Shown: positions 1 to 64,000 of the stretch, one piece after another
How the letters are laid out: each line of letters begins with the position of its first letter
Position numbering within the stretch: the first letter of the stretch is position 1
Assembly (NCBI RefSeq): GCF_019880225.1
Contig: NZ_CP082284.1
Location: forward strand, 1,488,001-1,552,000
Origin: Halobaculum rubrum
GTDB lineage: Archaea > Halobacteriota > Halobacteria > Halobacteriales > Haloferacaceae
DNA: 64,000 nucleotides
Direction: 5' to 3'
The notes under the pieces: generated by a model
The model's input: the letters and a program-made list of their open reading frames with translations, nothing else
Databases searched by the model: none
What the model was told of the DNA's origin: nothing
Made by a program: the position numbers and the translations under genes

Positions 1-654
1 GGAGTAGTGTGCGAGGCCGCCGTCGAGCGGTCGCCCGTCGTCGGCCGCGATAGCCGTAAAGCCCGGAGCGGCGGTGCCGTCCGTGGGGGGCGACATCGGC
101 GCGTCCAGCACCGCGTAACTGGGTCCCGTCTCGACGACGGTCCCGGTGCCGTCCCACGCGAGCGCCGTCACGTCCGCGTCGGCGACGAGCGGGAGCGACC
201 CCGACGCCCGGTAGGCGTTCTTCCCGTGCTCGCGGAACTCCAGGTGGACGTGGTTGTCGACCCAGCGGCCGAAGAACCCCGAGCGAACCAACTCGCCGAG
301 GGCGTCGCCGACGGCCACCTCGTCGCCCGCCTCGACCGCGGGATCGACGTGGAGCACGCGTGCGACGTGGTCGCCGGTGTCGATCACGATCAGGTGGTCG
401 TGGTCGACGGCGTACTCGCGGTCGGGGCAGCCCACGCTCCGGGTGTCGAGCACTTCGCCCGCGACCGGCGAGACGCCGGCGTTCGACTCGGGGTAGAGGT
501 CGACTGCACACGCGCGGTCGTGGGCCGGGTACGGCGAGTTGTACAGCGAGAACGTCCGGTAGCGCGCGAGCAGCGACTCGGGGAGGACGACCGGGGTAGT
601 CGCGTCCGTCTCGCCGTCGTCCGCCCGCGGCCGCTTCCCCGGCGACTTCTCCAT
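1..654 (-). CDS. M23/LytM-like metallopeptidase-fold protein (3' end outside window)
   Basis: This frame is open on the minus strand from the ATG at 654 to the window edge, 218 codons, with the C-terminus missing. The middle of the protein resembles the LytM/M23 peptidase fold. A His...Asp pair occurs in AHDRACAVDLYP near residue 50, and a later NHVHLEFREHG supplies the His-x-His pair near residue 140. Between them lie short beta-strand-like stretches (GDHVARVLHVDP, GDEVAVGDALGELV) typical of this beta-barrel. Haloarchaea lack peptidoglycan, so the substrate is unknown and the fold may have another use. No signal peptide is visible, so it may be cytoplasmic. It is divergent from the lipoate-ligase-like gene, with about 50 bases between them. 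Fold assignment is inferred from motifs only. Confidence 0.75.
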   Translation of the reverse strand, partial: MEKSPGKRPRADDGETDATTPVVLPESLLARYRTFSLYNSPYPAHDRACAVDLYPESNAGVSPVAGEVLDTRSVGCPDREYAVDHDHLIVIDTGDHVARVLHVDPAVEAGDEVAVGDALGELVRSGFFGRWVDNHVHLEFREHGKNAYRASGSLPLVADADVTALAWDGTGTVVETGPSYAVLDAPMSPPTDGTAAPGFTAIAADDGRPLDGGLAHYS

Positions 655-706
655 ACCCCGAACACGCGACGCAAGCGCTTAGGCGACCCGACTCCGAGCG
701 ACGGGC

Positions 707-1498
707 GTGACGAACAGCGACGGATCGGGGCGCGTTCGCGTGTACCGCGGCCGCCGAGCCGAGCGCGAGGTCGAGGGGAACGAGACCTCGGACGGCGAGC
801 GGGGAGGGACGACCCGCGAGTCCCGCGAGGCCGACCGCGCCGCGACCGCCGCGATGCTCGCGGAGGCCGGAGAGTCGGGCCTCCCCGCGCTCCGCGTGTG
901 GGCGCCGGGTCGCTCGCTCGCCTTCGGCCGCCGCGACGCACACGCCGACGGTTACGCCCGAGCGACGGCGGCGGCCCGCGAGCACGGCTTCCCCCCGGTC
1001 GAGCGCTCCGTCGGCGGCCGGGCGGTCGCGTACGCCGAGTCGACGCTAGCGTTCGCCCACGCGATACCGCTTGACGACGCTCGGGTCGGCCTGAACGACC
1101 GCTACGAGGACGCGACCTCGACGCTCGTCGCCGCCCTCCGCGACGCCGGCGCCGACGTGGAACGGGGGGAGCCGCCGGCCTCGTACTGCCCGGGCGACTA
1201 CTCCGTCCGCGTCGCGGGCGGCGGCAAGGTCGCGGGTATCGCCCAGCGCGTCCGCCAGGACGCCGCGCTCGTCTCCGGGTGCGTCACCGTCGCCGAGCGC
1301 GGGCCGATCCGGGCGGTGCTCGCCGCCGTCTACGACGCGCTCGGCGTGCCGTTCGATCCGGAGTCGGTCGGCTCCGTGGCGCGGGCGGGCGGCCCGAACG
1401 GTCCGACCGCGGTGCGGGAGGCGCTTGAAGCCGGGTTTGTCGAGGGTCGCGAGGTCGAGGTGCGCAACGTGGCCGACCTTCCGGCGGGCGACGGCTGA
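707..1498 (+). CDS. Lipoate-protein ligase A family protein
   Basis: A 263-residue protein of the biotin/lipoate A/B ligase family. These enzymes adenylate lipoate or octanoate and transfer it to lysines of E2 or GcvH domains. Family features are RSVGGRAVAYAE near residue 105 (the RR/SGGG-like nucleotide loop), SYCPGDYSVRV near 162, and GGKVAGIAQRV near 175, where Lys is the expected catalytic residue. The N-terminal 35 residues are acidic and poorly conserved in style. The start is a GTG at 707, just after the divergent promoter region; no in-frame ATG upstream looks better. The acceptor substrate (lipoylation, or a related acylation) cannot be told from sequence. A dihydrolipoamide dehydrogenase lies 13 kb downstream, consistent with lipoate use in this organism. 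Confidence 0.8.
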   Translation: MTNSDGSGRVRVYRGRRAEREVEGNETSDGERGGTTRESREADRAATAAMLAEAGESGLPALRVWAPGRSLAFGRRDAHADGYARATAAAREHGFPPVERSVGGRAVAYAESTLAFAHAIPLDDARVGLNDRYEDATSTLVAALRDAGADVERGEPPASYCPGDYSVRVAGGGKVAGIAQRVRQDAALVSGCVTVAERGPIRAVLAAVYDALGVPFDPESVGSVARAGGPNGPTAVREALEAGFVEGREVEVRNVADLPAGDG

Positions 1499-1537
1499 TC
1501 CGCGGAACTTACGCCCGGTGCCCGCGCACCACCGCCA

Positions 1538-2854
1538 ATGAGCACGCTGTTCAGGAACGCCACGCTCGCGGACGGCCGCGTCCGCGACGTGCTGGTCGAG
1601 GGCGAGACGATCGCGCGGGTGGCGGACGGAGGCACCGTCGGTCGCGTCGACGCAGCCGACGACGTCGGCTGCGACGGAAAGCATCTCCTCCCGGGCGCTA
1701 TCGACGCGCACGTCCACTTCCGCGAGCCGGGATTCGCGCACAAGGAGGACTGGCACACCGGGTCGCGCTCGGCCGCCGCCGGCGGCGTCACCACCGTCGT
1801 CGACCAGCCGAACACCGACCCGCCGACAGTGACGGGCGCGGCAGTCGACGAGAAGGCCGACCTCGCGGCGAAGTCGCTCGTCGACTTCGGGATCAACGGG
1901 GGCGTCACGGCCGACTGGGACCCCGACTCGCTGTTCGAGCGCCCGCTGTTCGCGCTCGGGGAGGTGTTCCTCGCCGACTCCACCGGCGACATGGGGATCG
2001 AGGCGGACCTGTTCGCCGACGCCGTCGCCCGCGCGGCCGCCGAGGACACGGTCGTCACCGTCCACGCGGAGGACGCGGACCTGTTCGACCGGGCGGCCCT
2101 GGATCGCGCCGGCGACGGAACCGGCCGCGACGCCGATGTCGACGCCTGGAGCGCCTACCGAACCGCCGAAGCCGAGGCCGCCGCCGTCGAGCGCGCGCTG
2201 GAGGTCGGCGCCGACTCCGACGCCGCCATCCACATCGCCCACACCTCGACGCCGGAGGGGATCGACGCCGCCAGCGACGCGGGCGCCACCTGCGAGGTGA
2301 CGCCGCACCACCTGTTCCTCTCGCGTGAGGACGCCGGCGACCTCGGCACCTTCGGCCGGATGAACCCGCCGCTCCGCAGCGAGAAACGTCGGGAGGCGGT
2401 GTTCGAGCGCGTCGCCGACGGCACGGTCGACATCGTCGCCACCGACCACGCTCCCCACACCCGCGCGGAGAAGGCGGCGAGCGTCCGGGATGCCCCCTCG
2501 GGCGTACCCGGCGTCGAGACGATGCTCCCGCTGCTCTTGCAGGAGGTCCGCGAGGGCACCCTCGAGTTGGAGCGCGTGCGCGACCTCGTCGCCGCGAACC
2601 CGGCGGCGATCTTCGACGTGCCGGGGAAGGGGCGGATCGCGGAGGGCGCCGACGCAGACCTCGTGCTCGTCGACCTCGACTCGGCCCGCGAGATCCGCGG
2701 CGACGACCTCCACTCGACGTGCGGGTGGACGCCGTTCGAGCGCCGTGAAGCAGTCTTCCCGGAGTTGACCCTCGTCCGCGGATACGTCGCGTACGACGCC
2801 CGCGGCGACGGCGAGGCGTTCGGGGACGCGATCGGCGAGAACGTTCGCGGGTAG
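1538..2854 (+). CDS. pyrC: Dihydroorotase
   Basis: A 438-residue amidohydrolase of the cyclic amidohydrolase family, catalysing reversible cyclisation of carbamoyl-aspartate to dihydroorotate in pyrimidine biosynthesis. The metal-binding DAHVHFREPG spans residues 56-65, with His58 and His60. SAAAGGVTTVVDQPNT follows near residue 80. Further metal-ligand histidines appear in TVHAEDADL and HIAHTSTPEG. The catalytic ATDHAPHT lies near 301-308, with Asp303. Length matches type I dihydroorotases. The ATG at 1538 follows the upstream gene by about 40 bases, so the two may be read from closely placed promoters or together. Allantoinase or hydantoinase are alternatives in the superfamily, but the FREPG and DQPNT motifs favour dihydroorotase. 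Confidence 0.93.
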   Translation: MSTLFRNATLADGRVRDVLVEGETIARVADGGTVGRVDAADDVGCDGKHLLPGAIDAHVHFREPGFAHKEDWHTGSRSAAAGGVTTVVDQPNTDPPTVTGAAVDEKADLAAKSLVDFGINGGVTADWDPDSLFERPLFALGEVFLADSTGDMGIEADLFADAVARAAAEDTVVTVHAEDADLFDRAALDRAGDGTGRDADVDAWSAYRTAEAEAAAVERALEVGADSDAAIHIAHTSTPEGIDAASDAGATCEVTPHHLFLSREDAGDLGTFGRMNPPLRSEKRREAVFERVADGTVDIVATDHAPHTRAEKAASVRDAPSGVPGVETMLPLLLQEVREGTLELERVRDLVAANPAAIFDVPGKGRIAEGADADLVLVDLDSAREIRGDDLHSTCGWTPFERREAVFPELTLVRGYVAYDARGDGEAFGDAIGENVRG

Positions 2855-2943
2855 CCGTCGCGAGCGACACGTCCGGCGGTCGGGCGTCGCCGTCGCGACT
2901 CCACACGGCAACGGTTTTCCCCACGCGCCGCCGCCGGTGGTGT

Positions 2944-3486
2944 ATGGCCGGTAGCCACCCGCTCGCTGGATACACCGAGTTCTGGGACGACGTGATGGCC
3001 GACATGGAGGCCACCGCCGAGGAGTACCGCGAGGCGGGCTGGAACGTGCTCGAACTCCACCCGGGCGACGTGACGCCCCTGCCCAACGTCTCCACCGACG
3101 GCACGGGGATCGAGGTGGACCGCACCGGGTTCGACGTGCTCCTCCCGGGCGACGAGTTCGCCGCCGCACAGGAACTCGTCGAGGGGCTGGAGGTGACCGA
3201 CGAGACTTCGGCGGCGTTCGACGAGTACGACGCCTACCGCGCCCGGCAGTCGGATGTGGTGTTCCTCGTCGTCGTGATGAAAGCCGAGACCGCCGGCGAG
3301 GCGGTCGCGTTCCCGCTGTACTACGCCGAGGAGCAGGCCGAACCGATGCTGGAACGCGCCGATGCCGCGGGCGAACTCCGCGCGTACCTCCGCCCGCTCG
3401 ACGACTCCGAGCGCGTCGTGTTCTCGCTGTCGGACCCCGAGACGCTGTTCCCCGAGAACCGGGACGAACCCACGACCGAGGAGTAA
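2944..3486 (+). CDS. Conserved haloarchaeal protein of unknown function
   Basis: A 180-residue acidic soluble protein. I do not recognise a characterised domain; from memory it resembles a haloarchaeal DUF family (possibly DUF7529). It has an N-terminal helical segment (HPLAGYTEFWDDVMADMEAT, then AAEEYREAGW), the phrase LELHPGDVTPLP near residue 40, and a hydrophobic strand VVFLVVVMKAE near residue 102. There is no signal peptide, membrane segment or cysteine cluster. The ATG at 2944 follows the text gttttccccacg, a plausible weak TATA region about 30 bases upstream. It lies between dihydroorotase and a convergent nicotinamidase gene. Confidence 0.75.
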   Translation: MAGSHPLAGYTEFWDDVMADMEATAEEYREAGWNVLELHPGDVTPLPNVSTDGTGIEVDRTGFDVLLPGDEFAAAQELVEGLEVTDETSAAFDEYDAYRARQSDVVFLVVVMKAETAGEAVAFPLYYAEEQAEPMLERADAAGELRAYLRPLDDSERVVFSLSDPETLFPENRDEPTTEE

Positions 3487-3541
3487 CGCGGGAGACGGGC
3501 CGTCGCCGTCATCGACGGCGGCGGTCGGGCGTTCGCCGATC

Positions 3542-4129
3542 CTACACGAACGTCACGTCCGCCAGCGTCGCGGTCTCGCCGAACAGCCAGTCGGCGTGGT
3601 CGACGGCGTACTCGCGGTGGTCCTCGGTGATGTACCCGAGCGCGTCCTCGACGACGACCGGCCGGTAATCGCGCAGCCCCGCGGAGCCGGCGGTGTGAAG
3701 GACGCAGACGTTCGCGAGCGTTCCACAGATCAGCAGGTCGTCGACGCCGCGGGCGTCGAGCCACCCCTCCAACTCGGTGTCGTGGAACGCGTCGTAGGTG
3801 TGTTTCTCGACGACGTGATCCGCGTCCCTCGTCGGGAGGTCCTCGACGAGTTCCGCGTCCCAACTCCCCTCGACGACGTGTTCGCCCCAGCGGTCGAACT
3901 CGTCGTAGTAATGGGTGTCCTCGAACTGTTCGGACGGGTGGACGTCTCGGGTGTAGACGACGCGCGCGCCGGCGTCGCTCGCGCGCTCGACGAGCGTCCG
4001 GACGGGATCGATGGCCGCCGCGCTGGGCTCGGCGTAGAGGCTCCCGTCGGGGTGACAGAACCCGTTCTGCATGTCGACGACGACGACGGCGGTTCGGGAG
4101 GAGTCGAACGCGTCCTGATCTGAGACCAT
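3542..4129 (-). CDS. Nicotinamidase-like cysteine hydrolase (isochorismatase fold)
   Basis: A 195-residue isochorismatase-like hydrolase. The catalytic triad expected for nicotinamidase is visible: Asp19 in VVVVDMQNGF, Lys109 in VVEKHTYDAF, and Cys142 in GTLANVCVLHTA. The DMQNGFCHPDGSL stretch is typical of PncA-type enzymes, which convert nicotinamide to nicotinate in NAD salvage. Aromatic and acidic residues (HYYDEFDRWGEH) fit a halophilic member. A nicotinate phosphoribosyltransferase, the next enzyme of the same pathway, lies 2 kb away, which supports the nicotinamidase reading over a generic cysteine hydrolase. The gene is divergent from the HELVH surface-protein gene. Confidence 0.85.
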   Translation of the reverse strand: MVSDQDAFDSSRTAVVVVDMQNGFCHPDGSLYAEPSAAAIDPVRTLVERASDAGARVVYTRDVHPSEQFEDTHYYDEFDRWGEHVVEGSWDAELVEDLPTRDADHVVEKHTYDAFHDTELEGWLDARGVDDLLICGTLANVCVLHTAGSAGLRDYRPVVVEDALGYITEDHREYAVDHADWLFGETATLADVTFV

Positions 4130-4325
4130 GGCCGACGCTTCGGACCGGGATCACAAAACCGATCGGCGGGCGCTCCGTCGCGGTCGACGTGGTCGTGTGT
4201 GCTCCGGCGCAGCGGTCCGTTCGTGTCGCGGTGCGGACTCCGAGCCCATGAACTCGCGGTCGAACGGACGACGTGGCGGTTGTGGTTCGGACAAGGTACT
4301 TCTACCCCCGGACCAATGCGGGGAT

Positions 4326-6041
4326 ATGCGACGATCGGCCCCGCATCCGCTCTCGCGACTCGGCGCCCTCGTGCTCGCGCTCGCGCTCGTGTGTACCGCC
4401 GCGGCGCCGCCGCTCGCTGCGGCGGCGTCCCCCGCCGCGGACGCGGGGACCGACCGGCTCGCGGACGGGAGCGCGACCGCGTCTCAACAGGAAGCCCGGC
4501 CGGACCCCGAGTCCGACGTGATCGGGTGGGAGGGCGGCTACTGGCACAACGAGAGTATCGACGTCGATCAGTCCGACGGGTTGAGCGACGAGGAACTCGA
4601 CGCGTACGTGTCCCGCGCGATGGCCCGCGTCGAGTACCTCCGCGAGGCGGAGTTCGACTCCGACGTTCCGGTGTCGATCATCACCCGCGAGGAGTACCGC
4701 AACCGGAGTTCGGGCGGCGGCAGCGGCGATGCGTCCCGAACCGAGTTCAACCGCTGGAACGATCAGGTGTGGGAGGGGCTGTTCATCGTCGGCGAGTCGA
4801 CCGGCTCCGGCGACGCGATCGGCCAGACCACCGGGTCGTCGGTGCTCGGCTTCTACTCGCCGACACGCGACGAGATCACGATCGTCACCGACTCGCCGGA
4901 CTCGCCGACGATCGACAACGCGACGCTGGTCCACGAGCTGGTCCACGCCCTGCAGGACCAGCGCTACGACCTGACGAACGAGACGTACCGCGCCTCCACT
5001 CAGGACGGAGACCTCGCGATCGACGGCGTCGTCGAGGGGGAGGCGAACTACATCGAGACCAACTACGCCCGGCGCTGCGGCGCCGAGTGGGAGTGCGTCG
5101 ACACGCCGCAAGCGAGCGGTGGCGGCGGGGGCGGCGGTGGGGGCCCCAACCTCGGCGTCCTGTTGACGCTGCTCAACCCCTACTCCGACGGGCCGGTGTA
5201 CGTGAACGAGATCATCGAGGAGGGAGGCTGGGACGCCTTCGACGAGCGGTTCCGGAACCCGCCGGTCTCCTCGAAGCAGGTCATCCACCGGACCGACGCG
5301 ACGCCGCGGCCCATCGAGTTCACCGACGAGGGGACGAACGGCTGGAGCACGTTCCCGCGCGACAACCCGCGGCTCGGCCAGAACGGCTCCGACACCGTGG
5401 GCGAGGCGTCGATCTACGCGATGTTCTGGTATCAGGCACGGGAGTACCAAGCCGACACGATCGACTCGAACAGCCTGTTCCAGACGAGCGACCCGTACGA
5501 CACGTACAACTACGACGCCGAGCCCTCGAACGGATGGGCCAACGACCGGCTGTTCCCGTACCGAAACGGCGAGGGTGACGACGCCGAGTACGGCTACGTG
5601 TGGATCACCGAGTGGGACACCGAGGCCGACGCGCGGGAGTTCCACGACACGTACCTCCGGATGCTCGAGGCCCACGACGTCCGCGAGACCGACGAAGGGT
5701 ACTACGTCGTCCCCGACGGCCCCTTCGCCGACGCGTTCCTCGTCAGACTCGACGGCGAGCGGGTCACGATCGTGAACGGCCCAACCGTCGACGACGTGCG
5801 GGACATCCGTCCGACGATGGACCCCGCCGAAACGGGGGCCGACGAAACCGAGAGCGGAACCGACGCGACGGCCACAGCAACGGACACTGCCGCCGGTGAG
5901 GCCGGCGGCGACAGCGGGGACAACGGCGCGGGCGGCGACGACACGTCCGACACGACCGAGGTCGGCGGCGCCGGGTTCGGGTTCGGGGTCGCGGCCGTCG
6001 CGGTGGCGATCGCGGGACTGTCGGCTCGGCGGCGCCGCTGA
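4326..6041 (+). CDS. Secreted HELVH surface protein, Hvo_1808-like, C-terminally anchored
   Basis: A 571-residue secreted protein. The start is placed at the ATG at 4326 because it begins a clear Sec signal peptide (two Arg, then a long Leu/Ala-rich core). The frame is open 198 bases further upstream, but that part is basic and out of character. A gluzincin-type motif LVHELVHALQDQ gives His203, Glu204 and His207, and VVEGEANY about 30 residues later could supply the third ligand, so a zinc metallopeptidase is plausible. A Gly tract at about 268-277 is a likely linker. The C-terminus is Thr/Asp-rich, then GGAGFGFG, a hydrophobic helix and Arg-rich end. This resembles PGF-CTERM anchoring but lacks an exact PGF. 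It resembles the Hvo_1808 surface-protein family from memory. Confidence 0.85.
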   Translation: MRRSAPHPLSRLGALVLALALVCTAAAPPLAAAASPAADAGTDRLADGSATASQQEARPDPESDVIGWEGGYWHNESIDVDQSDGLSDEELDAYVSRAMARVEYLREAEFDSDVPVSIITREEYRNRSSGGGSGDASRTEFNRWNDQVWEGLFIVGESTGSGDAIGQTTGSSVLGFYSPTRDEITIVTDSPDSPTIDNATLVHELVHALQDQRYDLTNETYRASTQDGDLAIDGVVEGEANYIETNYARRCGAEWECVDTPQASGGGGGGGGGPNLGVLLTLLNPYSDGPVYVNEIIEEGGWDAFDERFRNPPVSSKQVIHRTDATPRPIEFTDEGTNGWSTFPRDNPRLGQNGSDTVGEASIYAMFWYQAREYQADTIDSNSLFQTSDPYDTYNYDAEPSNGWANDRLFPYRNGEGDDAEYGYVWITEWDTEADAREFHDTYLRMLEAHDVRETDEGYYVVPDGPFADAFLVRLDGERVTIVNGPTVDDVRDIRPTMDPAETGADETESGTDATATATDTAAGEAGGDSGDNGAGGDDTSDTTEVGGAGFGFGVAAVAVAIAGLSARRRR

Positions 6042-6109
6042 CCGCGGCGGCTCCGACGTCGATCCGCGGATGGCGTGACTTTTTGCGTCGTCCCGGCGAA
6101 TCCGGGGAC

Positions 6110-7273
6110 ATGACCTCCTCGCCCCCCGCGTTCGACATCGTCGGGGCCGACGCCGTCCGCGACGGGTCGGCGACGGACGCGTACTTCGATCGGACCGTCG
6201 AGACGCTGCGCCACGCCGACCGGAACCCGACGGTCGTCGCCGAGGTGACCGCCGACCAGTTCCCCGACGGCGACTTCGAACTGTTCGCGGGTGTGAAGGA
6301 CGCTGCCGCGCTGTTGGCCGGGCATGCGGTCGACGCGGACGCGCTCCCCGAGGGAACGCTGTTCGACGGCGGTCCGGTGCTCCGCATCGAGGGGACGTAC
6401 CTGGAGTTCGCGGCGCTGGAGACCTCGCTGCTCGGCTTCCTCTCGCACGCCTCCGGCGTCGCCACGGCGGCGCTGGAGTGTCGCCGCGCGGCGCCCGAGT
6501 CGAACGTGCTCTCCTTCGGCGCGCGTCACGTCCACCCCTCGATCGCCGCGATGGTCGAGCGCAGCGCGCTCGTCGGCGGCTTCGACGGCTTCTCGCACGT
6601 CGCCGCCGGCGAGACGCTCGGTCGCGAGCCGTCGGGGACGATGCCCCACGCGCTGCTCATCTGCTTCGGCCGCGGCAACCAGGCGGACGCCTGGCGCGCC
6701 TTCGACGAGGCCGTCCCCGAGTCGGTGCCGCGGATCGCGCTGTGTGACACCTTCTCCGACGAGAAGGAGGAGGTGCTCCGGGCGGTCGAGACGCTCGGCG
6801 ACCGCCTCGACGGCGTCCGCCTCGACACCACCGGCTCCCGCCGGGGCGACTTCCGCCACATCGTCCGCGAGGTGCAGTGGGAGCTCGACGCCCGCGGCTA
6901 CCCCGACGTCGACGTGTTCCTCTCGGGTGGACTCGGGCCGACCGAACTCCGGAGCCTCCGGGACGTCGCCGACGGGTTCGGCGTCGGCGGCTACGTCTCC
7001 AACGCAGACCCCGTCGACTTCGCGCTCGACATCGTCGAGGTCGACGGCGAACCGGCGGCCAAGCGCGGGAAGCTCTCTGGCGTGAAGGAGGTGTACCGCA
7101 CGCCCGACGGGGGCCACCACGTCGGTCTCCGCGGGCGCGAGGGCCCCGACGGCGGCGAGTCGCTCATGGAACCGCTGATCCGCGACGGCGAGGTCGTTCG
7201 GGAGTTCGACATCGACGACGCGGCGGGGCGGGCGCTGGCGGACGCGACGGCGGTCGGGTTCGGCGGGGAGTAG
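6110..7273 (+). CDS. pncB: Nicotinate phosphoribosyltransferase
   Basis: A 387-residue enzyme of the archaeal-type nicotinate phosphoribosyltransferase family, making nicotinate mononucleotide from nicotinate and PRPP for NAD salvage. Supporting segments are ASGVATAALE near residue 113, the FGARHVHPSIA block near 135, SGTMPHALL near 175 (a family signature), ALCDTFSDEK near 208, GVRLDTTGSR near 238, and FLSGGLGP near 270. The shorter length fits the archaeal/thermophile type rather than the longer bacterial PncB. ATG 6110 is preferred to an upstream TTG because a T-rich TATA-like stretch (gactttttgc) sits about 28 bases before it. With the nicotinamidase at 3542 it forms a two-step salvage route split by an unrelated surface-protein gene. 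Confidence 0.9.
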   Translation: MTSSPPAFDIVGADAVRDGSATDAYFDRTVETLRHADRNPTVVAEVTADQFPDGDFELFAGVKDAAALLAGHAVDADALPEGTLFDGGPVLRIEGTYLEFAALETSLLGFLSHASGVATAALECRRAAPESNVLSFGARHVHPSIAAMVERSALVGGFDGFSHVAAGETLGREPSGTMPHALLICFGRGNQADAWRAFDEAVPESVPRIALCDTFSDEKEEVLRAVETLGDRLDGVRLDTTGSRRGDFRHIVREVQWELDARGYPDVDVFLSGGLGPTELRSLRDVADGFGVGGYVSNADPVDFALDIVEVDGEPAAKRGKLSGVKEVYRTPDGGHHVGLRGREGPDGGESLMEPLIRDGEVVREFDIDDAAGRALADATAVGFGGE

Positions 7274-7346
7274 CCGGACCGACTCGAGCCATCGTCGAGT
7301 CAGCGGGGGCACAAGACGTTTACCACGACCGCGGCTCGGTCCGGCG

Positions 7347-7862
7347 ATGCCCTCCAGACGCGACCTGCTTCGGACCGGCGCGGCCGGCCTCGCGGCGAGC
7401 GCGACCGCCGCCGTCGCCGGCTGTGGGTTCCACTCGCCGTCCTCGCTCGATCACGCGTTCACCGCCGACACCGACCCAGCCCCGTCGGCGTTCGACTGCG
7501 ACGGCCACGCGGTTCGCCTGACCGTCGACCCCCCACCGTCCGGAGCGGCCGAGAGCGGTCCCGCCCTCCGACTCCGTGGCCAACTCCCGTCGTTCGATCC
7601 GTCGTGCGAGCGGCTCACCAGCGAGTTGGTACGCGGCCCCGAGGGACTGTACTACGGGGTGACCGTCGCCGTCGAGAAACGGGGGTGGCCCGACCCGTGC
7701 GACGGTACGGCGGGACCGGTCGCGTACAGCCTCACGTCGTCGGTCGACCCGACCGGGCTCCCGCTTCGTGTCGACCACGTCCGCGGCGAGTCGACGCCGT
7801 TCGAGACAGAGTTCGAGGAGGCGGCCGTGGCGGGAGACGACCCCGCCGAGGCCGGCTGCTGA
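7347..7862 (+). CDS. Tat-exported lipoprotein of unknown function
   Basis: A 171-residue protein with a twin-arginine signal peptide (SRRDLLRTGAAGLAAS) followed by a lipobox ending at Cys27 (AVAGCGF). It is therefore expected outside the membrane, lipid-anchored. The mature part is about 145 residues with further cysteines at CDGHAV, DPSCERL, DPCDGTAG and a terminal Cys, which could form disulfides. No enzymatic motif is seen. The function is unknown. The ATG at 7347 lies about 28 bases after a cgtttacc TATA-like sequence, consistent with a leaderless transcript. Confidence 0.8.
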   Translation: MPSRRDLLRTGAAGLAASATAAVAGCGFHSPSSLDHAFTADTDPAPSAFDCDGHAVRLTVDPPPSGAAESGPALRLRGQLPSFDPSCERLTSELVRGPEGLYYGVTVAVEKRGWPDPCDGTAGPVAYSLTSSVDPTGLPLRVDHVRGESTPFETEFEEAAVAGDDPAEAGC

Positions 7863-7926
7863 GCGAGACTGAGCGGCACCGCTCGCGGATTCTGTTCGGC
7901 GGAGAAGCCCGTCTGTCGGGGGGCGC

Positions 7927-8529
7927 TTACAGCTGTTCGACGGAGCCGCCGTCCTCGCGCTCGCGGAACACCTGGCCGTCGATGAGCGTCACCATCGTGT
8001 CGTCGTCCTGCCATGCCATCGGCGAGAGGCCGGCCTTACGGCAGACACGCGAGAGGAACCGTTCCTTGCTCCAGTCGTTCTCGACCGGGATCGTCGGGTA
8101 CAGCCAGCCGTGCTTGCCGTTGTGGTCGATTGCGACGCCGTGGCGGCCGAGCTCGAGGTCCTCCACGGGGTCGTTGGTGAGCGTGACGCCGGAGACGACA
8201 CACGCGGAGACGACCACGGAGTCGAGCTCCTTCGGCTCCAGTTCGGAGCCGCCGGTGTCGTCGGAGGCCGCCTTGATCGCCGCCTCGACGATGGCGTGAC
8301 CGAGCTGGTCTTTCCCTCGATACGACCCGGCACAGCCTCGCATCCGCCCGCGGCCGCGGGTGGACTGGAGCCGGACGAACGCGCCCGTCCTGGCGTAGAA
8401 CGCGTCGCGCATACTCCCGGGCTGTTCACGCTGGCCCTGGAGGACGAACGCTTCGACCGACTCCCGAGCGAGTTCGACCGCGCGTGCACCGTCCTCGTAG
8501 GTGAGCCGCACGGCCTTCGCTTCGGACAT
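7927..8529 (-). CDS. AMMECR1 domain protein (TIGR00296 family)
   Basis: A 200-residue AMMECR1-family protein. The diagnostic block GRMRGCAGSYRG near residue 60 corresponds to the LRGCIG motif conserved from archaea to humans. VSVVV-like strands, SGVTLTNDPVEDL near 115 and GVAIDHNGKHGWLYPTIPVE near 130 complete the fold. The biochemical role of the family is not settled. In other archaea it is often seen near MEMO-like or radical-SAM genes, which are not visible here. It is transcribed away from the RNase P RNA gene, and the region between them contains the promoters for both. Confidence 0.9.
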   Translation of the reverse strand: MSEAKAVRLTYEDGARAVELARESVEAFVLQGQREQPGSMRDAFYARTGAFVRLQSTRGRGRMRGCAGSYRGKDQLGHAIVEAAIKAASDDTGGSELEPKELDSVVVSACVVSGVTLTNDPVEDLELGRHGVAIDHNGKHGWLYPTIPVENDWSKERFLSRVCRKAGLSPMAWQDDDTMVTLIDGQVFREREDGGSVEQL

Positions 8530-8659
8530 ACCACTGCTGGGGGCCGTGCCGACTTGAAGTCTTCCCTCTTCGTGCGAGTTACTCCCACGCTATCTTCGGA
8601 GCGGCGGCGAGCCGACCGATCGCGGCCGCCTCACGCGCGCCCGTCGCGCCCCCGAACGC

Positions 8660-8665
8660 TTTATC
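8660..8665 (+). promoter_or_regulatory. TATA-like box of the RNase P RNA gene
   Basis: The sequence around 8659-8665 reads ctttatc in an otherwise GC-rich stretch. It is about 25-30 bases before the inferred 5' end of the RNase P RNA, the spacing expected for a haloarchaeal TATA box. Confidence 0.55.
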
Positions 8666-8689
8666 CCGGGGAACGGCCTACCTCGAACC

Positions 8690-9152
8690 GGCAGAGGGAG
8701 CCCGACCCCCGTGTGCCCGACCCTCGCGGCGACGGCGCATGAGGAAAGTCCCCCCACCCCCGGACGGGCGACCGGGCGCAAGCCCGGAGTCGGAGACGAC
8801 TGGCTCTGGAACAGCAACGAGACCCCCCGCCCCGACCCATGAGGTGCGCGCGGCGACCGCTCGGTCGCCGCCGGCGTCCGCGGCTCCGTCGCGGACGCGC
8901 GAACCGACCCGAGAGGGGAGGGAGTTGACCCACCGAGGGCCGCGGCCTCGCCGCGAGACGGGCGGGAACGGATGGAACGGCGAATCCTCGCCGGTGCAAG
9001 CCCGCGTCGACGGACGGCCGCCGCGCGGCGGCCGCCCCGATGGTAGTCCGGGTGCTCGCGTCCCGCGCGAGCGACCGGGGCACGCGCCCCGCGACCGACG
9101 CGGACGCTCAGCCGAATGTCGGGCCGAACAGAAGGGGGCTTACTCCCCTCAG
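8690..9152 (+). ncRNA. rnpB: RNase P RNA
   Basis: The catalytic RNA of RNase P, which trims tRNA 5' leaders. The universally conserved 5' core (CR-I) appears as GAGGAAAGTCC at 8741-8751. The 3' core (CR-V) appears as CAGAAGGGGGCTTA at 9129-9142. Together these form the P4 pseudoknot of the catalytic domain. The ends are set by the P1 helix: GAGGGAG at 8694-8700 can pair with CTCCCCTC at 9143-9150, allowing one bulge. The length, about 460 nucleotides, fits type A archaeal RNase P RNA of halophiles. A TATA-like box lies about 28 bases upstream. No protein is encoded here; open frames through it are by-products of high GC. Exact ends are accurate to a few bases only. Confidence 0.92.
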
Positions 9153-9291
9153 CCGCTCTCGTGCTCGCCAGCGACCGGGCCGGAGTACCGCCGCGACCGA
9201 CGGTAGTCACCCGCCTACCGTCCGACGGCGGTCGTGCGACCGTCTGACACGCACCCGACTAACTAAAACCGATGGACCCCCAACCGACGGT

Positions 9292-9585
9292 GTGGACAGC
9301 AGAGAACTCACGGCGGCCCTCGAGCGCGAGTTCGGGGGGACCGAGGCGACCCGCCGGACCGTCGCCCGTCAGGCACGGGACCTGGCCGACTCCGGCGCGA
9401 TCGAGGCGGACCGCGGCCACGAGCTCACCGTGGAGGACGTCATCGAGAACCTGGCGGATGCGCCCGACGACCACGACCTGGTCGAACGGTGGAACTGGTG
9501 GCTCGGGTCCCTCGAAACCGCCTACGGCGGCTACGAGCGCTTCACGGTCCGGTTCGTCGACGACGGCCCCGACGTGAACGCCTGA
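9292..9585 (+). CDS. Small acidic haloarchaeal protein of unknown function
   Basis: A 97-residue acidic protein starting at GTG 9292 (VDSRELTAALEREFGG). The frame extends upstream into the RNase P RNA gene, so the first good start after the RNA was chosen; aactaaaacc at 9261-9270 could be its TATA region. The N-terminal half looks like a small helical DNA- or RNA-binding module (ATRRTVARQARDLADSGAIE). The C-terminal half has NWWLGSLETAYGGYERFTVR. Those two halves hint at a winged-helix followed by a short domain, but I recognise no named family. Confidence 0.65.
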   Translation: MDSRELTAALEREFGGTEATRRTVARQARDLADSGAIEADRGHELTVEDVIENLADAPDDHDLVERWNWWLGSLETAYGGYERFTVRFVDDGPDVNA

Positions 9586-9759
9586 GTCGGCCGCTCCGGG
9601 TCGCGCTGAACCGCCGCCGTCTCTCGCCGGTCGCGACCCAGCATTCCCCCGCCCCGCCCTCCGCGTGTCACGTCTCACCAGCCCCAGGCTCGTTCGGACG
9701 GAGCGGCTCGCTCCGGCGGCTCCCGAATCCTTTTGGTATCGACCGACGCGGGTTCGGAT

Positions 9760-10692
9760 ATGGCCACGGAGATCGATCCCGGCGAGTACGCCCCCGTTCC
9801 CGAGTGTACGGACCTATACTATCTCGATACCGATATGTACGACACCGCGAACTACGGCTCGGTGTACCTCCTCGACGCCGAGCGCCCTGCGGTGATCGAC
9901 ACCGGACTCGGGAACAACCGCGAGTTCCTCTTCGACGCGCTCGACGAGATCGGGATGACGCCCGAGTTCATCCTCCCCACACACGTCCACCTCGACCACG
10001 CCGGCGGTGCCGGCTTTCTCGCGGAGCGCTACCCGGACGCGACGGTGATGATCCACGAGACCGGCGTGGAGCACCTCGTCGACCCGGAGCGACTCGTCGA
10101 GGGCACGAAGGCCGCCGTCGGCGACCAGTGGCAGTTCTACGTCGAACCGGAACCGATCCCCGAAGAGCGGATCGAGTCGCTCTCGGGCGGCGAGACGATC
10201 GACCTGGGCGACCGAGACCTGGACGTCCACCACGCGCCGGGCCACGCTCCCCACCAGGTCGTCTTCCACGACCGCGGCGACGACGTGGTGTTCACCGCCG
10301 ACGCCACCGGCATCTACGTCCCGCAACTGGACACCATCGAGCAGACCTCCCCCCCGTCGCAGTTCGACCTCCACGGCTGTCAGGACGACGCCGACATGAT
10401 CCGCGACCTCGACCCGCGATACCTCTGTTTCGGCCACTTCGGCCCCCGCGAGTTCGAGGACGACATGCTCGCCGGCTACAAGCGCACGCTCGCCGAGTGG
10501 GTCGAGGCGGTGCGTCAGCGGCGCGAAGTGCTGGACGACGACGAGGCCGTCCTCGACCACTTCGCCGAACACGCGCCCCGGGACCTCATCGACGTGTGGG
10601 GCGAGCGGAAGGCCCGAGAGGAACAGCGGATGAACACTCGCGGCGTGCTCGGCTACCTCGATTACATGGAGAACCGGAACGAGACGATCTGA
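9760..10692 (+). CDS. Metallo-beta-lactamase fold hydrolase
   Basis: A 310-residue metallo-beta-lactamase superfamily protein. The core motif THVHLDHAGG (His-x-His-x-Asp-His) lies near residue 74. Further metal ligands are likely in HHAPGHAPHQ near 155, FTADATGIY near 180, and CFGHFGPREFEDD near 225. The late region, about 240-310, is a helical extension of unknown role. ATG 9760 is chosen because an AT-richer stretch (ccttttggtatc) lies about 30 bases upstream. Members hydrolyse many esters and thioesters, including glyoxalase II and quorum-quenching lactonase types, so the substrate cannot be assigned. An acyl-CoA synthetase gene follows after about 160 bases on the same strand. Confidence 0.88.
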   Translation: MATEIDPGEYAPVPECTDLYYLDTDMYDTANYGSVYLLDAERPAVIDTGLGNNREFLFDALDEIGMTPEFILPTHVHLDHAGGAGFLAERYPDATVMIHETGVEHLVDPERLVEGTKAAVGDQWQFYVEPEPIPEERIESLSGGETIDLGDRDLDVHHAPGHAPHQVVFHDRGDDVVFTADATGIYVPQLDTIEQTSPPSQFDLHGCQDDADMIRDLDPRYLCFGHFGPREFEDDMLAGYKRTLAEWVEAVRQRREVLDDDEAVLDHFAEHAPRDLIDVWGERKAREEQRMNTRGVLGYLDYMENRNETI

Positions 10693-10825
10693 GACCCGCG
10701 CTCGGGCTCGTCGACGGTGGGATGGCTGCCGCGACTGCGCTGCCGGACGACCGTCGCGACTACCGGACGACTGCGTGACGACGGGGAGAAACAACGCCGA
10801 ACAACGGGCGTCGCGAGGGGACCGA

Positions 10826-10832
10826 CTTATTA
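10826..10832 (+). promoter_or_regulatory. TATA-like box of the acyl-CoA synthetase gene
   Basis: CTTATTA at 10826-10832 is 24-30 bases before the ATG at 10856, the spacing of a leaderless haloarchaeal promoter. Confidence 0.5.
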
Positions 10833-10855
10833 CCGGTGGAGCGACAGGGAGTGAC

Positions 10856-12787
10856 ATGGATCTGCGCCAGGCGGAACGCGAGTACGACCCCGGGGTCACC
10901 CGGGACTCGCTGGCGGCGACGTTCGACGCGAGCGCCCGCGAGCACGCCGACCGGGTGGCACAGCGGTACAAGGGCGGGGTGTACGATCGGACGCTCGTCC
11001 GCGCGGGCGTCGTCGACGCCGCCCCCGACGGCGATTTCGCGGACCTCACGTACGCCGAGATGCGTGACCTCGTACGTCGGCTCTCGGCGGGCTTCCGCGA
11101 ACTCGGCGTCGCCGCGGGCGACCGCGTCGGGATCTTCTCGAACACGCGCATGGAGTGGGCCCACAGCGACTTCGCCCTGCTCGGCGCGGGCGCGGTCGTC
11201 ACGACGGTGTACGAGTCGTCGTCGACCGATCAGGTTCGACACCTCCTCGACGACCCCGGCGCCTCCGGCGTCGTCGTCGAGAACCGCGACCTGCTGGAGC
11301 GCGTGCTCGCCGTCGAGGACGACCTCGATCTGGAGTTCGTCGTCCTCGTCGACGGCGAGGCACACGAGCGTGACGACGTGTACACGCTCGGGGAGGTCCA
11401 CGACCTCGGCGCCGCGGTCGACCCCGGCGACGGCTGGGTGATCGACCGCGACCTCGACGACCTCGCGAGCCTCATCTACACCTCGGGCACCACCGGCACC
11501 CCGAAGGGCGCCGAACTCACTCACCGAAACTTCCTCGCCAACGTCGACCAGTGCATGCGACGGTTCGGCGACCGTCCGGACAAACCGGCCGACGTCCCGG
11601 TCGTCGACGAGGAGAGCGTCACCCTGTCGTTTCTCCCCCTCGCGCACGTGTTCGAGCGCCTCGCCGGGCACTTCATGATGTACGCGGCGGGCGCGACCGT
11701 GGCGTACGCCGAGTCGCCAGACACGCTCCGGGAGGACTTCGGGCTCGTTCGCCCGTCGACGGCGACGAGCGTCCCCCGCGTCTACGAGAAGCTGTACGCC
11801 GCGATCCGCGAGCAGGCGGCCGAGTCGAGCGTGAAAGAGCGGATCTTCAACTGGGCAACCGCCGTCGGCCGCGAGCACCACCGCGCCGACGACCCCGGCG
11901 TCGCCCTGCGGACCCGCTATGCGGTGGCCGACCGCCTCGTCTTCTCGAACGTGAAGGAGGCGCTCGGCGGCAACGTCGACTTCTTCATCTCCGGCGGCGG
12001 GTCGCTGTCGGCGGATCTCTGCGAGCTGTACCACGGGATGGGCGTCCCCATCCTGGAGGGATACGGGCTCACCGAGACGGCGCCGGTCGTCGCCGTGAAC
12101 CCTCCGGAAGAGCCGAAAGTCGGCACCATCGGGCCGCCCGTTTCCGACGTGGACGTCCGCGTCGACGACGAGGTCGGTGCGATCGACGGTGACGACGGCG
12201 AGGTGGGCGAGCTGCTCGTTCGCGGACCGAACGTCTTCCGGGGCTACCGGAACCTCCCGGAGGCGACCGAGGCGGCGTTCGTCGAGATCGACGGCGAGCG
12301 GTGGTTCCGTACGGGCGACGTGGTCGCGATCCGCGAGGACGGGTACATCGCCTTCCGCGAGCGCGCCAAGCAGCTCATGAAGCTCTCGACGGGCAAGTAC
12401 GTCCCGCCGGGGGCCATCGAGGACTCCTTCGCCGCCTCCGAGTACGTCGAGCAGGCGATGGTGATCGGCGACTCGAGGAAGTTCGTCTCCGCGATCGTCG
12501 TCCTGAACATCCCCGCCGTACGCGAGTGGGGCGACACGCAGGGGCACGATCTTCCCGACGACGACGACGCGCTGTGTCGCGACGATCGAGTACGGGAACT
12601 CGTCCGGACGGAGGTCGACCGCGTCAACGAGGACTTCGAGGCCCACGAGACGATCAAGCAGTTCCGGGTCGTCGCCGAGGAGTTCTCGGAGGAGAACGAC
12701 CTGCTCACCCCCACGATGAAGAAGAAGCGACGCAACATCCTCGAGCGGTACGCCGACGACATCGGGAGCATGTACGCGGAGTCGTGA
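10856..12787 (+). CDS. Long-chain fatty-acid--CoA ligase (AMP-forming)
   Basis: A 643-residue member of the ANL adenylate-forming superfamily, activating a fatty acid with ATP and CoA. The phosphate loop YTSGTTGTPKG is near residue 207, the A5 motif GYGLTETAP near 402, and RTGDVVAI near 484. The Lys of the hinge region is in KQLMKLSTGKYVPP near 505. The long C-terminal part and the order of motifs match FACS (FadD15-like, long-chain) rather than acetyl-CoA synthetases. It has no membrane segment. ATG 10856 is chosen over upstream in-frame starts because a TATA-like box sits 24-30 bases before it. A thiolase at 39.9 kb and a P450 at 19.1 kb are the only other lipid-related genes here, and neither is linked. 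Confidence 0.9.
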   Translation: MDLRQAEREYDPGVTRDSLAATFDASAREHADRVAQRYKGGVYDRTLVRAGVVDAAPDGDFADLTYAEMRDLVRRLSAGFRELGVAAGDRVGIFSNTRMEWAHSDFALLGAGAVVTTVYESSSTDQVRHLLDDPGASGVVVENRDLLERVLAVEDDLDLEFVVLVDGEAHERDDVYTLGEVHDLGAAVDPGDGWVIDRDLDDLASLIYTSGTTGTPKGAELTHRNFLANVDQCMRRFGDRPDKPADVPVVDEESVTLSFLPLAHVFERLAGHFMMYAAGATVAYAESPDTLREDFGLVRPSTATSVPRVYEKLYAAIREQAAESSVKERIFNWATAVGREHHRADDPGVALRTRYAVADRLVFSNVKEALGGNVDFFISGGGSLSADLCELYHGMGVPILEGYGLTETAPVVAVNPPEEPKVGTIGPPVSDVDVRVDDEVGAIDGDDGEVGELLVRGPNVFRGYRNLPEATEAAFVEIDGERWFRTGDVVAIREDGYIAFRERAKQLMKLSTGKYVPPGAIEDSFAASEYVEQAMVIGDSRKFVSAIVVLNIPAVREWGDTQGHDLPDDDDALCRDDRVRELVRTEVDRVNEDFEAHETIKQFRVVAEEFSEENDLLTPTMKKKRRNILERYADDIGSMYAES

Positions 12788-12893
12788 TCGACGGCGACAT
12801 CCGCCACACGCCGATCGGATCGTGGTGGTTCCATCGGAACGGAATCCGTCAGCTCTGTACGCCGACCCCGCCTACCTCTCCGCAGTAGCCGCC

Positions 12894-12900
12894 TTTTTAT
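12894..12900 (+). promoter_or_regulatory. TATA-like box of the antiporter gene
   Basis: TTTTTAT at 12894-12900 is the most AT-rich heptamer upstream of the antiporter. It is 37-43 bases before the ATG at 12937, farther than usual, so the transcript should start near 12922 and carry a short leader. Confidence 0.5.
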
Positions 12901-12922
12901 CCGCGCCACCCGACCACGACCC

Positions 12923-12961
12923 ATGGAGGTGAGGAGATGTCGGCAGGCGCCGGACAACTGA
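12923..12961 (+). other. Possible 12-codon overlapping upstream ORF
   Basis: An ATG at 12923 opens a frame of 12 codons ending in TGA at 12959-12961, out of frame with and overlapping the antiporter start at 12937. Given the TATA-like box at 12894-12900, transcription could begin at or next to this ATG, which would make it a leaderless start. Whether it is translated is unknown. Confidence 0.25.
12925..12932 (+). promoter_or_regulatory. Shine-Dalgarno sequence of the antiporter gene
   Basis: GGAGGTGA at 12925-12932 is complementary over eight bases to the expected 3' end of archaeal 16S rRNA and lies four bases before the ATG at 12937. This is unusual in the window, where most genes look leaderless, and it supports the ATG at 12937 as the true start. 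Confidence 0.6.
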
Positions 12962-14802
12962 TCGCAGTCGTCGCCGTCATCATCGCCGTCGGGGTGGCCG
13001 CGCAACTGCTCTCGGACCGGTTCCAACTCCCGAGCATCATCTTCCTCATCGCGGCGGGGATCGCTCTCGGCCCGGAGGGGCTGGGTATCATCACTCAGCA
13101 GACGTTCGGTCTGACCGGACTGTCGACCATCGTCGGCCTTTCGGTCGCGATCATCGTCTTCGAGGGGGCGTTCCACCTCAAGATCGACGAGCTCCAGCAG
13201 GCGCCGGTGGCGTCGATCCGCCTGGTTACGGTCGGCGCCGCGATCGCGTTCGTCAGCACGACCGCGGTCGTCCGGTTCGCGCTAGGGCTGGAGTGGCTCG
13301 TGGCGGCGCTCATCGGGGCGCTGCTCGTGGCGACCGGCCCGACGGTGATCGCGCCGATCCTGGAGGTCGTTCCGGTACGCGACCGCGTCGCCACCGCGCT
13401 CGACACCGAGGGGATCGTCAACGACGTGACCGCCGCGATCCTCGCGGTGGTCATCTTCGAGGCGATCGTCTCCGACACGACCGATCCCGTCGAGATGGTC
13501 GCGCTGTTCGCCGAACGGCTCGGCGTCGGGGTGGTCGTCGGCGCGGTCGTCGCCGCGATCGTCTACTACGCGCTCCGGTACATCGACCTCTCGCCGGGGA
13601 ACGCCCCGCGGAACGCGCGGCTGCTCATGCTGGCCGGCGCGCTCGTCGCCTACGGCGAGGCGAACCTCGTTCGCACGGAGGCGGGGATCGCGGCCGTCGC
13701 CGTCGCCGGCATCCTGCTCGGAAACGCGGACATCCCGTACGAGGAACAGATCACGGACTTCAAGGGCGACATCACCCTGCTCGTGCTCTCGTTCGTGTTC
13801 ATCTCGCTTGCGGCGCTGTTGGAGTTCGAGAACCTGATCCGGCTCGGGCTCGGTGGCGTCGCGGTCGTCGCGGCGGTGATGTTCGTCATTCGGCCGGCGC
13901 TGGTCATGCTGTCGACGATCGGGGACAGCTTCGAGCGCAACGAGCGGATCTTCATGTCGCTGGTCGGCCCGCGTGGTATCATCCCGGCGTCCGTCGCCAC
14001 GCTGTTCGCCGTCGAGCTGGCGAACGCGGAGATGACGGCGGCGGCGAACGCGCTCGTGGGGACCGTCTTCCTCGTCATCATGGCGACGGTGGTTCTCGAG
14101 GGCGGGTTCGCCAGACAGATCGCGGAGAAGCTCGACGTGATTCCAATGAGAGTACTCATCATCGGGGGCGGGACGGTGGGCCGGACGCTCGCCGACCGCC
14201 TCGAGGACCGCGGCGAAGACGTGGTCCTCATCGAGAACGACGAGGACGTGGTAGAGATCGCCAGAAACGAGGGCCACGCGGTCCACATCGGCGACGGCAC
14301 CGACACGGAGGTGCTCCGGTCGGCGGGCGGGGAGAACGCCCGCATCGTCGTCGCCGCCACGGGGGACGACGACGTGAACCTGCTGGTCGCCCAGCTGGCC
14401 GAGTCGAAGTTCTCCCCCGAGACCGTCCTCGCACGGGTGAACAACCCGGACAACGTCGACGCGTTCGAGGAGCTCGGCGTGCGCACCGTTTCCTCGGTGT
14501 TCGCGACCGCACAGGCCCTCGACAACTACATCGAGCGCCCCGCGCTCGCGAACTGGATGGGCGAGATCGGCCGCTCGGGCGACGTCCAGGAGATCGAGAT
14601 CACCTCCGAGGACACCGACGGCAAGACGGTCGGCGAGCTGGGGTCGGAGCTCCCCGGGAACAGTCTGATCGCGCTCGTCGCCCGCGACGGGGAGACGCGC
14701 GTGCCCGATCAGGAGTACACCCTGCAGCGAGGGGACCGGGTCACCGTCATCGGCGACCGTGACGACGTGCGGACCGCGATGGATCGGCTCCACCCGAAGT
14801 AG
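12937..14802 (+). CDS. NhaP-type cation:proton antiporter fused to TrkA-N/TrkA-C domains
   Basis: A 621-residue membrane protein. Residues 1 to about 395 contain about a dozen hydrophobic segments with CPA1 antiporter features: LPSIIFLIAAGIALGP near 28, TGPTVIAPIL near 136, the acidic site LDTEGIVNDVTAA near 160, and GPRGIIPASVATL near 347. From Met404 an RCK/TrkA-N nucleotide-binding domain follows (VLIIGGGTVGRTLADRL, with VVLIEND at the end of the second strand). A TrkA-C domain occupies roughly 545-618. Such fusions expel Na+ or K+ in exchange for protons, with the RCK domain sensing NAD(H) or another nucleotide. A role in internal ion balance is expected for a halophile. A strong ribosome-binding site precedes the start. 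Confidence 0.9.
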   Translation: MSAGAGQLIAVVAVIIAVGVAAQLLSDRFQLPSIIFLIAAGIALGPEGLGIITQQTFGLTGLSTIVGLSVAIIVFEGAFHLKIDELQQAPVASIRLVTVGAAIAFVSTTAVVRFALGLEWLVAALIGALLVATGPTVIAPILEVVPVRDRVATALDTEGIVNDVTAAILAVVIFEAIVSDTTDPVEMVALFAERLGVGVVVGAVVAAIVYYALRYIDLSPGNAPRNARLLMLAGALVAYGEANLVRTEAGIAAVAVAGILLGNADIPYEEQITDFKGDITLLVLSFVFISLAALLEFENLIRLGLGGVAVVAAVMFVIRPALVMLSTIGDSFERNERIFMSLVGPRGIIPASVATLFAVELANAEMTAAANALVGTVFLVIMATVVLEGGFARQIAEKLDVIPMRVLIIGGGTVGRTLADRLEDRGEDVVLIENDEDVVEIARNEGHAVHIGDGTDTEVLRSAGGENARIVVAATGDDDVNLLVAQLAESKFSPETVLARVNNPDNVDAFEELGVRTVSSVFATAQALDNYIERPALANWMGEIGRSGDVQEIEITSEDTDGKTVGELGSELPGNSLIALVARDGETRVPDQEYTLQRGDRVTVIGDRDDVRTAMDRLHPK

Positions 14803-14829
14803 CGTCGCCGCGGCCGCAATTCCTGCCAG

Positions 14830-14835
14830 TTTATC
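14830..14835 (+). promoter_or_regulatory. TATA-like box of lpdA
   Basis: TTTATC at 14830-14835 is 26-31 bases before the ATG at 14861, consistent with a leaderless transcript. Confidence 0.55.
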
Positions 14836-14860
14836 ATCCGGGGTTCGCAAGACCCGCGTA

Positions 14861-16288
14861 ATGGTCGTCGGAGACATCTCGACCGGAACGGACGTCGCCG
14901 TCATCGGGGCCGGTCCCGGGGGCTACGTCGCCGCGATCCGCGCGGCACAGCTGGGGCTCGACACGACCCTCATCGAGAAGGACGCCTACGGGGGCGTCTG
15001 CCTCAACCACGGCTGCATCCCGTCGAAGGCGTTCATCCACGGCGCGAGCGTCGCTCACGAGGCGGGCAACGCCGAGGAACTGGGGATCTACGCCGACCCC
15101 GCCGTCGACGTGGAGCGCATGCAGCGCTGGAAGAGCGGCGTCGTCGACCGCCTCACCGGCGGCGTCGAGAAGCTCTGCAAGGCCAACGGCGTCAACCTCG
15201 TCGAGGGGACGGCGACGTTCGCCAACGAGCACAAGGTCCGCGTCGCTCACGAGGGGGCCGGACAGGGCAGCGAGTCCATCGAGTTCGAGCACGCGATCGT
15301 CGCCACCGGGTCGCGGCCGATCCAGATCCCCGGCTTCGAGTTCGACGGCGAACGCGTGCTCTCCTCGCGCGACGTGTTGGGGATGGAGTCGCTCCCGGAC
15401 AGTCTCGTCGTCGTCGGCGCCGGCTACATCGGGATGGAGCTGTCGACGATGCTCGCGAAGCTCGGGACCGACGTGACGGTCGTCGAGATGCTCGACGACG
15501 TGCTTCCCGGGTACGAGGGGGACATCCGGCGGATCGTCCGCAACCGTGCCGAGGAGTTGGGGGTCGAGTTCCACTTCGGCGAGGGCGCCAGCGGCTGGGA
15601 GGAGACCGCCGAGGGCGGCGTCGCCGTCACGACCGAGACGGAGGACGGCGAGGAGGCCGAGTACCTCGGCGATCAGGTGCTCGTCGCCGTCGGGCGCTCG
15701 CCGGTGACCGACACGCTCGAACTGGAGAACGCCGGGCTCGAACCGAACGACGCCGGGTTCCTCGAGACGGACCATCAGGCCAGGACCGACGTGGACTCGA
15801 TCCTCGCCGTCGGCGACGTGGCCGGCGAGCCGATGCTCGCGCACAAGGCCAGCGCGGAGGGGATCGTCGCCGCGGCGGTCGCGGCCGGCGAGCCCGCCGC
15901 GCTCGACCACCAGGCCGTGCCCGCGGCCGTCTTCACCGAGCCGGAGATCGCGACCGTCGGACTCACCGAGGACGAGGCCGCCGAGGAGGGATTCGAACCC
16001 GCCGTCGGCCAGATGCCGTTCAACGCCTCCGGGCGCGCGCTCACCACCGGCCACACCGAGGGCTTCGTCCGGATCGTCGCCGACGAGGAGACCGGCTTCG
16101 TGCTCGGCGGACAGATCGTCGGCCCCGACGCCTCCGAGCTGATCGCCGAGCTCGCGCTCGCCGTCGAGATGGGTGCGACGCTCGAGGACGTGGCCGCGAC
16201 GATCCACACCCACCCCACGCTGGCGGAGGCGACCATGGAGGCCGCCGAGAACGCGATGGGGCAGGCGATCCACACGCTGAATCGGTAG
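14861..16288 (+). CDS. lpdA: Dihydrolipoyl dehydrogenase
   Basis: A 475-residue flavoprotein disulfide reductase. The FAD-binding GAGPGGYVAAIRAAQLG is near residue 14. The redox-active disulfide GGVCLNHGCIPSKA is near residue 45, with the two Cys five apart. The NAD-binding VVGAGYIGMELSTML is near 186, and AVGDVAGEPMLAHKA near 319 binds the flavin. The catalytic HTHPTLAEATMEA is near 447. It regenerates lipoamide on E2 or GcvH using NAD+. It stands alone: no E1, E2 or GcvT/H gene is adjacent, although haloarchaeal Lpd is often in an oxoacid dehydrogenase operon. It may be a second copy or serve several complexes. The ATG is supported by a TATA-like box. Confidence 0.93.
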   Translation: MVVGDISTGTDVAVIGAGPGGYVAAIRAAQLGLDTTLIEKDAYGGVCLNHGCIPSKAFIHGASVAHEAGNAEELGIYADPAVDVERMQRWKSGVVDRLTGGVEKLCKANGVNLVEGTATFANEHKVRVAHEGAGQGSESIEFEHAIVATGSRPIQIPGFEFDGERVLSSRDVLGMESLPDSLVVVGAGYIGMELSTMLAKLGTDVTVVEMLDDVLPGYEGDIRRIVRNRAEELGVEFHFGEGASGWEETAEGGVAVTTETEDGEEAEYLGDQVLVAVGRSPVTDTLELENAGLEPNDAGFLETDHQARTDVDSILAVGDVAGEPMLAHKASAEGIVAAAVAAGEPAALDHQAVPAAVFTEPEIATVGLTEDEAAEEGFEPAVGQMPFNASGRALTTGHTEGFVRIVADEETGFVLGGQIVGPDASELIAELALAVEMGATLEDVAATIHTHPTLAEATMEAAENAMGQAIHTLNR

Positions 16289-16346
16289 GTCGGGCGCGCC
16301 GACGGGATCACATCACGCTTTTCACACGACGCGGCGACCCCGGAAC

Positions 16347-16685
16347 ATGGGACTGTTCGACCGCGACACGGACATGAGCGACGACGACATCGACGGGGAC
16401 GCCGACGCAGCCGGCGCCGACGACCGCCCGACGTTCGAGCCGGTCCCCGGAACCGCCGAGCGCGACGACGCGAGCGCCGGCGAGGAGAGCGAGAACGGCG
16501 ACGAGAACCCGCTCTCGAAGCTCGTCGGCGCGCGCTTCCGCGACGACGACTTCAGCGGGACGCTCAAGCGCGCCGTCGACGTGGAGGCGGGCGTCGTGTT
16601 GTACGCCTACTCCAACAACGGCACGAACGCGGGCGGACTCACGGCGGTTCCCGTCGACCAGACGCGCCTGCTCGACGACGGCTGA
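16347..16685 (+). CDS. Small acidic haloarchaeal protein of unknown function
   Basis: A 112-residue protein. Residues 1-55 are extremely acidic and low in complexity (MGLFDRDTDMSDDDIDGD and following), probably disordered. The C-terminal half is more ordered: NPLSKLVGARFRDDDFSG, then VVLYAYSNNGTNAGGL. There is no signal peptide or membrane segment and no recognised domain. ATG 16347 begins about 30 bases after the AT-richer cacgcttttcac, which could be its TATA region. Confidence 0.65.
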   Translation: MGLFDRDTDMSDDDIDGDADAAGADDRPTFEPVPGTAERDDASAGEESENGDENPLSKLVGARFRDDDFSGTLKRAVDVEAGVVLYAYSNNGTNAGGLTAVPVDQTRLLDDG

Positions 16686-16771
16686 GACGGGTCGCGTGCC
16701 GACCTCCCGGCCGTCCTGTCGACGTTCCGACTCCCGTGGGCCTTTGTATCGGCGGCGTGTTTCGATTCGTA

Positions 16772-18760
16772 ATGAGCGACGCGGAAGACGACCACGGCGA
16801 CTTCTCCTCGATACGCGAGTCCGTGGACGGCAATCCGATGACGGGCTTGCTCCGGTACTGCGTGCCGTACTGGCCTCGGCTGTCGGTGGGGCTGGTGGCG
16901 GCGATCACCACCCGGCTCGCCCGGCTGCTCCCCTCGCTGTTGGTCGCGGCGGCCATCGACCGCGTCATCCTCGGGAGCGGCGAGCCGGGGCTGCTCGCGC
17001 AGGCGGGCCTGCTGCCGGGCGGCACCATCGCGGGCGACGCCGCACGGTTAGCGTTCCTCCAGCGCCTCGTCGTCATCGCGGCGCTGGCGTACCTGATCCG
17101 ATCGGTGACGCGGTTCGCCTCGCGGTACCTGTTCCAGTCGACGGCCCAGAAGGTGCAACGGGACCTCCGGAACGACACGTACGACCACATGCAGCACCTC
17201 TCGCTGGGCTTCTTCGCGGACCACCAGACCGGCGCGATGATGTCGGTGCTCAACCAGGACGTGAACCGCCTGGAGCAGTTCCTCAACACGGAGATACGAC
17301 AGGGGATCCGCGTCGTCGCGACCGTCGGGGGCATCGCGGCGATCATGTACACCTACTCGCCGAAGCTCGCGCTCGTGGCGCTGGCGCCGGTGCCGATCAT
17401 CGGTCTCGCCTCCAGTCGCTTCCTCACGTGGATCGAGCCGAAGTATCGCGGCATCCGCGAGACGGTCTCGCGTCTCAACTCCCGGCTGGAGAACAACATC
17501 GGCGGCGCCCGCGTGATCAAGGCGTTCAACCGCCACGACTTCGAGTTCGACCGCGTCGCCGCCCAAAGCGAGCGCTACCACGACGAGAAGGTGGAGGCGA
17601 TCCGCGCCCGCCGGGCGTTCTTCTCTGGGCTCCGACTGCTCACCGGCGTCGTCTTCGTCGCCATCCTCTGGATCGCCGGCAGCGACATCATCCGCCACGG
17701 CCTCGGCAACACCGACCCCGCGACGCTCACCGCCGGCTCGGTCGCGCTGTTCTTCCTCCTGCTGCGCCGGCTGTACTCCCCGATGCGCCGCGTCGGCAAG
17801 ACCGCGAACAAGTACCAGCTCGCCAAGTCCAGCGCCGAGCGCGTGTTCGGCCTGCTCGGCTACGATCCCGAAGTGACCTCGCCCGAGAACCCCTACGTCC
17901 CCCAGTCGGTCGAGGGCCGGGTCACCTTCGACGAGGTGCGGTTCGGCTACACCGACGACGAGGAGGTCATCTCCGGCATCGATCTGGACGTGGAGCCGGG
18001 CGAGACAGTCGGCCTCGCGGGCACCACCGGCGCCGGGAAGTCGACCCTTCTCAAGCTCATTCCCCGCTTTTACGACGTGGATTCGGGCGCCGTCGAGGTC
18101 GACGGCGTCGACGTGCGCGAGTACGACCTCACGGAGCTCCGCGAGCACGTCGGCATCGTCGAGCAGAACCCCTACATGTTCTCGGGGACCGCCGCCGAGA
18201 ACATCGGTTACGGCGACCTCTCGGCGCTGGACGAGGGCAGCGAGGCCGCCGACGGCGACGCCGAGACCGGCACGGACGTCGGCGGCACCGACACCGCCGA
18301 CGACGCCGGCCCGAGCGAACGCATCGTCGAGGCGGCGAAGGCAGCGGAGGCCCACGAGTTCATCACGGACCTCCCGCACGGCTACGACACCCAGATCGGC
18401 GAGCGCGGTGTGAAGCTCTCCGGCGGCCAACGCCAGCGCATCGCCATCGCGCGCGCCCTGCTGAACGACCCGGAGATCATCGTTCTCGACGAGGCGACCT
18501 CGGACGTCGACACGGAGACGGAGGAGCTGATCCAGCGCAGCCTCCGCCGGCTCATCGCCGACCGGACCGCGTTCGTCATCGCCCATCGGCTGTCGACCAT
18601 CCGCGACGCCGACCGCGTCGTCGTCATGGAGGAGGGCCGCGTCGCCGAGCAGGGCACCCACGACGACCTCGTCGCCGCCGACGGCGACTACGCGGCCCTG
18701 TGGGCGCGGCAGGCGGGCGAAGACGAGGAGACGGAGGCGTTGGCGGCGGCCGACGATTAA
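16772..18760 (+). CDS. ABC exporter, fused membrane and ATPase domains
   Basis: A 662-residue half-transporter of the type IV (ABCB/MsbA-like) exporters. The N-terminal ~340 residues hold six predicted membrane helices. The ATPase domain has Walker A GTTGAGKSTL near 417-426, the Q-loop in IVEQNPYMFSGT near 465, the signature LSGGQRQRIAIARALL near 549, Walker B IIVLDEATSDVD near 570 and the H-loop FVIAHRLSTIRDADRVV near 605. An Asp/Gly/Thr-rich insert of about 28 residues (roughly 488-515) sits between the Q-loop and the signature, in the helical subdomain. It would work as a dimer. The substrate is unknown; lipid or drug export is typical. ATG 16772 follows the TATA-like cctttgtatc by about 26 bases. 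Confidence 0.9.
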   Translation: MSDAEDDHGDFSSIRESVDGNPMTGLLRYCVPYWPRLSVGLVAAITTRLARLLPSLLVAAAIDRVILGSGEPGLLAQAGLLPGGTIAGDAARLAFLQRLVVIAALAYLIRSVTRFASRYLFQSTAQKVQRDLRNDTYDHMQHLSLGFFADHQTGAMMSVLNQDVNRLEQFLNTEIRQGIRVVATVGGIAAIMYTYSPKLALVALAPVPIIGLASSRFLTWIEPKYRGIRETVSRLNSRLENNIGGARVIKAFNRHDFEFDRVAAQSERYHDEKVEAIRARRAFFSGLRLLTGVVFVAILWIAGSDIIRHGLGNTDPATLTAGSVALFFLLLRRLYSPMRRVGKTANKYQLAKSSAERVFGLLGYDPEVTSPENPYVPQSVEGRVTFDEVRFGYTDDEEVISGIDLDVEPGETVGLAGTTGAGKSTLLKLIPRFYDVDSGAVEVDGVDVREYDLTELREHVGIVEQNPYMFSGTAAENIGYGDLSALDEGSEAADGDAETGTDVGGTDTADDAGPSERIVEAAKAAEAHEFITDLPHGYDTQIGERGVKLSGGQRQRIAIARALLNDPEIIVLDEATSDVDTETEELIQRSLRRLIADRTAFVIAHRLSTIRDADRVVVMEEGRVAEQGTHDDLVAADGDYAALWARQAGEDEETEALAAADD

Positions 18761-19130
18761 GCCGAGGTCGGCCGAAGTCCTCGTGAGCGGAGTCGTTCGA
18801 AAGGCGCGACGCGCCTTTCGTGATGCCGTCAGGTCCGACGGATCTGACTGCTGACCAGACGTCTCCGGCGTCTGGTAATGACGAGACGGCTTCGCCGTCT
18901 CGAACCACGAACGAGGGCACGCGAGACGAGCGGAGCGAGTCTCGCGGAGGGGGACCTCGGCAGAACGGCGTTCACAAATCGCTGCGCGATCTGTGTGCTC
19001 ACGACACCGCAGGTCTCGTGAACGGCGTACGTCCCCACGGAGCCGGAACACGAATGGCCGGAGACACTGCCTCGCACGCGCGCCCGCGCTCGCCCGAGGG
19101 TATTTCCGGCTCGCAGCCGTGTCTCCCTTC
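18761..19130. other. 370-bp non-coding region between ABC exporter and P450 genes
   Basis: I find no gene here. From 18798 to 19020 it is filled by a run of consecutive short inverted repeats (see separate entry). The last 110 bases hold the P450 promoter, with gggtatttcc at 19099-19108 as the likely TATA region 23-32 bases before the ATG at 19131. Confidence 0.7.
18798..19020. repeat. Cluster of seven short hairpins
   Basis: Seven inverted repeats follow one another. 18798-18820: 11-base arms CGAAAGGCGCG and CGCGCCTTTCG around one A. 18829-18847: arms TCAGGTCC and GGATCTGA (one G-U pair), 3-base loop. 18855-18875: arms CCAGACG and CGTCTGG, 7-base loop. 18882-18902: arms CGAGACGGC and GCCGTCTCG, loop TTC. 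18920-18946: arms CGCGAGAC and GTCTCGCG, loop GAGCGGAGCGA. 18973-18995: arms CACAAATCG and CGATCTGTG with one mismatch. 19000-19020: arms CACGA and TCGTG. The stems differ from each other, so this is not one repeat copied in tandem. Possible roles include 3'-end formation of the exporter mRNA, protein binding, or remains of mobile palindromes. Confidence 0.75.
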
Positions 19131-20483
19131 ATGAGTACACGACCCCCGGGTCCCCGCGGCGAACCCCTGCTCGGCAACGGCCGGCGGTACGCCCGGGACC
19201 CGTTCGCGTTCATGACCGCCGTCGCCGACGCGTACGGCGACGTCGTCCGCCTCGATCTGGGTCCGCGGGAGACGTACATGCTCACGAACCCCCGCGACGT
19301 CGAGCGCGTGCTCGTCTCCGAGTGGGCGGCGTTCGGCAAGCCGGCCCTCGACGACGCCGTCGACGACCTGCTCGGCGACGGCCTCCTCATGAGCGGGGGC
19401 GACCGGTGGCAACGCCAGCGCGACCTCGCCAATCCCGCCTTCCACGCGCGCCGTATCGCGGGCCTCGACGACGCGATCGTCGGCCACACGGAGGAGGCGA
19501 TGGCCGGCTGGAGCGACGGCGACCGGGTCGACGTACAGCTCGAGCTCGCCCGGCTCACCGTCCGGGTCATCGTCACCGCGATGTTCGGCACCGACATCAC
19601 CGAAGAGCGGGTTCGAACCGTCCAGGAGAACCTCGAGCCGCTCGGCCAGCGGTTCGAGCCGGATCCGATGCGCGCGGTGATCCCCGACTGGGCGCCCACC
19701 CGGGAGAACCGCCAGTTCCACGACGCCGTCGCGACGCTGGAGGGGGTCATCGACGACCTCGTCGCGCGCCGGCGCGGCACCGAGGAGACCGCCCCCGACC
19801 CCGCCGGCGACGCCGTCGACTCGCCGATGCCGATGGACCTCCTCTCCATCCTGCTTCGCGCGCACAACCGGGGTGAGCAGAGCGATCAGGACCTGCGCGA
19901 CGAGTTGATGACGATGTTGCTGGCGGGCCACGACACGACCGCGCTCGCGCTCACGTACACCTTCTACCTCCTCTCGCAACACCCCGATGCGAAGGCGCGC
20001 TTCCGGCGCGAGGTCGACGCCCTCGACGGCGCTCCGACGGCCGAGGACGTGCGCGGGCTCGAGTTCACCGACCGCGTGCTCTCGGAGGCGATGCGGCTGT
20101 ACCCGCCCGTCTACACGCTGTTCCGCGAGTCGAAGGTCGATACCCGGATCGCCGGCTACCGGATCCCCGAGGGGTCGCTGATCATGCTTCCGCAGTGGGT
20201 GATCCACCGCTCCGACCGGTGGTACGACGACCCGCTGGCGTTCGACCCCGACCGCTGGGCGCCCGATCGAGCCCGTGAGCGCCCGCGATTCGCGTACTAC
20301 CCGTTCGGCGCCGGCCCCCGCCACTGCATCGGCAAGCAGTTCTCGCTGTTGGAGGCGAAGCTCATCCTCGCGACGGTCGGGCGCGCGTTCGACTTCGAGT
20401 ACGAGGGTCCCGACCTGGATCTGCGCGGGTCGCTGACGATGCATCCCGGTCACCCGATGCCGCTGCGACTCTCCGAGCGCTGA
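19131..20483 (+). CDS. Cytochrome P450
   Basis: A 450-residue cytochrome P450, a heme-thiolate monooxygenase. The oxygen-activating I-helix AGHDTT is at residues 265-270, with Thr for proton delivery. The ExxR motif is in SEAMRLYPPVYTLFRES near 317. The heme-binding loop FGAGPRHCIG places the proximal ligand at Cys399. The N-terminus starts with a proline-rich PPGPRGEPLLGNGRRYARDP and has no membrane anchor, so it is soluble. The CYP102/CYP4-like spacing suggests a fatty-acid or terpenoid substrate, but this is a guess. No ferredoxin or reductase gene is adjacent. ATG 19131 is chosen because it starts the conserved proline-rich segment. Confidence 0.92.
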   Translation: MSTRPPGPRGEPLLGNGRRYARDPFAFMTAVADAYGDVVRLDLGPRETYMLTNPRDVERVLVSEWAAFGKPALDDAVDDLLGDGLLMSGGDRWQRQRDLANPAFHARRIAGLDDAIVGHTEEAMAGWSDGDRVDVQLELARLTVRVIVTAMFGTDITEERVRTVQENLEPLGQRFEPDPMRAVIPDWAPTRENRQFHDAVATLEGVIDDLVARRRGTEETAPDPAGDAVDSPMPMDLLSILLRAHNRGEQSDQDLRDELMTMLLAGHDTTALALTYTFYLLSQHPDAKARFRREVDALDGAPTAEDVRGLEFTDRVLSEAMRLYPPVYTLFRESKVDTRIAGYRIPEGSLIMLPQWVIHRSDRWYDDPLAFDPDRWAPDRARERPRFAYYPFGAGPRHCIGKQFSLLEAKLILATVGRAFDFEYEGPDLDLRGSLTMHPGHPMPLRLSER

Positions 20484-20509
20484 AAAGGGGACGGACGCTC
20501 GCCCCCGAC

Positions 20510-21088
20510 TCACCCCCGAAGCGGCACCCGCGCGGCGATCTCCTTGTACTCGCGCGTCCAGACGCCCAGTTCGTCGACCGTCCAGCGCACGTCCTCGAGC
20601 TCGCGATCGCGCAGATACGCGATCGCATCTCCGGGGTCGCTCACCCCGTCCCACCCCCGCGCGAGCGTGACGTGGGGCACGTAGTCCGCCTGCTCCAGTC
20701 CCTCGACCGGGCCGAACTCTCGGACGAGCCGGTCGTGGATCGCCCGCAGCGGGTCCGCCCCGCCGTCGCCGACGCCGCTGCCGTCGCCGGTTCCGTCGGT
20801 ACCCGCGGCCACCGCCTCGACCCCGAGGTAGACGACCGGTGCGTCTCCCAACGGGGGATCCTCGAACGCGTCGACGCCGGTCACGCGAACCTCGAACGGC
20901 GCGACGCCGCGGAGGGCGGGGCGGAGGCGCTCACGGATCCGATGGAGGTCGTTCAGGTCGCGGCCGTCGAGGCGCTTCACCACGAGCGTGTGTCGGTCGC
21001 GGATCGACGCGAACTCGGTGAGATCGGGTTCCAGCGACGCGGCGAGCCGCTGGACCGCCCAGGGGACGGGGACGTTGACGCTGTACAC
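20510..21088 (-). CDS. 2'-5' RNA ligase family (2H phosphoesterase) protein
   Basis: A 192-residue 2H phosphoesterase superfamily protein. The two catalytic histidine motifs are present: RHTLVVKRL near residue 37 and PHVTLARG near residue 150. Family members ligate or hydrolyse 2'-5' or 2',3'-cyclic phosphodiester bonds in RNA (ThpR/LigT type). A Gly/Asp-rich loop of about 20 residues (TDGTGDGSGVGDGGADP) interrupts the fold near residue 108. The start is a GTG at 21088, five bases after the stop of the small membrane-protein gene, so the two appear to form an operon. The P450 gene converges on its 3' end with 26 bases between stops. Confidence 0.88.
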   Translation of the reverse strand: MYSVNVPVPWAVQRLAASLEPDLTEFASIRDRHTLVVKRLDGRDLNDLHRIRERLRPALRGVAPFEVRVTGVDAFEDPPLGDAPVVYLGVEAVAAGTDGTGDGSGVGDGGADPLRAIHDRLVREFGPVEGLEQADYVPHVTLARGWDGVSDPGDAIAYLRDRELEDVRWTVDELGVWTREYKEIAARVPLRG

Positions 21089-21093
21089 GTCGC

Positions 21094-21276
21094 TCAGAGG
21101 TTGTCGGTCAGCCACAGGACGATGAGCACGACGATGACGATCCCGATGACCCCCTTCAGCGGCCCGGCGACCAGTCCGAGTGCGAACCCGAGCACCCCCG
21201 TGACGATCTCGACGATGAGCCAGACTACCACGAGCAGCAACACGATCTTCAGCAGATCCTCCACGTCGAGTTGCAT
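21094..21276 (-). CDS. Small two-helix membrane protein
   Basis: A 60-residue protein that is almost entirely hydrophobic after MQLDVEDLLK. Two membrane helices are predicted, roughly residues 10-33 and 40-57. Haloarchaeal homologues are carried under a DUF (possibly DUF7554, from memory), with no known function. It sits five bases upstream of the 2'-5' RNA ligase family gene in the same operon and is divergent from the membrane winged-helix gene at 21338, so the 60 bases between carry promoters for both directions. Confidence 0.8.
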   Translation of the reverse strand: MQLDVEDLLKIVLLLVVVWLIVEIVTGVLGFALGLVAGPLKGVIGIVIVVLIVLWLTDNL

Positions 21277-21337
21277 ACTCCCGGTTGACTCGCCGCCGAC
21301 GAAAACCGTTTTGGGCGCCCCGGCGGTGGAAGTGGGT

Positions 21338-22639
21338 ATGCGACGCCCCGCCGCGGCCATCGCGCTCGCGTTTCTCCTCGCGCTCGCCGGGGTCACCCCG
21401 GCGCTCGCGGCCGCGACGGCGTCCGGCGCCGGTTTCTCCCCCGCCACTGCTTCCCCGTCCGCCGCTGTCACTCCTCCCGCCGCGCTCGACTCCGCCGCCG
21501 CGTCCCCGACCGACCTCGGCGACGGGTTCGCCCAGACCGGCGACATCGCCGCCGACACCGTCGTCCTCCGGGCGGAGATCGCTCCCGACGGGGACGCCCG
21601 GTGGCGTATCGCGTACCGGATCGAGTTGAGCGACGAGAACAGGACCGCGGCGTTCGAGAGCCTCCAGGCTGACATTCGCGAGAACACGTCCGCGTACGTC
21701 GCCCGCTTCGAAGGTCGGATGGGAACGACCGTCGCGGCCGCCGAGAACGCCACCGGACGGGAGATGGCCGCCTCGAACTTCTCGGTGACCGCCCAGCGCA
21801 ACCCCTTCCCGACCAGCACCGACTACGGCGTCGTCGCCTACACGTTCACCTGGGAGGGGTTCGCCGCGACCCAAGGGCAGCGCGTCGTCGCCGGCGACGC
21901 GTTAGCCGGCTTATACCTCGACTCGGGGACCGTTCTCACGATCGCGTGGCCCGAGGAGTACGACGCCCGCTCGGTGTCGCCGCCGGCGGACCAGCGCTCG
22001 GAGACGGCCGTGACGTGGCGCGGCGAACGAAACTTCGGGCCGGACCAACCCCGCGTGACGGTCGCTCCGGCGTCGGCGCTGCCGGTTCGTCCCGTCTACC
22101 TCGCGGCCGCGGCGGTCGTGCTGGCGGGCATCGCCGGCGCCGTCCTCCTCCGTCGCCGCGGGGACCTCCCGATCGGCGCCGGCGACGACCTCGGGTCGCT
22201 CGCGAGCGATGAGAGAGACGCCGCGGCGACGGACGGCGCTGCGGACGACGACCGGAGTGCGGGCGGCTCGACCCGGGACGCGGACGACTCGGCGTCCGTC
22301 GAAGGGGACGCCGACGACGCCGAGGGGGTCGCGGTCGACGAATCCGCTGCGGGAGCCGCCGCCGCCGACGCCACGACTCCACCGGACGAACTCCTCAGCC
22401 CCCACGAGCGGGTGCTCCGGCTCGTGACGGACAACGGCGGGCGGATGAAACAGGCGGACGTGACCGACGCGCTCGACTGGAGCGCGGCCCGGACCAGCCA
22501 GGTCGTGGGGGACCTGCGCGACGAGGGTGACATCGAGAGCTTCCGGCTCGGGCGCGAGAACGTTCTCCGCATCCCGGACGCGGACGACGAACCCCACCCC
22601 GGGGAGACGGACCCCGGCGGCGACGAACCGGGCGAGTGA
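21338..22639 (+). CDS. Membrane-anchored winged-helix protein with extracellular domain
   Basis: A 433-residue protein. Residues 1-25 are a Sec signal peptide. The extracellular domain, about 60-245, has beta-rich text (RWRIAYRIELSDENRTAAFE, then FTVTW-like strands) and several Asn-x-Ser/Thr sites. A single membrane helix (PVYLAAAAVVLAGIAGAVLL) lies near 248-268, followed by RRR. A cytoplasmic, strongly acidic linker of about 75 residues precedes a C-terminal winged helix (LSPHERVLRLVTDNGGRMKQ, then AARTSQVVGDLRDEGDIESF and LGRENVLRI). It looks like a one-component regulator tethered in the membrane. It resembles the DUF7345/DUF7343 haloarchaeal type from memory. ATG 21338 starts the signal peptide. 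Confidence 0.85.
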   Translation: MRRPAAAIALAFLLALAGVTPALAAATASGAGFSPATASPSAAVTPPAALDSAAASPTDLGDGFAQTGDIAADTVVLRAEIAPDGDARWRIAYRIELSDENRTAAFESLQADIRENTSAYVARFEGRMGTTVAAAENATGREMAASNFSVTAQRNPFPTSTDYGVVAYTFTWEGFAATQGQRVVAGDALAGLYLDSGTVLTIAWPEEYDARSVSPPADQRSETAVTWRGERNFGPDQPRVTVAPASALPVRPVYLAAAAVVLAGIAGAVLLRRRGDLPIGAGDDLGSLASDERDAAATDGAADDDRSAGGSTRDADDSASVEGDADDAEGVAVDESAAGAAAADATTPPDELLSPHERVLRLVTDNGGRMKQADVTDALDWSAARTSQVVGDLRDEGDIESFRLGRENVLRIPDADDEPHPGETDPGGDEPGE

Positions 22640-22680
22640 CGGATCGCCCGGGTCCGCGAAGAACTGCCGGACTGCGGCGA

Positions 22681-22696
22681 CTTAACGTCGCTTAAG
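22681..22696. promoter_or_regulatory. Candidate operator CTTAA-N6-TTAAG
   Basis: An inverted repeat with perfect five-base arms CTTAA and TTAAG separated by six bases (CGTCGC). It lies 41 bases after the membrane winged-helix gene and about 62 bases before the next ATG, upstream of the likely TATA region (tattag, 22729-22734). Position and symmetry suit a dimeric regulator site, but this is unproven. Confidence 0.35.
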
Positions 22697-22757
22697 CGGG
22701 GTGAATCCGAGGCGAGCGAGTGGACGGTATTAGTGGGTGGACCCCGTTGCCGAAGAC

Positions 22758-23882
22758 ATGAGTCGGACCACCGTGCTCCTGATGGCCGCACTGCTCGTCG
22801 CGGCGGGGGTTCCCGCGACGGCCGCGTTCGCACAGGAGTCGTCGAGTGAGCGGCCGGGGGCGACGTTCGCCGGCGTCGTGGGGGTGCAGGGGGCGGAGGT
22901 CGAGGGCGAGATCGCTCAGCGATCGCTCGATCGGCGCCTCGCCGACGCGGAGTCGAACGCCTCGAAGGCGGCCGTCGTCGCCGGAGAGACTGAGGACGTC
23001 CGCCGACAGCTCTCGGACCTCCGCGAGCGCCGCGAGACGCTGGACCAGCGGTACGAGTCCGGCGAGATCACCCGCGGCGAGTACCGCTCCAGGCTCGCAC
23101 AGATCGGCGCCCAGATCCGAACGCTCGAACGCCGCCTGAACGCCACCGCCGCGGCCGCCGAGGGGATCCCCGAGGAGACGCTGCGCGAGCGCGGCGTGAA
23201 CGCCTCCGCGATCGACGAACTGCGACGGAACGCCTCGGAGATGTCCGGTGGCGAGGTCGCCGAGGCCGCGCGTGGCATCGGCGGCGCCGATACCGGACAG
23301 GGACTCGCCGGCGACCCGGGCCCGCCTGAGAACGCCGGGCCGCCGAGCGACGCCGGCCCGCCGGGAAACTCCGGCAACGGAACCGGCGGTCCGCCCGCAG
23401 ACGCCGGGCCGAACGACGACGAAGACGGGGAGGACCGCGGCGAGGGCGCCGCCGGTCCACTCAACGACGACCGCGGGAACGCGAACCGAACCACAGGCGC
23501 CGGCGCGGGCGCCGAGAACGGGACCGACGGGAGCCCGCCGGGTGCCCGGGGCGACACGAACGGGTCCGACGACGACCGCGGCAACGCCGGCGACGCCGCC
23601 GACGGCGCGAACGGGTCGGAGAACGCAAGCGACGGGTCCGCCGGGAGCGCAGATACCGGGAACGCCCCCGGCGACGCGGGCGACGGGACCGGCTCCGAGA
23701 ACGCCGATACCGGGAGCGGGTCGGAGAAGGCGGGCGACGGGAACGGCTCCGGGGACGCGAGCGACGGGAACCGGGGGAACGGAACCGGCTCCGCCGACGA
23801 CGGCGCCGCGACCCCGACCGAGACGCCCGAGGACGGCGGCGCCCGTCGCCTGGGCGACGGGCGGTATCTCACGATTCGGTGA
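22758..23882 (+). CDS. Secreted coiled-coil and low-complexity protein
   Basis: A 374-residue secreted protein. It has a Sec signal peptide (about 1-24). A helical region, about 45-150, is rich in Arg/Glu/Leu heptads (RRQLSDLRERRETLDQRYES), suggesting a coiled coil. From about 175 on the protein is Gly/Asn/Asp/Ala-rich and disordered with repeated Asn-Gly-Ser/Thr glycosylation sites. There is no membrane anchor or CTERM helix at the end. It resembles haloarchaeal DUF7096 proteins from memory; function unknown. ATG 22758 is favoured over a GTG 21 bases upstream because a TATA-like tattag lies 24-29 bases before it. It follows the membrane-anchored winged-helix gene, and the two may act together. 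Confidence 0.8.
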   Translation: MSRTTVLLMAALLVAAGVPATAAFAQESSSERPGATFAGVVGVQGAEVEGEIAQRSLDRRLADAESNASKAAVVAGETEDVRRQLSDLRERRETLDQRYESGEITRGEYRSRLAQIGAQIRTLERRLNATAAAAEGIPEETLRERGVNASAIDELRRNASEMSGGEVAEAARGIGGADTGQGLAGDPGPPENAGPPSDAGPPGNSGNGTGGPPADAGPNDDEDGEDRGEGAAGPLNDDRGNANRTTGAGAGAENGTDGSPPGARGDTNGSDDDRGNAGDAADGANGSENASDGSAGSADTGNAPGDAGDGTGSENADTGSGSEKAGDGNGSGDASDGNRGNGTGSADDGAATPTETPEDGGARRLGDGRYLTIR

Positions 23883-23984
23883 GATCCTCCACCCCGGCGC
23901 CGACTCCCTCCCGACCGTCGGGATCGACCCGACGCCGTTCGGTTCTACGAAACCTGTAAGTAGCCTGTCGTCCAACTCGAAGGC

Positions 23985-25136
23985 ATGAACGACGCCGGCG
24001 GTCGGTTCTTTCGAACCTTGGGTCGCATGAGCGCCGGCGAGGTCGGTCTCCCGGACCTGCTCCCCGACGACGGCCGGTTTCAGATCGGCCTCGGCGTCGT
24101 GCTCGCCGTCCTCGCGTGGATCCTCCTCCCGACGATGTACGCCGTCGGGGGGATGGTGCTCGTCCTCGCGCTGGTCACGCTGCTGTCGACCGTCGAGATC
24201 GTCCAGGCCTACGAGCAGCGCGCGCTCACCGTGCTCGGCTCCTTCCGCGGGCTCCTCGACCCCGGGATCCACCTGGTCCCCCCATTCGTCTCCCGGACCT
24301 ACCGGTTCGACAGGCGCGTCCAGACGATCGACGTGCCGACCCAGGAGGCGATCACCCGCGACAACTCGCCGGTCACCGCCGACGCGGTCGTGTACATCCG
24401 CGTCGTCGACGCAGAACGGTCGTTCCTCAACGTGGAAGACTACCGTCGGGCGACCGCGCTGCTCGCGCAGACCTCCCTCCGGGCGGTCATCGGCGACATG
24501 GAACTCGACGAGACGCTCTCGCGGCGCGAGGAGATCAACCGCCGGATCCGGACGAGCCTGCAGGGGCCGACTGACGACTGGGGCGTCGACGTCGAGATGG
24601 TGGAGGTGAAGGAGGTGTTGCCCACGCGGGGCGTCCTCGACGCCATGGAGGAGCAGACCTCCGCTGAGCGCCGCCGCCGCGCCATGATCCTGGAGGCGCA
24701 GGGCGAGCGCCGCGCCGCCGTCGAGTCCGCCGAGGGCGAGCGGACGGCGAACGTCCTCTCCGCGCAAGGCGAGAAGGTCGCCTCGGTGCTGGAGGCACAG
24801 GGCGACGCCATCTCCACCGTCCTGCGCGCCCGGTCCGCCGAGTCGATGGGCGAGCGCGCCATCGTCGACAAGGGAATGGAGACGCTGGCGTCCATCGGAC
24901 AGGGCGAGTCCACCACCTTCGTCATCCCGCAGGAGCTGACGAGCCTGCTGGGTCGCTACGGCCAACAGCTCTCGGGGTCGGACGTGCAGAACTCGGCGGC
25001 GCTCGACTCCCTGGAGTTCGACGACGACGAGCGGGAGCTGCTCGGGCTGGACTCCGTCGCAGAGATGCTCGAACCGGAGGCCGAGCGCGGCGCGGAGACG
25101 GCCCCGGAGTGGGAGTCGACCTACGAGGGGGAGTGA
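23985..25136 (+). CDS. SPFH/band 7 (stomatin/prohibitin-like) membrane protein
   Basis: A 383-residue SPFH-domain protein. Two membrane segments lie near residues 35-70. The band 7 domain follows, with VPPFVSRTYRFDRRVQTIDV near 102, then TADAVVYIRVVDAERSF near 128 and VKEVLPTRGVLDAM near 205. A long coiled-coil helix spans about 220-300 (ERRRRAMILEAQGERRAAVE and following). The tail is acidic. Such proteins oligomerise on membranes and often hold proteases or organise lipid domains. The usual partner gene, nfeD, is not next to it. The NMD3 gene begins 95 bases downstream on the same strand but has its own TATA-like box. Confidence 0.92.
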   Translation: MNDAGGRFFRTLGRMSAGEVGLPDLLPDDGRFQIGLGVVLAVLAWILLPTMYAVGGMVLVLALVTLLSTVEIVQAYEQRALTVLGSFRGLLDPGIHLVPPFVSRTYRFDRRVQTIDVPTQEAITRDNSPVTADAVVYIRVVDAERSFLNVEDYRRATALLAQTSLRAVIGDMELDETLSRREEINRRIRTSLQGPTDDWGVDVEMVEVKEVLPTRGVLDAMEEQTSAERRRRAMILEAQGERRAAVESAEGERTANVLSAQGEKVASVLEAQGDAISTVLRARSAESMGERAIVDKGMETLASIGQGESTTFVIPQELTSLLGRYGQQLSGSDVQNSAALDSLEFDDDERELLGLDSVAEMLEPEAERGAETAPEWESTYEGE

Positions 25137-25200
25137 CGGGGTCGGGAGCTCGCCCGGACGTGCCCCGCCCGCGGCGGGGCCCGGAGCGCCAGTCGCGCCG

Positions 25201-25206
25201 CTTAAC
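25201..25206 (+). promoter_or_regulatory. TATA-like box of the NMD3 gene
   Basis: CTTAAC at 25201-25206 is 26-31 bases before the ATG at 25232, as expected for a leaderless transcript. Confidence 0.5.
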
Positions 25207-25231
25207 CGGCTCTGTCGACAACTGCGGAGCA

Positions 25232-26362
25232 ATGAGCGAGACACGCGACACGCGGGACTTCTGCCCGCGCTGCGGCGACTCGGTTCCGGAGCGCGAGGAA
25301 CCGCTCCCGGGCGAGCCGCGCGAGCGCGACCGCGTGCTCTGTAACGCCTGCTACTTCGAGGACTTCGAACTGGTCGACGCGCCCGATCGCGTCGAGGTGA
25401 CCGTCTGCTCGCACTGCGGCGCGGTCCACCGCGGCAACCGCTGGGTCGACGTCGGCGCGCGCGACTACACCGACGTGGCCGTCGACGAGGTGTCAGAGGC
25501 GCTGGCGGTCCACCTGAAGGCCGAGCAGATCCAGTGGGGCGTCGAGCCCGAGCAGGTCGACCGGAACACGATCCGGATGCACTGCACGTTCACTGGCGTC
25601 GTTCGCGGGACCCACGTCGAGGAGGAGGTCGTCGTCCCGGTGAAGATCAGTCGCGGCACCTGCGACCGGTGCGGGCGGATCTCCGGGGGCAGCTACGCCG
25701 CGGAGGTACAGATACGGGGTCGCGACCGCGTCCCCGACCCCCAGGAACAGTCGACGGCCGTCGAGATCGCCGAGTCGCTCGTCGCCGAGCGCGAGGCCGA
25801 CGGCGACCGCGAGTCGTTCGTCACCGAGGTTATCGACCAGCCCGAAGGGACGGACGTGAAGCTCTCCACCAACAAGCTCGGGAAGGCCGTCGCGACCCAG
25901 ATCACCGAGGAGTTGGGGGGAAGCTACTCGGAGGCGCCCACCCTCGTCACCGAGGACGGCGACGGCAACGAGGTGTACCGCGTGACGTTCGCGGTCCGTC
26001 TCCCGAAGTTCCGCCCCGGCGACGTGATCGACCCAGGGGACGGCGAGGGGCCGGTGCTCGTGCGCTCGGTCCAGGGGAACCTCAAGGGCGTGCGCATGGC
26101 GACGGGCGAGCCGTACGAGGCACGCTTCGAGGAGGGGGAGACGCCGGACGCCGAGACGGTCGGACACGTCGACGACGCCGTCGAGACGACCGTCGTGGCC
26201 GTCGAGGACGCCAACGCGGTGCAGGTGCTCGACCCGGAGACGTACGAGGCGGTGACGGTGGCGCGCCCCCCGAGCGTCGACGAGGGTGCCGCGACCGTCG
26301 AGGCGGTGAAAACCGACACGGGGCTGTACGTGGTACCGTCGGAGTCGACCGCGGCGGAATGA
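25232..26362 (+). CDS. NMD3-family ribosome-associated protein
   Basis: A 376-residue archaeal homologue of NMD3, which in eukaryotes carries the pre-60S ribosomal subunit out of the nucleus. In archaea it is presumed to act in large-subunit maturation. Four CxxC pairs form zinc ribbons: CPRCGD near residue 10, CNACYFED near 38, CSHCGAVHRG near 58 and CDRCGRISGG near 143. The NMD3 core between and after them includes HLKAEQIQWGVEPEQVDRNT. The C-terminus has beta-rich OB/SH3-like text (RPGDVIDPGDGEGPVLVRSV). ATG 25232 is supported by the TATA-like box. It is preceded by the SPFH gene and convergent with the helicase gene. Confidence 0.93.
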   Translation: MSETRDTRDFCPRCGDSVPEREEPLPGEPRERDRVLCNACYFEDFELVDAPDRVEVTVCSHCGAVHRGNRWVDVGARDYTDVAVDEVSEALAVHLKAEQIQWGVEPEQVDRNTIRMHCTFTGVVRGTHVEEEVVVPVKISRGTCDRCGRISGGSYAAEVQIRGRDRVPDPQEQSTAVEIAESLVAEREADGDRESFVTEVIDQPEGTDVKLSTNKLGKAVATQITEELGGSYSEAPTLVTEDGDGNEVYRVTFAVRLPKFRPGDVIDPGDGEGPVLVRSVQGNLKGVRMATGEPYEARFEEGETPDAETVGHVDDAVETTVVAVEDANAVQVLDPETYEAVTVARPPSVDEGAATVEAVKTDTGLYVVPSESTAAE

Positions 26363-26446
26363 CCGCTCCTGACGGACGGCGTCGCCGACGGCTCGCGGCT
26401 CACGTGATATACGGACGTACTCGGACCGTCGCGCGGATCGACGGGG

Positions 26447-28381
26447 CTACTCTCCCCACACGTCCGACAGCGGGTGGTCCGCCATCGGGTCGTCGCCGTC
26501 GCCCCCGTCGTCGTCCCCAGTGGGTCCCGAGGACCGCGTCGACTCGGACCGCGAGGAGGCGGACCCACGCGATCCGCCGGACCCGCCGCTGAACCCCTTC
26601 GACGTGCTCGACCCGCCGCCGGTTCGGTTCGACCCGCCGGACCGGTTCGCGCCGTCGGCCGCGCTCGATCGGCCGCGACCGACGCCGTGGCCCGCGCCGG
26701 AACTGGGGCCGGGGTCGGCGTCCATCCCGGCCATCGCGGCGTCGGGGTCGAACTCGGGCAGATCGGGGGTCGACATCCGGTCGATCTGGTCGCGGAACCA
26801 CGGCGGCGTGTCGGCCTCGGCGCGCTCGAAGAGGTCCAAGAGGCTCGAATCCGCGAGGTAGGTCGCGCCGTGGTCGTCGGGCGCGCGGACGACCCGGCCG
26901 CACGCCTGGATGACGGTGCGGAGCGCGGCGCGGTGGTACCACGGCCACTGGCCGTCCTCCAGTCTGGCGGCGACGCGGGAGTCGCCGGTGTTGAGATACG
27001 GCGCCTTACACAGCACCTGCCAGCGACACAGGTCGCCGTGCAGGTCCAGCGCCTCCTCCATCTTCACGGAGACGAACACCTCCGGATCGTCGCTGGCTTT
27101 CCACGCCTCCAGTTGCGCGTCGCGGTCGTCGCTGTCGTGGCGGCGGACGCGCGCGGCGACGCCGAACCGGTCGAACCGCTCGGCGAGCTGCCGCGCGATG
27201 GCGTAGCTGTGGGCGTGGATCAGCCCCTTCTCGTCGGGGTGGCGCGCCATCAGGCGCAGGCACAGCCGCGCGACCTTCGGGAGCGTCTCGTCGCGGTGTT
27301 CGTACGTCATCTTCCCCTGCGTCACGTCGTACAGGGGGCGATTCTCGACCGGGAAGGTGTGCTCCACGTCCACGAGCGCGACCTCGTCGGGGTCGAGGCC
27401 GACGCCCCGGCAGAACGACTCCTTGCTGAGGATCGTTGCCGAGAGCAGGGCGAAGCGGTTGCCGCGGTCCCAGACGGTGTGTTTGAGGTACTTCTCGGGA
27501 TCCAGCGGCTTGATCGTCACCGCCCCGCCCTCGCCGTCGGGCTGGTCGACGACCCACGTCGTCGCCGACTGCGTGTCGCGGTAGTCCTCGAGGAACCACT
27601 TCAGCTCCGAGATCAGCTCCTGGAGGCGGTCGCGCCGCGCGGCCTCCTCGGGCGTCAGGTCGCCCTGCCGGAGCAGCTCGTCCTTCTCGTCCGAGCAGAC
27701 GCCGAGCAGCGCCTTCGCGAACCGAGCGGTGCGTTCGAGGGGGCCCACCTCGTCGTTGTGGACGTCCGGTACCCCCACGTCGTCCCACACGGGGACGGTC
27801 TCGGGCGACAGTTCGATCGTCGCGTACATCTCCGCCCACTCTGCGAGGCCGTGCGCCTCGTCGACGACGACCACGTCCCGCTTCCGAAAGACGTCCGAGC
27901 CGGCGGTCTGCATGAAGTACGCCAGCGTCATGGCGGCGATGGGGCGGTTCGAGGCGATGGCGCGGTCGGAGTAGTACGGACAGCGATGCTTCACCGAGCA
28001 GTCGTAGCCGCGCTGGCGGGCACACGGGGCGCGGTTGACCGGCGTCTCCTCCTCGCCGGGGAGGATGCAGGTGTAGTTGGACTTCCCCCGGATCACGTTC
28101 AGGTCGTCGAGCAGGCCGTCCTCCGCCACGTCGTCGAGTTGGGACACCTGCGGCGTCGTGTAGTACGCGCCCGTCGCCTCCGAGGGGCTCGCCTCCTCGA
28201 CGCTCCGCCCTGCGCCCGCGATGGCCCGCGCGAGCAGCGACTTCCCGCTGCCGGTCGGGGCCCGCACGAGAACGACGCGGTTTCCGGCGGCGAACGCGTC
28301 CGTGATGTCCGACAGCGCCCGCTCTTGGGCGCCGCGAAACGAGGGCGCGGGGAACTCGGAGCCGATCCGGTCGGGGTCCAC
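26447..28381 (-). CDS. XPD/DinG-like ATP-dependent DNA helicase
   Basis: A 644-residue superfamily 2 helicase of the Rad3/XPD group. Walker A APTGSGKSLLAR is near residue 40 and the DEAH box VVVVDEAHGLAE near 172. Four Cys between them (CILPGEEETPVNRAPCARQR, then DCSVKHRC) are placed as in the XPD 4Fe-4S cluster. ALLSATI near 313, then the C-terminal helicase domain with HAHSYAIARQLAERF, VSVKMEEALDL and QACGRVVRAPDD near 485 complete the motor. It would unwind DNA 5' to 3' in repair. After about residue 545 the tail is Ser/Gly-rich and disordered. Haloarchaea carry several such helicases, so I give no symbol. Confidence 0.9.
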   Translation of the reverse strand: MDPDRIGSEFPAPSFRGAQERALSDITDAFAAGNRVVLVRAPTGSGKSLLARAIAGAGRSVEEASPSEATGAYYTTPQVSQLDDVAEDGLLDDLNVIRGKSNYTCILPGEEETPVNRAPCARQRGYDCSVKHRCPYYSDRAIASNRPIAAMTLAYFMQTAGSDVFRKRDVVVVDEAHGLAEWAEMYATIELSPETVPVWDDVGVPDVHNDEVGPLERTARFAKALLGVCSDEKDELLRQGDLTPEEAARRDRLQELISELKWFLEDYRDTQSATTWVVDQPDGEGGAVTIKPLDPEKYLKHTVWDRGNRFALLSATILSKESFCRGVGLDPDEVALVDVEHTFPVENRPLYDVTQGKMTYEHRDETLPKVARLCLRLMARHPDEKGLIHAHSYAIARQLAERFDRFGVAARVRRHDSDDRDAQLEAWKASDDPEVFVSVKMEEALDLHGDLCRWQVLCKAPYLNTGDSRVAARLEDGQWPWYHRAALRTVIQACGRVVRAPDDHGATYLADSSLLDLFERAEADTPPWFRDQIDRMSTPDLPEFDPDAAMAGMDADPGPSSGAGHGVGRGRSSAADGANRSGGSNRTGGGSSTSKGFSGGSGGSRGSASSRSESTRSSGPTGDDDGGDGDDPMADHPLSDVWGE

Positions 28382-28484
28382 GGTCGTCAGACCGGATCGG
28401 CGGCCGGCGGGTAAGCGTGTCGGATGGTAGTACCGTGGTGATCCGATGCCGATCGCGACCCGGGCGACCCGCCGGTGCGGACGG

Positions 28485-28706
28485 TCACTCGTCGTCGTCC
28501 TTCGGGAGCGCCTCGACGTGCGCCCGCGTGACCTCCTCGTCGTCGGGCAGGGCCTCGATGCAGTCGTAACACAGGAAGTGGTCGGAGCCGTCCGCCAACT
28601 CCAGCGTCAGGCCGTCGGTGCTCCCGGTCTGGAACGACCAGAGGTCGCCGATGCCCCCGCCGAGACGGACGCGCCGGTCGCAGCCGTCACAGCGCTGTTT
28701 GCTCAT
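28485..28706 (-). CDS. Small zinc-ribbon protein
   Basis: A 73-residue protein with two Cys pairs, CDGCDRRVRLGG near residue 6 and CYDCIEALPDDE near residue 46, which would bind one zinc ion. The region between is a small beta sheet (LWSFQTGSTDGLTLEL). It resembles a haloarchaeal DUF (possibly DUF7561, from memory). Function unknown. It is downstream of, and parallel to, nothing obvious: the helicase gene starts about 100 bases before its stop on the same strand and the YkgJ-like gene is divergent from it. Confidence 0.75.
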   Translation of the reverse strand: MSKQRCDGCDRRVRLGGGIGDLWSFQTGSTDGLTLELADGSDHFLCYDCIEALPDDEEVTRAHVEALPKDDDE

Positions 28707-28849
28707 GACATCGCTCGGAGGGCCGCGGCGATAAGCCCCCGGCTCCGGCGTCGTTGGGCGGATCCCTGCGTCCCGTTCGCGGCCGCGTCGCCGACGCGGT
28801 GCCGGCCGGGGACAGCTTCTTGCCCGGTGGCGGCGTCGCTAGCGCTGTC

Positions 28850-29728
28850 ATGGAGGTGAACTGTGAGGGCTGTGCCGGCTGCTGTCTCGACTGGCGGCCG
28901 CTCGGGGCGCCCGACGACCGCGAGCGCGAGGGCCGCTACCGCGCGCTCGACGACACGTATCACCTCGTTCCGCTCTCGCGCGACGAGATCCGCGAGTTCG
29001 TCGAGTCGGGGCTCGGCGACGCGCTCGTCCCGCGGCTGTTCGCGGCCGAGGGCGACCGGACGGCGACGATCGACGGACACGAGGTCGCCGCGATCGGCGG
29101 TCGCCCCACCTTCCTCGTCGGTATCCGCAAGCTCCCGAAGCCGGTCGCCCCGTTCGACGGCGAGCGCGTCTGGCTCGACACGTGCGCCTTCCTCGACCCG
29201 GACACGCTGAAGTGCCGGATCCACGGCACCGACCGCTATCCGGACCGCTGTCGAACGTACCCCGGACACAACCTCGAACTCGACGCCGAGACCGAGTGCG
29301 AGCGGGTCGAGCGCGTCCACGGCGACGCGGGCGAGCGCCTCGTCGACGACGCGGTTCCCGAGGAGCTCCCGCCGCCGCCGCTGGGCCGGGGAGCCCTCGG
29401 CTCGACGGTGTTCCTCCATCACGACCCCGACGCCCTCGCCGACTCCGGCGCGGTCGGTCGACTCGTCGACGGCGCGGCGACGCCCGCCGACCGCGCGACG
29501 TTCGTCGCCGCCGCCGCGGCGTCGGCGCCGGGGACGGCCGCGGTGAACGCCGATCGCTACGATCGGGCCCGAGCGCGCGTGCTCGCGGCCGACTCGTGGG
29601 TGGGTGCAGCCGACGACGAGTGGCGAGCGGCCGCGGAAACCCGCGGCGCCGCGGTCGCCGATGCGCCCGATCCTGACCGGGTGGAAGTCGCTCGCGGCGC
29701 GCCCGAGACCACCGACTGGAACGAGTGA
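28850..29728 (+). CDS. YkgJ-family cysteine-cluster protein
   Basis: A 292-residue protein of the YkgJ/UPF0153 cysteine-cluster family. The Cys residues occur as VNCEGCAGCC at residues 3-11, DTCAFLDPDTLKCRIHGTDR near 107-125 and DRCRTYPG near 128. They presumably hold an iron-sulfur or zinc centre. The family function is not established; some members are linked to oxidative or metal chemistry. Residues after 165 form a halophile-type acidic/Ala-rich extension. ATG 28850 is used because it immediately precedes the first cysteine motif, and ttcttgcc about 30 bases upstream is a weak TATA candidate. Confidence 0.85.
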   Translation: MEVNCEGCAGCCLDWRPLGAPDDREREGRYRALDDTYHLVPLSRDEIREFVESGLGDALVPRLFAAEGDRTATIDGHEVAAIGGRPTFLVGIRKLPKPVAPFDGERVWLDTCAFLDPDTLKCRIHGTDRYPDRCRTYPGHNLELDAETECERVERVHGDAGERLVDDAVPEELPPPPLGRGALGSTVFLHHDPDALADSGAVGRLVDGAATPADRATFVAAAAASAPGTAAVNADRYDRARARVLAADSWVGAADDEWRAAAETRGAAVADAPDPDRVEVARGAPETTDWNE

Positions 29729-29812
29729 GCGCGAGCGTCGCGGGCGACTCGGCCGTCGCTGGCGGTCGGACCGCACGGAGAAGTCGACACGGTAGACGGC
29801 CGCAGGAAATCG

Positions 29813-29983
29813 TTAGTCGCCTTTGATCGTCTTGAACTGGTCGAGGAGTGCCTCGGTCGACTCGCCGGAGTCGTAGGTGACCCTGCCGCGGTACTCGCTT
29901 CGTTCCTCCGCGAAGTCACCGTCGACGCGCGTCTTCTCCTCGCGGCGTTCGTGCTCCTTCTCGTCGTAGGCACCCATTGACAT
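29813..29983 (-). CDS. Haloarchaeal microprotein (DUF5786-like)
   Basis: A 56-residue protein, MSMGAYDEKEHERREEKT at the start and LDQFKTIKGD at the end. It is highly charged, with one predicted strand (YRGRVTYD) and a final helix (STEALLDQFKTIKG). Very similar short proteins are found across haloarchaea and I recall them as DUF5786. No function is known. The reading frame is real-looking: it starts beside an AT-rich divergent promoter (29984-30030) and has consistent halophile codon use. Confidence 0.75.
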   Translation of the reverse strand: MSMGAYDEKEHERREEKTRVDGDFAEERSEYRGRVTYDSGESTEALLDQFKTIKGD

Positions 29984-30040
29984 GGTACAGTGTCACATAG
30001 CAAATTCTGTGTAATATATGTATCGGTTGTTCACGGATCG
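29984..30040. promoter_or_regulatory. AT-rich divergent promoter region
   Basis: A short AT-rich island in a GC-rich genome, containing atagcaaattctgtgtaata and tatgtat. It separates the 56-residue microprotein gene (minus strand) from the DUF5784-like gene (plus strand) and probably contains TATA elements for one or both. Confidence 0.5.
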
Positions 30041-30107
30041 CGGCATCCTGTCGTTCGTTCGTCCTCGCGAGCGGTGGGTTCAAACCGGTCGGCGGTCGAT
30101 ATCCGAT

Positions 30108-31148
30108 GTGGCACGCCCCTTACGGTTCAGATACGCGCCCGGTTCGTGGTCCGCGTCCCGGGTCCACGACGACCTCTACCGGCCGCTCGACTCCAACCTC
30201 GGGGCGACCGAGCGCGACCCGTGGTTCGCGCCGCCGGCCGGCTACGAGGGCCGGCGCTTCGACATGGACGACGGGAGCCTCGCGCTGTTCTGCTGGACGG
30301 ACGACGGCGACGGGCCGGCGGGCGTCGACGGCGGCCCCGGCGCCTACTGGCTCGGGAACACGGAGACGCCGTCGACGCTGTGGCGCACCGAGAAGTACGC
30401 CCTCGCGGACGTGCCGTTCCCGGTGACTCGGTGGGCCGAACGCGAGTTGACAGCCGTCCTCTACGAGGAGGAGCCGTGGCTCGAGGACTTCCCGCACCTC
30501 GCGTGGTACTTCCTTCCGGTGCTGTGCTCGAAGGACGGCGCGGAGACGACGCGCGAGTTCTTCCGCGAGCACGCGGCGGGGTTCCCGGACGCCGACCGGT
30601 TCGACGCGCTCGGCTTCTACGAGCAGTTCCTCGCGACGGGCGTGCTCGACGACGACCGCGAGGAGATGGCGAGCAAGCTCGGCACCAGCGAGTACATGGA
30701 CCTCACCCGGATGTTCGCGACGATGGGCGAGTTCGACGTGGCGCGGCTGCTGGTGAACGCGGGCTACGACATCGAGCCGGAGATCGAGGTGTCGACCGAC
30801 CACGTCATCGACTTCCGCGCGACCCACGGAGACGGTCGCTCGACGCTCGTGGAGGTGACCCGGCCGGTCGCGCCGAACAAGCGCTCGGCGGGAACGCCCT
30901 CCGCGGCCGTGCGCGACACCGTCCAGACGAAGACGAGCGGACAGCTGGAGGCCCACGGCGGCGGCGTCACGCTGTTCGTCGACTGCTCGTCGTTCCCCGA
31001 CGACGACTGGTTCGCCGTGCGCGGGGAACGGCCCGAGGTCGGCCACCGCCCCGCGGTCGTGTTCCGGTCGCGCCCGGACGGGTCGACGGAGGCGTACCGC
31101 AAGGGGAGCGTTCCGCTGGACCTGGACGCGGCGCTGGAGTGGGTCTGA
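30108..31148 (+). CDS. DUF5784-like haloarchaeal protein, possible nuclease fold
   Basis: A 346-residue soluble protein. I place the start at GTG 30108 (VARPLRFRYAPGSWS), the conserved N-terminus as I recall it for DUF5784; the frame runs 90 bases upstream to an ATG in the AT-rich region, so a longer form is possible. Tryptophans and aromatic residues are frequent (DPWFAPPAGYEG, FPHLAWYFLPVL). Near residue 228 the text DHVIDFRATHGDGRSTLVEV followed by TRPVAPNK resembles the Asp...Glu-x-Lys core of PD-(D/E)XK nucleases, but Lys is replaced by Thr. FVDCSSFPDDDW near 290 follows. Function unknown; the nuclease idea is inference. Confidence 0.75.
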   Translation: MARPLRFRYAPGSWSASRVHDDLYRPLDSNLGATERDPWFAPPAGYEGRRFDMDDGSLALFCWTDDGDGPAGVDGGPGAYWLGNTETPSTLWRTEKYALADVPFPVTRWAERELTAVLYEEEPWLEDFPHLAWYFLPVLCSKDGAETTREFFREHAAGFPDADRFDALGFYEQFLATGVLDDDREEMASKLGTSEYMDLTRMFATMGEFDVARLLVNAGYDIEPEIEVSTDHVIDFRATHGDGRSTLVEVTRPVAPNKRSAGTPSAAVRDTVQTKTSGQLEAHGGGVTLFVDCSSFPDDDWFAVRGERPEVGHRPAVVFRSRPDGSTEAYRKGSVPLDLDAALEWV

Positions 31149-31262
31149 GGCGACGATTCTCAGAAAGTACGGCCCCGGAGTACGGGTGACTGAGCCGGCC
31201 CGGAGCCGGCGGCATGGCAGCGATAGGTGTCGCGGCGGTGGCGGACCGCCGCGGGGATCCGG

Positions 31263-31547
31263 TCAGAACGAGATCTGGTCCGGTCCGTCCTCGCCGACCG
31301 TCGGCGCGTCGCGGTCGCTGTAGAAGCGCCGGCCGACGGCCTCGTGTCCGACGCCGCCGCGGAGAGTCATCCACACGTCGTCGGCGGAGTGGAACGTCTC
31401 CGAGCCCAGGCGGCCGAGTACCGCGCCGATCGTTTCGCTCCCGTCCTGCAGTTCGATACGGGTGTCGCCGTACGCGTCGATGAGTTCGTCGCTCGTCGCG
31501 GGGTACTCGTGGGCGGATAGCTCGTCTTCCGTGCCGTTCAGGCGCAT
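31263..31547 (-). CDS. DUF5789-like haloarchaeal small protein
   Basis: A 94-residue acidic protein beginning MRLNGTEDELSAHEYPATSD and ending YSDRDAPTVGEDGPDQISF. These segments match my memory of DUF5789, a haloarchaeal family of unknown function. The middle has IELQDGSETIGAVLGRLGSE, a likely beta-hairpin and helix. The frame stays open 219 bases upstream, into an AT-rich promoter-like region and GC-rich shadow, so the internal ATG at 31547 is used. No membrane segment or metal motif is visible. Confidence 0.75.
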   Translation of the reverse strand: MRLNGTEDELSAHEYPATSDELIDAYGDTRIELQDGSETIGAVLGRLGSETFHSADDVWMTLRGGVGHEAVGRRFYSDRDAPTVGEDGPDQISF

Positions 31548-31610
31548 CAACAACTCGAACGGGAGCCGGGTATGTAACGATTGTCCATGTACGACCTTCC
31601 TGAGAACGGT

Positions 31611-31632
31611 AGAATATAACGTATTATAATAG
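31611..31632. promoter_or_regulatory. AT-rich divergent promoter element
   Basis: The sequence agaatataacgtattataat contains TATAA and TTATA arms around CGTA (31615-31628), a near-symmetric TATA element. It lies between the minus-strand DUF5789-like gene and the plus-strand PHP gene. It is 68-81 bases from the former start, so a short leader is implied if it serves that gene. Confidence 0.45.
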
Positions 31633-31765
31633 CCTTTCATCACGCGGTCATCGTCGCCGATGGAGCCGTCGTCGCCGGCGTCGCGGCCGGCATCGTCGCC
31701 GTGCCCACCGTCACGACGCGTGGCCGACCGGAACGCCCTTGCGCGCTGCGGCCCCCGATCCGGCA

Positions 31766-32581
31766 ATGGTAGTCGCGGACCTCCACGCGCACACGACCGT
31801 CTCCGACGGGACGTTCACGCTCGACACGCTGATCTCGACCGCGCGAACGGCCGGCCTCGACGCGGTCGCCGTCACCGACCACGACCGGATCCACCCCGAA
31901 CTCGAGGCGCCCGTCGTCGACCGCGACGGCCTGACGGTCGTCCGCGGCATCGAACTGCGGGTCGAGACGGAACCGGGCGACGGAGGCGGCGAACGCGTCG
32001 ATCTCCTCGGGTACGGCGTCGGCGACGACCCGGATCTGCGCGCCGAGTGCGACCGATTGCAGGCGGACCGGCGCGAGCGCGGCCGGCGGATCATCGAGCG
32101 CGTCGAGGAGCGCCTCGGCGTCGATCTGGGTCTCGAACCGCGGGCGGGCCTCGGCCGGCCGCACATCGCCCGCGCCATCGACGAGAGCGACGCGGACTGC
32201 GACTACGAGGGCGCCTTCAGGGAATTGATCGGGCACGACGACCCGTGCTACGTGGCTCGCGCCGTCACGCCCGTCGAGCGCGGCGTCGACCTCCTCCGGG
32301 GCGCCTGTGCCGTCGTCGGGTTGGCACACCCGTTCCGCTACGACGATCCGGCGGCCGCGCTCGACCGCTGTGTCGAGTACGATCTCGACGCTGTCGAGCG
32401 ATTCTACCCGTACGCCGACGCGGTCGACGACGACCCGGAGGCGGTCGAGGCGCTGGCGAGCGAGCACGACCTCCTGTTGACGGGCGGGACGGACGCCCAC
32501 GGCGAGGACCTCGCGGTCGACGGGCTCGACGCCGCCCACTGGACCGCGGTGCGCGAGCGCCTGCCGGAGGCGCGGGATTAA
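31766..32581 (+). CDS. PHP-domain phosphoesterase
   Basis: A 271-residue PHP-superfamily protein. Motif I ADLHAHTTVSDGTFT is at residues 4-18, motif II AVTDHDRIH near 36-44, motif III VVRGIELRVE near 58-68, and the late histidine-containing motifs are VGLAHPFRYDD near 192 and GGTDAHGED near 239. These bind a trinuclear metal centre. Closest functional analogues are bacterial 3',5'-nucleoside bisphosphate or RNA/DNA 5'-3' exonucleases (TrpH/RnaAM type), but the substrate is not proven here. ATG 31766 directly precedes motif I, supporting the start. The small DUF6757-like gene begins 25 bases downstream and is probably co-transcribed. Confidence 0.88.
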   Translation: MVVADLHAHTTVSDGTFTLDTLISTARTAGLDAVAVTDHDRIHPELEAPVVDRDGLTVVRGIELRVETEPGDGGGERVDLLGYGVGDDPDLRAECDRLQADRRERGRRIIERVEERLGVDLGLEPRAGLGRPHIARAIDESDADCDYEGAFRELIGHDDPCYVARAVTPVERGVDLLRGACAVVGLAHPFRYDDPAAALDRCVEYDLDAVERFYPYADAVDDDPEAVEALASEHDLLLTGGTDAHGEDLAVDGLDAAHWTAVRERLPEARD

Positions 32582-32606
32582 GTACGAGCGAGCCCCCCGA
32601 TCGGGT

Positions 32607-32780
32607 ATGCAGTGTCACTACTGCGATCGGGATGCGGCGTACGGCGCCGAGCGCGGCGGCGTCACGGTCGGCCTGTGCGAGTCACACTTCCGCGACCGCG
32701 TCGAGGAGCTCGCCGACAGCGAGGGCCTCGACGCCCTCCGAGAGCAGGTCGACGTGACACAGACCGACCGGGAGTCCTGA
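32607..32780 (+). CDS. Small zinc-binding protein (DUF6757-like)
   Basis: A 57-residue protein starting [18 protein letters not shown] and continuing [20 protein letters not shown]. CxxC at residues 3-6 plus Cys-x-x-His near 24-27 can bind one zinc. Near-identical short proteins occur throughout haloarchaea and I recall them as DUF6757. Function unknown. It follows the PHP phosphoesterase gene by 25 bases on the same strand. Confidence 0.8.
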
Positions 32781-32817
32781 ACCGGGCGCCGGTCGATCCC
32801 CGCGACTCGTTTCCTCC

Positions 32818-33345
32818 TCACCACAGCAGGTCGACGCCGAACACGTACAGCCCCGCGAGCGCCGACTCGAACACCAACGTCCCGAGCGCCGACAGCACGA
32901 CGAACTGCCGGCGGTCCATCTCCGCCAACCCCGCGGGGACGGTGAGCATCCCGCGAGTGAACAACAGCGCGTTCGAGACGGGCACGACGAGCGGCCCCCA
33001 GCGATCGAACCACCCGTCGAAGCGGTCGAGGCTGTCCTCGCTCACGCGGAACCACCGCTTCCGCAGGAGCCACTCGCGACCCCCGCGCTGGGCGAGCGTG
33101 AACAGCGCGACCTGCCCGACGGTCGCGCCCAGTACGGCGATCCCGAGCACGAGGAGGACGGTGTCGGGCGAGTGCCCGAACAGGATGAGCGATCCGGGGA
33201 CGATCAGCTCGCTCGGCATGAAGTACATCAGCATCGCGCCCTCCAGCACGAAGACGGCGAACAGCGCGAGGTAGGCGTACTCCGAGGTCAGCATCGACTC
33301 CAGCCACGGGGGCATCGCGCCGACCTGGAGGGGCGACAGCGTCAC
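32818..33345 (-). CDS. DedA/VTT-family membrane protein
   Basis: A 175-residue membrane protein of the DedA (SNARE-associated, VTT) superfamily. About four hydrophobic segments are visible. The reentrant family motif [16 protein letters not shown] is near residue 42, with Glu in the position typical of the family. The helical loop ([20 protein letters not shown]) and the second reentrant motif [17 protein letters not shown] near 127 with its conserved Arg follow. Members are lipid or undecaprenyl-phosphate/polyprenyl transporters; the halophile substrate is unknown. A second possible start (MPPW) lies 30 bases inside the gene. Confidence 0.88.
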
Positions 33346-33464
33346 GGGAGCGGATTGCCCGGCTCCGGATATATGGCTTGTGTCATGATCCGTTCGCCGC
33401 CGGAACCGAGGGTCGCCGGCGGCCGGGTCGAACCTGTTTTCGGTGCCGGATACGGAGACGGGAT

Positions 33465-34058
33465 ATGGATCGGTTCCGGAACACGGGCCAGCCGGATTGG
33501 GACTGGTGGGGCCGACTGTGGCCGACGCCGGGAGAGACGCTTCGGGATCTGGGCGTCGCTTCGGGGGACTCCCTCGCCGAGATCGGCAGCGGAAACGGAT
33601 ACTTCGCGCTCCCGGCCGCCCGGATCGTCGACCCGGCGACGGTGTACGCGCTCGACGTCGATGAGGCGTTGCTCGCCGAGCTGTCGACGCTGGCCGACCG
33701 GGCGGGGATCGCGAACGTCGAGCCGATCCACGGCGACGCCAGGAGGCTCCACGAGCACCTGCCCGGGCCCGTCGACGTCTGTCTGCTCGCGAACGCGTTT
33801 CACGGGATCGCGGAGCCGGACCCGTTCGTCGAGGCGGTCGCGGACGCGCTGGCTCCCGGCGGGCGGTTCGTCGTCGTCAACTGGATGGACCGCCCGCGCG
33901 AGGAGACGACCGTCGCGGGCGAACCGCGCGGGCCGCCGACGGAACTCCGGCTCTCCCCGGCCGAGACGGAACGACGTATCGCGGGCGCGAGCGACTTCCG
34001 TACGGCACGCCGAGTCGACCTCCCGCCGTACCACTACGCGCTCGTCCTCGAGCGATAA
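33465..34058 (+). CDS. Class I SAM-dependent methyltransferase
   Basis: A 197-residue methyltransferase. The SAM-binding motif [17 protein letters not shown] is near residue 38. The acidic end of strand 2 is in [11 protein letters not shown] near 62, and the post-II motif is [12 protein letters not shown] near 87. [10 protein letters not shown] near 140 is the strand-5 region. The shortness and the open C-terminus suggest a small-molecule or unspecific methylase of the UbiE-like group. The N-terminal [20 protein letters not shown] is Trp-rich. No partner gene indicates the substrate. A hemB gene follows on the same strand after 79 bases. Confidence 0.85.
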
Positions 34059-34106
34059 CGGCGCCGCTGCGGGTCCGCCGCCGGCGGGCCGCGCCGCGAG
34101 CGTCGG

Positions 34107-34113
34107 CTTTACC
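34107..34113 (+). promoter_or_regulatory. TATA-like box of hemB
   Basis: CTTTACC at 34107-34113 is 25-31 bases before the ATG at 34138, the usual leaderless spacing. Confidence 0.5.
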
Positions 34114-34137
34114 TCCCACGCGGGCCGACGCTCACGC

Positions 34138-35118
34138 ATGTTCCCAACCGACCGTCCGCGTCGCCTGCGAACGGACGGCGTCCGACCGCTCGTCTCCGAG
34201 ACGGAGCTCTCGGCGTCCGATCTCATCGCGCCGGTGTTCGTCGACGCGACGACCGACGAGCGCGTCGCCATCGAGTCGATGCCCGGTCACGACCGCGTGC
34301 CCGTGAGCGAGGCGGTCGACCGCGTCGAGGAGGTGCTGGCGACGGGCGTGGAGGCGGTGATGGTGTTCGGCATCCCCGAGTCGAAAGACGACACGGGCTC
34401 GCGAGCGTACGCCGAGGACGGCGTCGTTCAGCGTGCCGTCCGCGACATCACGGCCGAAACCGACGCGTACGTGATCACCGACGTGTGTCTCTGTGAGTAC
34501 ACGGACCACGGCCACTGTGGCGTGCTGGAGGAACACGCGGCCGACGATCCGACGCTCACCGTCCGCAACGACGAGACGCTGGACCTCCTCCGGAAGACGG
34601 CGGTCTCCCACGCCGAGGCCGGCGCCGACATGGTCGCGCCCTCCTCGATGACCGACGGGATGGTCGGCGCCATCCGCGAGGGACTCGACGATGCGGACTT
34701 CGCCGAGGTGCCGATCATGAGCTACGCGGTCAAATACGAGTCGGCCTTCTACGGGCCGTTCCGCGACGCCGCCGACGGCGCGCCCGCCTTCGGCGACCGG
34801 CGGCACTACCAGATGGACCCCGCGAACCGCCGCGAGGCGCTCCGGGAGGCCCGCCTCGACGTCGAGGAGGGCGCGGACGTGTTGATGGTGAAGCCCGGCC
34901 TTCCGTACCTCGACATCGTTCGGGACGTGCGCGAGGAGTTCGACCTCCCGGTGGCCGCCTACAACGTCTCCGGCGAGTACGCGATGCTCCACGCCGCGGC
35001 CGACCGCGGGTGGCTCGATCTGGAGGCGACGGCCCACGAGTCCCTCCTCTCGATGAAGCGTGCCGGCGCGGACCTCATTCTCACGTACTTCGCGGAGGAC
35101 ATCGCCGAGTCGCTCTGA
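34138..35118 (+). CDS. hemB: Porphobilinogen synthase (delta-aminolevulinic acid dehydratase)
   Basis: A 326-residue enzyme condensing two 5-aminolevulinate molecules to porphobilinogen in heme and cobalamin synthesis. The two catalytic lysines are in [18 protein letters not shown] (Lys199) and [11 protein letters not shown] (Lys252). The metal site [14 protein letters not shown] near residue 118 has three Cys, so this is a zinc-type enzyme. [16 protein letters not shown] near 164 and the C-terminal [10 protein letters not shown] near 280 are also conserved. Length is that of the family. No other heme-pathway gene is in the window. Downstream, 104 bases after the stop, lies a copy of the bipartite repeat. 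Confidence 0.95.
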
Positions 35119-35222
35119 GCCGGGGACCGAACCGATCCTCGACACCCCGCCGCGGCACGGGGGGTGTCCGTGACGCGACGGACTTGGAGAACCGCCGGGG
35201 CGACGACGCTCGACAGGGGATG

Positions 35223-35266
35223 GGGTGGGACTGAAAGGGGCCGTCCGCTCGCGGGGGCTTTCGGGG
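35223..35266 (+). repeat. Bipartite intergenic repeat, copy 1
   Basis: Left part GGGTGGGACTGAAAGGGGCC begins at 35223. The right part GCGGGGGCTTTC ends at 35262, with GGGG following. Eight bases separate the two parts. The ends GAAAG and CTTTC can pair. Two more copies occur at 39475-39507 and 39667-39801, both near serS. It lies in the non-coding stretch downstream of hemB. Confidence 0.75.
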
Positions 35267-35362
35267 TAGTTGTCGACGTCGTCACGGCGTCGCGGTTGCT
35301 GCCTCCGTACTCGTCAGCAACGACGACCCACACGGATCGAACCGATCGAGAGAACACGAACC

Positions 35363-35368
35363 CTTAAC
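35363..35368 (+). promoter_or_regulatory. TATA-like box of the gene at 35394
   Basis: CTTAAC at 35363-35368 is 26-31 bases before the ATG at 35394. Confidence 0.5.
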
Positions 35369-35393
35369 CCGGAAACCGACCCACCCACCCACA

Positions 35394-36518
35394 ATGCACC
35401 GCCCGGCGGTTCCCGACGCCTACATCGAGGAGGTCGCCGAGCGCACGGACTTCGCCGTCGACGACGTGCGCATCGGGCTGCGCGTCCTCCACGACGCCGT
35501 TCAGGAGCGACTCGTCGAGCAGTACCGCCGCGCCCGCGACGAGGCGACGCCGAACCACCTGCTGACCGACGGCGCCGAGTCCGCGTGGTTCGCGTTCGCC
35601 TTCGCCGACCTCCGGTCGGAGTTGGAGGCCGCCGGCTACGAGATGGACGCCGACCTGCTCGCGGCCGTCGCCGCCGTCAACATGACTGTCTTCCAAGAGG
35701 TTTACGACCGGACCGTCTCGTTCCCCCGCGACCTGGCGGACGCCAGCGACACGCCGTTCTTCTACCCGATCTACGTCGAGAAGCCCGACTGGTGGCGCGA
35801 GTCGGAGACGAGCACCCTGCGCTCGCTGATCGGCCTGTTGGAGTCCGGGTCGTCGCCGGCGGCCGCGCTCGATGCGTGGGCCGTCGACGCCGCGGGCGCC
35901 GACCCCGACGAGTGGGCGGCCGTTCGAGGGGTCGACCCCGATCGCGTCCGGTCGAACGCCGCCGCCGCGCCCGATCCGGCGCCGGAGGCGGCCGACGGGC
36001 TCCGGGCGGAGGCGCGCGACGGCGTCCCCGACGGGCCGTACGACCCCGAGACCGACCGGCTGTTCGTCCCGACGACGGACCAACTGGCGACCGCGCGGGA
36101 GGTCCGCGCCGACGACGAGGGCCGGACGGACGAGGCGGTCGAACCGAACGGCGACACCGACAGCCCGGACGCGGGCAGCGACACCGCAGATCCGGATACT
36201 GCCGGTGACGCCGACGGCAACGCGGCCGGCGACGACACCGACGACTCGGACCCCGACGACTCGGATCCCGGCGACGACACCACTGTCTCGGATCCGGACC
36301 GGCTCGCGGAGATCGACCCCGACGATCTGCTCTCGGGAGACATCGAGGCCGCCGACCTCCCGGAGTACGCAGTCCAGGGCAGCGACGATACCGATTCTGA
36401 CGGCGACGAGGACGGTCGGTTCATCGACGGCGCGGACGCCTTCGACCGGGGAACCGACCGCGCCGACGGCGATCGGAACGACGACCGCGACCGGGAGACC
36501 GATGCCGACGACAAGTAG
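35394..36518 (+). CDS. Haloarchaeal protein of unknown function with long acidic tail
   Basis: A 374-residue protein in two parts. Residues 1 to about 160 look folded and mostly helical, with many aromatic residues (ESAWFAFAFADLRSELEAAG, YPIYVEKPDWWRES). From about 170 the protein becomes Asp/Ala/Gly-rich and disordered, with stretches such as DTDDSDPDDSDPGDD. The end contains DPDDLLSGDIEAADLPEYA, a possible short binding motif. It has no membrane segment or metal site. The fold is unknown to me. The start is supported by a TATA-like box. A small membrane protein gene follows after 27 bases. Confidence 0.75.
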   Translation: MHRPAVPDAYIEEVAERTDFAVDDVRIGLRVLHDAVQERLVEQYRRARDEATPNHLLTDGAESAWFAFAFADLRSELEAAGYEMDADLLAAVAAVNMTVFQEVYDRTVSFPRDLADASDTPFFYPIYVEKPDWWRESETSTLRSLIGLLESGSSPAAALDAWAVDAAGADPDEWAAVRGVDPDRVRSNAAAAPDPAPEAADGLRAEARDGVPDGPYDPETDRLFVPTTDQLATAREVRADDEGRTDEAVEPNGDTDSPDAGSDTADPDTAGDADGNAAGDDTDDSDPDDSDPGDDTTVSDPDRLAEIDPDDLLSGDIEAADLPEYAVQGSDDTDSDGDEDGRFIDGADAFDRGTDRADGDRNDDRDRETDADDK

Positions 36519-36545
36519 ATACCGCCGTCGCGCGTACGTCCGGGC

Positions 36546-36911
36546 ATGACAGACTGGCGTGCGGTCGCGTGGGGGGCGGCGGTGTTCCTCGTGATCGCGG
36601 CGTTCGGCACGGCCATCCCGATCGTCGGGCAGCTCGGCGCCGGGCTCGTCGGCGGCGCCGTCGCGGGTTACCTCGCCGGGGGTGGACTCGGTAGCGGCGC
36701 GTACCACGGCCTGCTCGCGGGGTCGGTGACGGGGATCGCCTACACGCTGCTGTTCGCGCTGGTGGGCGGCGCGCTCGGACTCGCGGGGGGCGGTCCGTTC
36801 GGCGGGCTCGTCGGCGGCGTGGGGATACTCGTCCTCGGCGTCGTGATCACGCTGGTGTTCGCGCTCGAATCCGCCGTCGCCGGCGCTATCGGGGCCGTGC
36901 TGGCAGAGTAG
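36546..36911 (+). CDS. Four-helix membrane protein, DUF5518-like
   Basis: A 121-residue protein with about four hydrophobic helices rich in Gly and Ala. It starts MTDWRAVAWGAAVFLVIAAF and has GGAVAGYLAGGG and LLAGSVTGIAYTLLF later. This pattern matches DUF5518, a haloarchaeal family of unknown function. It follows the acidic-tail protein gene by 27 bases on the same strand and is probably co-transcribed. The Tsr3-like gene converges on it with 25 bases between stops. Confidence 0.8.
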   Translation: MTDWRAVAWGAAVFLVIAAFGTAIPIVGQLGAGLVGGAVAGYLAGGGLGSGAYHGLLAGSVTGIAYTLLFALVGGALGLAGGGPFGGLVGGVGILVLGVVITLVFALESAVAGAIGAVLAE

Positions 36912-36936
36912 TTCGAGGCGTCACGGTTGCCGGCGG

Positions 36937-37437
36937 TCAGCGGTCGAGATACTCCTGCTGGATCGCGACCACGTCCGACGAGTCCTCGCACTCGCTGTAC
37001 CGGCGGAGCGGCTCCTCGTTGAGTTCGAGGAACGTCTCTCCCCAGGTGAACTTGGAAAGCACTCGGTTCGCCCGCTTCGGTTCGCCGAGGATATGGAGCG
37101 CGGCCGCGAACGCCTCCACCGTCGTCAACTGCATCGGCCGGCCGAAGTTCACGGGATTGGCAGCGACCAAGTACGGGAGCGCGCGATGCTCCCCGGGGAG
37201 CGAGAACATCGCCTCCCCGGCCGACTCCCACGAGCAGTCGAGCGCGACGAGCGTCTCCCCGTCGGCCACCTCCCGGTCGGCGGGCGAGAGCGCGCGCTCG
37301 GCGTGCGGGTTGAGCACGACGCCGTACGGCGTGGCCGCGTCCGAGCGGTGCAGCTCCGCGAGGTCGAAGCGTGCGAGCTTCCGCGCCGTGCACTTGTCGG
37401 GGTCGTCGTCGCCCTCGTACCGGACGTGCAGGTCCAC
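36937..37437 (-). CDS. tsr3: 16S rRNA aminocarboxypropyltransferase (Tsr3/DUF367)
   Basis: A 166-residue protein of the DUF367 family. In yeast the homologue Tsr3 adds the aminocarboxypropyl group from SAM to pseudouridine in 18S rRNA, and archaeal homologues modify the equivalent 16S position. Signature segments are [10 protein letters not shown] near residue 15, [10 protein letters not shown] near 64, and [18 protein letters not shown] near 86, followed by [18 protein letters not shown]. Length is the usual size for archaeal members. The start ATG is at 37437 with a short upstream gap to a divergent GTG-started gene. Confidence 0.9.
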
Positions 37438-37566
37438 ACCGTATCGGAGTCCGCGCGAGCGAATAAGCGCCCCGGAGCGGCGGCGATACTGTGCCGCGCC
37501 GACGGTGTCGACGCTGGGACCCCACCGGCCGACCGATTCAAGCCCGTCGGCGCTCGCGGGTGAGGC

Positions 37567-37926
37567 GTGTCACACGAGGCGACCGCCCGAGCCTACTACC
37601 GCGCCATCGACGCGGCGGACGACGACGCGCTCGCGGACCTGCTCGCGCCCGGATTCGCCCACGACCGGCCGGACCGGACGCTGTCGGGGCGGGAGACGTT
37701 CGTCCGGTTCATGCGCGAGGAGCGACCGCGGACGGACACTGAACATCGAATCGACGCGGTGTACGTCGAGTCGGCCGACGCGAACGCGGAGCCGGAGGTC
37801 GCCGTCCGCGGGCGACTCCTCGGCGACGACGGCGGGGAGCTGTTCGGTTTCGTCGACGTGTTCGAGTTCGCGAACGGCGACGACGCGGACGCGACCGTCG
37901 ATCACCTCACGACGTACACCGACTGA
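37567..37926 (+). CDS. NTF2/SnoaL-like protein
   Basis: A 119-residue protein of the nuclear transport factor 2-like (SnoaL) superfamily. The pattern is a helix ([20 protein letters not shown]), [11 protein letters not shown], a helix ([15 protein letters not shown]) and several beta strands ([24 protein letters not shown]) ending VDHLTTYTD. Such domains often bind small hydrophobic ligands or act as isomerases or hydrolases. No catalytic identity is clear. It begins at GTG 37567, 130 bases from the divergent Tsr3 gene. The serS gene converges on it with 47 bases between stops. Confidence 0.8.
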
Positions 37927-37973
37927 GGGACGGGGCCGAGGGCGACGATCGGATGCTCGTCGTGGCTCGCCGA

Positions 37974-39353
37974 CTACTCCTTCTCCCCGGCGCCGACGGC
38001 GCTCTCGCCGACCTTTTCGCTGCCCTCGATGACTTCGCACCCGCCCATGTACGGCCGGAGCGGTTCGGGCACGTCGACGGTACCGTCGTCGTTCTGGTAG
38101 TACTCGAGGATCGCGACGACGACGCGCGGAACCGCAACACCCGAGCCGTTGAGCGTGTGTAGGTACTCCGCGCTCTCGTGGCGCTCGGGGCGGAAGCGCA
38201 GCCCGGCCCGCCGCGCCTGGAAGTCGCGGAAGTTCGACACCGACGAGACCTCCAGCCAGCGGCCGCCCCGCTCGGGGCCGCCGTCCATGTCGTCGCCGGG
38301 AGCCCACACCTCGATGTCGTACTTCTTGGCCTGCGTGAACCCCAGGTCGCCGGTACACATCTCCAGGATGCGGTACGGAAGCTCGAGGCGCTTGAGCACC
38401 TCCTCGGCCTCCTCGACGAGGCGCTCGAAGCGCTCCTCGCTGTTTTCGGGGCGTACGAAGTTCACCATCTCCACCTTGTTGAACTGGTGGACGCGGACGA
38501 TCCCGCGCGTTTCGGTGCCGTGTTCGCCCGCCTCGCGGCGGAAGTTCGGCGAGTACGCCTGGTGTTTGATCGGGAGGTCGTCGTCCAGCAGGATCTCGTC
38601 GCGGTACATGTTCGTCACCGGAACCTCCGCGGTCGGGAGGAGCCAGAGGTCGTCGTCGTCGATCTCGTCGACGTTCTCGTCGCCGACGCGGTAGGCGTCC
38701 TCGACGAACTTCGGGAACTGGCCGGTGCCCTCCATCGACTTCGAGTTCACGGGGATGGGCGGGAACACGTCGGTGTACCCCTGCTCGCGGTGGATCTCGA
38801 GGAAGAACTGGATCAGCGCGTGCTCCAGCATCGCGCCCTCGCCCTTCGCGAAGTAGAAGCCCCCGCCCGACACCTTCGCGCCGCGGTCGAAGTCGAGGAT
38901 GTCCAGGTCCTCGCCCAGATCGTAGTGGGGGATCACGTCCTCGGGGAGGGCCCGGAGGTCGTCGAACCCCTCGCGTCGGACCTCGACGTTCTCAGACTCG
39001 TCGGCGCCGACGGGCACGTCGTCGTCGGGGATCTGTGGGAGGTGGAGCATCGCCTCGTTGAGTTCCGCCTCCAACTCGTCGGCGCGCGCTTCGATCTCTT
39101 GAAGCTCGTCTTTGAGGTCCTGGCTCCTGTCGATCGCGTCCTGTGCCGCCTCCTCCTTGCCGTCCTGTTTCAACTGACCGATCTTCGACGAGACCTCGTT
39201 GCGCTCGTGGCGCAGCGTGTCGCCGCGGCCCTTCAGGTCGCGCCACTCCTCGTCGAGTTCGAGAATCCGGTCGAGGTCGACGTCGACCCCCTTGTTCTCG
39301 ATCCCCTCGCGAACCTCCTCGGGGTGCTCGCGGAGGTACTGCCTCGAGATCAT
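37974..39353 (-). CDS. serS: Serine--tRNA ligase
   Basis: A 459-residue class II aminoacyl-tRNA synthetase charging tRNA-Ser. The N-terminal coiled-coil arm spans about residues 30-105 (LKGRGDTLRHERNEVSSKIG). The catalytic core has motif 1 near 180, motif 2 FRREAGEHGTETRGIVRVHQ near 275, and motif 3 with GRWLEVSSVSNFRDFQARR followed by GLRFRPERHE near 375. HTLNGSGVAVPR near 415 is also conserved. It is the ordinary bacterial/eukaryotic-type SerRS used by haloarchaea, not the rare methanogen type. The ATG is at 39353; two copies of the bipartite repeat lie upstream of it. Confidence 0.96.
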   Translation of the reverse strand: MISRQYLREHPEEVREGIENKGVDVDLDRILELDEEWRDLKGRGDTLRHERNEVSSKIGQLKQDGKEEAAQDAIDRSQDLKDELQEIEARADELEAELNEAMLHLPQIPDDDVPVGADESENVEVRREGFDDLRALPEDVIPHYDLGEDLDILDFDRGAKVSGGGFYFAKGEGAMLEHALIQFFLEIHREQGYTDVFPPIPVNSKSMEGTGQFPKFVEDAYRVGDENVDEIDDDDLWLLPTAEVPVTNMYRDEILLDDDLPIKHQAYSPNFRREAGEHGTETRGIVRVHQFNKVEMVNFVRPENSEERFERLVEEAEEVLKRLELPYRILEMCTGDLGFTQAKKYDIEVWAPGDDMDGGPERGGRWLEVSSVSNFRDFQARRAGLRFRPERHESAEYLHTLNGSGVAVPRVVVAILEYYQNDDGTVDVPEPLRPYMGGCEVIEGSEKVGESAVGAGEKE

Positions 39354-39474
39354 TGTCTGTCGGTTCCGGCGGTTCCGCCTAAACCGTGTCGGGTCCGTGT
39401 GATGGATTGGCTGTGCCCGTGGTGGGTACTTCTGTCGGCGAGGCGGTCGGGACAGCGACGGTCGGGCCACAGTT

Positions 39475-39507
39475 CCCGAAAGCCCCCGGCCCCTTTCAGT
39501 CCCACCC
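39475..39507 (-). repeat. Bipartite intergenic repeat, copy 2
   Basis: On the minus strand this reads GGGTGGGACTGAAAGGGGCC followed at once by GGGGGCTTTCGGG, so the spacer between the two conserved parts is absent. It is the most compact copy, 122 bases upstream of the serS start, and its left end faces copy 3. Confidence 0.75.
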
Positions 39508-39666
39508 GAGGCTCGGACGGGACCAGCGTCGAGCCTGTTTTCCCGGTGTGTGCGATACCGCTGTCGCGGTGGCGCGCGTCGGCGGGCCTCCGTGCCCGCC
39601 GACCGCGCGAGGGGCGAGCGAAGGAGCGAAGCGACTGAGCGAGACGGTTGGGGAGGGCGAGGTCTT

Positions 39667-39801
39667 GGGTGGACTGAAAGGGGCCGCTTCTCTCGGCGAT
39701 GGCGCGGAGCGGTGAGCACCGCAGCGTGAGCGGAACAGAGTGGAGCGAACGCGAGGAGCGCGCCGCCCGCACCGAGTCGAGAGAAGCGGGGGCTTTCTGG
39801 G
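39667..39801 (+). repeat. Bipartite intergenic repeat, copy 3, with long insert
   Basis: The left part GGGTGGACTGAAAGGGGCCG begins at 39667 (one G shorter than the other copies). The right part GCGGGGGCTTTC ends at 39797. The roughly 100 bases between them begin CTTCTCTCG (39687-39695) and end CGAGAGAAG (39778-39786), exact reverse complements. The whole unit can therefore form a long stem with a roughly 80-base head. It is the longest form of the element. Confidence 0.75.
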
Positions 39802-39883
39802 ACTGTTTCCAACGGACTCTCTCACGGGTCAGACAGCTATCCCCGGGCAGCCGTCCGGATAAAACAGCAGATCGAATCGCGAC

Positions 39884-41041
39884 CTATCGACTGAACTCGA
39901 TCGCCGCGCCCTGCCCGAAGCCGACACACAGCGACGCCAGCCCGCGGTCCACGTCGCGCTTGATCATCTCGTGGATCAGCGTCACCGGCAGGCGCGCGCC
40001 GGAGGCCCCCAGCGGGTGCCCCAGCGCGATCGCGCCGCCGTTGACGTTGAACTTGTCCTCGTCGACGCCCAACTCGCGACGCGAGTACTCACACTGGGAG
40101 GCGAACGCCTCGTTCACCTCGACGAGCCCGTAGTCGTCGATATCGCTCTCGGCGCGCTCCAGCAGGCCCCGCGTGGCCGGGACCGGGCCGATACCCATCA
40201 CGGTCGGGTCGACGCCGGCGACGTTGTTCGTGCCGACCTCCGCGAGCACCTCCAGTCCGTGCTCGTCGGCGAACTCCTTCGAGCAGACCAGCGTCGCCGC
40301 CGCCCCGTCGGTGAGCTGCGAGGAGTTGCCCGCGGTGACGCTGCCGTCGCCGGTGAACGCCGGCGGAAGCTCCGCGAGCGCCTCCGCGGACGTGTCCGGG
40401 CGGATCCCCTCGTCCTCGTCGACGACGCCGTCTTCGCGTTGCGTCTCCGACGCAACGCCCGTCTCGACCGGGACGATCTCGTCGTCGAAGCGGCCGGTCT
40501 CGGTCGCCTCCGCGGCGCGGTGGTGCGAGCGCGCGGCGAACTCGTCTTGTGCCTCGCGGGACACCTCGTACTCCTCGGCGACCTTCTCGGCGGTCATCCC
40601 CATCTGGAGCTGGAAGACGTTGTACTGCTCCGACAGCTCGGGATGGAGGTGCTGGTAGGAGTCACCGTCCATCGGCACCCGGCTCATGTTCTCGACGCCG
40701 CCGGCGATGATGCAGTCGCGGTTGCCCGCGGCGACGGCGTCCGACGCGGAGATGATCGCCTGCATCGAGGAGGCACACCAGCGGTTGATGCTCGTCGCGG
40801 GCGTCCCCTCGCCCAGTTCCGAGAGGAGCGCGATGACGCGGGCGACGTTGTTGTCCTGCTCGCCGCGCTGCTGGGCGACTCCCCACATGAGGTCGTCCAC
40901 GTCGTCGGCCCCGAGGTCGTGTTCCTCGAGGATGTGGTCGATGAGCGTGACGGAGAGGTCCTCGCTGCGCGTGTCCGCGAAGACGCCGTCCTGCTTCCCG
41001 AACGGGGTCCGACATGCGGCCGCGATGACGGGTGTTGCCAT
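39884..41041 (-). CDS. Thiolase family protein (acetyl-CoA C-acyltransferase)
   Basis: A 385-residue thiolase. The acylated Cys89 is in SINRWCASSMQA. NEAFASQCEYSRRELG near 314, GGAIALGHPLGASGAR near 344 and the second catalytic Cys in LCVGFGQGAAIEF near 375 are all present. Such enzymes condense two acetyl-CoA units (mevalonate or polyhydroxyalkanoate routes) or cleave 3-ketoacyl-CoA (beta-oxidation). Direction cannot be told from sequence. Some haloarchaeal thiolases are encoded next to an OB-fold/DUF35 partner; none is present here. The ATG is 148 bases from the divergent AAA ATPase start. Confidence 0.93.
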   Translation of the reverse strand: MATPVIAAACRTPFGKQDGVFADTRSEDLSVTLIDHILEEHDLGADDVDDLMWGVAQQRGEQDNNVARVIALLSELGEGTPATSINRWCASSMQAIISASDAVAAGNRDCIIAGGVENMSRVPMDGDSYQHLHPELSEQYNVFQLQMGMTAEKVAEEYEVSREAQDEFAARSHHRAAEATETGRFDDEIVPVETGVASETQREDGVVDEDEGIRPDTSAEALAELPPAFTGDGSVTAGNSSQLTDGAAATLVCSKEFADEHGLEVLAEVGTNNVAGVDPTVMGIGPVPATRGLLERAESDIDDYGLVEVNEAFASQCEYSRRELGVDEDKFNVNGGAIALGHPLGASGARLPVTLIHEMIKRDVDRGLASLCVGFGQGAAIEFSR

Positions 41042-41189
41042 GGTACTGACTCGGCGGTCCTGCCTGATAAATCCGGGAGAACCGATCGGACGTGGTCGGC
41101 GGTTGTTCCCGTCCCGTGTGTGCGTTCCTCAATGCGGCGCGTCCGGCCCTTCGACGGGCTTAACAGCCTCCGCGGGCAAGCCATTGGGG

Positions 41190-42569
41190 ATGAGTGACCC
41201 GGCAGAGGACGTGGTCGAGCTTCTCGTGACCGTCCACCGCTACAACGAGGACCGCGACCTCGACGCCGACGATTTACCGCCGCGGTACCGCCGCGTCTTC
41301 TGGAGCGAGTCGTCGGAGGACGAGGAGAGACCGGGCGGCGTGGACCGCCCGCTCCACGTGACCGAATCGACCGCAAAGACCGCAACCGGAGTCGAACGCC
41401 CGTGGGAAGCGATCTCGGATCTGCTGTTCACGCAGCGCAAGGAGTTCTCCGGGGAGGTGTCGCTGTCGCAACCCGAGATGGCCGTCGAGTGGCTCCTCGA
41501 CCGCGTCGACGACGACGACCTCCTGAGCAACCCCGTGCTCGCGGCGATCGCCGAGGATCCCGAGGTCGACCACGACGCCGACTTCTCCGTTTCCCACGAG
41601 GAGGCGCGCGGGGAGAACCGCCCCGTCCGCGCCGACCGCGTGTGGATCGACGCCCTCCTCGGGGAGTACTTCGACGAGGAGGAGGACGCCGAGATGCTCG
41701 ATCTCGTCACGGTGAAGGCGCCCGAGGAGATCGAGATGACGCTGCACGACCTGGTGCTCACGACCGACCAGGAGGGCGAGATCCGCAAGCTGATGAAGGC
41801 GATCGAGCACCGCCAGTACCTCGCGGACATCGGCCTGCGCGAGATCGGCAAGCTCCTGTTCGTCGGCCCGCCCGGCACCGGGAAGACGACCGCCGCCCGC
41901 GCGCTGGCACACGAGCTGGGCCTCCCGTTCGTCGAGGTGAAGCTGTCGATGGTGACGAGCCAGTACCTCGGCGAGACCGCAAAGAACGTCGAGAAGACGT
42001 TCGAGGTCGCCAAGCGGCTCGCGCCGTGTATCCTGTTCATCGACGAGTTCGACTCCGTCGCCAAGACGCGCAAGTCGGACGAACACGCCGCGCTCAAGCG
42101 CGCCGTCAACACGCTGCTCAAGAGCATCGACGAGGTGTCGCTGGTGCGCGACGAAGTGCTGCTCATCTCGGCGACGAACCACCCCGACCAGCTCGACGCC
42201 GCCGCCTGGCGCCGCTTCGACGAGATCGTCAACTTCCCCAAGCCGGACCGGCAGATGCGCTCGGACATCCTCCGGGTCATCACCCGGCAGATGGAGATCG
42301 CCAAGTTCGACCCCGACGAGGTCGCCGATCGCACGGAGGGGCTCACCGGGAGCGACCTTCGGCTCGTGCTCCGGGAGGCCGTCCTCGAGGCGCTTACCGA
42401 CGACCGCATGGAGATCACCCAGGAGGACATCATGGACGCCGTCCAGGACTTCGAGGAGCGCGACAACCTCAAGAACATGGACATGATCGACGGCGAGGGC
42501 GCGGAGGTCGTCGGCGACGGCGGCGACGGGCACGATCACGACCACGATCACTCCGACCACGAGCACTGA
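41190..42569 (+). CDS. AAA ATPase with histidine-rich tail
   Basis: A 459-residue protein. The first ~190 residues are acidic and helical without a recognised domain. A single AAA module follows, with Walker A FVGPPGTGKTTAAR near residue 228, Walker B CILFIDEFDSV near 288, sensor 1 LLISATNHPDQLD near 328, and the arginine-finger region AAWRRFDEIVNF near 342. A C-terminal helical subdomain completes it. The C-terminus ends HDHDHDHSDHEH, a possible metal-binding tail. AAA proteins of this kind remodel protein or DNA complexes; the target is unknown. The PhnP-like hydrolase gene follows by nine bases and is surely co-transcribed. Confidence 0.87.
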   Translation: MSDPAEDVVELLVTVHRYNEDRDLDADDLPPRYRRVFWSESSEDEERPGGVDRPLHVTESTAKTATGVERPWEAISDLLFTQRKEFSGEVSLSQPEMAVEWLLDRVDDDDLLSNPVLAAIAEDPEVDHDADFSVSHEEARGENRPVRADRVWIDALLGEYFDEEEDAEMLDLVTVKAPEEIEMTLHDLVLTTDQEGEIRKLMKAIEHRQYLADIGLREIGKLLFVGPPGTGKTTAARALAHELGLPFVEVKLSMVTSQYLGETAKNVEKTFEVAKRLAPCILFIDEFDSVAKTRKSDEHAALKRAVNTLLKSIDEVSLVRDEVLLISATNHPDQLDAAAWRRFDEIVNFPKPDRQMRSDILRVITRQMEIAKFDPDEVADRTEGLTGSDLRLVLREAVLEALTDDRMEITQEDIMDAVQDFEERDNLKNMDMIDGEGAEVVGDGGDGHDHDHDHSDHEH

Positions 42570-42577
42570 CCCGCCGG

Positions 42578-43402
42578 ATGCGCGTCACCCTCCTCGGCAC
42601 GGGCGACACCACCGGCACGCCCACCGTCGGCTGCGACTGCGACACCTGCGAGGAGGCCCGCGACCGCGGGATCGAGCGCTCGCGCTTCTCGGTGCACGTC
42701 GAAAACGAGCGTACCGGCGAGTCGCTGCTGATCGACTGCTCGCCGGACTTCCGCCAGCAGTTTCTCACCCACGACGTTGCGCTGCCGGACGCCGCGATCG
42801 TCTCGCACATCCACTTCGACCACCTCGACGGCCTCGGCAACGCCTACCGGCTGTTCGACGACCTTCCGGTGTACGCCGCCGACGAGGTCGACCCCCTCAC
42901 CGGCGAGTCGGTCGCCGACACGATCCGCTCGAAGTACGACTACCTCGACCGGGTTACCGTGGAGGACGTCACGCCGTTCGAGCCGGTCCGCGTGTGCGGC
43001 CTCGACGTGACGCTCGTTCCGGTCGACCACCCGCCGCTCGTCTGCTACGGACTCGTCGTCGAGGACCCCGAGACGGGCGCGACGCTGTCGCTGTCGGGCG
43101 ACACGAGCTACGACGTGCCCGCCGACTCGCGGGCGGCGCTGGCGGATCCGGACCTCCTGCTCGCGGACGGCATCGTCCCGGCGGCGTTCTGTGAGTACCA
43201 CCCGATGGGCGGGAAAGACGAGGGCCCCGACGGCACGCCGTACACCTTCGGGACGAAGCACATGACTCGCGAGGGGGCGCTGGCGCTGGCCGAGGAGCTC
43301 GACGCCGCCGAGACGCGGCTGGTCCACCTCGCACACTACTACCCGCCCGAGGAGGCGTTCGTCGAGCCGCTGGCGGTCGACGGCGAGACGTACGACCTGT
43401 GA
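42578..43402 (+). CDS. PhnP-like metallo-beta-lactamase hydrolase
   Basis: A 274-residue metallo-beta-lactamase protein of the PhnP-like group. A Cys cluster VGCDCDTCEEARDRG at residues 17-31 is typical of that group and may bind an extra zinc. The main metal motif SHIHFDHLDG gives His77, His79, Asp81 and His82. Later ligands appear in VPVDHPPL near 148, SLSGDTSYDV near 170 and LVHLAHYYP near 250. PhnP hydrolyses cyclic 1,2-phosphates of ribose in phosphonate catabolism; other members act on pyrroloquinoline or tRNA-type substrates. No phosphonate genes are nearby. It is in an operon with the AAA ATPase. Confidence 0.9.
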   Translation: MRVTLLGTGDTTGTPTVGCDCDTCEEARDRGIERSRFSVHVENERTGESLLIDCSPDFRQQFLTHDVALPDAAIVSHIHFDHLDGLGNAYRLFDDLPVYAADEVDPLTGESVADTIRSKYDYLDRVTVEDVTPFEPVRVCGLDVTLVPVDHPPLVCYGLVVEDPETGATLSLSGDTSYDVPADSRAALADPDLLLADGIVPAAFCEYHPMGGKDEGPDGTPYTFGTKHMTREGALALAEELDAAETRLVHLAHYYPPEEAFVEPLAVDGETYDL

Positions 43403-43480
43403 GCCGCCGGGGCCGCGGCCGTCCCCGTGGACACGAAAAATACCCGAAGACACTTGCGGACGTGTTCGCTTCCCACGGAC

Positions 43481-44863
43481 ATGACGAACACTTGGTCCCG
43501 CCGTCGGGCCCTCGCGGCCGCCGGTGCGGCGCTGCTGGCCGGCTGTAGCGGCTCGCCTCCCTCCGACGGTTCGCCCGGCGGCGACGCCACCGACGATCCG
43601 ACCGACGGAACGACGAGCGGCACCCCGACACCGGAGCCGACGCCCGTCCCCGACCCCGACGCGTCGTTCACGCCCGAGGAGTGGAGCGCCCCGGCCGACG
43701 CGCCGACCAGCGAGGTGGAACGGACGGTCCTCGTCGAGAACCTGGAGGTCCCGTGGGACGTCTCGGTCGCATCCAACGGCGACCTGTTCGTCACCGAGCG
43801 TGTCGGCCGCGTCAGCCGCGTCGCCGGCGGCGACCTCGACACGGTGTTCGCCCCCGAGGACGCGATCGACGCCGGCTCGATCGCCGCCGAGCCGCAGGAA
43901 CAGCAGTGGTGGGTCAAGGGCGGTGAAGGCGGCACCCTCGGGGTCGCGGTCCACCCCGACTACCCGGACGTGGAGGTGCTGTACGTCTACTACACCGCGG
44001 GCGTCGGCGACGACGAGCGGGTGAACCGCGTCTCGCGGTTCGACCTCTCGGCCGACGACCCCGCCGCGACCGAGCGCCTCGTCGTCGGCGACATGGCCGC
44101 GAACAACTACCACAACGGCGGCCGGATCGCGTTCGGTCCCCGGGGGTACCTGTGGATCACTACCGGCGACGCCGGCGAGGAGGCGATGGCGGCCGACCCC
44201 GGGGAACTCCCCGGGTCGGTGCTGCGCGTCACCGTCAACGGCGAGCCCGCGCCCGACAACCCAGACATCCCGGGCGGCGACCCGCGGGTGTTCACGTACG
44301 GTCACCGCAACCCGCAGGGGCTCGTCTGGCTCCCCGACGGCACGCCCGTCGCCACCGAGCACGGCCCCGCCGGCCGCGACGAGGTCAACCGGCTGGTTCC
44401 CGGCGGAAACTACGGCTGGCCGGACGTTCGGAACGCCGACGAGTACCGCGGGCTGTCCGAGGACAGCGACGTTCGCCGCCCGCTGGCCAACACCGGCGGG
44501 AGCACGTGGGCGCCGACCGGCGCGCTGTGGTACACCGGTGATGCCGTCTCCTCCTGGCGCAACCGGCTGATCATCGGCGGGTTGGGCAGCCAGCAGCTGA
44601 TCGTCGTCACGCTGTCGCCCCCGGAGGCGGAGGTGCCTCCCCTGGGCGAGCGGGGGCGACGATTCGACGCCGACTGGCTCGACGACGCGTTCACCGCCAC
44701 CGCCCACCCGATGTTGACGGACGAACTCGGCCGGATCCGCCACGTCGAGCAGGGCGTCGACGGCGAGCTGTACGCGATCACGTCGAACCGCGACGGGCGA
44801 TCCAGCGAGCAGTTCCCCAAGGAGAACCACGACGTGCTCGTGAAGTTGGAGGCGAGCGAATGA
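43481..44863 (+). CDS. PQQ-dependent aldose sugar dehydrogenase-like lipoprotein
   Basis: A 460-residue Tat-exported lipoprotein: SRRRALAAAGAALL then the lipobox LAGCSGS. After a Thr/Pro/Asp-rich linker, a six-bladed beta-propeller of the soluble aldose (glucose/sorbosone) dehydrogenase family follows. Typical segments are VPWDVSVASNGDLFVTERVG near 104, GVAVHPDY near 150, NYHNGGRIAFGPRGYLWITT near 208, TYGHRNPQGLVWLPDG near 271, and VPGGNYGWPDV near 305. The family oxidises sugars using pyrroloquinoline quinone, but many archaeal members have unproven cofactors. The next gene starts four bases before its stop (ATGA overlap), so the two are translationally coupled. Confidence 0.9.
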   Translation: MTNTWSRRRALAAAGAALLAGCSGSPPSDGSPGGDATDDPTDGTTSGTPTPEPTPVPDPDASFTPEEWSAPADAPTSEVERTVLVENLEVPWDVSVASNGDLFVTERVGRVSRVAGGDLDTVFAPEDAIDAGSIAAEPQEQQWWVKGGEGGTLGVAVHPDYPDVEVLYVYYTAGVGDDERVNRVSRFDLSADDPAATERLVVGDMAANNYHNGGRIAFGPRGYLWITTGDAGEEAMAADPGELPGSVLRVTVNGEPAPDNPDIPGGDPRVFTYGHRNPQGLVWLPDGTPVATEHGPAGRDEVNRLVPGGNYGWPDVRNADEYRGLSEDSDVRRPLANTGGSTWAPTGALWYTGDAVSSWRNRLIIGGLGSQQLIVVTLSPPEAEVPPLGERGRRFDADWLDDAFTATAHPMLTDELGRIRHVEQGVDGELYAITSNRDGRSSEQFPKENHDVLVKLEASE

Positions 44864-46314
44864 ACCGCCGCCGAACCGGCGGGCTCGCGCTCCTCGCGGC
44901 GCTCGTCCTCGTGATCGCGGGCGTCGCACCCGTCGTCGGGGCGGCGGCCGCCGGCGGTGCGACCGACGGCGCCGACGCCGTCGGCGAATCCGCCGCACCC
45001 GCAGCCCAGTCGGACGGCCTCAACCCCTGCGTCGGCACGATCGACGAGGAGCGCCGTCCGGAGACGACGACGCTCGTGTCGATCCAGGGCGCCCGCGCCG
45101 GCGACAAGACCGCCGCGATGCTGGTCGGCTTCGCGCCGAACGGCTCGGTCCACGGCGTCCACAACGACACCGCCGACGGGCGCTGGTGGTCCTACGACGT
45201 GGACCCGCTCCCGAACGGCGAGCTGCTGATGGCGACGACCGAGCCCGGCATCTCCGTGATCGAGCGGATCGATCCCGCGACCGGCGAGACCACCGACGTG
45301 ACCCGCCTCGAGAACGTCGAGGACGCCCACGACGTCGACTACCTCGGCGACGGCGAGTTCGTCACCGTCGACAAGGGCGACGAGCGCAACCGCGTGGTGA
45401 TATTCGACGACTCCGGCGAGATCGTCTGGCAGTGGCGCTTCGGCAACCACACCGACCGCTTCCCCGAGAACGGCGGGGGTCCGTACGGAAAGGACTGGAC
45501 CCACGTCAACGACGTGGACCCCATCGGCGACGACACGCTGCTGGTCTCCGTCCGCAACTTCGACCAGGTGATCGCCATCGACCGCGACACCAAGGAGGTG
45601 AAGTGGACGCTCGGGGAGGACGACGACTACGACATCCTGAACGAGCAGCACAACCCCGACTTCATCGAGGGCGAGGACGGCCGCACGACCGTCATCGTGT
45701 CCGACTCCGAGAACGACCGCGTCGTCGAGTACAGCCGGACCGACGGCGGCGAGTGGGAGCGCACGTGGTCGCTCTCGGGCGGCGGCCTCCACGAGCCGCG
45801 CGACGCAGACCGACTCCCCAACGGCAACACGCTCGTCACCGACCGCCGCGGCCACCGCGTGCTGGAGGTCACTCCCCGCGGCGAGGTCGTCTGGGAGGTG
45901 TACACCCCGTGGCAGCCGTACGACGCCGAGCGCGTCGGCACCGACCCCGGCTCCGAGGGCCCGACGATGCGACAGGTCGGCGCCGAGGGCGACCGGACGA
46001 TGACCGGCGGCACGGTCTTCGACACCGAGGAGATCGAGTCGTGTTACGCGCACCTCACCGGCGTCGAACGCGACCGGCTCGTCCCCGAGGACGAGCTGTG
46101 GGGCGACGGCGGCGAGCTGGGCGATGACGCGACGGCGACGCCCGGCGACGGCGGCGGTTCGGACACCGCCGACGGCGACGCGGACGACGGCACCGACCGC
46201 CAGTGGACGACCGTTCCCGACGAGTCGATCGTCGAGACGCCCGGGTTCGGCGTCGGCGCGGCGCTGACGGCGCTGGCGGCGGCGCTCGCGTTCGTGGCGG
46301 TTCGGCGGCGCTGA
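44860..46314 (+). CDS. Arylsulfotransferase-like (ASST) surface protein, PGF-CTERM anchored
   Basis: A 484-residue secreted protein. It has a Sec signal peptide, then a beta-propeller resembling arylsulfate sulfotransferase (ASST). Repeated blade motifs include AHDVDYLGDGEFVTVD near 152, THVNDVDPIGDDTLLVSV near 211, EQHNPDFIEG near 263, HEPRDADRLPNGNTLVTD near 309 and RRGHRVLEVTPRGEVVWE. A disordered acidic segment leads to ETPGFGVGAALTALAA followed by a hydrophobic helix and RRR, a PGF-CTERM anchor. Catalytic identity is not certain; some archaeal members may bind other ligands. It overlaps the sugar dehydrogenase gene by four bases. Confidence 0.88.
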   Translation: MNRRRTGGLALLAALVLVIAGVAPVVGAAAAGGATDGADAVGESAAPAAQSDGLNPCVGTIDEERRPETTTLVSIQGARAGDKTAAMLVGFAPNGSVHGVHNDTADGRWWSYDVDPLPNGELLMATTEPGISVIERIDPATGETTDVTRLENVEDAHDVDYLGDGEFVTVDKGDERNRVVIFDDSGEIVWQWRFGNHTDRFPENGGGPYGKDWTHVNDVDPIGDDTLLVSVRNFDQVIAIDRDTKEVKWTLGEDDDYDILNEQHNPDFIEGEDGRTTVIVSDSENDRVVEYSRTDGGEWERTWSLSGGGLHEPRDADRLPNGNTLVTDRRGHRVLEVTPRGEVVWEVYTPWQPYDAERVGTDPGSEGPTMRQVGAEGDRTMTGGTVFDTEEIESCYAHLTGVERDRLVPEDELWGDGGELGDDATATPGDGGGSDTADGDADDGTDRQWTTVPDESIVETPGFGVGAALTALAAALAFVAVRRR

Positions 46315-46472
46315 CCCCGACCGCTGCGATCGTGTGACTGTAGGATTAAATGCACCGCATCACTCGTTGTTCGTGACGCAGGCTGCCAGTTCTGGTCCCA
46401 ACCTCGCTGCAACCCCGCGCTGATGACTTCTCGAGCGCGATCGGACGTGGTACTCCGATCTTCACAGTCTTC

Positions 46473-46492
46473 GCCCGCGACGCGTCGCGGGC
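46473..46492. terminator. Perfect 20-bp palindrome after the DUF5787 gene
   Basis: The half-site GCCCGCGACG and its exact reverse complement CGTCGCGGGC abut, giving a perfect 20-base palindrome. It starts two bases beyond the stop of the minus-strand gene at 46495-46497, the place of a transcript-end hairpin. A protein-binding site is the alternative. No T-run follows on the minus strand. Confidence 0.35.
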
Positions 46493-46494
46493 GG

Positions 46495-47460
46495 CTACCC
46501 GAACCGGTCCAGCCCGGTCTGTCGCCGAACTACTCCCGGCGGGTCACGGACCCACGGCGTGCGCTCGGCGCGGAGCGCGTCTCTCTCTTCGGCCGTCGCG
46601 GCCGCGTCGTCCGCCTCCCACCCGGAACACGATTCCCTGCAGTCGCTCGCGGGGTCGACGACGCGGTCGAAGTGCGCGCAGCGCGGCCGTCCGTCGTCGG
46701 TCGCCTCGCAGTTCCCGCAGCCGGGGAACTCGTAGGTTCGCCAGCCCTTCCCGTAGGCTCGCTCGGCGATCCGGCGACGCTTTCGGGCTTTCTCGTCGGC
46801 GCTTACGAGCGCCACGTCGGTCCGGCCGGGGTGCTCGGCGAGCAGCTCCACACCGGGGCCGTCGGTGTCGAGGGGCGTCGCCTCGCGAACCACCTCGCGG
46901 TCGCCGGCGTCGGGGTGGAAGCGCCAGACGCCGACCGCCTCGGGGATCCGGTTCAGGTGTGCGCCGGTGACGTGGCTCTCGGTCGCGAGCACGACGCGGT
47001 CGAACAGCGCGAGGCTCGTGTCGACCCGGAGCTGACGCTGGAGGTCGCCCGGTCGACCGAGGTCGGGCTTGTTCTCGATGGCCACGAGTTCGTCGACCCA
47101 GTCGTCGGGGTAGCGCGTCGCCTTGCGGACGTAGCGCGTGCCGCCGCGACGCTCCTCGCTGAAGAAGCCGCAGTCGACGGCGGCGTCGGCGATCCCGCGG
47201 GCGCGGTCGGGATGAGCGTCGATCGCCTCGGCGACGGGGACCGCCTCCCCGACGCCGGCCGTCGACTCGACCGCAACCGGCGGGATCGCCCGGTCGGTGA
47301 TGCGGGCGCGGTCGTCGAACGCCGGCCCGGGAACGAGCCCGACGACGTCGACGACGCGGCTGCCCGGCGCCGCGACGGCGCCGCCGAGCTGGCGCGCGAG
47401 CACCCAGTCGGTCGCGCGCTCGAGATGGGCACACAGCGCCAACTCGAAGGCGAACTCCAT
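46495..47460 (-). CDS. DUF5787-like haloarchaeal protein, probable PD-(D/E)XK nuclease fold
   Basis: A 321-residue protein, start ATG 47460. It resembles DUF5787 (from memory). The fold looks like a RecB/restriction-type nuclease. An Asp (Asp38) sits in SRVVDVVGLVPG, and the downstream DELVAIENKPDLGRP provides Glu129-x-Lys131, followed by LQRQLRVDTSLALFDRVVLA, a helix-strand typical of the fold. Cysteines at 10, 97, 248, 251, 261, 274 and 278 (GCGNCEATDDGRPRC and PASDCRESCSG) form a late cluster that, with Cys10, recalls the one-plus-three arrangement of Cas4/AddB iron-sulfur nucleases. Activity is inferred only. A palindrome lies just past its stop. Confidence 0.8.
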   Translation of the reverse strand: MEFAFELALCAHLERATDWVLARQLGGAVAAPGSRVVDVVGLVPGPAFDDRARITDRAIPPVAVESTAGVGEAVPVAEAIDAHPDRARGIADAAVDCGFFSEERRGGTRYVRKATRYPDDWVDELVAIENKPDLGRPGDLQRQLRVDTSLALFDRVVLATESHVTGAHLNRIPEAVGVWRFHPDAGDREVVREATPLDTDGPGVELLAEHPGRTDVALVSADEKARKRRRIAERAYGKGWRTYEFPGCGNCEATDDGRPRCAHFDRVVDPASDCRESCSGWEADDAAATAEERDALRAERTPWVRDPPGVVRRQTGLDRFG

Positions 47461-47596
47461 ACCGGGGCGCGGGACCGAACGGGCAAAAGCGCTCGCACGC
47501 GCCACGGGCGCCGCGCTTCGAGGGCCCGAACGCGCCGCTATCGGGGGTGATACGCGCGACGACGGGCTTTTCAGTCGGACGGTCGCTTCGCTGTCC

Positions 47597-48364
47597 ATGG
47601 ACAGACGAGGATTCCTCGCGGGGGCGGCGGCCGCCGGTATCGCGGGGGTGGCGGGCTGCGGGACCGCGTCGGGAACGGTTCGCCCGCCGCGGGTTCCCGA
47701 GAACCGGCTCGAAGAGGGGGGATGGGAGCGAACGCGCGCGGACACCGAGGAGGTGCTCTCGCGGACGGTCGCCGGCGTCGACGTGACCGCGACGGCGGTC
47801 ACCCGCGTGTACGACGACGCGGCGCTTCGCGCCGCAGTCTCCAAGAAGACGCTCGGGGCGCTCGACGCGCCGCTCTCGAACGTCTTCGCCAGCCGGATCG
47901 CCTTCTCGCCGAACCTCGCCGACATCCCGCTGGAGTCGGCGCGGGAGGAACTCGCCGAGCGCGCGGGCGAGGTCGCCCGCGGCCAGTTCGAGTCGCAGCT
48001 CTCGTCGGCGGGGCTCACGGACATCTCGGCCACCGACGCCGGAACGCTCACCGTCGAGACGGGCGAGGCGGCCTCGCTCACCGAGTACAGCGCCGCCTTC
48101 GCGTTCGACGAGCTGTCGTTCGACGTGCGTGGCGAGACGATCACCATCGAGGAAGGCAGCGTCGCCGTCGAGGGACTGCTCGCGTCGTGGATCCACGACG
48201 GCGGCCTCCTGATCGCCGGCGGGGCGTACCCCGCGGAGAACTTCGCTCGGACCGTCGATCGGGACCTCTCGGAGGCGATCACCGTCACGGTCGACGTGGA
48301 TCTGGGTCTCACGCCCGACGCGTACCGCGAGGAGGTCCGCGGGATCGTGCGGCGTGTCGAGTAA
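47597..48364 (+). CDS. Tat lipoprotein of the DUF6517 type
   Basis: A 255-residue protein with a twin-arginine signal (MDRRGFLAGAAAAGIAG) and a lipobox ending at Cys21 (VAGCGTAS). It should be tethered on the outer face of the membrane. The mature protein has alternating strands and helices, with FASRIAFSPNLADIPLESAR near 97 and a C-terminal LSFDVRGETITIEEG segment. I recall DUF6517 as the haloarchaeal family name; no function is known. ATG 47597 begins the signal peptide, and ggcttttcag about 30 bases upstream is a weak TATA candidate. Confidence 0.8.
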   Translation: MDRRGFLAGAAAAGIAGVAGCGTASGTVRPPRVPENRLEEGGWERTRADTEEVLSRTVAGVDVTATAVTRVYDDAALRAAVSKKTLGALDAPLSNVFASRIAFSPNLADIPLESAREELAERAGEVARGQFESQLSSAGLTDISATDAGTLTVETGEAASLTEYSAAFAFDELSFDVRGETITIEEGSVAVEGLLASWIHDGGLLIAGGAYPAENFARTVDRDLSEAITVTVDVDLGLTPDAYREEVRGIVRRVE

Positions 48365-48455
48365 GATCGAACCCCCTGGTCCGCTCACGACCTGGAGTCA
48401 CCCGCGGACCGCCGGATGCACAAGCGGTTAGTCGCGCCCCGCCGAGTCGGCGCGT

Positions 48456-49682
48456 GTGCGAACCACCGACGCCTTCGTCGCGTTGCGCTGTATCGACTGC
48501 GACGCCCGCCACGACCCGAGCGAGGTGACCCACCGCTGCCCCGACTGCGGCGGCATCACCGACCCCGAGTACGACCTCGACACAGTCGATCTCTCTCGCG
48601 AGGACCTCGAGTCGCGCCCCTTCGACTCGCTGTGGCGCTACGAGGAACTGCTCCCGTTCCCGAGGGGGGCGGCCGTCTCGATGGGGGAGGGAGCGACGCC
48701 GCTGGTCGAGTGCCCGACGCTGGCCGAGCGGATGGGCGTCGGCGCCGTCTACGTCAAAGACGAGGGACGGAACCCGACGGGGACGTTCAAGGACCGTGGC
48801 CAGACGGGCGCCGTCACCGCCGCCGTCGAACACGGCGCCGAGTCGATCGCGCTCAACAGCGCCGGCAACGCAGGGCAGGCCGCCAGCGCCTACGCTGCCC
48901 GGGCGGGACTCGACTCGCACGTGTTCCTCCCGGACCGCGCCGGCTTCACGCAGAAGGCGATGACTGAGGTCCACGGCGGCGACCTCCGGATCGCGAAGGG
49001 GGAGATCACCGACGCCGGCGCCGAGTACGCCGCGGCGATGGAGCCCGGCGCCGAGGGCGACGAGGCCGGCTGGTACTCGACGAAGACGTTCGTGACGCCG
49101 TACCGCCACGACGTGAAGAAGACGATGGGATACGAGACGATCGAGCAACTGGACTGGGACGTGCCCGACGCGATCGTCTACCCGACCGGCGGCGGCGTCG
49201 GCCTGATCGGAATGCACAAAGCCGCCCTCGAACTCCGCGAGCTTGGCTTCACCGACGAGTTGCCGGGGATGTACGCCGCGCAGGCGGAAGGCTGTGCGCC
49301 GGTCGTCCGCGCGTGGGACGACGGCGCCGAGGCGCACGAGGCGTGGACGGACATCACCACGGCGTGTAACGGCATCGCCGTCCCGGACCCGGGCGCGTCG
49401 CCGTGGATCCTCGACGCGATCGAGGAGTCGGGCGGCGGGGCCGTCGCTACTGGCGACGCGGCGATCCTCGACGCGGCGATCGAGGTCGCACAGGCGGAGG
49501 GGATCGAGGTCGGCGCGACGTGTGCCGCCGCGGTGTCGGGGGCGTTCGAGCTCGCCGAGCGCGGCGATCTCGGCGCCGACGACACGGTTGTGCTCCTCAA
49601 CACCGGCGCGGGCAACAAGGACGTGGACACCCTGCGGAGCCACCTCGGGGCGCGGGAAGAGGCGGCGCAAGTGACCGAGTAG
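48456..49682 (+). CDS. thrC: Threonine synthase
   Basis: A 408-residue PLP enzyme converting O-phosphohomoserine to threonine. An N-terminal zinc ribbon with Cys at 12, 15, 28 and 31 (RCIDCDARHD, then HRCPDCGG) is common in archaeal ThrC. The PLP Schiff-base Lys112 is in NPTGTFKDRG. NSAGNAGQAASAYAARAG near 138 and YPTGGGVGLIGMHKA near 242 bind phosphate and pyridoxal. The start is a GTG at 48456 (MRTTDAFVAL); an overlapping GTG at 48454 is out of frame. Downstream of the stop a T-run (gcgtttttgtac) may end the transcript. No other threonine gene is in the window. Confidence 0.93.
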   Translation: MRTTDAFVALRCIDCDARHDPSEVTHRCPDCGGITDPEYDLDTVDLSREDLESRPFDSLWRYEELLPFPRGAAVSMGEGATPLVECPTLAERMGVGAVYVKDEGRNPTGTFKDRGQTGAVTAAVEHGAESIALNSAGNAGQAASAYAARAGLDSHVFLPDRAGFTQKAMTEVHGGDLRIAKGEITDAGAEYAAAMEPGAEGDEAGWYSTKTFVTPYRHDVKKTMGYETIEQLDWDVPDAIVYPTGGGVGLIGMHKAALELRELGFTDELPGMYAAQAEGCAPVVRAWDDGAEAHEAWTDITTACNGIAVPDPGASPWILDAIEESGGGAVATGDAAILDAAIEVAQAEGIEVGATCAAAVSGAFELAERGDLGADDTVVLLNTGAGNKDVDTLRSHLGAREEAAQVTE

Positions 49683-50036
49683 CGACCGACGGCGGAATCG
49701 CTGCGAGCGTTTTTGTACGGGGACGGAAGCACTCCTCCTCGATGTAACGCCGCGATCGGTCCCATACGTGTCAGCCACACAGCCCCGGCTCACGGGTCGG
49801 TATCGGGCGGCTCGGGTGAATCCCTCGTCACACGGGGCTCGGTGGGGGTAACCCTCGTCACGGCCGCCCGGTCGAGTGTATCCGGTCGGCGCGTATCACT
49901 CCTTCCCATCGTCGTCGCCGCGTCGTTCGTCGCCGACGCGTCGCGGGCGCGAGTGTCGGCCACGTTCGCCGACGCGAACACCGGACACGTGTACCCCCAC
50001 CGGCGCGCTTTTGCGGGGGACGGCCGCAGGTATCGT
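49683..50036. other. 354-bp non-coding region between thrC and cofE
   Basis: No gene is supported here. It begins with a possible terminator (T-run near 49709-49713). Around 49811-49861 an imperfect direct repeat occurs: GCTCGGGTGAATCCCTCGTC near 49810 and a diverged version ending ACCCTCGTCA at 49851-49860, about 30 bases apart. The last 30 bases before the ATG at 50037 contain gcgcttttgc, a plausible TATA region for cofE. Confidence 0.55.
49708..49714 (+). terminator. T-run following threonine synthase
   Basis: The stretch gcgtttttgtac, about 26 bases after the thrC stop, is a short T-run of the type that ends archaeal transcripts. There is no strong hairpin. Confidence 0.35.
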
Positions 50037-50792
50037 ATGGAGCTATTCGCCGTCCCCGATCTCCCCGAGATCCGGGAGGGGGACGACCTCGCGGCGCTGA
50101 TCCGCGACCGGGTCGATCTCCGCCCGGACGACGTGGTCTGCGTCGCCTCGACGGTCGTCTCGAAGGCCGAGGGCCGCGCGTTCGACCTCGACGACTTCCC
50201 CGCCGGCCCGCGAGCGCGGGAGGTCGCCGCTCGACTGGAGGAGATCAGCGGCGAGGAGAAGGACCCGCGCTTCGCGCAGGCCGTCCTCGAGGAATCGACC
50301 GAGGTGATCATGGAGGCGCCGTTCCTGCTCACCGAGTCCCGGTTCGGGCACGTCGGCGTCAACGCCGGGATCGACCGCTCGAACGTCCCCGAGCACGACC
50401 TCCTCCTCCTGCCGACGCGACCGTCCGATTCCGCCGAGCGCATCAGCGAGGGGCTGCCCGCCGACCGCGTGCTCGTCACCGACACCTGCGGCCGGCCGTT
50501 CCGCCACGGCCAGCGCGGCGTCGCCGTCGGCTGGGCCGGCATGGCGCCGGCTCGCGACTGGCGCGGCGAGTCGGACAGGGACGGCCGCGAGCTCGGCGTG
50601 ACCGTCGAGAGCGTCGCCGACGAACTCGCCGCCGCCGCGAACCTCGTCGCCGGCGAGGGCGACGGCGGAACGCCGGCGGTCGTCGTCCGCGACTTCGAGT
50701 GGGGCGACCACGGGGACAGCGACGCGCACTTCCGCGACGTGGACGGCGACCTGATCCGGCAGGCGATCCGGGGGTGGGAGTTCGATGAGTAG
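50037..50792 (+). CDS. cofE: Coenzyme F420-0:L-glutamate ligase
   Basis: A 251-residue enzyme adding glutamates to F420-0. Family segments are MELFAVPDLPEIREGDDLAA at the start, VCVASTVVSKAEGRA near residue 37, FLLTESRFGHVGVNAGIDRS near 97, and TDTCGRPFRHGQRGVAVGWA near 146, which carries the conserved Asp/Arg/His for metal and substrate binding. The ATG at 50037 follows a gcgcttttgc TATA-like sequence. The following Mer-like gene starts eight bases before this gene's stop, so the two are translationally coupled. Together they make and use coenzyme F420. Confidence 0.93.
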   Translation: MELFAVPDLPEIREGDDLAALIRDRVDLRPDDVVCVASTVVSKAEGRAFDLDDFPAGPRAREVAARLEEISGEEKDPRFAQAVLEESTEVIMEAPFLLTESRFGHVGVNAGIDRSNVPEHDLLLLPTRPSDSAERISEGLPADRVLVTDTCGRPFRHGQRGVAVGWAGMAPARDWRGESDRDGRELGVTVESVADELAAAANLVAGEGDGGTPAVVVRDFEWGDHGDSDAHFRDVDGDLIRQAIRGWEFDE

Positions 50793-51822
50793 CCCGACCG
50801 ACGCCGACGGCGAGCCGGCGGACGCGACGGCGCCGATGCTCGGCATCGAACTCGCGCCTGAGCACCCGGTCGACCGGATGGTCGAGCTGGGGACGCTCGC
50901 GGAGGAGTCGGGCTTCGATTCGCTGTTCGTCTCTCACCACTACAACAACCGCGACGCGTTCTCGGTGCTCTCGCGGCTCGCCGCCGCGACCGACGACGCC
51001 CGCCTCGGCCCCGGCGTCGTCAATCCGCTGGAGTTCCACCCGGCGACGCTCGCCTCGAAGGTGGCGACGCTCGACGAAGCCAGCGGCGGCCGCGCCGTCT
51101 TCGGCGTCGGCCCCGGCGACCCCTCGACGCTGCGCAACCTCGGGCTCGGCGACGGGCGGGGCCTCCGTCCGGTGCTGGAGGCGTTCAAGACCGCACGGAA
51201 GCTGTGGGCCGGCGAGCGCGTCGACGGCGCGTCCACCTTCGACGCCGACGACGCCGGACTGAACTACACACCACCGCAGGGCGCCGACATCCCGGTGTAC
51301 GTCGGCGGCGAGGGGCCGCACATGTGCCGGATGGCGGGCAAACACGCCGACGGCCTGCTGTTCAACGGCTCACACCCCGACGACCTCGCGTGGGCGCGCG
51401 AGCAGGTCGAGCAGGGGAAATCCGACCGACCGGACTCGCGCGGCGAGTTCGACCTCGCGGCGTACGCCGCCGTCAGCGTCGCCGCCGACCCGAACGAGGC
51501 GCGGGAGGCCGCCCGGCCCCCGGTGGCGTTCATCGCCGCCGGCGCGGCCCCGCCGGTGCTTGAGCGCCACGGGATCGACGTGGACCTGGCCGGCGATATC
51601 GGCGACCACATCGCAGCCGGCGACTTTTCGGAGGCGTTCGACCTGGTCACGCCCGCGATGGTCGACGCGTTCTGCATGGCCGGCGACGCCGCGGCGGTCG
51701 CCGACCGGATGGCGGCGGTGCTGGAGCACGCCGACTCGCTGGTCGTCGGCTCGCCGCTGGGCCCGGATCTCGACGCGGCGATCGAGCTGGCGGCCGAGGC
51801 GGCCGCTCGGGCGACGGAGTAG
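50785..51822 (+). CDS. F420-dependent reductase, Mer-like (luciferase-like fold)
   Basis: A 345-residue LLM-class TIM-barrel protein of the F420-dependent group. Supporting segments are HHYNNRDAFSVLSRLAAATD near 52, LGPGVVNPLEFHPATLASK near 72, RAVFGVGPGDPSTLRNLGLG near 100, and VYVGGEGPHMCRMAGKHADG near 172. Haloarchaeal members are annotated as 5,10-methylenetetrahydromethanopterin (or folate) reductases, but the true substrate is unproven since these organisms do not make methane. It overlaps cofE by eight bases, supporting use of F420. The N-terminal ~18 residues are acidic and dispensable in appearance. Confidence 0.85.
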   Translation: MSSPTDADGEPADATAPMLGIELAPEHPVDRMVELGTLAEESGFDSLFVSHHYNNRDAFSVLSRLAAATDDARLGPGVVNPLEFHPATLASKVATLDEASGGRAVFGVGPGDPSTLRNLGLGDGRGLRPVLEAFKTARKLWAGERVDGASTFDADDAGLNYTPPQGADIPVYVGGEGPHMCRMAGKHADGLLFNGSHPDDLAWAREQVEQGKSDRPDSRGEFDLAAYAAVSVAADPNEAREAARPPVAFIAAGAAPPVLERHGIDVDLAGDIGDHIAAGDFSEAFDLVTPAMVDAFCMAGDAAAVADRMAAVLEHADSLVVGSPLGPDLDAAIELAAEAAARATE

Positions 51823-51860
51823 AACGGCGGAGAAGTTCTCTTGGTCTTCGAGCGGCCGGT

Positions 51861-52100
51861 TCAGCGCTGGCCGCGGACGCGCTGGCTCTTCGCCGGGAGG
51901 TTGCCGATGCCGAACTCGTAGCCGAGCGCGCCGAGCGCGAGGTAGCCCAGCGCCAGCGACGCCCCGCCGACGAACGTGGCGCCGAACAGGAACGAGACGA
52001 ACGACAGCGGGTCCCGAAGCGCCACGTCCGTCACGAAGATGACGATCAGGTCGATGACGCTGGTGACCAGCCGAGCGACGAAGTCGATGACGGTTACCAT
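51861..52100 (-). CDS. Small membrane protein of unknown function
   Basis: A 79-residue protein with an N-terminal amphipathic/hydrophobic stretch (MVTVIDFVARLVTSVIDLIV) and a second hydrophobic helix (FLFGATFVGGASLALGYLAL), ending in basic KSQRVRGQR. Two membrane helices are likely. I recognise no family. It is convergent with the Mer-like gene and divergent from the zinc-ribbon gene at 52220. Confidence 0.65.
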   Translation of the reverse strand: MVTVIDFVARLVTSVIDLIVIFVTDVALRDPLSFVSFLFGATFVGGASLALGYLALGALGYEFGIGNLPAKSQRVRGQR

Positions 52101-52219
52101 GCTCGGCGCTCGGTCCCGCGGGGACTTGAGCGTTGATGTGTCGGCGCCGCGCCCACGGGACGGACGCGTCGCGACCGGCCCGCGCCGGAGTTATGCTCCG
52201 GGCGCCGCTCGGTCGAACC

Positions 52220-52486
52220 GTGTCCGAAGACCGATCGCTGGAGGAGTTCGCCGGCGCCGACGAGGATGCCGACGTCGACGCGGACGCCACGAACACCGAC
52301 GCCACCGCGGACGCCGACGACGAGGGAGGCTCGCCCGAGGGCGACCACCTCGACGCCGTCGACCCCGCGGAGCCGACGTACGATCACTCGCCCGACGGCG
52401 CGCCCTGCGCCGCCTGCGGCGAACGGGTGACGCGCCGCTGGCGCGACGACGGCGACTACGTCTGCGACGACTGCAAGGTGTGGTGA
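52220..52486 (+). CDS. Small acidic protein with C-terminal zinc ribbon
   Basis: An 88-residue protein starting at GTG 52220 (VSEDRSLEEFAGADEDADVD). The first 55 residues are very acidic and disordered. The C-terminus has CAACGERVTRRWRDDGDYVC followed by DDCKVW, a four-Cys zinc ribbon. It resembles haloarchaeal proteins I recall as DUF7573-type. It is convergent with mutL, with a 10-base gap between stops. Function unknown. The GTG is preferred because upstream in-frame codons are basic and unlike the rest. Confidence 0.75.
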   Translation: MSEDRSLEEFAGADEDADVDADATNTDATADADDEGGSPEGDHLDAVDPAEPTYDHSPDGAPCAACGERVTRRWRDDGDYVCDDCKVW

Positions 52487-52496
52487 GACGCGGGGT

Positions 52497-54185
52497 TCAC
52501 CGCGAGCCGTGGCGCTCGAACCCCTCCGCAAGCGTCGACGCCGCCACCGACAGCACCGTCGGCCGACCGTGCGGGCAGGCGTACGGCTGCTCGCACTCGC
52601 CGAGTCGCTCGACGAGCCGAGTCGCCGTCTCGCGGTCGAGCGCGTCGCCGGCCTTCAGCGAGGGGTGACAGGCCAGATCCGCGAGCAACTCCTCCCGGAG
52701 GGAATCGGCGCCGCCGCGGCCGCCAGACTCCCGGAGGTCGGCCGCGACCCCCCGAAGCGCGTCCGCGTCGGCGACGCGCCCCAGCGGCGCCGGCACCGCC
52801 GTCACGCGGTAGGTCGTCCCGCCGAACGGGTCGACCGAGAAGCCGAGCGTCGACAGTTCCCCGCGGTTCTCCTCGACGGCGGCGGCCGTCGGCGGGTCGA
52901 GCGTCACCGTCTCCGCCGGGTCCAACTCGGCCGACGGCACCGCTTCCTCGGCCAGCGCCGCCCGCAGGCGCTCGAAGTTGACGCGCTCGTGGGCGGCGTG
53001 TTGGTCGACGACGAGCAGGTCGTCGCCGGACTCGCAGACGACGTACAGGTCGCGGAGGACCCCGAGTACGGTCGCGTCGGCGAAGTCCGACTCGGCCGCC
53101 TCGACGGGGGCGAGCGAGGTGTCCAGGTCCATCGCCACCTCCCCCGACCGCCGGAGGTCGGCGGTCGTCAGCGCCTCCCGGACCCCGGCCTCGACGGCGT
53201 CGACGACGGCGTCGCCGCCGCGGATCGCGACGCGCTCTTTCGCGGGGTGGACGTTCGGGTCGACCGCCCACGCGGGGAGGTCGAGGTGGACGACGGCGAC
53301 GGGCTCCCGGGCGCTCGGGAGCAGGCTCCCGTATCCGCGGGCGACGGCCCGCCGGATATCGTCGTCGCGGACGGGCCGTCCGTTCACGGCGACGTGGACG
53401 TGATCCCGCGTCGAGCGCGTCGTGGAGGGGTAACAGAGCCGCCCCTCGACCGCGAGGTCCGCAGCGCGGTCGGCGAGGTCGATCCCGGCACGGTGCGTGA
53501 CCGCCGTGGACTCGCCGCCGGTCTCCCGGCCGTACAGCGCGACGAGCGCGTCGCGGAGCCCGGTGCCGGGGGTGGACGCCGTCTCCCGGTCGTCGTGTTC
53601 GAGCGAGAACGCCACGTCGGGCCGGGCGAGCGCGTACGAGGTGAGCAGCTCTGTGACCCGGCCGAACTCCCGCGCGGGGGACGCCAGCGACTCCCGGCGC
53701 GCGGGCCGGTCGCCGAACAGGTCGGTCACGACGACCGTGGTGCCGCGGGCGCGGCCGGCATCTTCGACCGCCTTTTCGCTCCCCGTCACTGCCACTCGTG
53801 TTCCGACGGCTGAGCCGTCGTTCGTCACCAGCTCCAGTCGCCCGGCGTCCGCGACGGCCGCGAGCGCCTCGCCGCGGAAGCCGAGCGTCGTCGCCCCCCG
53901 GAGGTCGTCGGCCGCCCGGATCTTGCTCGTCGTGTGGGGGTCGACCGCGCGGACGGCGTCTTCCCGGCCCATTCCGCGCCCGTCGTCGGCGACGCGGATC
54001 CGGTCGGTGCCGTCGCCGTCGACCGCCACCTCGATCCGCTCGGCGTCGGCGTCGAGCGCGTTCTCCACGAGTTCGGCGACGACGCGGGCCGGCCGGGTGA
54101 TCACCTCGCCGGCGGCGATGCGCTCGACGGTCGCCTCGGACAGTTCGCGGACGGCGGGAGCGTCGATCTCGGCGTCGCGGCTCAC
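52497..54185 (-). CDS. mutL: DNA mismatch repair protein MutL
   Basis: A 562-residue MutL. The N-terminal GHKL ATPase has IAAGEVITRPARVVAELVEN near residue 23, DDGRGMGREDA near 66 and the TTLGFRGEALAAVA block near 100. HPAKERVAIR near 315 is the end of the ATPase domain. The C-terminal endonuclease motif DQHAAHERVNFE (residues 394-405) matches the DQHA(x)2E(x)4E consensus, and ACHPSLKAGD near 512 and CPHGRPT near 540 complete the metal site. So this MutL should nick DNA itself, as in organisms without MutH. Its start overlaps the mutS stop by four bases, so the pair is translationally coupled. Confidence 0.95.
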   Translation of the reverse strand: MSRDAEIDAPAVRELSEATVERIAAGEVITRPARVVAELVENALDADAERIEVAVDGDGTDRIRVADDGRGMGREDAVRAVDPHTTSKIRAADDLRGATTLGFRGEALAAVADAGRLELVTNDGSAVGTRVAVTGSEKAVEDAGRARGTTVVVTDLFGDRPARRESLASPAREFGRVTELLTSYALARPDVAFSLEHDDRETASTPGTGLRDALVALYGRETGGESTAVTHRAGIDLADRAADLAVEGRLCYPSTTRSTRDHVHVAVNGRPVRDDDIRRAVARGYGSLLPSAREPVAVVHLDLPAWAVDPNVHPAKERVAIRGGDAVVDAVEAGVREALTTADLRRSGEVAMDLDTSLAPVEAAESDFADATVLGVLRDLYVVCESGDDLLVVDQHAAHERVNFERLRAALAEEAVPSAELDPAETVTLDPPTAAAVEENRGELSTLGFSVDPFGGTTYRVTAVPAPLGRVADADALRGVAADLRESGGRGGADSLREELLADLACHPSLKAGDALDRETATRLVERLGECEQPYACPHGRPTVLSVAASTLAEGFERHGSR

Positions 54186-57043
54186 GATCGCTCACCGCCG
54201 GCGCCGGTGTCGCCGTGGTCGGTGCCATCGTCGTTGCCGTCATCGCCCGCCTCCTCGGCGCGCCGCTGGAGCTCGTGAAGTCGGTTCAGCGCCTCCAGCG
54301 GCGTCGTCTCAGCGAGGGGGAGGTCGCGGAGATCCGCGAGGAGATCGGCGATCTCGGGGTCGGCGCGAGGCGATCCGGACGCGGTCGGTCGCGACGACGT
54401 ATCGTGCCCGTTCGTCGCGACCTCGTCGAGCGTGCGCTGGGGGGTCGCGTCGGCGGGATCGGAGTCGGCGGTCGACCCTTCCCCGTCACGCTCGGCGGCG
54501 ACGAGGTCGTGCGCGCGGGCGACGACCGATTCCGGGACACCCGCCAACGCCGCGACCTCGACGCCGTACGACGAGGAGGCGGCGCCCTCGCGGACTCGAT
54601 GGAGGAACGTGATATCCCCGTCGCGCTCGGTCGCCGCGAAGTGGCGGTTGACGACGCGGTCGTACTCGTCGGCGAGATCGGTGAGTCCGTGATAGTGGGT
54701 CGCGAACAGGGTCGTCGCGCCCGTCTCGTCGTGGAGGAACTCGACGGCGGCGCGGGCGATGGCCCGACCGTCCGTCGTCGAGGTGCCCCGTCCTACCTCG
54801 TCGAGCAGGACCAGCGAGTCGCCCGTCGCGTCGTGGAGCACGTCGGTCAGCTCGCGCATCTCGCGCATGAACGTCGACTCGCCGCCGGCGATGTCGTCGC
54901 TGGCGCCGACGCGGGTGAACACCCGGTCGACCACCGGAAGCCGGGCCGCGTCGGCGGGGACGAACGACCCCGCCTGCGCGAGCACGACCGCGAGCGCGAC
55001 CTGACGCATGTACGTCGACTTCCCGCTCATGTTCGGTCCGGTGATCAGCGCGACGGTCCCCCGCGGGAGGTCGGCGTCGTTGGGCACGAACTCCTCCGCG
55101 GTCTCCTCGACGACGGGGTGACGGGAGCGATCGAGAGAGATGCCGTCGGCGCTCATCTCGGGCCGGACGTAGTCGCGCTCGACGGCGGCGGTCGCGAGCG
55201 CCGCCAGCGCGTCCACACGAGCCATCGCGTCCGCGAGCGCGCCGATCCGGTCGGACTCGCCGTGCTCACGGCTCGCGTCGCTCGCCGTTCGCTTCGAGGG
55301 CTCACTCCGTTCACCCTCGTCCTCGGCGATCCGATCGCGGAGGTCGGCGAACAGCTCGTACTCCATGGCGTCCGCGCGCTCCTCGGCGCCGAGGATCTCG
55401 TCCTCGCGACGCTTCAGTTCGGGCGTGTAGAAGCGCTCGGAGTTCTTCAGCGTCTGACGCCGGGTGTAGTCGTCGGGCACCTTGTCGAGCTGTCCGTTCG
55501 TCACCTCGATGTAGTAGCCGTGGACCTGCGTGTACCCCACTTCCAGGTTGTCGATCCCGGTGCGTTCGCGCTCGCGTTCCTCCAGGTTCGCGATCCACTC
55601 GCGTCCCTCGCGGGCGGTCGACCGGGTCTCGTCGAGTTCGTCGTCGTAGCCCGCGCGGATCACCCCGCCCTCGGTGATCTCCTGTGGCGGCTCCTCGACG
55701 ACGGCGGCGTCGATCAGCTCGCGGAGGTCGTCGAGCGGATCGAGATCGGCGCGCACCCCGGCCAGCGCCTCTACGCCCGCGATCGCGTCGCGGATCCCCG
55801 GCACCGCCGCGAGCGTGTCGTGGAGCGAGCGGAGGTCGCGGGCGTTCGCGCGGCCCCGGGAGATGCGGCCGGCGAGCCGTTCGAGGTCGTACGCCGCCGA
55901 GAGCGCCTCGCGCACGTCCTCGCGGACGAGCGTGCGCTCGGCGAACGCCGCGACCGCGTCGTGTCGCGCCTCGATGGCCTCGCGGTCGACGAGCGGCCGC
56001 CGGAGCCACGCGCGTAGGCGTCGCCGCCCCAGCGCCGAGCGCGTCTCGTCGAGCGTGTCGAACAGCGTCCGTCCGGACCCGACGTGGTTCTCGAACAGCT
56101 CAAGCCCCCTGAGCGCGGTCGCGTCCAGCCGCAGCGAGCGCCGGGGGTCGTACCGTCGGACGCGGCGGACGTACCCCAGCGGCCCGTCGTCACCCTGGGT
56201 ATACTCGGCGTACGACAACAGTGCGCCGCAGGCGACGCGCTCGGCCGCGCCGAAGCGGTCGGGGTCGGCGTAGCGGTCGAGCACGGCGCGGGCGGCGTCG
56301 ACCTCGAACGTCTCCGGGTCGCGCTCGGTGCGCATGCAGTCGGCGCTGTCGACGACGGCGGGGTCGACCCCGGGGCCGCACAGCAGCTCGGCGGGACCGA
56401 TCCGTGCGAGTTCCTCCTCGACCGCGGCGGCGTCGCCGGCGGTGACGGCGCACTCGCCGGTCGACACGTCGACGTGGGCGACGCCGTACGTGGCGTTCGT
56501 GTCGTCCTCACTGGTCGCGTCGCTCGCGGCCCCCTCCGATCGCCGCTCGCCGTCCCGGTCTCGCCGTGCTCGATCGCGCTCGCTCCCCGTTCGGTTCGAG
56601 GCCTCGGTCCCTTCGCTCGCTACGCAGGCGACGTAGGTGTTCGACCCCTCCGCGAGCAGCTCCTCCTCGACGACGGTGCCGGGGGTGAGCACCTGCGTGA
56701 CCGCGCGATCGACGAGCCCGGACGCCTCCTCCGGGTCCTCGACTTGGTCGGCGACGGCGACGCGGTACTCGGCGTCGAGCAGCCGCTTCAGGTACTTCGG
56801 GGCGTTGTCGACGGGGATGCCACAGGCGGTGTAGGTACCGGTGGAGTCCTCGCGCTCGATCCGGGTGAGCTCGCAGATCCGGGCGACCTCGTCGGCGGCC
56901 TCGCAGAACGCCTTGTAGAAGTCGCCGACGCGGAAGAGGACGATCGCGTCGTCGTACCGCTCGGCGACCCCGACGTACTGCGCGAGCATCGGCGTCAGCT
57001 CCTCCCGGCGGTCGAGCATCGTCGCCGGCGCTCCCGTGACCAT
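54182..57043 (-). CDS. mutS: DNA mismatch repair protein MutS
   Basis: A 953-residue MutS1-type ATPase. The mismatch-binding N-terminal domain begins with VLFRVGDFYKAFCEAADEVA near residue 35; the usual Phe-x-Glu motif reads Phe42-Tyr43-Lys44. The connector, lever and clamp regions follow. The ATPase has Walker A ITGPNMSGKSTYMRQ near 682, DDIAGGESTFMREM near 727, Walker B SLVLLDEVGRGTST near 755 and TTLFATHYH near 790. Two low-complexity inserts (about 140-180 and 575-605) are unusual; see findings. The C-terminal ~120 residues are acidic and disordered before a final helix. MutS recognises mismatches and recruits MutL, encoded next. Total length is longer than bacterial MutS because of the inserts and tail. 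Confidence 0.95.
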   Translation of the reverse strand: MVTGAPATMLDRREELTPMLAQYVGVAERYDDAIVLFRVGDFYKAFCEAADEVARICELTRIEREDSTGTYTACGIPVDNAPKYLKRLLDAEYRVAVADQVEDPEEASGLVDRAVTQVLTPGTVVEEELLAEGSNTYVACVASEGTEASNRTGSERDRARRDRDGERRSEGAASDATSEDDTNATYGVAHVDVSTGECAVTAGDAAAVEEELARIGPAELLCGPGVDPAVVDSADCMRTERDPETFEVDAARAVLDRYADPDRFGAAERVACGALLSYAEYTQGDDGPLGYVRRVRRYDPRRSLRLDATALRGLELFENHVGSGRTLFDTLDETRSALGRRRLRAWLRRPLVDREAIEARHDAVAAFAERTLVREDVREALSAAYDLERLAGRISRGRANARDLRSLHDTLAAVPGIRDAIAGVEALAGVRADLDPLDDLRELIDAAVVEEPPQEITEGGVIRAGYDDELDETRSTAREGREWIANLEERERERTGIDNLEVGYTQVHGYYIEVTNGQLDKVPDDYTRRQTLKNSERFYTPELKRREDEILGAEERADAMEYELFADLRDRIAEDEGERSEPSKRTASDASREHGESDRIGALADAMARVDALAALATAAVERDYVRPEMSADGISLDRSRHPVVEETAEEFVPNDADLPRGTVALITGPNMSGKSTYMRQVALAVVLAQAGSFVPADAARLPVVDRVFTRVGASDDIAGGESTFMREMRELTDVLHDATGDSLVLLDEVGRGTSTTDGRAIARAAVEFLHDETGATTLFATHYHGLTDLADEYDRVVNRHFAATERDGDITFLHRVREGAASSSYGVEVAALAGVPESVVARAHDLVAAERDGEGSTADSDPADATPQRTLDEVATNGHDTSSRPTASGSPRADPEIADLLADLRDLPLAETTPLEALNRLHELQRRAEEAGDDGNDDGTDHGDTGAGGERS

Positions 57044-57336
57044 GTGCTTGGCTGTGAGAGGGGCGGGCGAGCGGCGAAAGGGTTTCGCACCGGCTCGGTC
57101 CGCTCGGCGTCGCCGGTGTCCGTCTCGGTCGCTCCACCCGAAGCGATCGGGGTCGCTCCGATCGGCTCGTCACCTCTCCGTTCTGGTCCGGAGCGCTCGG
57201 GATCGCCCGGCGTCGCCCTGGCGTGACATACGTCCGCATGCGGCAGAGTTAGGTCAGTCCGGCCCTTGACGTGGTCTGTGAACGGCACCCAGACAGCCCG
57301 CATCCGGGTGTACTCTTCCGCCGGGGTGTGCGCCGC

Positions 57337-58356
57337 GTGAGCGACGCAGAGGCGGAACCCGAGACCGAGCCGGATGTCGACGAGGAGGCGGACCCCACCG
57401 CCGCGGAACGGGACGGCTCGGCCGGAGCCGCCCCGCTTCCCGTGTCGGAGGCGGCGGACCTCGTCGACCGCGTCGCCGACAACGTCTCCCGGGTCATCGT
57501 CGGCAACGACGCCGCGATCGAGCACATCCTCGTGACCGTCCTCGCTCGGGGCCACCTCCTGTTGGAGGACGTGCCCGGCGTCGGCAAGACGATGCTCGCG
57601 CGATCGCTTGCGACCTCGGTCGACTGCGAGTTCAAGCGCGTCCAGTTCACGCCCGACCTCCTCCCGTCGGACGTGACCGGGATCAACGTGTACAACCAGA
57701 AACGCGGCGAGTTCGAGTTCCGTCCCGGGCCGGTGTTCGCGAACATCGTCCTCGGCGACGAGATCAATCGCGCGCCGCCGAAGACGCAGTCGGCGCTGCT
57801 GGAGGCGATGGAGGAGCGACAGGTGACCGTCGACGGCGTCACCCGCGAGCTCCCGGACCCCTTCACCGTCATCGCGACGCAAAACGACGTGGAGCCCGGG
57901 CGCACCTACGAGCTCCCGCTGGCGGAGGTCGACCGCTTCATGAAGAAGCTCCGGCTGGGCTACCCGGACCGGACCGACGAGACGGAGATGCTGGGCCGCA
58001 CGGCCGGCGAGCATCCGATCGAGTCGCTGGAGTCGGTGGCGACGACCGGGGAGCTGCGTCGCGCCCGCGCGACCGTCGGCGAGGTCGGTGTCTCCGAGCC
58101 GGTCCGCGAGTACGTCACCGATCTGGCGACGTACACCCGCGAGCACGCCCAACTCGGCGTGAGTCCCCGCGGCAGCATCGCGCTCGTGCGCGCCGCCCAG
58201 GCTCGCGCGGTCATCGACGGCCGCGACTACGTCGTCCCCGACGACGTGCAGACGGAGGCTCGGTCGGTGTTCGCCCACCGCGTCCGCCCCCGGACCGGCA
58301 GCGAGTCCGGCCTCGACGTGGTCGAGGACGCCCTCTCGTCGGTGGCCGTCGAGTAA
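57337..58356 (+). CDS. MoxR-family AAA ATPase
   Basis: A 339-residue MoxR AAA+ ATPase, start at GTG 57337 (VSDAEAEPET). The first 30 residues are acidic and disordered. Walker A EDVPGVGKTMLARS is near residue 72, Walker B IVLGDEINRAPPKTQSALLE near 130, sensor 1 TVIATQNDVEPG near 165, and the sensor 2 region VSPRGSIALVRAAQARA near 270. MoxR proteins act as chaperones for metal or subunit insertion into extracytoplasmic protein complexes. The DUF58 gene begins two bases after its stop and the transglutaminase gene follows, a well-known conserved module. Confidence 0.92.
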   Translation: MSDAEAEPETEPDVDEEADPTAAERDGSAGAAPLPVSEAADLVDRVADNVSRVIVGNDAAIEHILVTVLARGHLLLEDVPGVGKTMLARSLATSVDCEFKRVQFTPDLLPSDVTGINVYNQKRGEFEFRPGPVFANIVLGDEINRAPPKTQSALLEAMEERQVTVDGVTRELPDPFTVIATQNDVEPGRTYELPLAEVDRFMKKLRLGYPDRTDETEMLGRTAGEHPIESLESVATTGELRRARATVGEVGVSEPVREYVTDLATYTREHAQLGVSPRGSIALVRAAQARAVIDGRDYVVPDDVQTEARSVFAHRVRPRTGSESGLDVVEDALSSVAVE

Positions 58357-58358
58357 TT

Positions 58359-59476
58359 ATGCGGCTCACCCGACGCGGGAGGGTCGTCGTCGCGGTCGCC
58401 GTCATCGCCGTCGTCTCCGGGCTCGCGTTCGGTCCGCGCTCGCTCAACGCCGTCGTCGTCCCCGCGATCGTCGCGTTGAGCGCCGCATACCTCCAACTGC
58501 GCTGGGTCGAGCCGCCGGCGGTCGCGCGCGACGTGCCGCCGGACGACCACGTCGGACGGACGTACCCCGTCCGGCTGTTCTTCGGCGACCGCGACGGCCC
58601 CCGCCCGAGCGCCGGGGCGGGGATGGACCGCCCGTTCGCCGGCGTCGTCCGCGAGCGCGTCGCCGACGGGGTCCGACTCGCCGGCACGGACGGCGGCGAC
58701 GCCGACGGCGGGCTCGCCGTCTTCGAGACGGTCGTCGGCGCGGTTCCGGTCGAGTACGAGGTGACCTACGAGTCGCGCGGTCGCCACCGGTTCGGCCCGG
58801 CGGACGTGACCGCCCGCGACGCGCTCGGACTCGCGGAGACCGACCTGTCGACGACGGCGACGAGCGAGGTGCTCGTCTACCCCACGGTCCACGCCATCGC
58901 CGGCTGGGCCCGCCGCGACCTGCGCGCGCTCCACGAGACGGGCGTCCACGAGGAGCGCCGCGAGTTCGACCGGCTCCGCGAGTACGCCCGCGGCGACTCG
59001 CTGCGGGACGTCCACTGGAAGTCGACCGCCAAGCGGGAGGACCTCATCGTGAAGGAGTTCTCCGCGGAGGCGGAGACGGAGGCGGTCTCGGTCGCGGCCG
59101 GCGCCGCCGCGGCGCCCGGCGCCGCCGACGGGATGGCCGAGGCGACCGCGAGCCTCGCGCTCGCGCTCGTCGAGGACGGCGTTCCGGTCGACGTGTCGCT
59201 CCCGGACGGAACCCTCACGGTCACGGGCGAGCGCGGCAGTCAGGTCCGCCTGCTCGAACGGCTCGCGGTGATCGGTCCCGGCCGCGTCGCCGACGCGGAC
59301 GCCGACGTGACGGTGTACGGCGAGGCGGACGGCGTGCGCGTCTCCGTGGCCGGGGAGGACCACGAGTTCGCGGACTTCCGCTCGGACCGACCCGCGACAT
59401 ACGGCGTCTCGCGGCCCGACCCGCGGACTGGCTCCGAGCGCGGAACCGGCTCCACAGCGGACGGGGAGGTGGCCGC

Positions 59477-59480
<4 letters not shown>
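58359..59480 (+). CDS. DUF58 domain membrane protein
   Basis: A 373-residue protein with two N-terminal membrane helices (VVVAVAVIAVVSGLAF, then SLNAVVVPAIVALSAAYL). An immunoglobulin-like beta region (EYEVTYESRGRHRFGPADV) leads to the DUF58 core GVHEERREFDRLREYARGDS followed by LRDVHWKSTAKREDL, the family signature. DUF58 proteins partner MoxR ATPases and TgpA-type transglutaminases in membrane-linked complexes. It starts two bases after the MoxR stop and overlaps the next gene by four bases. A final VASSV-like acidic tail is halophile-typical. Confidence 0.92.
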
Positions 59481-62241
<2,761 letters not shown>

Positions 62242-62437
62242 CCATCGGGCCGACCTGACACCCGCACTCGAGCAGTCGCGATTCGTTCCTTCGTTTTCCG
62301 CGTCGCCAGCGACTGGACCCCCTCGCACGCGACGGCCGGCGTTCCCGGGTCGTCGCTGTGGGTCGTCGCCTGACCCGGTGTCGCTCCCGTCACACGCACG
62401 CCAACGGCTTTAGGTGGCGTCGACCTACTCCCGGCAG

Positions 62438-64000
62438 ATGCAGCAACGAGGCCTCGCCGTGGTCGCCGTCGTCGTGCTGATCTCGTCGCTCGTCGCGCCC
62501 GCAGTCGCGATCGATCCGGCGTCGGCGACCGGGCAGCCGACCGCAGTCGGCAGCTTCACCGGGCCTGCCGATATCGACGCGCCTGCGACGACTCCCGCCG
62601 CCTCGCTCGCCGACGGCGACGACATCCGCCTCACGACGACGCTCGCGCTCACCCCGGACAGCCCGGGGTCGGTCGCGGTCACGCTGCGGTTCGACGTTCC
62701 CGACCGCGTCACCGCGGTCGAGGCGACGATCGCCGCCGACGCCGAGGCGGTGACGACCGAGGGCTTCTCCGCGACCGAGGGCGACACCTACGAGTGGGAC
62801 GGGGAGACGGCGACGCCGACGATCCGGTACCGGCTGCCGGCGAACCGAACCGCGGCCACCGGACGGCTCGACCGGCTCGGACCGCGATCGGCAGGACCGA
62901 GTCCGGACGGCGTCTCGGGCACGGCTGCCGGCGATACGGGGTACCTGTTCGTCGACACCGGTCCCTGGGCGCTCGTGTCGCTGCCGGGGACGAGCCTCTC
63001 GTGGCGCTACCGCGGCGAGACGGTGGGGCTCTCGCGCGAGGCGACGACCGCCGGCCCCGGCGCCGTCGGCGACCGCGTCGCGTTCCTCGGCGAGCACGCC
63101 GTCCGCGAGCGAACCGCCAACGGCCAGACGTTTCGGCTGGTCGTCCCCGCGGCGTCGGACGGCGCGATGACGGTTCGGCCCGAACGGGTGCTCGACTCGT
63201 TTGCGGCGGCGTCGGGCGACCTCCGCGTCGGCGACCGCGACGAGTCGGTGTTCGTTGTCGCCGCGCCGACGGGCGTCGACTGGGCGGTTCGCGGGCTCCA
63301 GACGGGCGATTCGGACGCGTGGGTGCGCGCGGACGAACCGCTCGATGACCCGCAAAGCGCGTGGCTCCACGAGTACGTCCACACGCGCCAGTCGTTCGCG
63401 ACGACCGCCGAGACGCGCTGGCTGACGGAGGGGTCGGCCGATTACTACGCCGCGCTGCTCGCGCTGCGGCAGGGGCTGACCGACTTCCCGGCGTTCGCCG
63501 ACCACCTCGAACGCGGCGCCGAGGCGCCGTACGGGGACGACGTGCTCGCGGACCCGGGCACGTGGACGACGGGGACTCCGTACCGGAAGGGCTCGCTCGT
63601 CGCCGGCGAGACCGACCGCCGGATCCGGCTGGCCAGCGACGGCGGCGCCACCTTCGCGACGGTGGTCGCGCGCCTGAACGCCGAGTCCGAGCCGATCTCC
63701 GGGGACCGATTCCGGGCGCTCGTCGCCGACGCGGGCGACGAGTCGGTCGCCGACGAGACCGGGCGATACGTCCGGACGGACGCCGCGCCCGGCATGTGGT
63801 CGGCGTCGGCCCACGAGGCGGCGTTCGGGACGCCCGTGGCCCGCATCGCGGTCGACCCGCCGGCGCGGGTCGCCGTCGAGGGTCCGTTCCGGAACACGAG
63901 TCTCGCGCCGCCCGTCACGGTCGCCGTCGGGGAGTCGCTGACCGTCCCCGTCGCCGTCTCGAACGTCGGCGGCGCCGCCGGCGACTACCGGGTCGCGCTC
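62438..64000 (+). CDS. Gluzincin-like surface metallopeptidase (3' end outside window)
   Basis: The frame is open from ATG 62438 to the window end, 521 codons, so the protein is incomplete. It starts with a Sec signal peptide (MQQRGLAVVAVVVLISSLVA). The N-terminal half is beta-rich with PDRVTAVEATIAADA-like text. A zinc motif WLHEYVHTRQSF near residue 309 (HExxH) is followed 19-20 residues later by WLTEGSADYYAALL, which provides the third ligand of a gluzincin. This resembles M1/M61-type peptidases in outline. The last visible part begins a CARDB/immunoglobulin-like domain (VGESLTVPVAVSNVGG). A TATA-like ggctttag lies about 30 bases upstream. Confidence 0.85.
   Translation, partial: MQQRGLAVVAVVVLISSLVAPAVAIDPASATGQPTAVGSFTGPADIDAPATTPAASLADGDDIRLTTTLALTPDSPGSVAVTLRFDVPDRVTAVEATIAADAEAVTTEGFSATEGDTYEWDGETATPTIRYRLPANRTAATGRLDRLGPRSAGPSPDGVSGTAAGDTGYLFVDTGPWALVSLPGTSLSWRYRGETVGLSREATTAGPGAVGDRVAFLGEHAVRERTANGQTFRLVVPAASDGAMTVRPERVLDSFAAASGDLRVGDRDESVFVVAAPTGVDWAVRGLQTGDSDAWVRADEPLDDPQSAWLHEYVHTRQSFATTAETRWLTEGSADYYAALLALRQGLTDFPAFADHLERGAEAPYGDDVLADPGTWTTGTPYRKGSLVAGETDRRIRLASDGGATFATVVARLNAESEPISGDRFRALVADAGDESVADETGRYVRTDAAPGMWSASAHEAAFGTPVARIAVDPPARVAVEGPFRNTSLAPPVTVAVGESLTVPVAVSNVGGAAGDYRVAL

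Follow-up and report, generated by a model that had tools for sequence, protein, structure and literature searches.

Recurrent Replacement of the Phe-x-Glu Glutamate by Lysine in Haloarchaeal MutS1A

The mutS gene of the window, as we call the whole 64,000-nucleotide stretch of Halobaculum rubrum DNA that was analyzed, encodes a protein whose sequence and fold place it in MutS1 but which lacks the classical Glu reader residue: where MutS1 has Phe-x-Glu, it reads Phe-Tyr-Lys. This is a real, fixed, and recurrent variant within the known MutS family, and what makes it interesting is not so much a lone unusual residue as a rewiring that is coordinated and has happened repeatedly. The Glu of Phe-x-Glu is regarded as the residue that licenses repair. 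Since its replacement by Gln (Glu38Gln) abolishes discrimination in E. coli MutS (PMC3848065), Lys should not be neutral at this site. The fixed and recurrent Lys, together with the changes around it, suggests a re-tooled reading of DNA and not a broken gene. Our preferred reading, to which sequence comparisons lead us to give an even chance, is that this MutS1A functions with a recognition surface that has been rewired and probably with an altered substrate preference, alongside a MutS1B that would serve as the classical reader. As a fixed and recurrent charge reversal with similar changes at neighboring residues, the Lys form provides naturally occurring, ready-made variants for asking how MutS separates a mismatch from a pair, and natural Glu/Lys comparisons within one archaeal class bear on the role of MutS and MutL in haloarchaea. 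A search of the open-access literature found no account of a haloarchaeal Lys-type MutS variant, which is weak evidence of novelty, and no binding or mutation-rate report for any Lys-type MutS.

Identity of the gene and of its Phe-Tyr-Lys site

Codons 42 to 44 of the window mutS are TTC (56918-56920), TAC (56915-56917), and AAG (56912-56914), which confirms the exact coordinates at which the first-pass annotation had read GDFYKAFC as Phe42-Tyr43-Lys44 (Table 1). In phmmer alignments that were gap-free around the motif, F42-Y43-K44 lined up with F39-Y40-E41 of Taq MutS and F36-Y37-E38 of E. coli MutS, so that K44 pairs with Glu41 and Glu38, respectively. The site is therefore the Phe-x-Glu site of MutS, as the annotation had proposed, and the charge reversal from Glu to Lys that it described at the recognition residue is real.

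Table 1. Features of the window mutS-mutL locus (window coordinates)
Feature	Position	Strand	Basis or comparison
mutS1A, Lys-type MutS, 953 aa	54182..57043	minus	ORF call, Pfam, NCBIfam, AlphaFold, PDB matches
Phe42-Tyr43-Lys44, the Phe-x-Glu site with Lys for Glu	56912..56920	minus	Codons, phmmer alignments
Arg38-Val39	56927..56932	minus	38 is Gln in 74/74 Glu-type, Arg in 27/27 of the Haloferacaceae Lys clade
Arg61-Ile62	56858..56863	minus	Leu-Thr in 74/74 Glu-type, also in Taq and E. coli MutS
Ala73-Cys74	56822..56827	minus	73 is Met in 74/74 Glu-type (Met of the P-M-A-G motif)
Asn499, clamp region (MutS_IV)	55547..55549	minus	Ser in 74/74 Glu-type
Gln518, clamp region (MutS_IV)	55490..55492	minus	Asn in 74/74 Glu-type
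mutL, directly downstream, start overlapping the mutS stop	52497..54185	minus	ORF call, Pfam, NCBIfam
MutL endonuclease motif DQHAAHERVNFE, intact	52971-53006	minus	Sequence

The rest of the protein resembles E. coli and Taq MutS in having five Pfam domains, a Walker A motif, the Phe wedge, and a coupled MutL; unlike them, it has Lys for Glu and Arg, Ile, and Ala for their common Leu, Thr, and Met. The Pfam domains MutS_I to MutS_V (PF01624, PF05188, PF05192, PF05190, and PF00488) all scored above cut-off (MutS_V, 264.2 bits), as did the NCBIfam MutS equivalog models NF003810 (923.7 bits; cut-off, 480) and TIGR01070 (851.6 bits; cut-off, 641.7), and the Walker A sequence TGPNMSGKST starts at residue 668. 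The best PDB matches were Taq MutS and E. coli MutS; the AlphaFold model (mean pLDDT, 82.3) had 1ewq_A as its top match in Foldseek (TM by target, 0.83) and 1e3m_B in VIA-align (Z, 38.4; 737 residues; rmsd, 5.2). With MutS_V above cut-off, Walker A present, and the MutL endonuclease motif in place, the earlier impression that the ATPase and the coupled MutL look intact was borne out.

By sequence, the gene is of the MutS1A type, nearer to MutS1A than to MutS1B (HVO_1940 and HVO_0552, respectively, in Hfx. volcanii [PMC7776575]). Its domain I is at least 54% identical to MutS1A of other genera and 30 to 39% identical to the second, MutS1B-type match, full-length identity to MutS1B being 41 to 42%, and the gene groups with Halobaculum genes. 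In common with haloarchaeal MutS1A, it adjoins mutL, and its genome carries MutS1B, NucS, and a further MutL besides; in contrast to most MutS1A (Glu44) and to MutS1B (Phe-Tyr-Glu), it has Lys44.

Lys44 was present in the window-type MutS of 11/11 Halobaculum-type genomes, and codon 44 was AAG in each of the 31 Lys genes whose codons were read, so that neither chance nor sequencing error accounts for it. A misread base, a wrong frame, or a misaligned motif would have had to recur identically in separate assemblies and despite a gap-free alignment to solved MutS proteins; we regard such an artifact as ruled out, with only a vanishing chance left to it.

Distribution and origins of Lys44

An alignment of 111 MutS1A proteins from haloarchaea had Glu at residue 44 in 74 of them, Lys in 35, and Gln in 2, counts that are not frequencies since the Lys genera were oversampled. 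When one representative was taken from each of 84 genera, 75 had Glu, 7 had Lys, and 2 had Gln. Within the family Haloferacaceae, a match was found in 148/148 genomes, and at least one gene was read from each of 28 genera, which, with one representative scored per genus, divided into 20 with Glu, 6 with Lys, and 2 with Gln. Outside the family, 63 genera were searched: 6 had no MutS1A-type match, 1 had a partial gene only, and the other 56 had Glu except for Halorhabdus, the sole Lys genus among them (Lys in 7/7 genomes). Two proteins that have Glu by eye (L125 and L202) fell outside the alignment because the motif filter required G[IVT]P, two partial Lys rows (L158 and L230) were left out of the 111, and a partial gene (G408) was not included.

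The first-pass annotation had named universality of Lys in a well-functioning haloarchaeal MutS clade as grounds for withdrawing its claim; of this, universality within a clade was found. Lys occurred in every gene read from the Haloferacaceae clade of Halobaculum, Halobonum, Halolamina, and relatives (here the big clade), in which Phe42, Tyr43, and Lys44 were invariant; however, this clade is a minority, with Lys in 7/84 genera sampled. Universality throughout the haloarchaea was rejected, since 75 of the 84 genera sampled keep Glu.

The class-wide pattern GGNGAYTTYTAYAAR matched in 74/391 genomes, many of the matches not being MutS; among the 30 matches listed, 13 loci were MutS (7 Halorhabdus and 6 Halobaculum) and 17 were not. 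A pan-prokaryote scan, which sets a lower bound because its pattern required a particular sequence around GDFYK, returned 30 hits, of which 11 were not MutS and 19 were MutS on translation. Seventeen of the latter were haloarchaeal (3 Halobaculum species, Halobonum, 4 Halolamina records, 2 Halorhabdus, Halospeciosus, A07HB70, and relatives), and 2 came from alphaproteobacterial metagenome-assembled genomes. These two (L092 and L094) are bacterial MutS proteins with GDFYKLFFEDA and possibly represent further Lys origins; L094 moreover has Leu for the Met of its P-M-A/C-G motif (PLCGVP). Gln44 was seen in two genera of the same family (g24 and g26), whose MutS1A proteins (L143 and L145) read FQNGDFYQTYC, with V39N and F46Y beside the Gln.

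In a tree of domains II to V (96 rows, 739 columns), three changes to Lys were needed, leading to the big clade (Halobaculum, g9, g16, Halobonum, Halolamina, and g4; 15/15 rows; support, 86), to Halorhabdus, and to Halospeciosus, the last represented by one genome. Of the 111 rows, 96 or 43 entered a given tree, with near-identical Lys rows thinned. In the 43-row tree, approximately unbiased (AU) tests rejected a single clade of the big clade with Halospeciosus (p, 3.8e-5) or with Halorhabdus (p, 4.6e-4), whereas a clade of Halorhabdus with Halospeciosus was not rejected (p, 0.16). For this reason two origins of Lys44 are well supported and three are likely. The same tests reject the idea that Lys arose once and then spread by transfer between the big clade and either of the other lineages. 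There was also no sign that these lineages had received their domain I from the big clade, as a domain I tree built without six signature sites again needed three Lys changes, and the rows nearest Halospeciosus, and nearest Halorhabdus after its own genus, were Glu-type.

Changes accompanying Lys44 and selection on domain I

Departures from Glu-type MutS1A were scored, by majority within each Lys lineage, at 228 positions with 98% or higher conservation among the 74 Glu proteins (domain I, 43; domain II, 16; domains III/IV, 84; domain V, 81; C-terminal, 4). The big clade departs at 38, 44, 61, 62, and 73 in domain I and at 313, 499, and 518 in domains III/IV, with no departure in the ATPase domain V, although Halolamina alone and g4 alone each have two further ones there. 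Halospeciosus departs at 44, 61, 62, 73, 111, 114, 480, 499, and 518, Halorhabdus at 39, 44, and 815, and the Gln pair at 39, 44, and 46 (one of the pair also at 281). At the conserved domain I sites, 15 control Glu clades had 0 to 2 departures and the Lys and Gln rows 2 to 7. When the Glu proteins were left out singly, 54 of the 74 had no departure, 17 had one, 2 had two, and 1 had four.

Eight sites (44, 38, 39, 61, 62, 73, 499, and 518; six in domain I and two in the clamp region) form a signature that reads E-Q-V-L-T-M-S-N in 73/74 Glu proteins, the last differing at 39 only. Its domain I residues in Glu-type haloarchaeal proteins are those of Taq MutS (Q35, V36, E41, L58, T59, and M70). 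Besides 44 and 38, at least one signature site was changed in 33/35 Lys rows. Most big-clade proteins carry Q38R, T62I, M73A, S499N, and a changed N518: Q38R was found in 27/27 big-clade rows and in that clade only, T62I with M73A in 25/27 and separately in Halospeciosus, and S499N in 21/27 and Halospeciosus. Position 39 is Ser in Halorhabdus and Asn in the Gln pair; Val429, three residues ahead of the Phe, corresponds by spacing to this position. Beyond what the first-pass annotation described, Lys44 is no isolated oddity: the neighboring surface is changed too, the change has more than one origin, and a Phe-Tyr-Glu paralogue is kept. The other job that the annotation considered for this MutS is a possible one.

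The full set of changes is not required for Lys, because Halorhabdus and two g4 proteins (L154 and L155) hold Lys44 with L61, T62, and M73 unchanged, as are S499 and N518 where readable. Within g4, T62I and M73A are present in L123 and absent in L154 and L155, while Lys44 and Arg38 occur in all three, an apparent intermediate state. With site 44 excluded, enrichment of the big-clade changes in domain I was modest (4/42 versus 3/185; Fisher p, 0.023, a test that counts sites and not independent events), and an independent-pairs sign test had three pairs, too few for significance. In the AlphaFold model, each changed site of domain I falls within or at one end of a beta strand (34-39, 42-46, 61-66, or 69-77) and none lies in a helix, their spatial grouping being judged from secondary structure and published contacts.

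Such convergent changes could also restore one and the same function: Lys and its neighbors might bring back roughly normal mismatch recognition through other contacts, for example with molar salt screening the charge, and leave the role of the protein as it was. The purifying selection described below, the intact ATPase and MutL, and the fact that all the lineages belong to the class Halobacteria would fit. The retention of Glu in 75 of the 84 genera argues against this explanation, since salt alone evidently does not call for Lys, as does the loss of discrimination in E. coli Glu38 mutants (PMC3848065), and we consider it unlikely, although worth keeping in mind.

Domain I of Lys-type MutS1A is under purifying selection. 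Its median pairwise dN/dS was 0.108 in Halobaculum (45 pairs), 0.154 in Halolamina (21 pairs), 0.054 in Halorhabdus (21 pairs), and 0.050 in g16 (3 pairs), and the corresponding ATPase-domain medians were 0.117, 0.075, 0.124, and 0.059; these values cover four Lys genera. Degeneration of the Lys-type protein is not supported by such low ratios.

Partner genes and possible role of the Lys-type protein

The second MutS1 encoded in the window genome (3.06 Mb) is a MutS1B-type protein that keeps Phe-Tyr-Glu and PMAG; a second MutL and NucS are encoded there too. Phe-Tyr-Glu and P-M-A-G were found in all 35 MutS1B genes read (Lys genomes, 30 genes; Gln genomes, 2; Glu genomes, 3); a MutS1B match was absent in one Lys genome (G075, 74% complete). 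NucS was detected in 25/25 genomes tested (weak match in G040), as was MutL_C (17 of the 25 being Lys genomes), with two or three MutL_C matches per genome in the family, some of them split, and one in each Halorhabdus. A MutL open reading frame with the DQHAAHERVNFE motif was found at 26/35 Lys loci, the nine without it being the 7 Halorhabdus loci, Halospeciosus, and L012, a short locus.

These paralogues could permit a Lys-type MutS1A that no longer discriminates and is kept for a task that does not depend on mismatches, for instance recombination or the loading of MutL in the manner of a clamp, while MutS1B or NucS covers replication errors. The invariant motif of MutS1B and the ubiquity of NucS in the genomes tested are in keeping with this, as are published accounts of an effect of MutS/MutL paralogues on Haloferax gene conversion (PMC11276520) and of plant MutS1 without the motif as compromised (PMC12292046). 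However, the Haloferax defect is tied in that source to mutS1b and not to mutS1a (PMC11276520), Phe42, Tyr43, and Lys44 are invariant in the clade, and domain I is under no weaker constraint than the ATPase domain (in Halobaculum, 0.108 versus 0.117). We judge a relaxed protein of this kind improbable, slightly more so than a compensated but otherwise ordinary one.

Eukaryotic MSH3 of MutS-beta probably has a basic residue at the Glu position and, like the window protein, is without Phe-x-Glu. The literature describes the motif as missing from MSH2 and MSH3 (PMC3848065) and MSH3 as inserting Tyr254 and Lys255 at loops (PMC12231599). The likeness is partial, since MSH3, which acts in a heterodimer with MSH2, no longer has the Phe wedge, whereas the window protein keeps Phe42; it does not lack both the Phe and the Glu of the motif.

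Under our preferred reading of a functional, rewired MutS1A, the Phe42 wedge, the ATPase, and the MutL partner are kept and the mismatch-reading surface would have been rebuilt around a cationic residue, with Lys replacing the acidic, hydrogen-bonding Glu and positions 38, 61, 62, and 73 and the clamp-region positions 499 and 518 shifting alongside. Lys would be inserted from the minor groove beside the Phe, as a hydrogen-bond donor and an attractor of the backbone, and DNA would still be kinked by Phe42 but read by a donor instead of an acceptor. Base-base mismatches would then no longer be selected in the manner of Glu, and the protein would probably favor DNA distorted in a different way, for example loops, recombination heteroduplex, or only some of the mispairs; what it recognizes is a prediction from sequence. 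MutS1B would take over classical mismatch reading, and ATP signaling from the Lys-type MutS1A to MutL is expected to persist. More tentatively, Lys44 may mark a second chemistry of mismatch reading, with at least two conversions from acidic to cationic, two lineages sharing the same supporting changes (44K, 62I, 73A, 499N, and 518 changed), and a MutS homodimer with a new substrate (loops or recombination heteroduplex). If true, this would give prokaryotes an analogue of the MSH6/MSH3 split, in which MutS1B would do the classical reading.

MutS1A may be of little weight for mutation avoidance in some haloarchaea, because H. salinarum lacking mutS1A, mutS1B, or mutL was no mutator (PMC2816208). 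A raised mutation rate on deletion in another haloarchaeal species is mentioned in a review as unpublished work (PMC7776575).

In the window genome, MutL_C has another match (G000:C1:636329-636832) about 32 kb from mutS1B (C1:601634-604108), and each MutS1 of this genome may have its own MutL. One MutS1B gene (L261; G096, C1:882031-882237), from a Halolamina-type genome with a Lys-type MutS1A, contains an in-frame TGA, which may be an assembly error (assembly, 79% complete). Beside mutS, on the plus strand at 57271-61831, are three tightly spaced genes, which we take to encode a MoxR-like ATPase, a DUF58 protein, and a transglutaminase-domain membrane protein.
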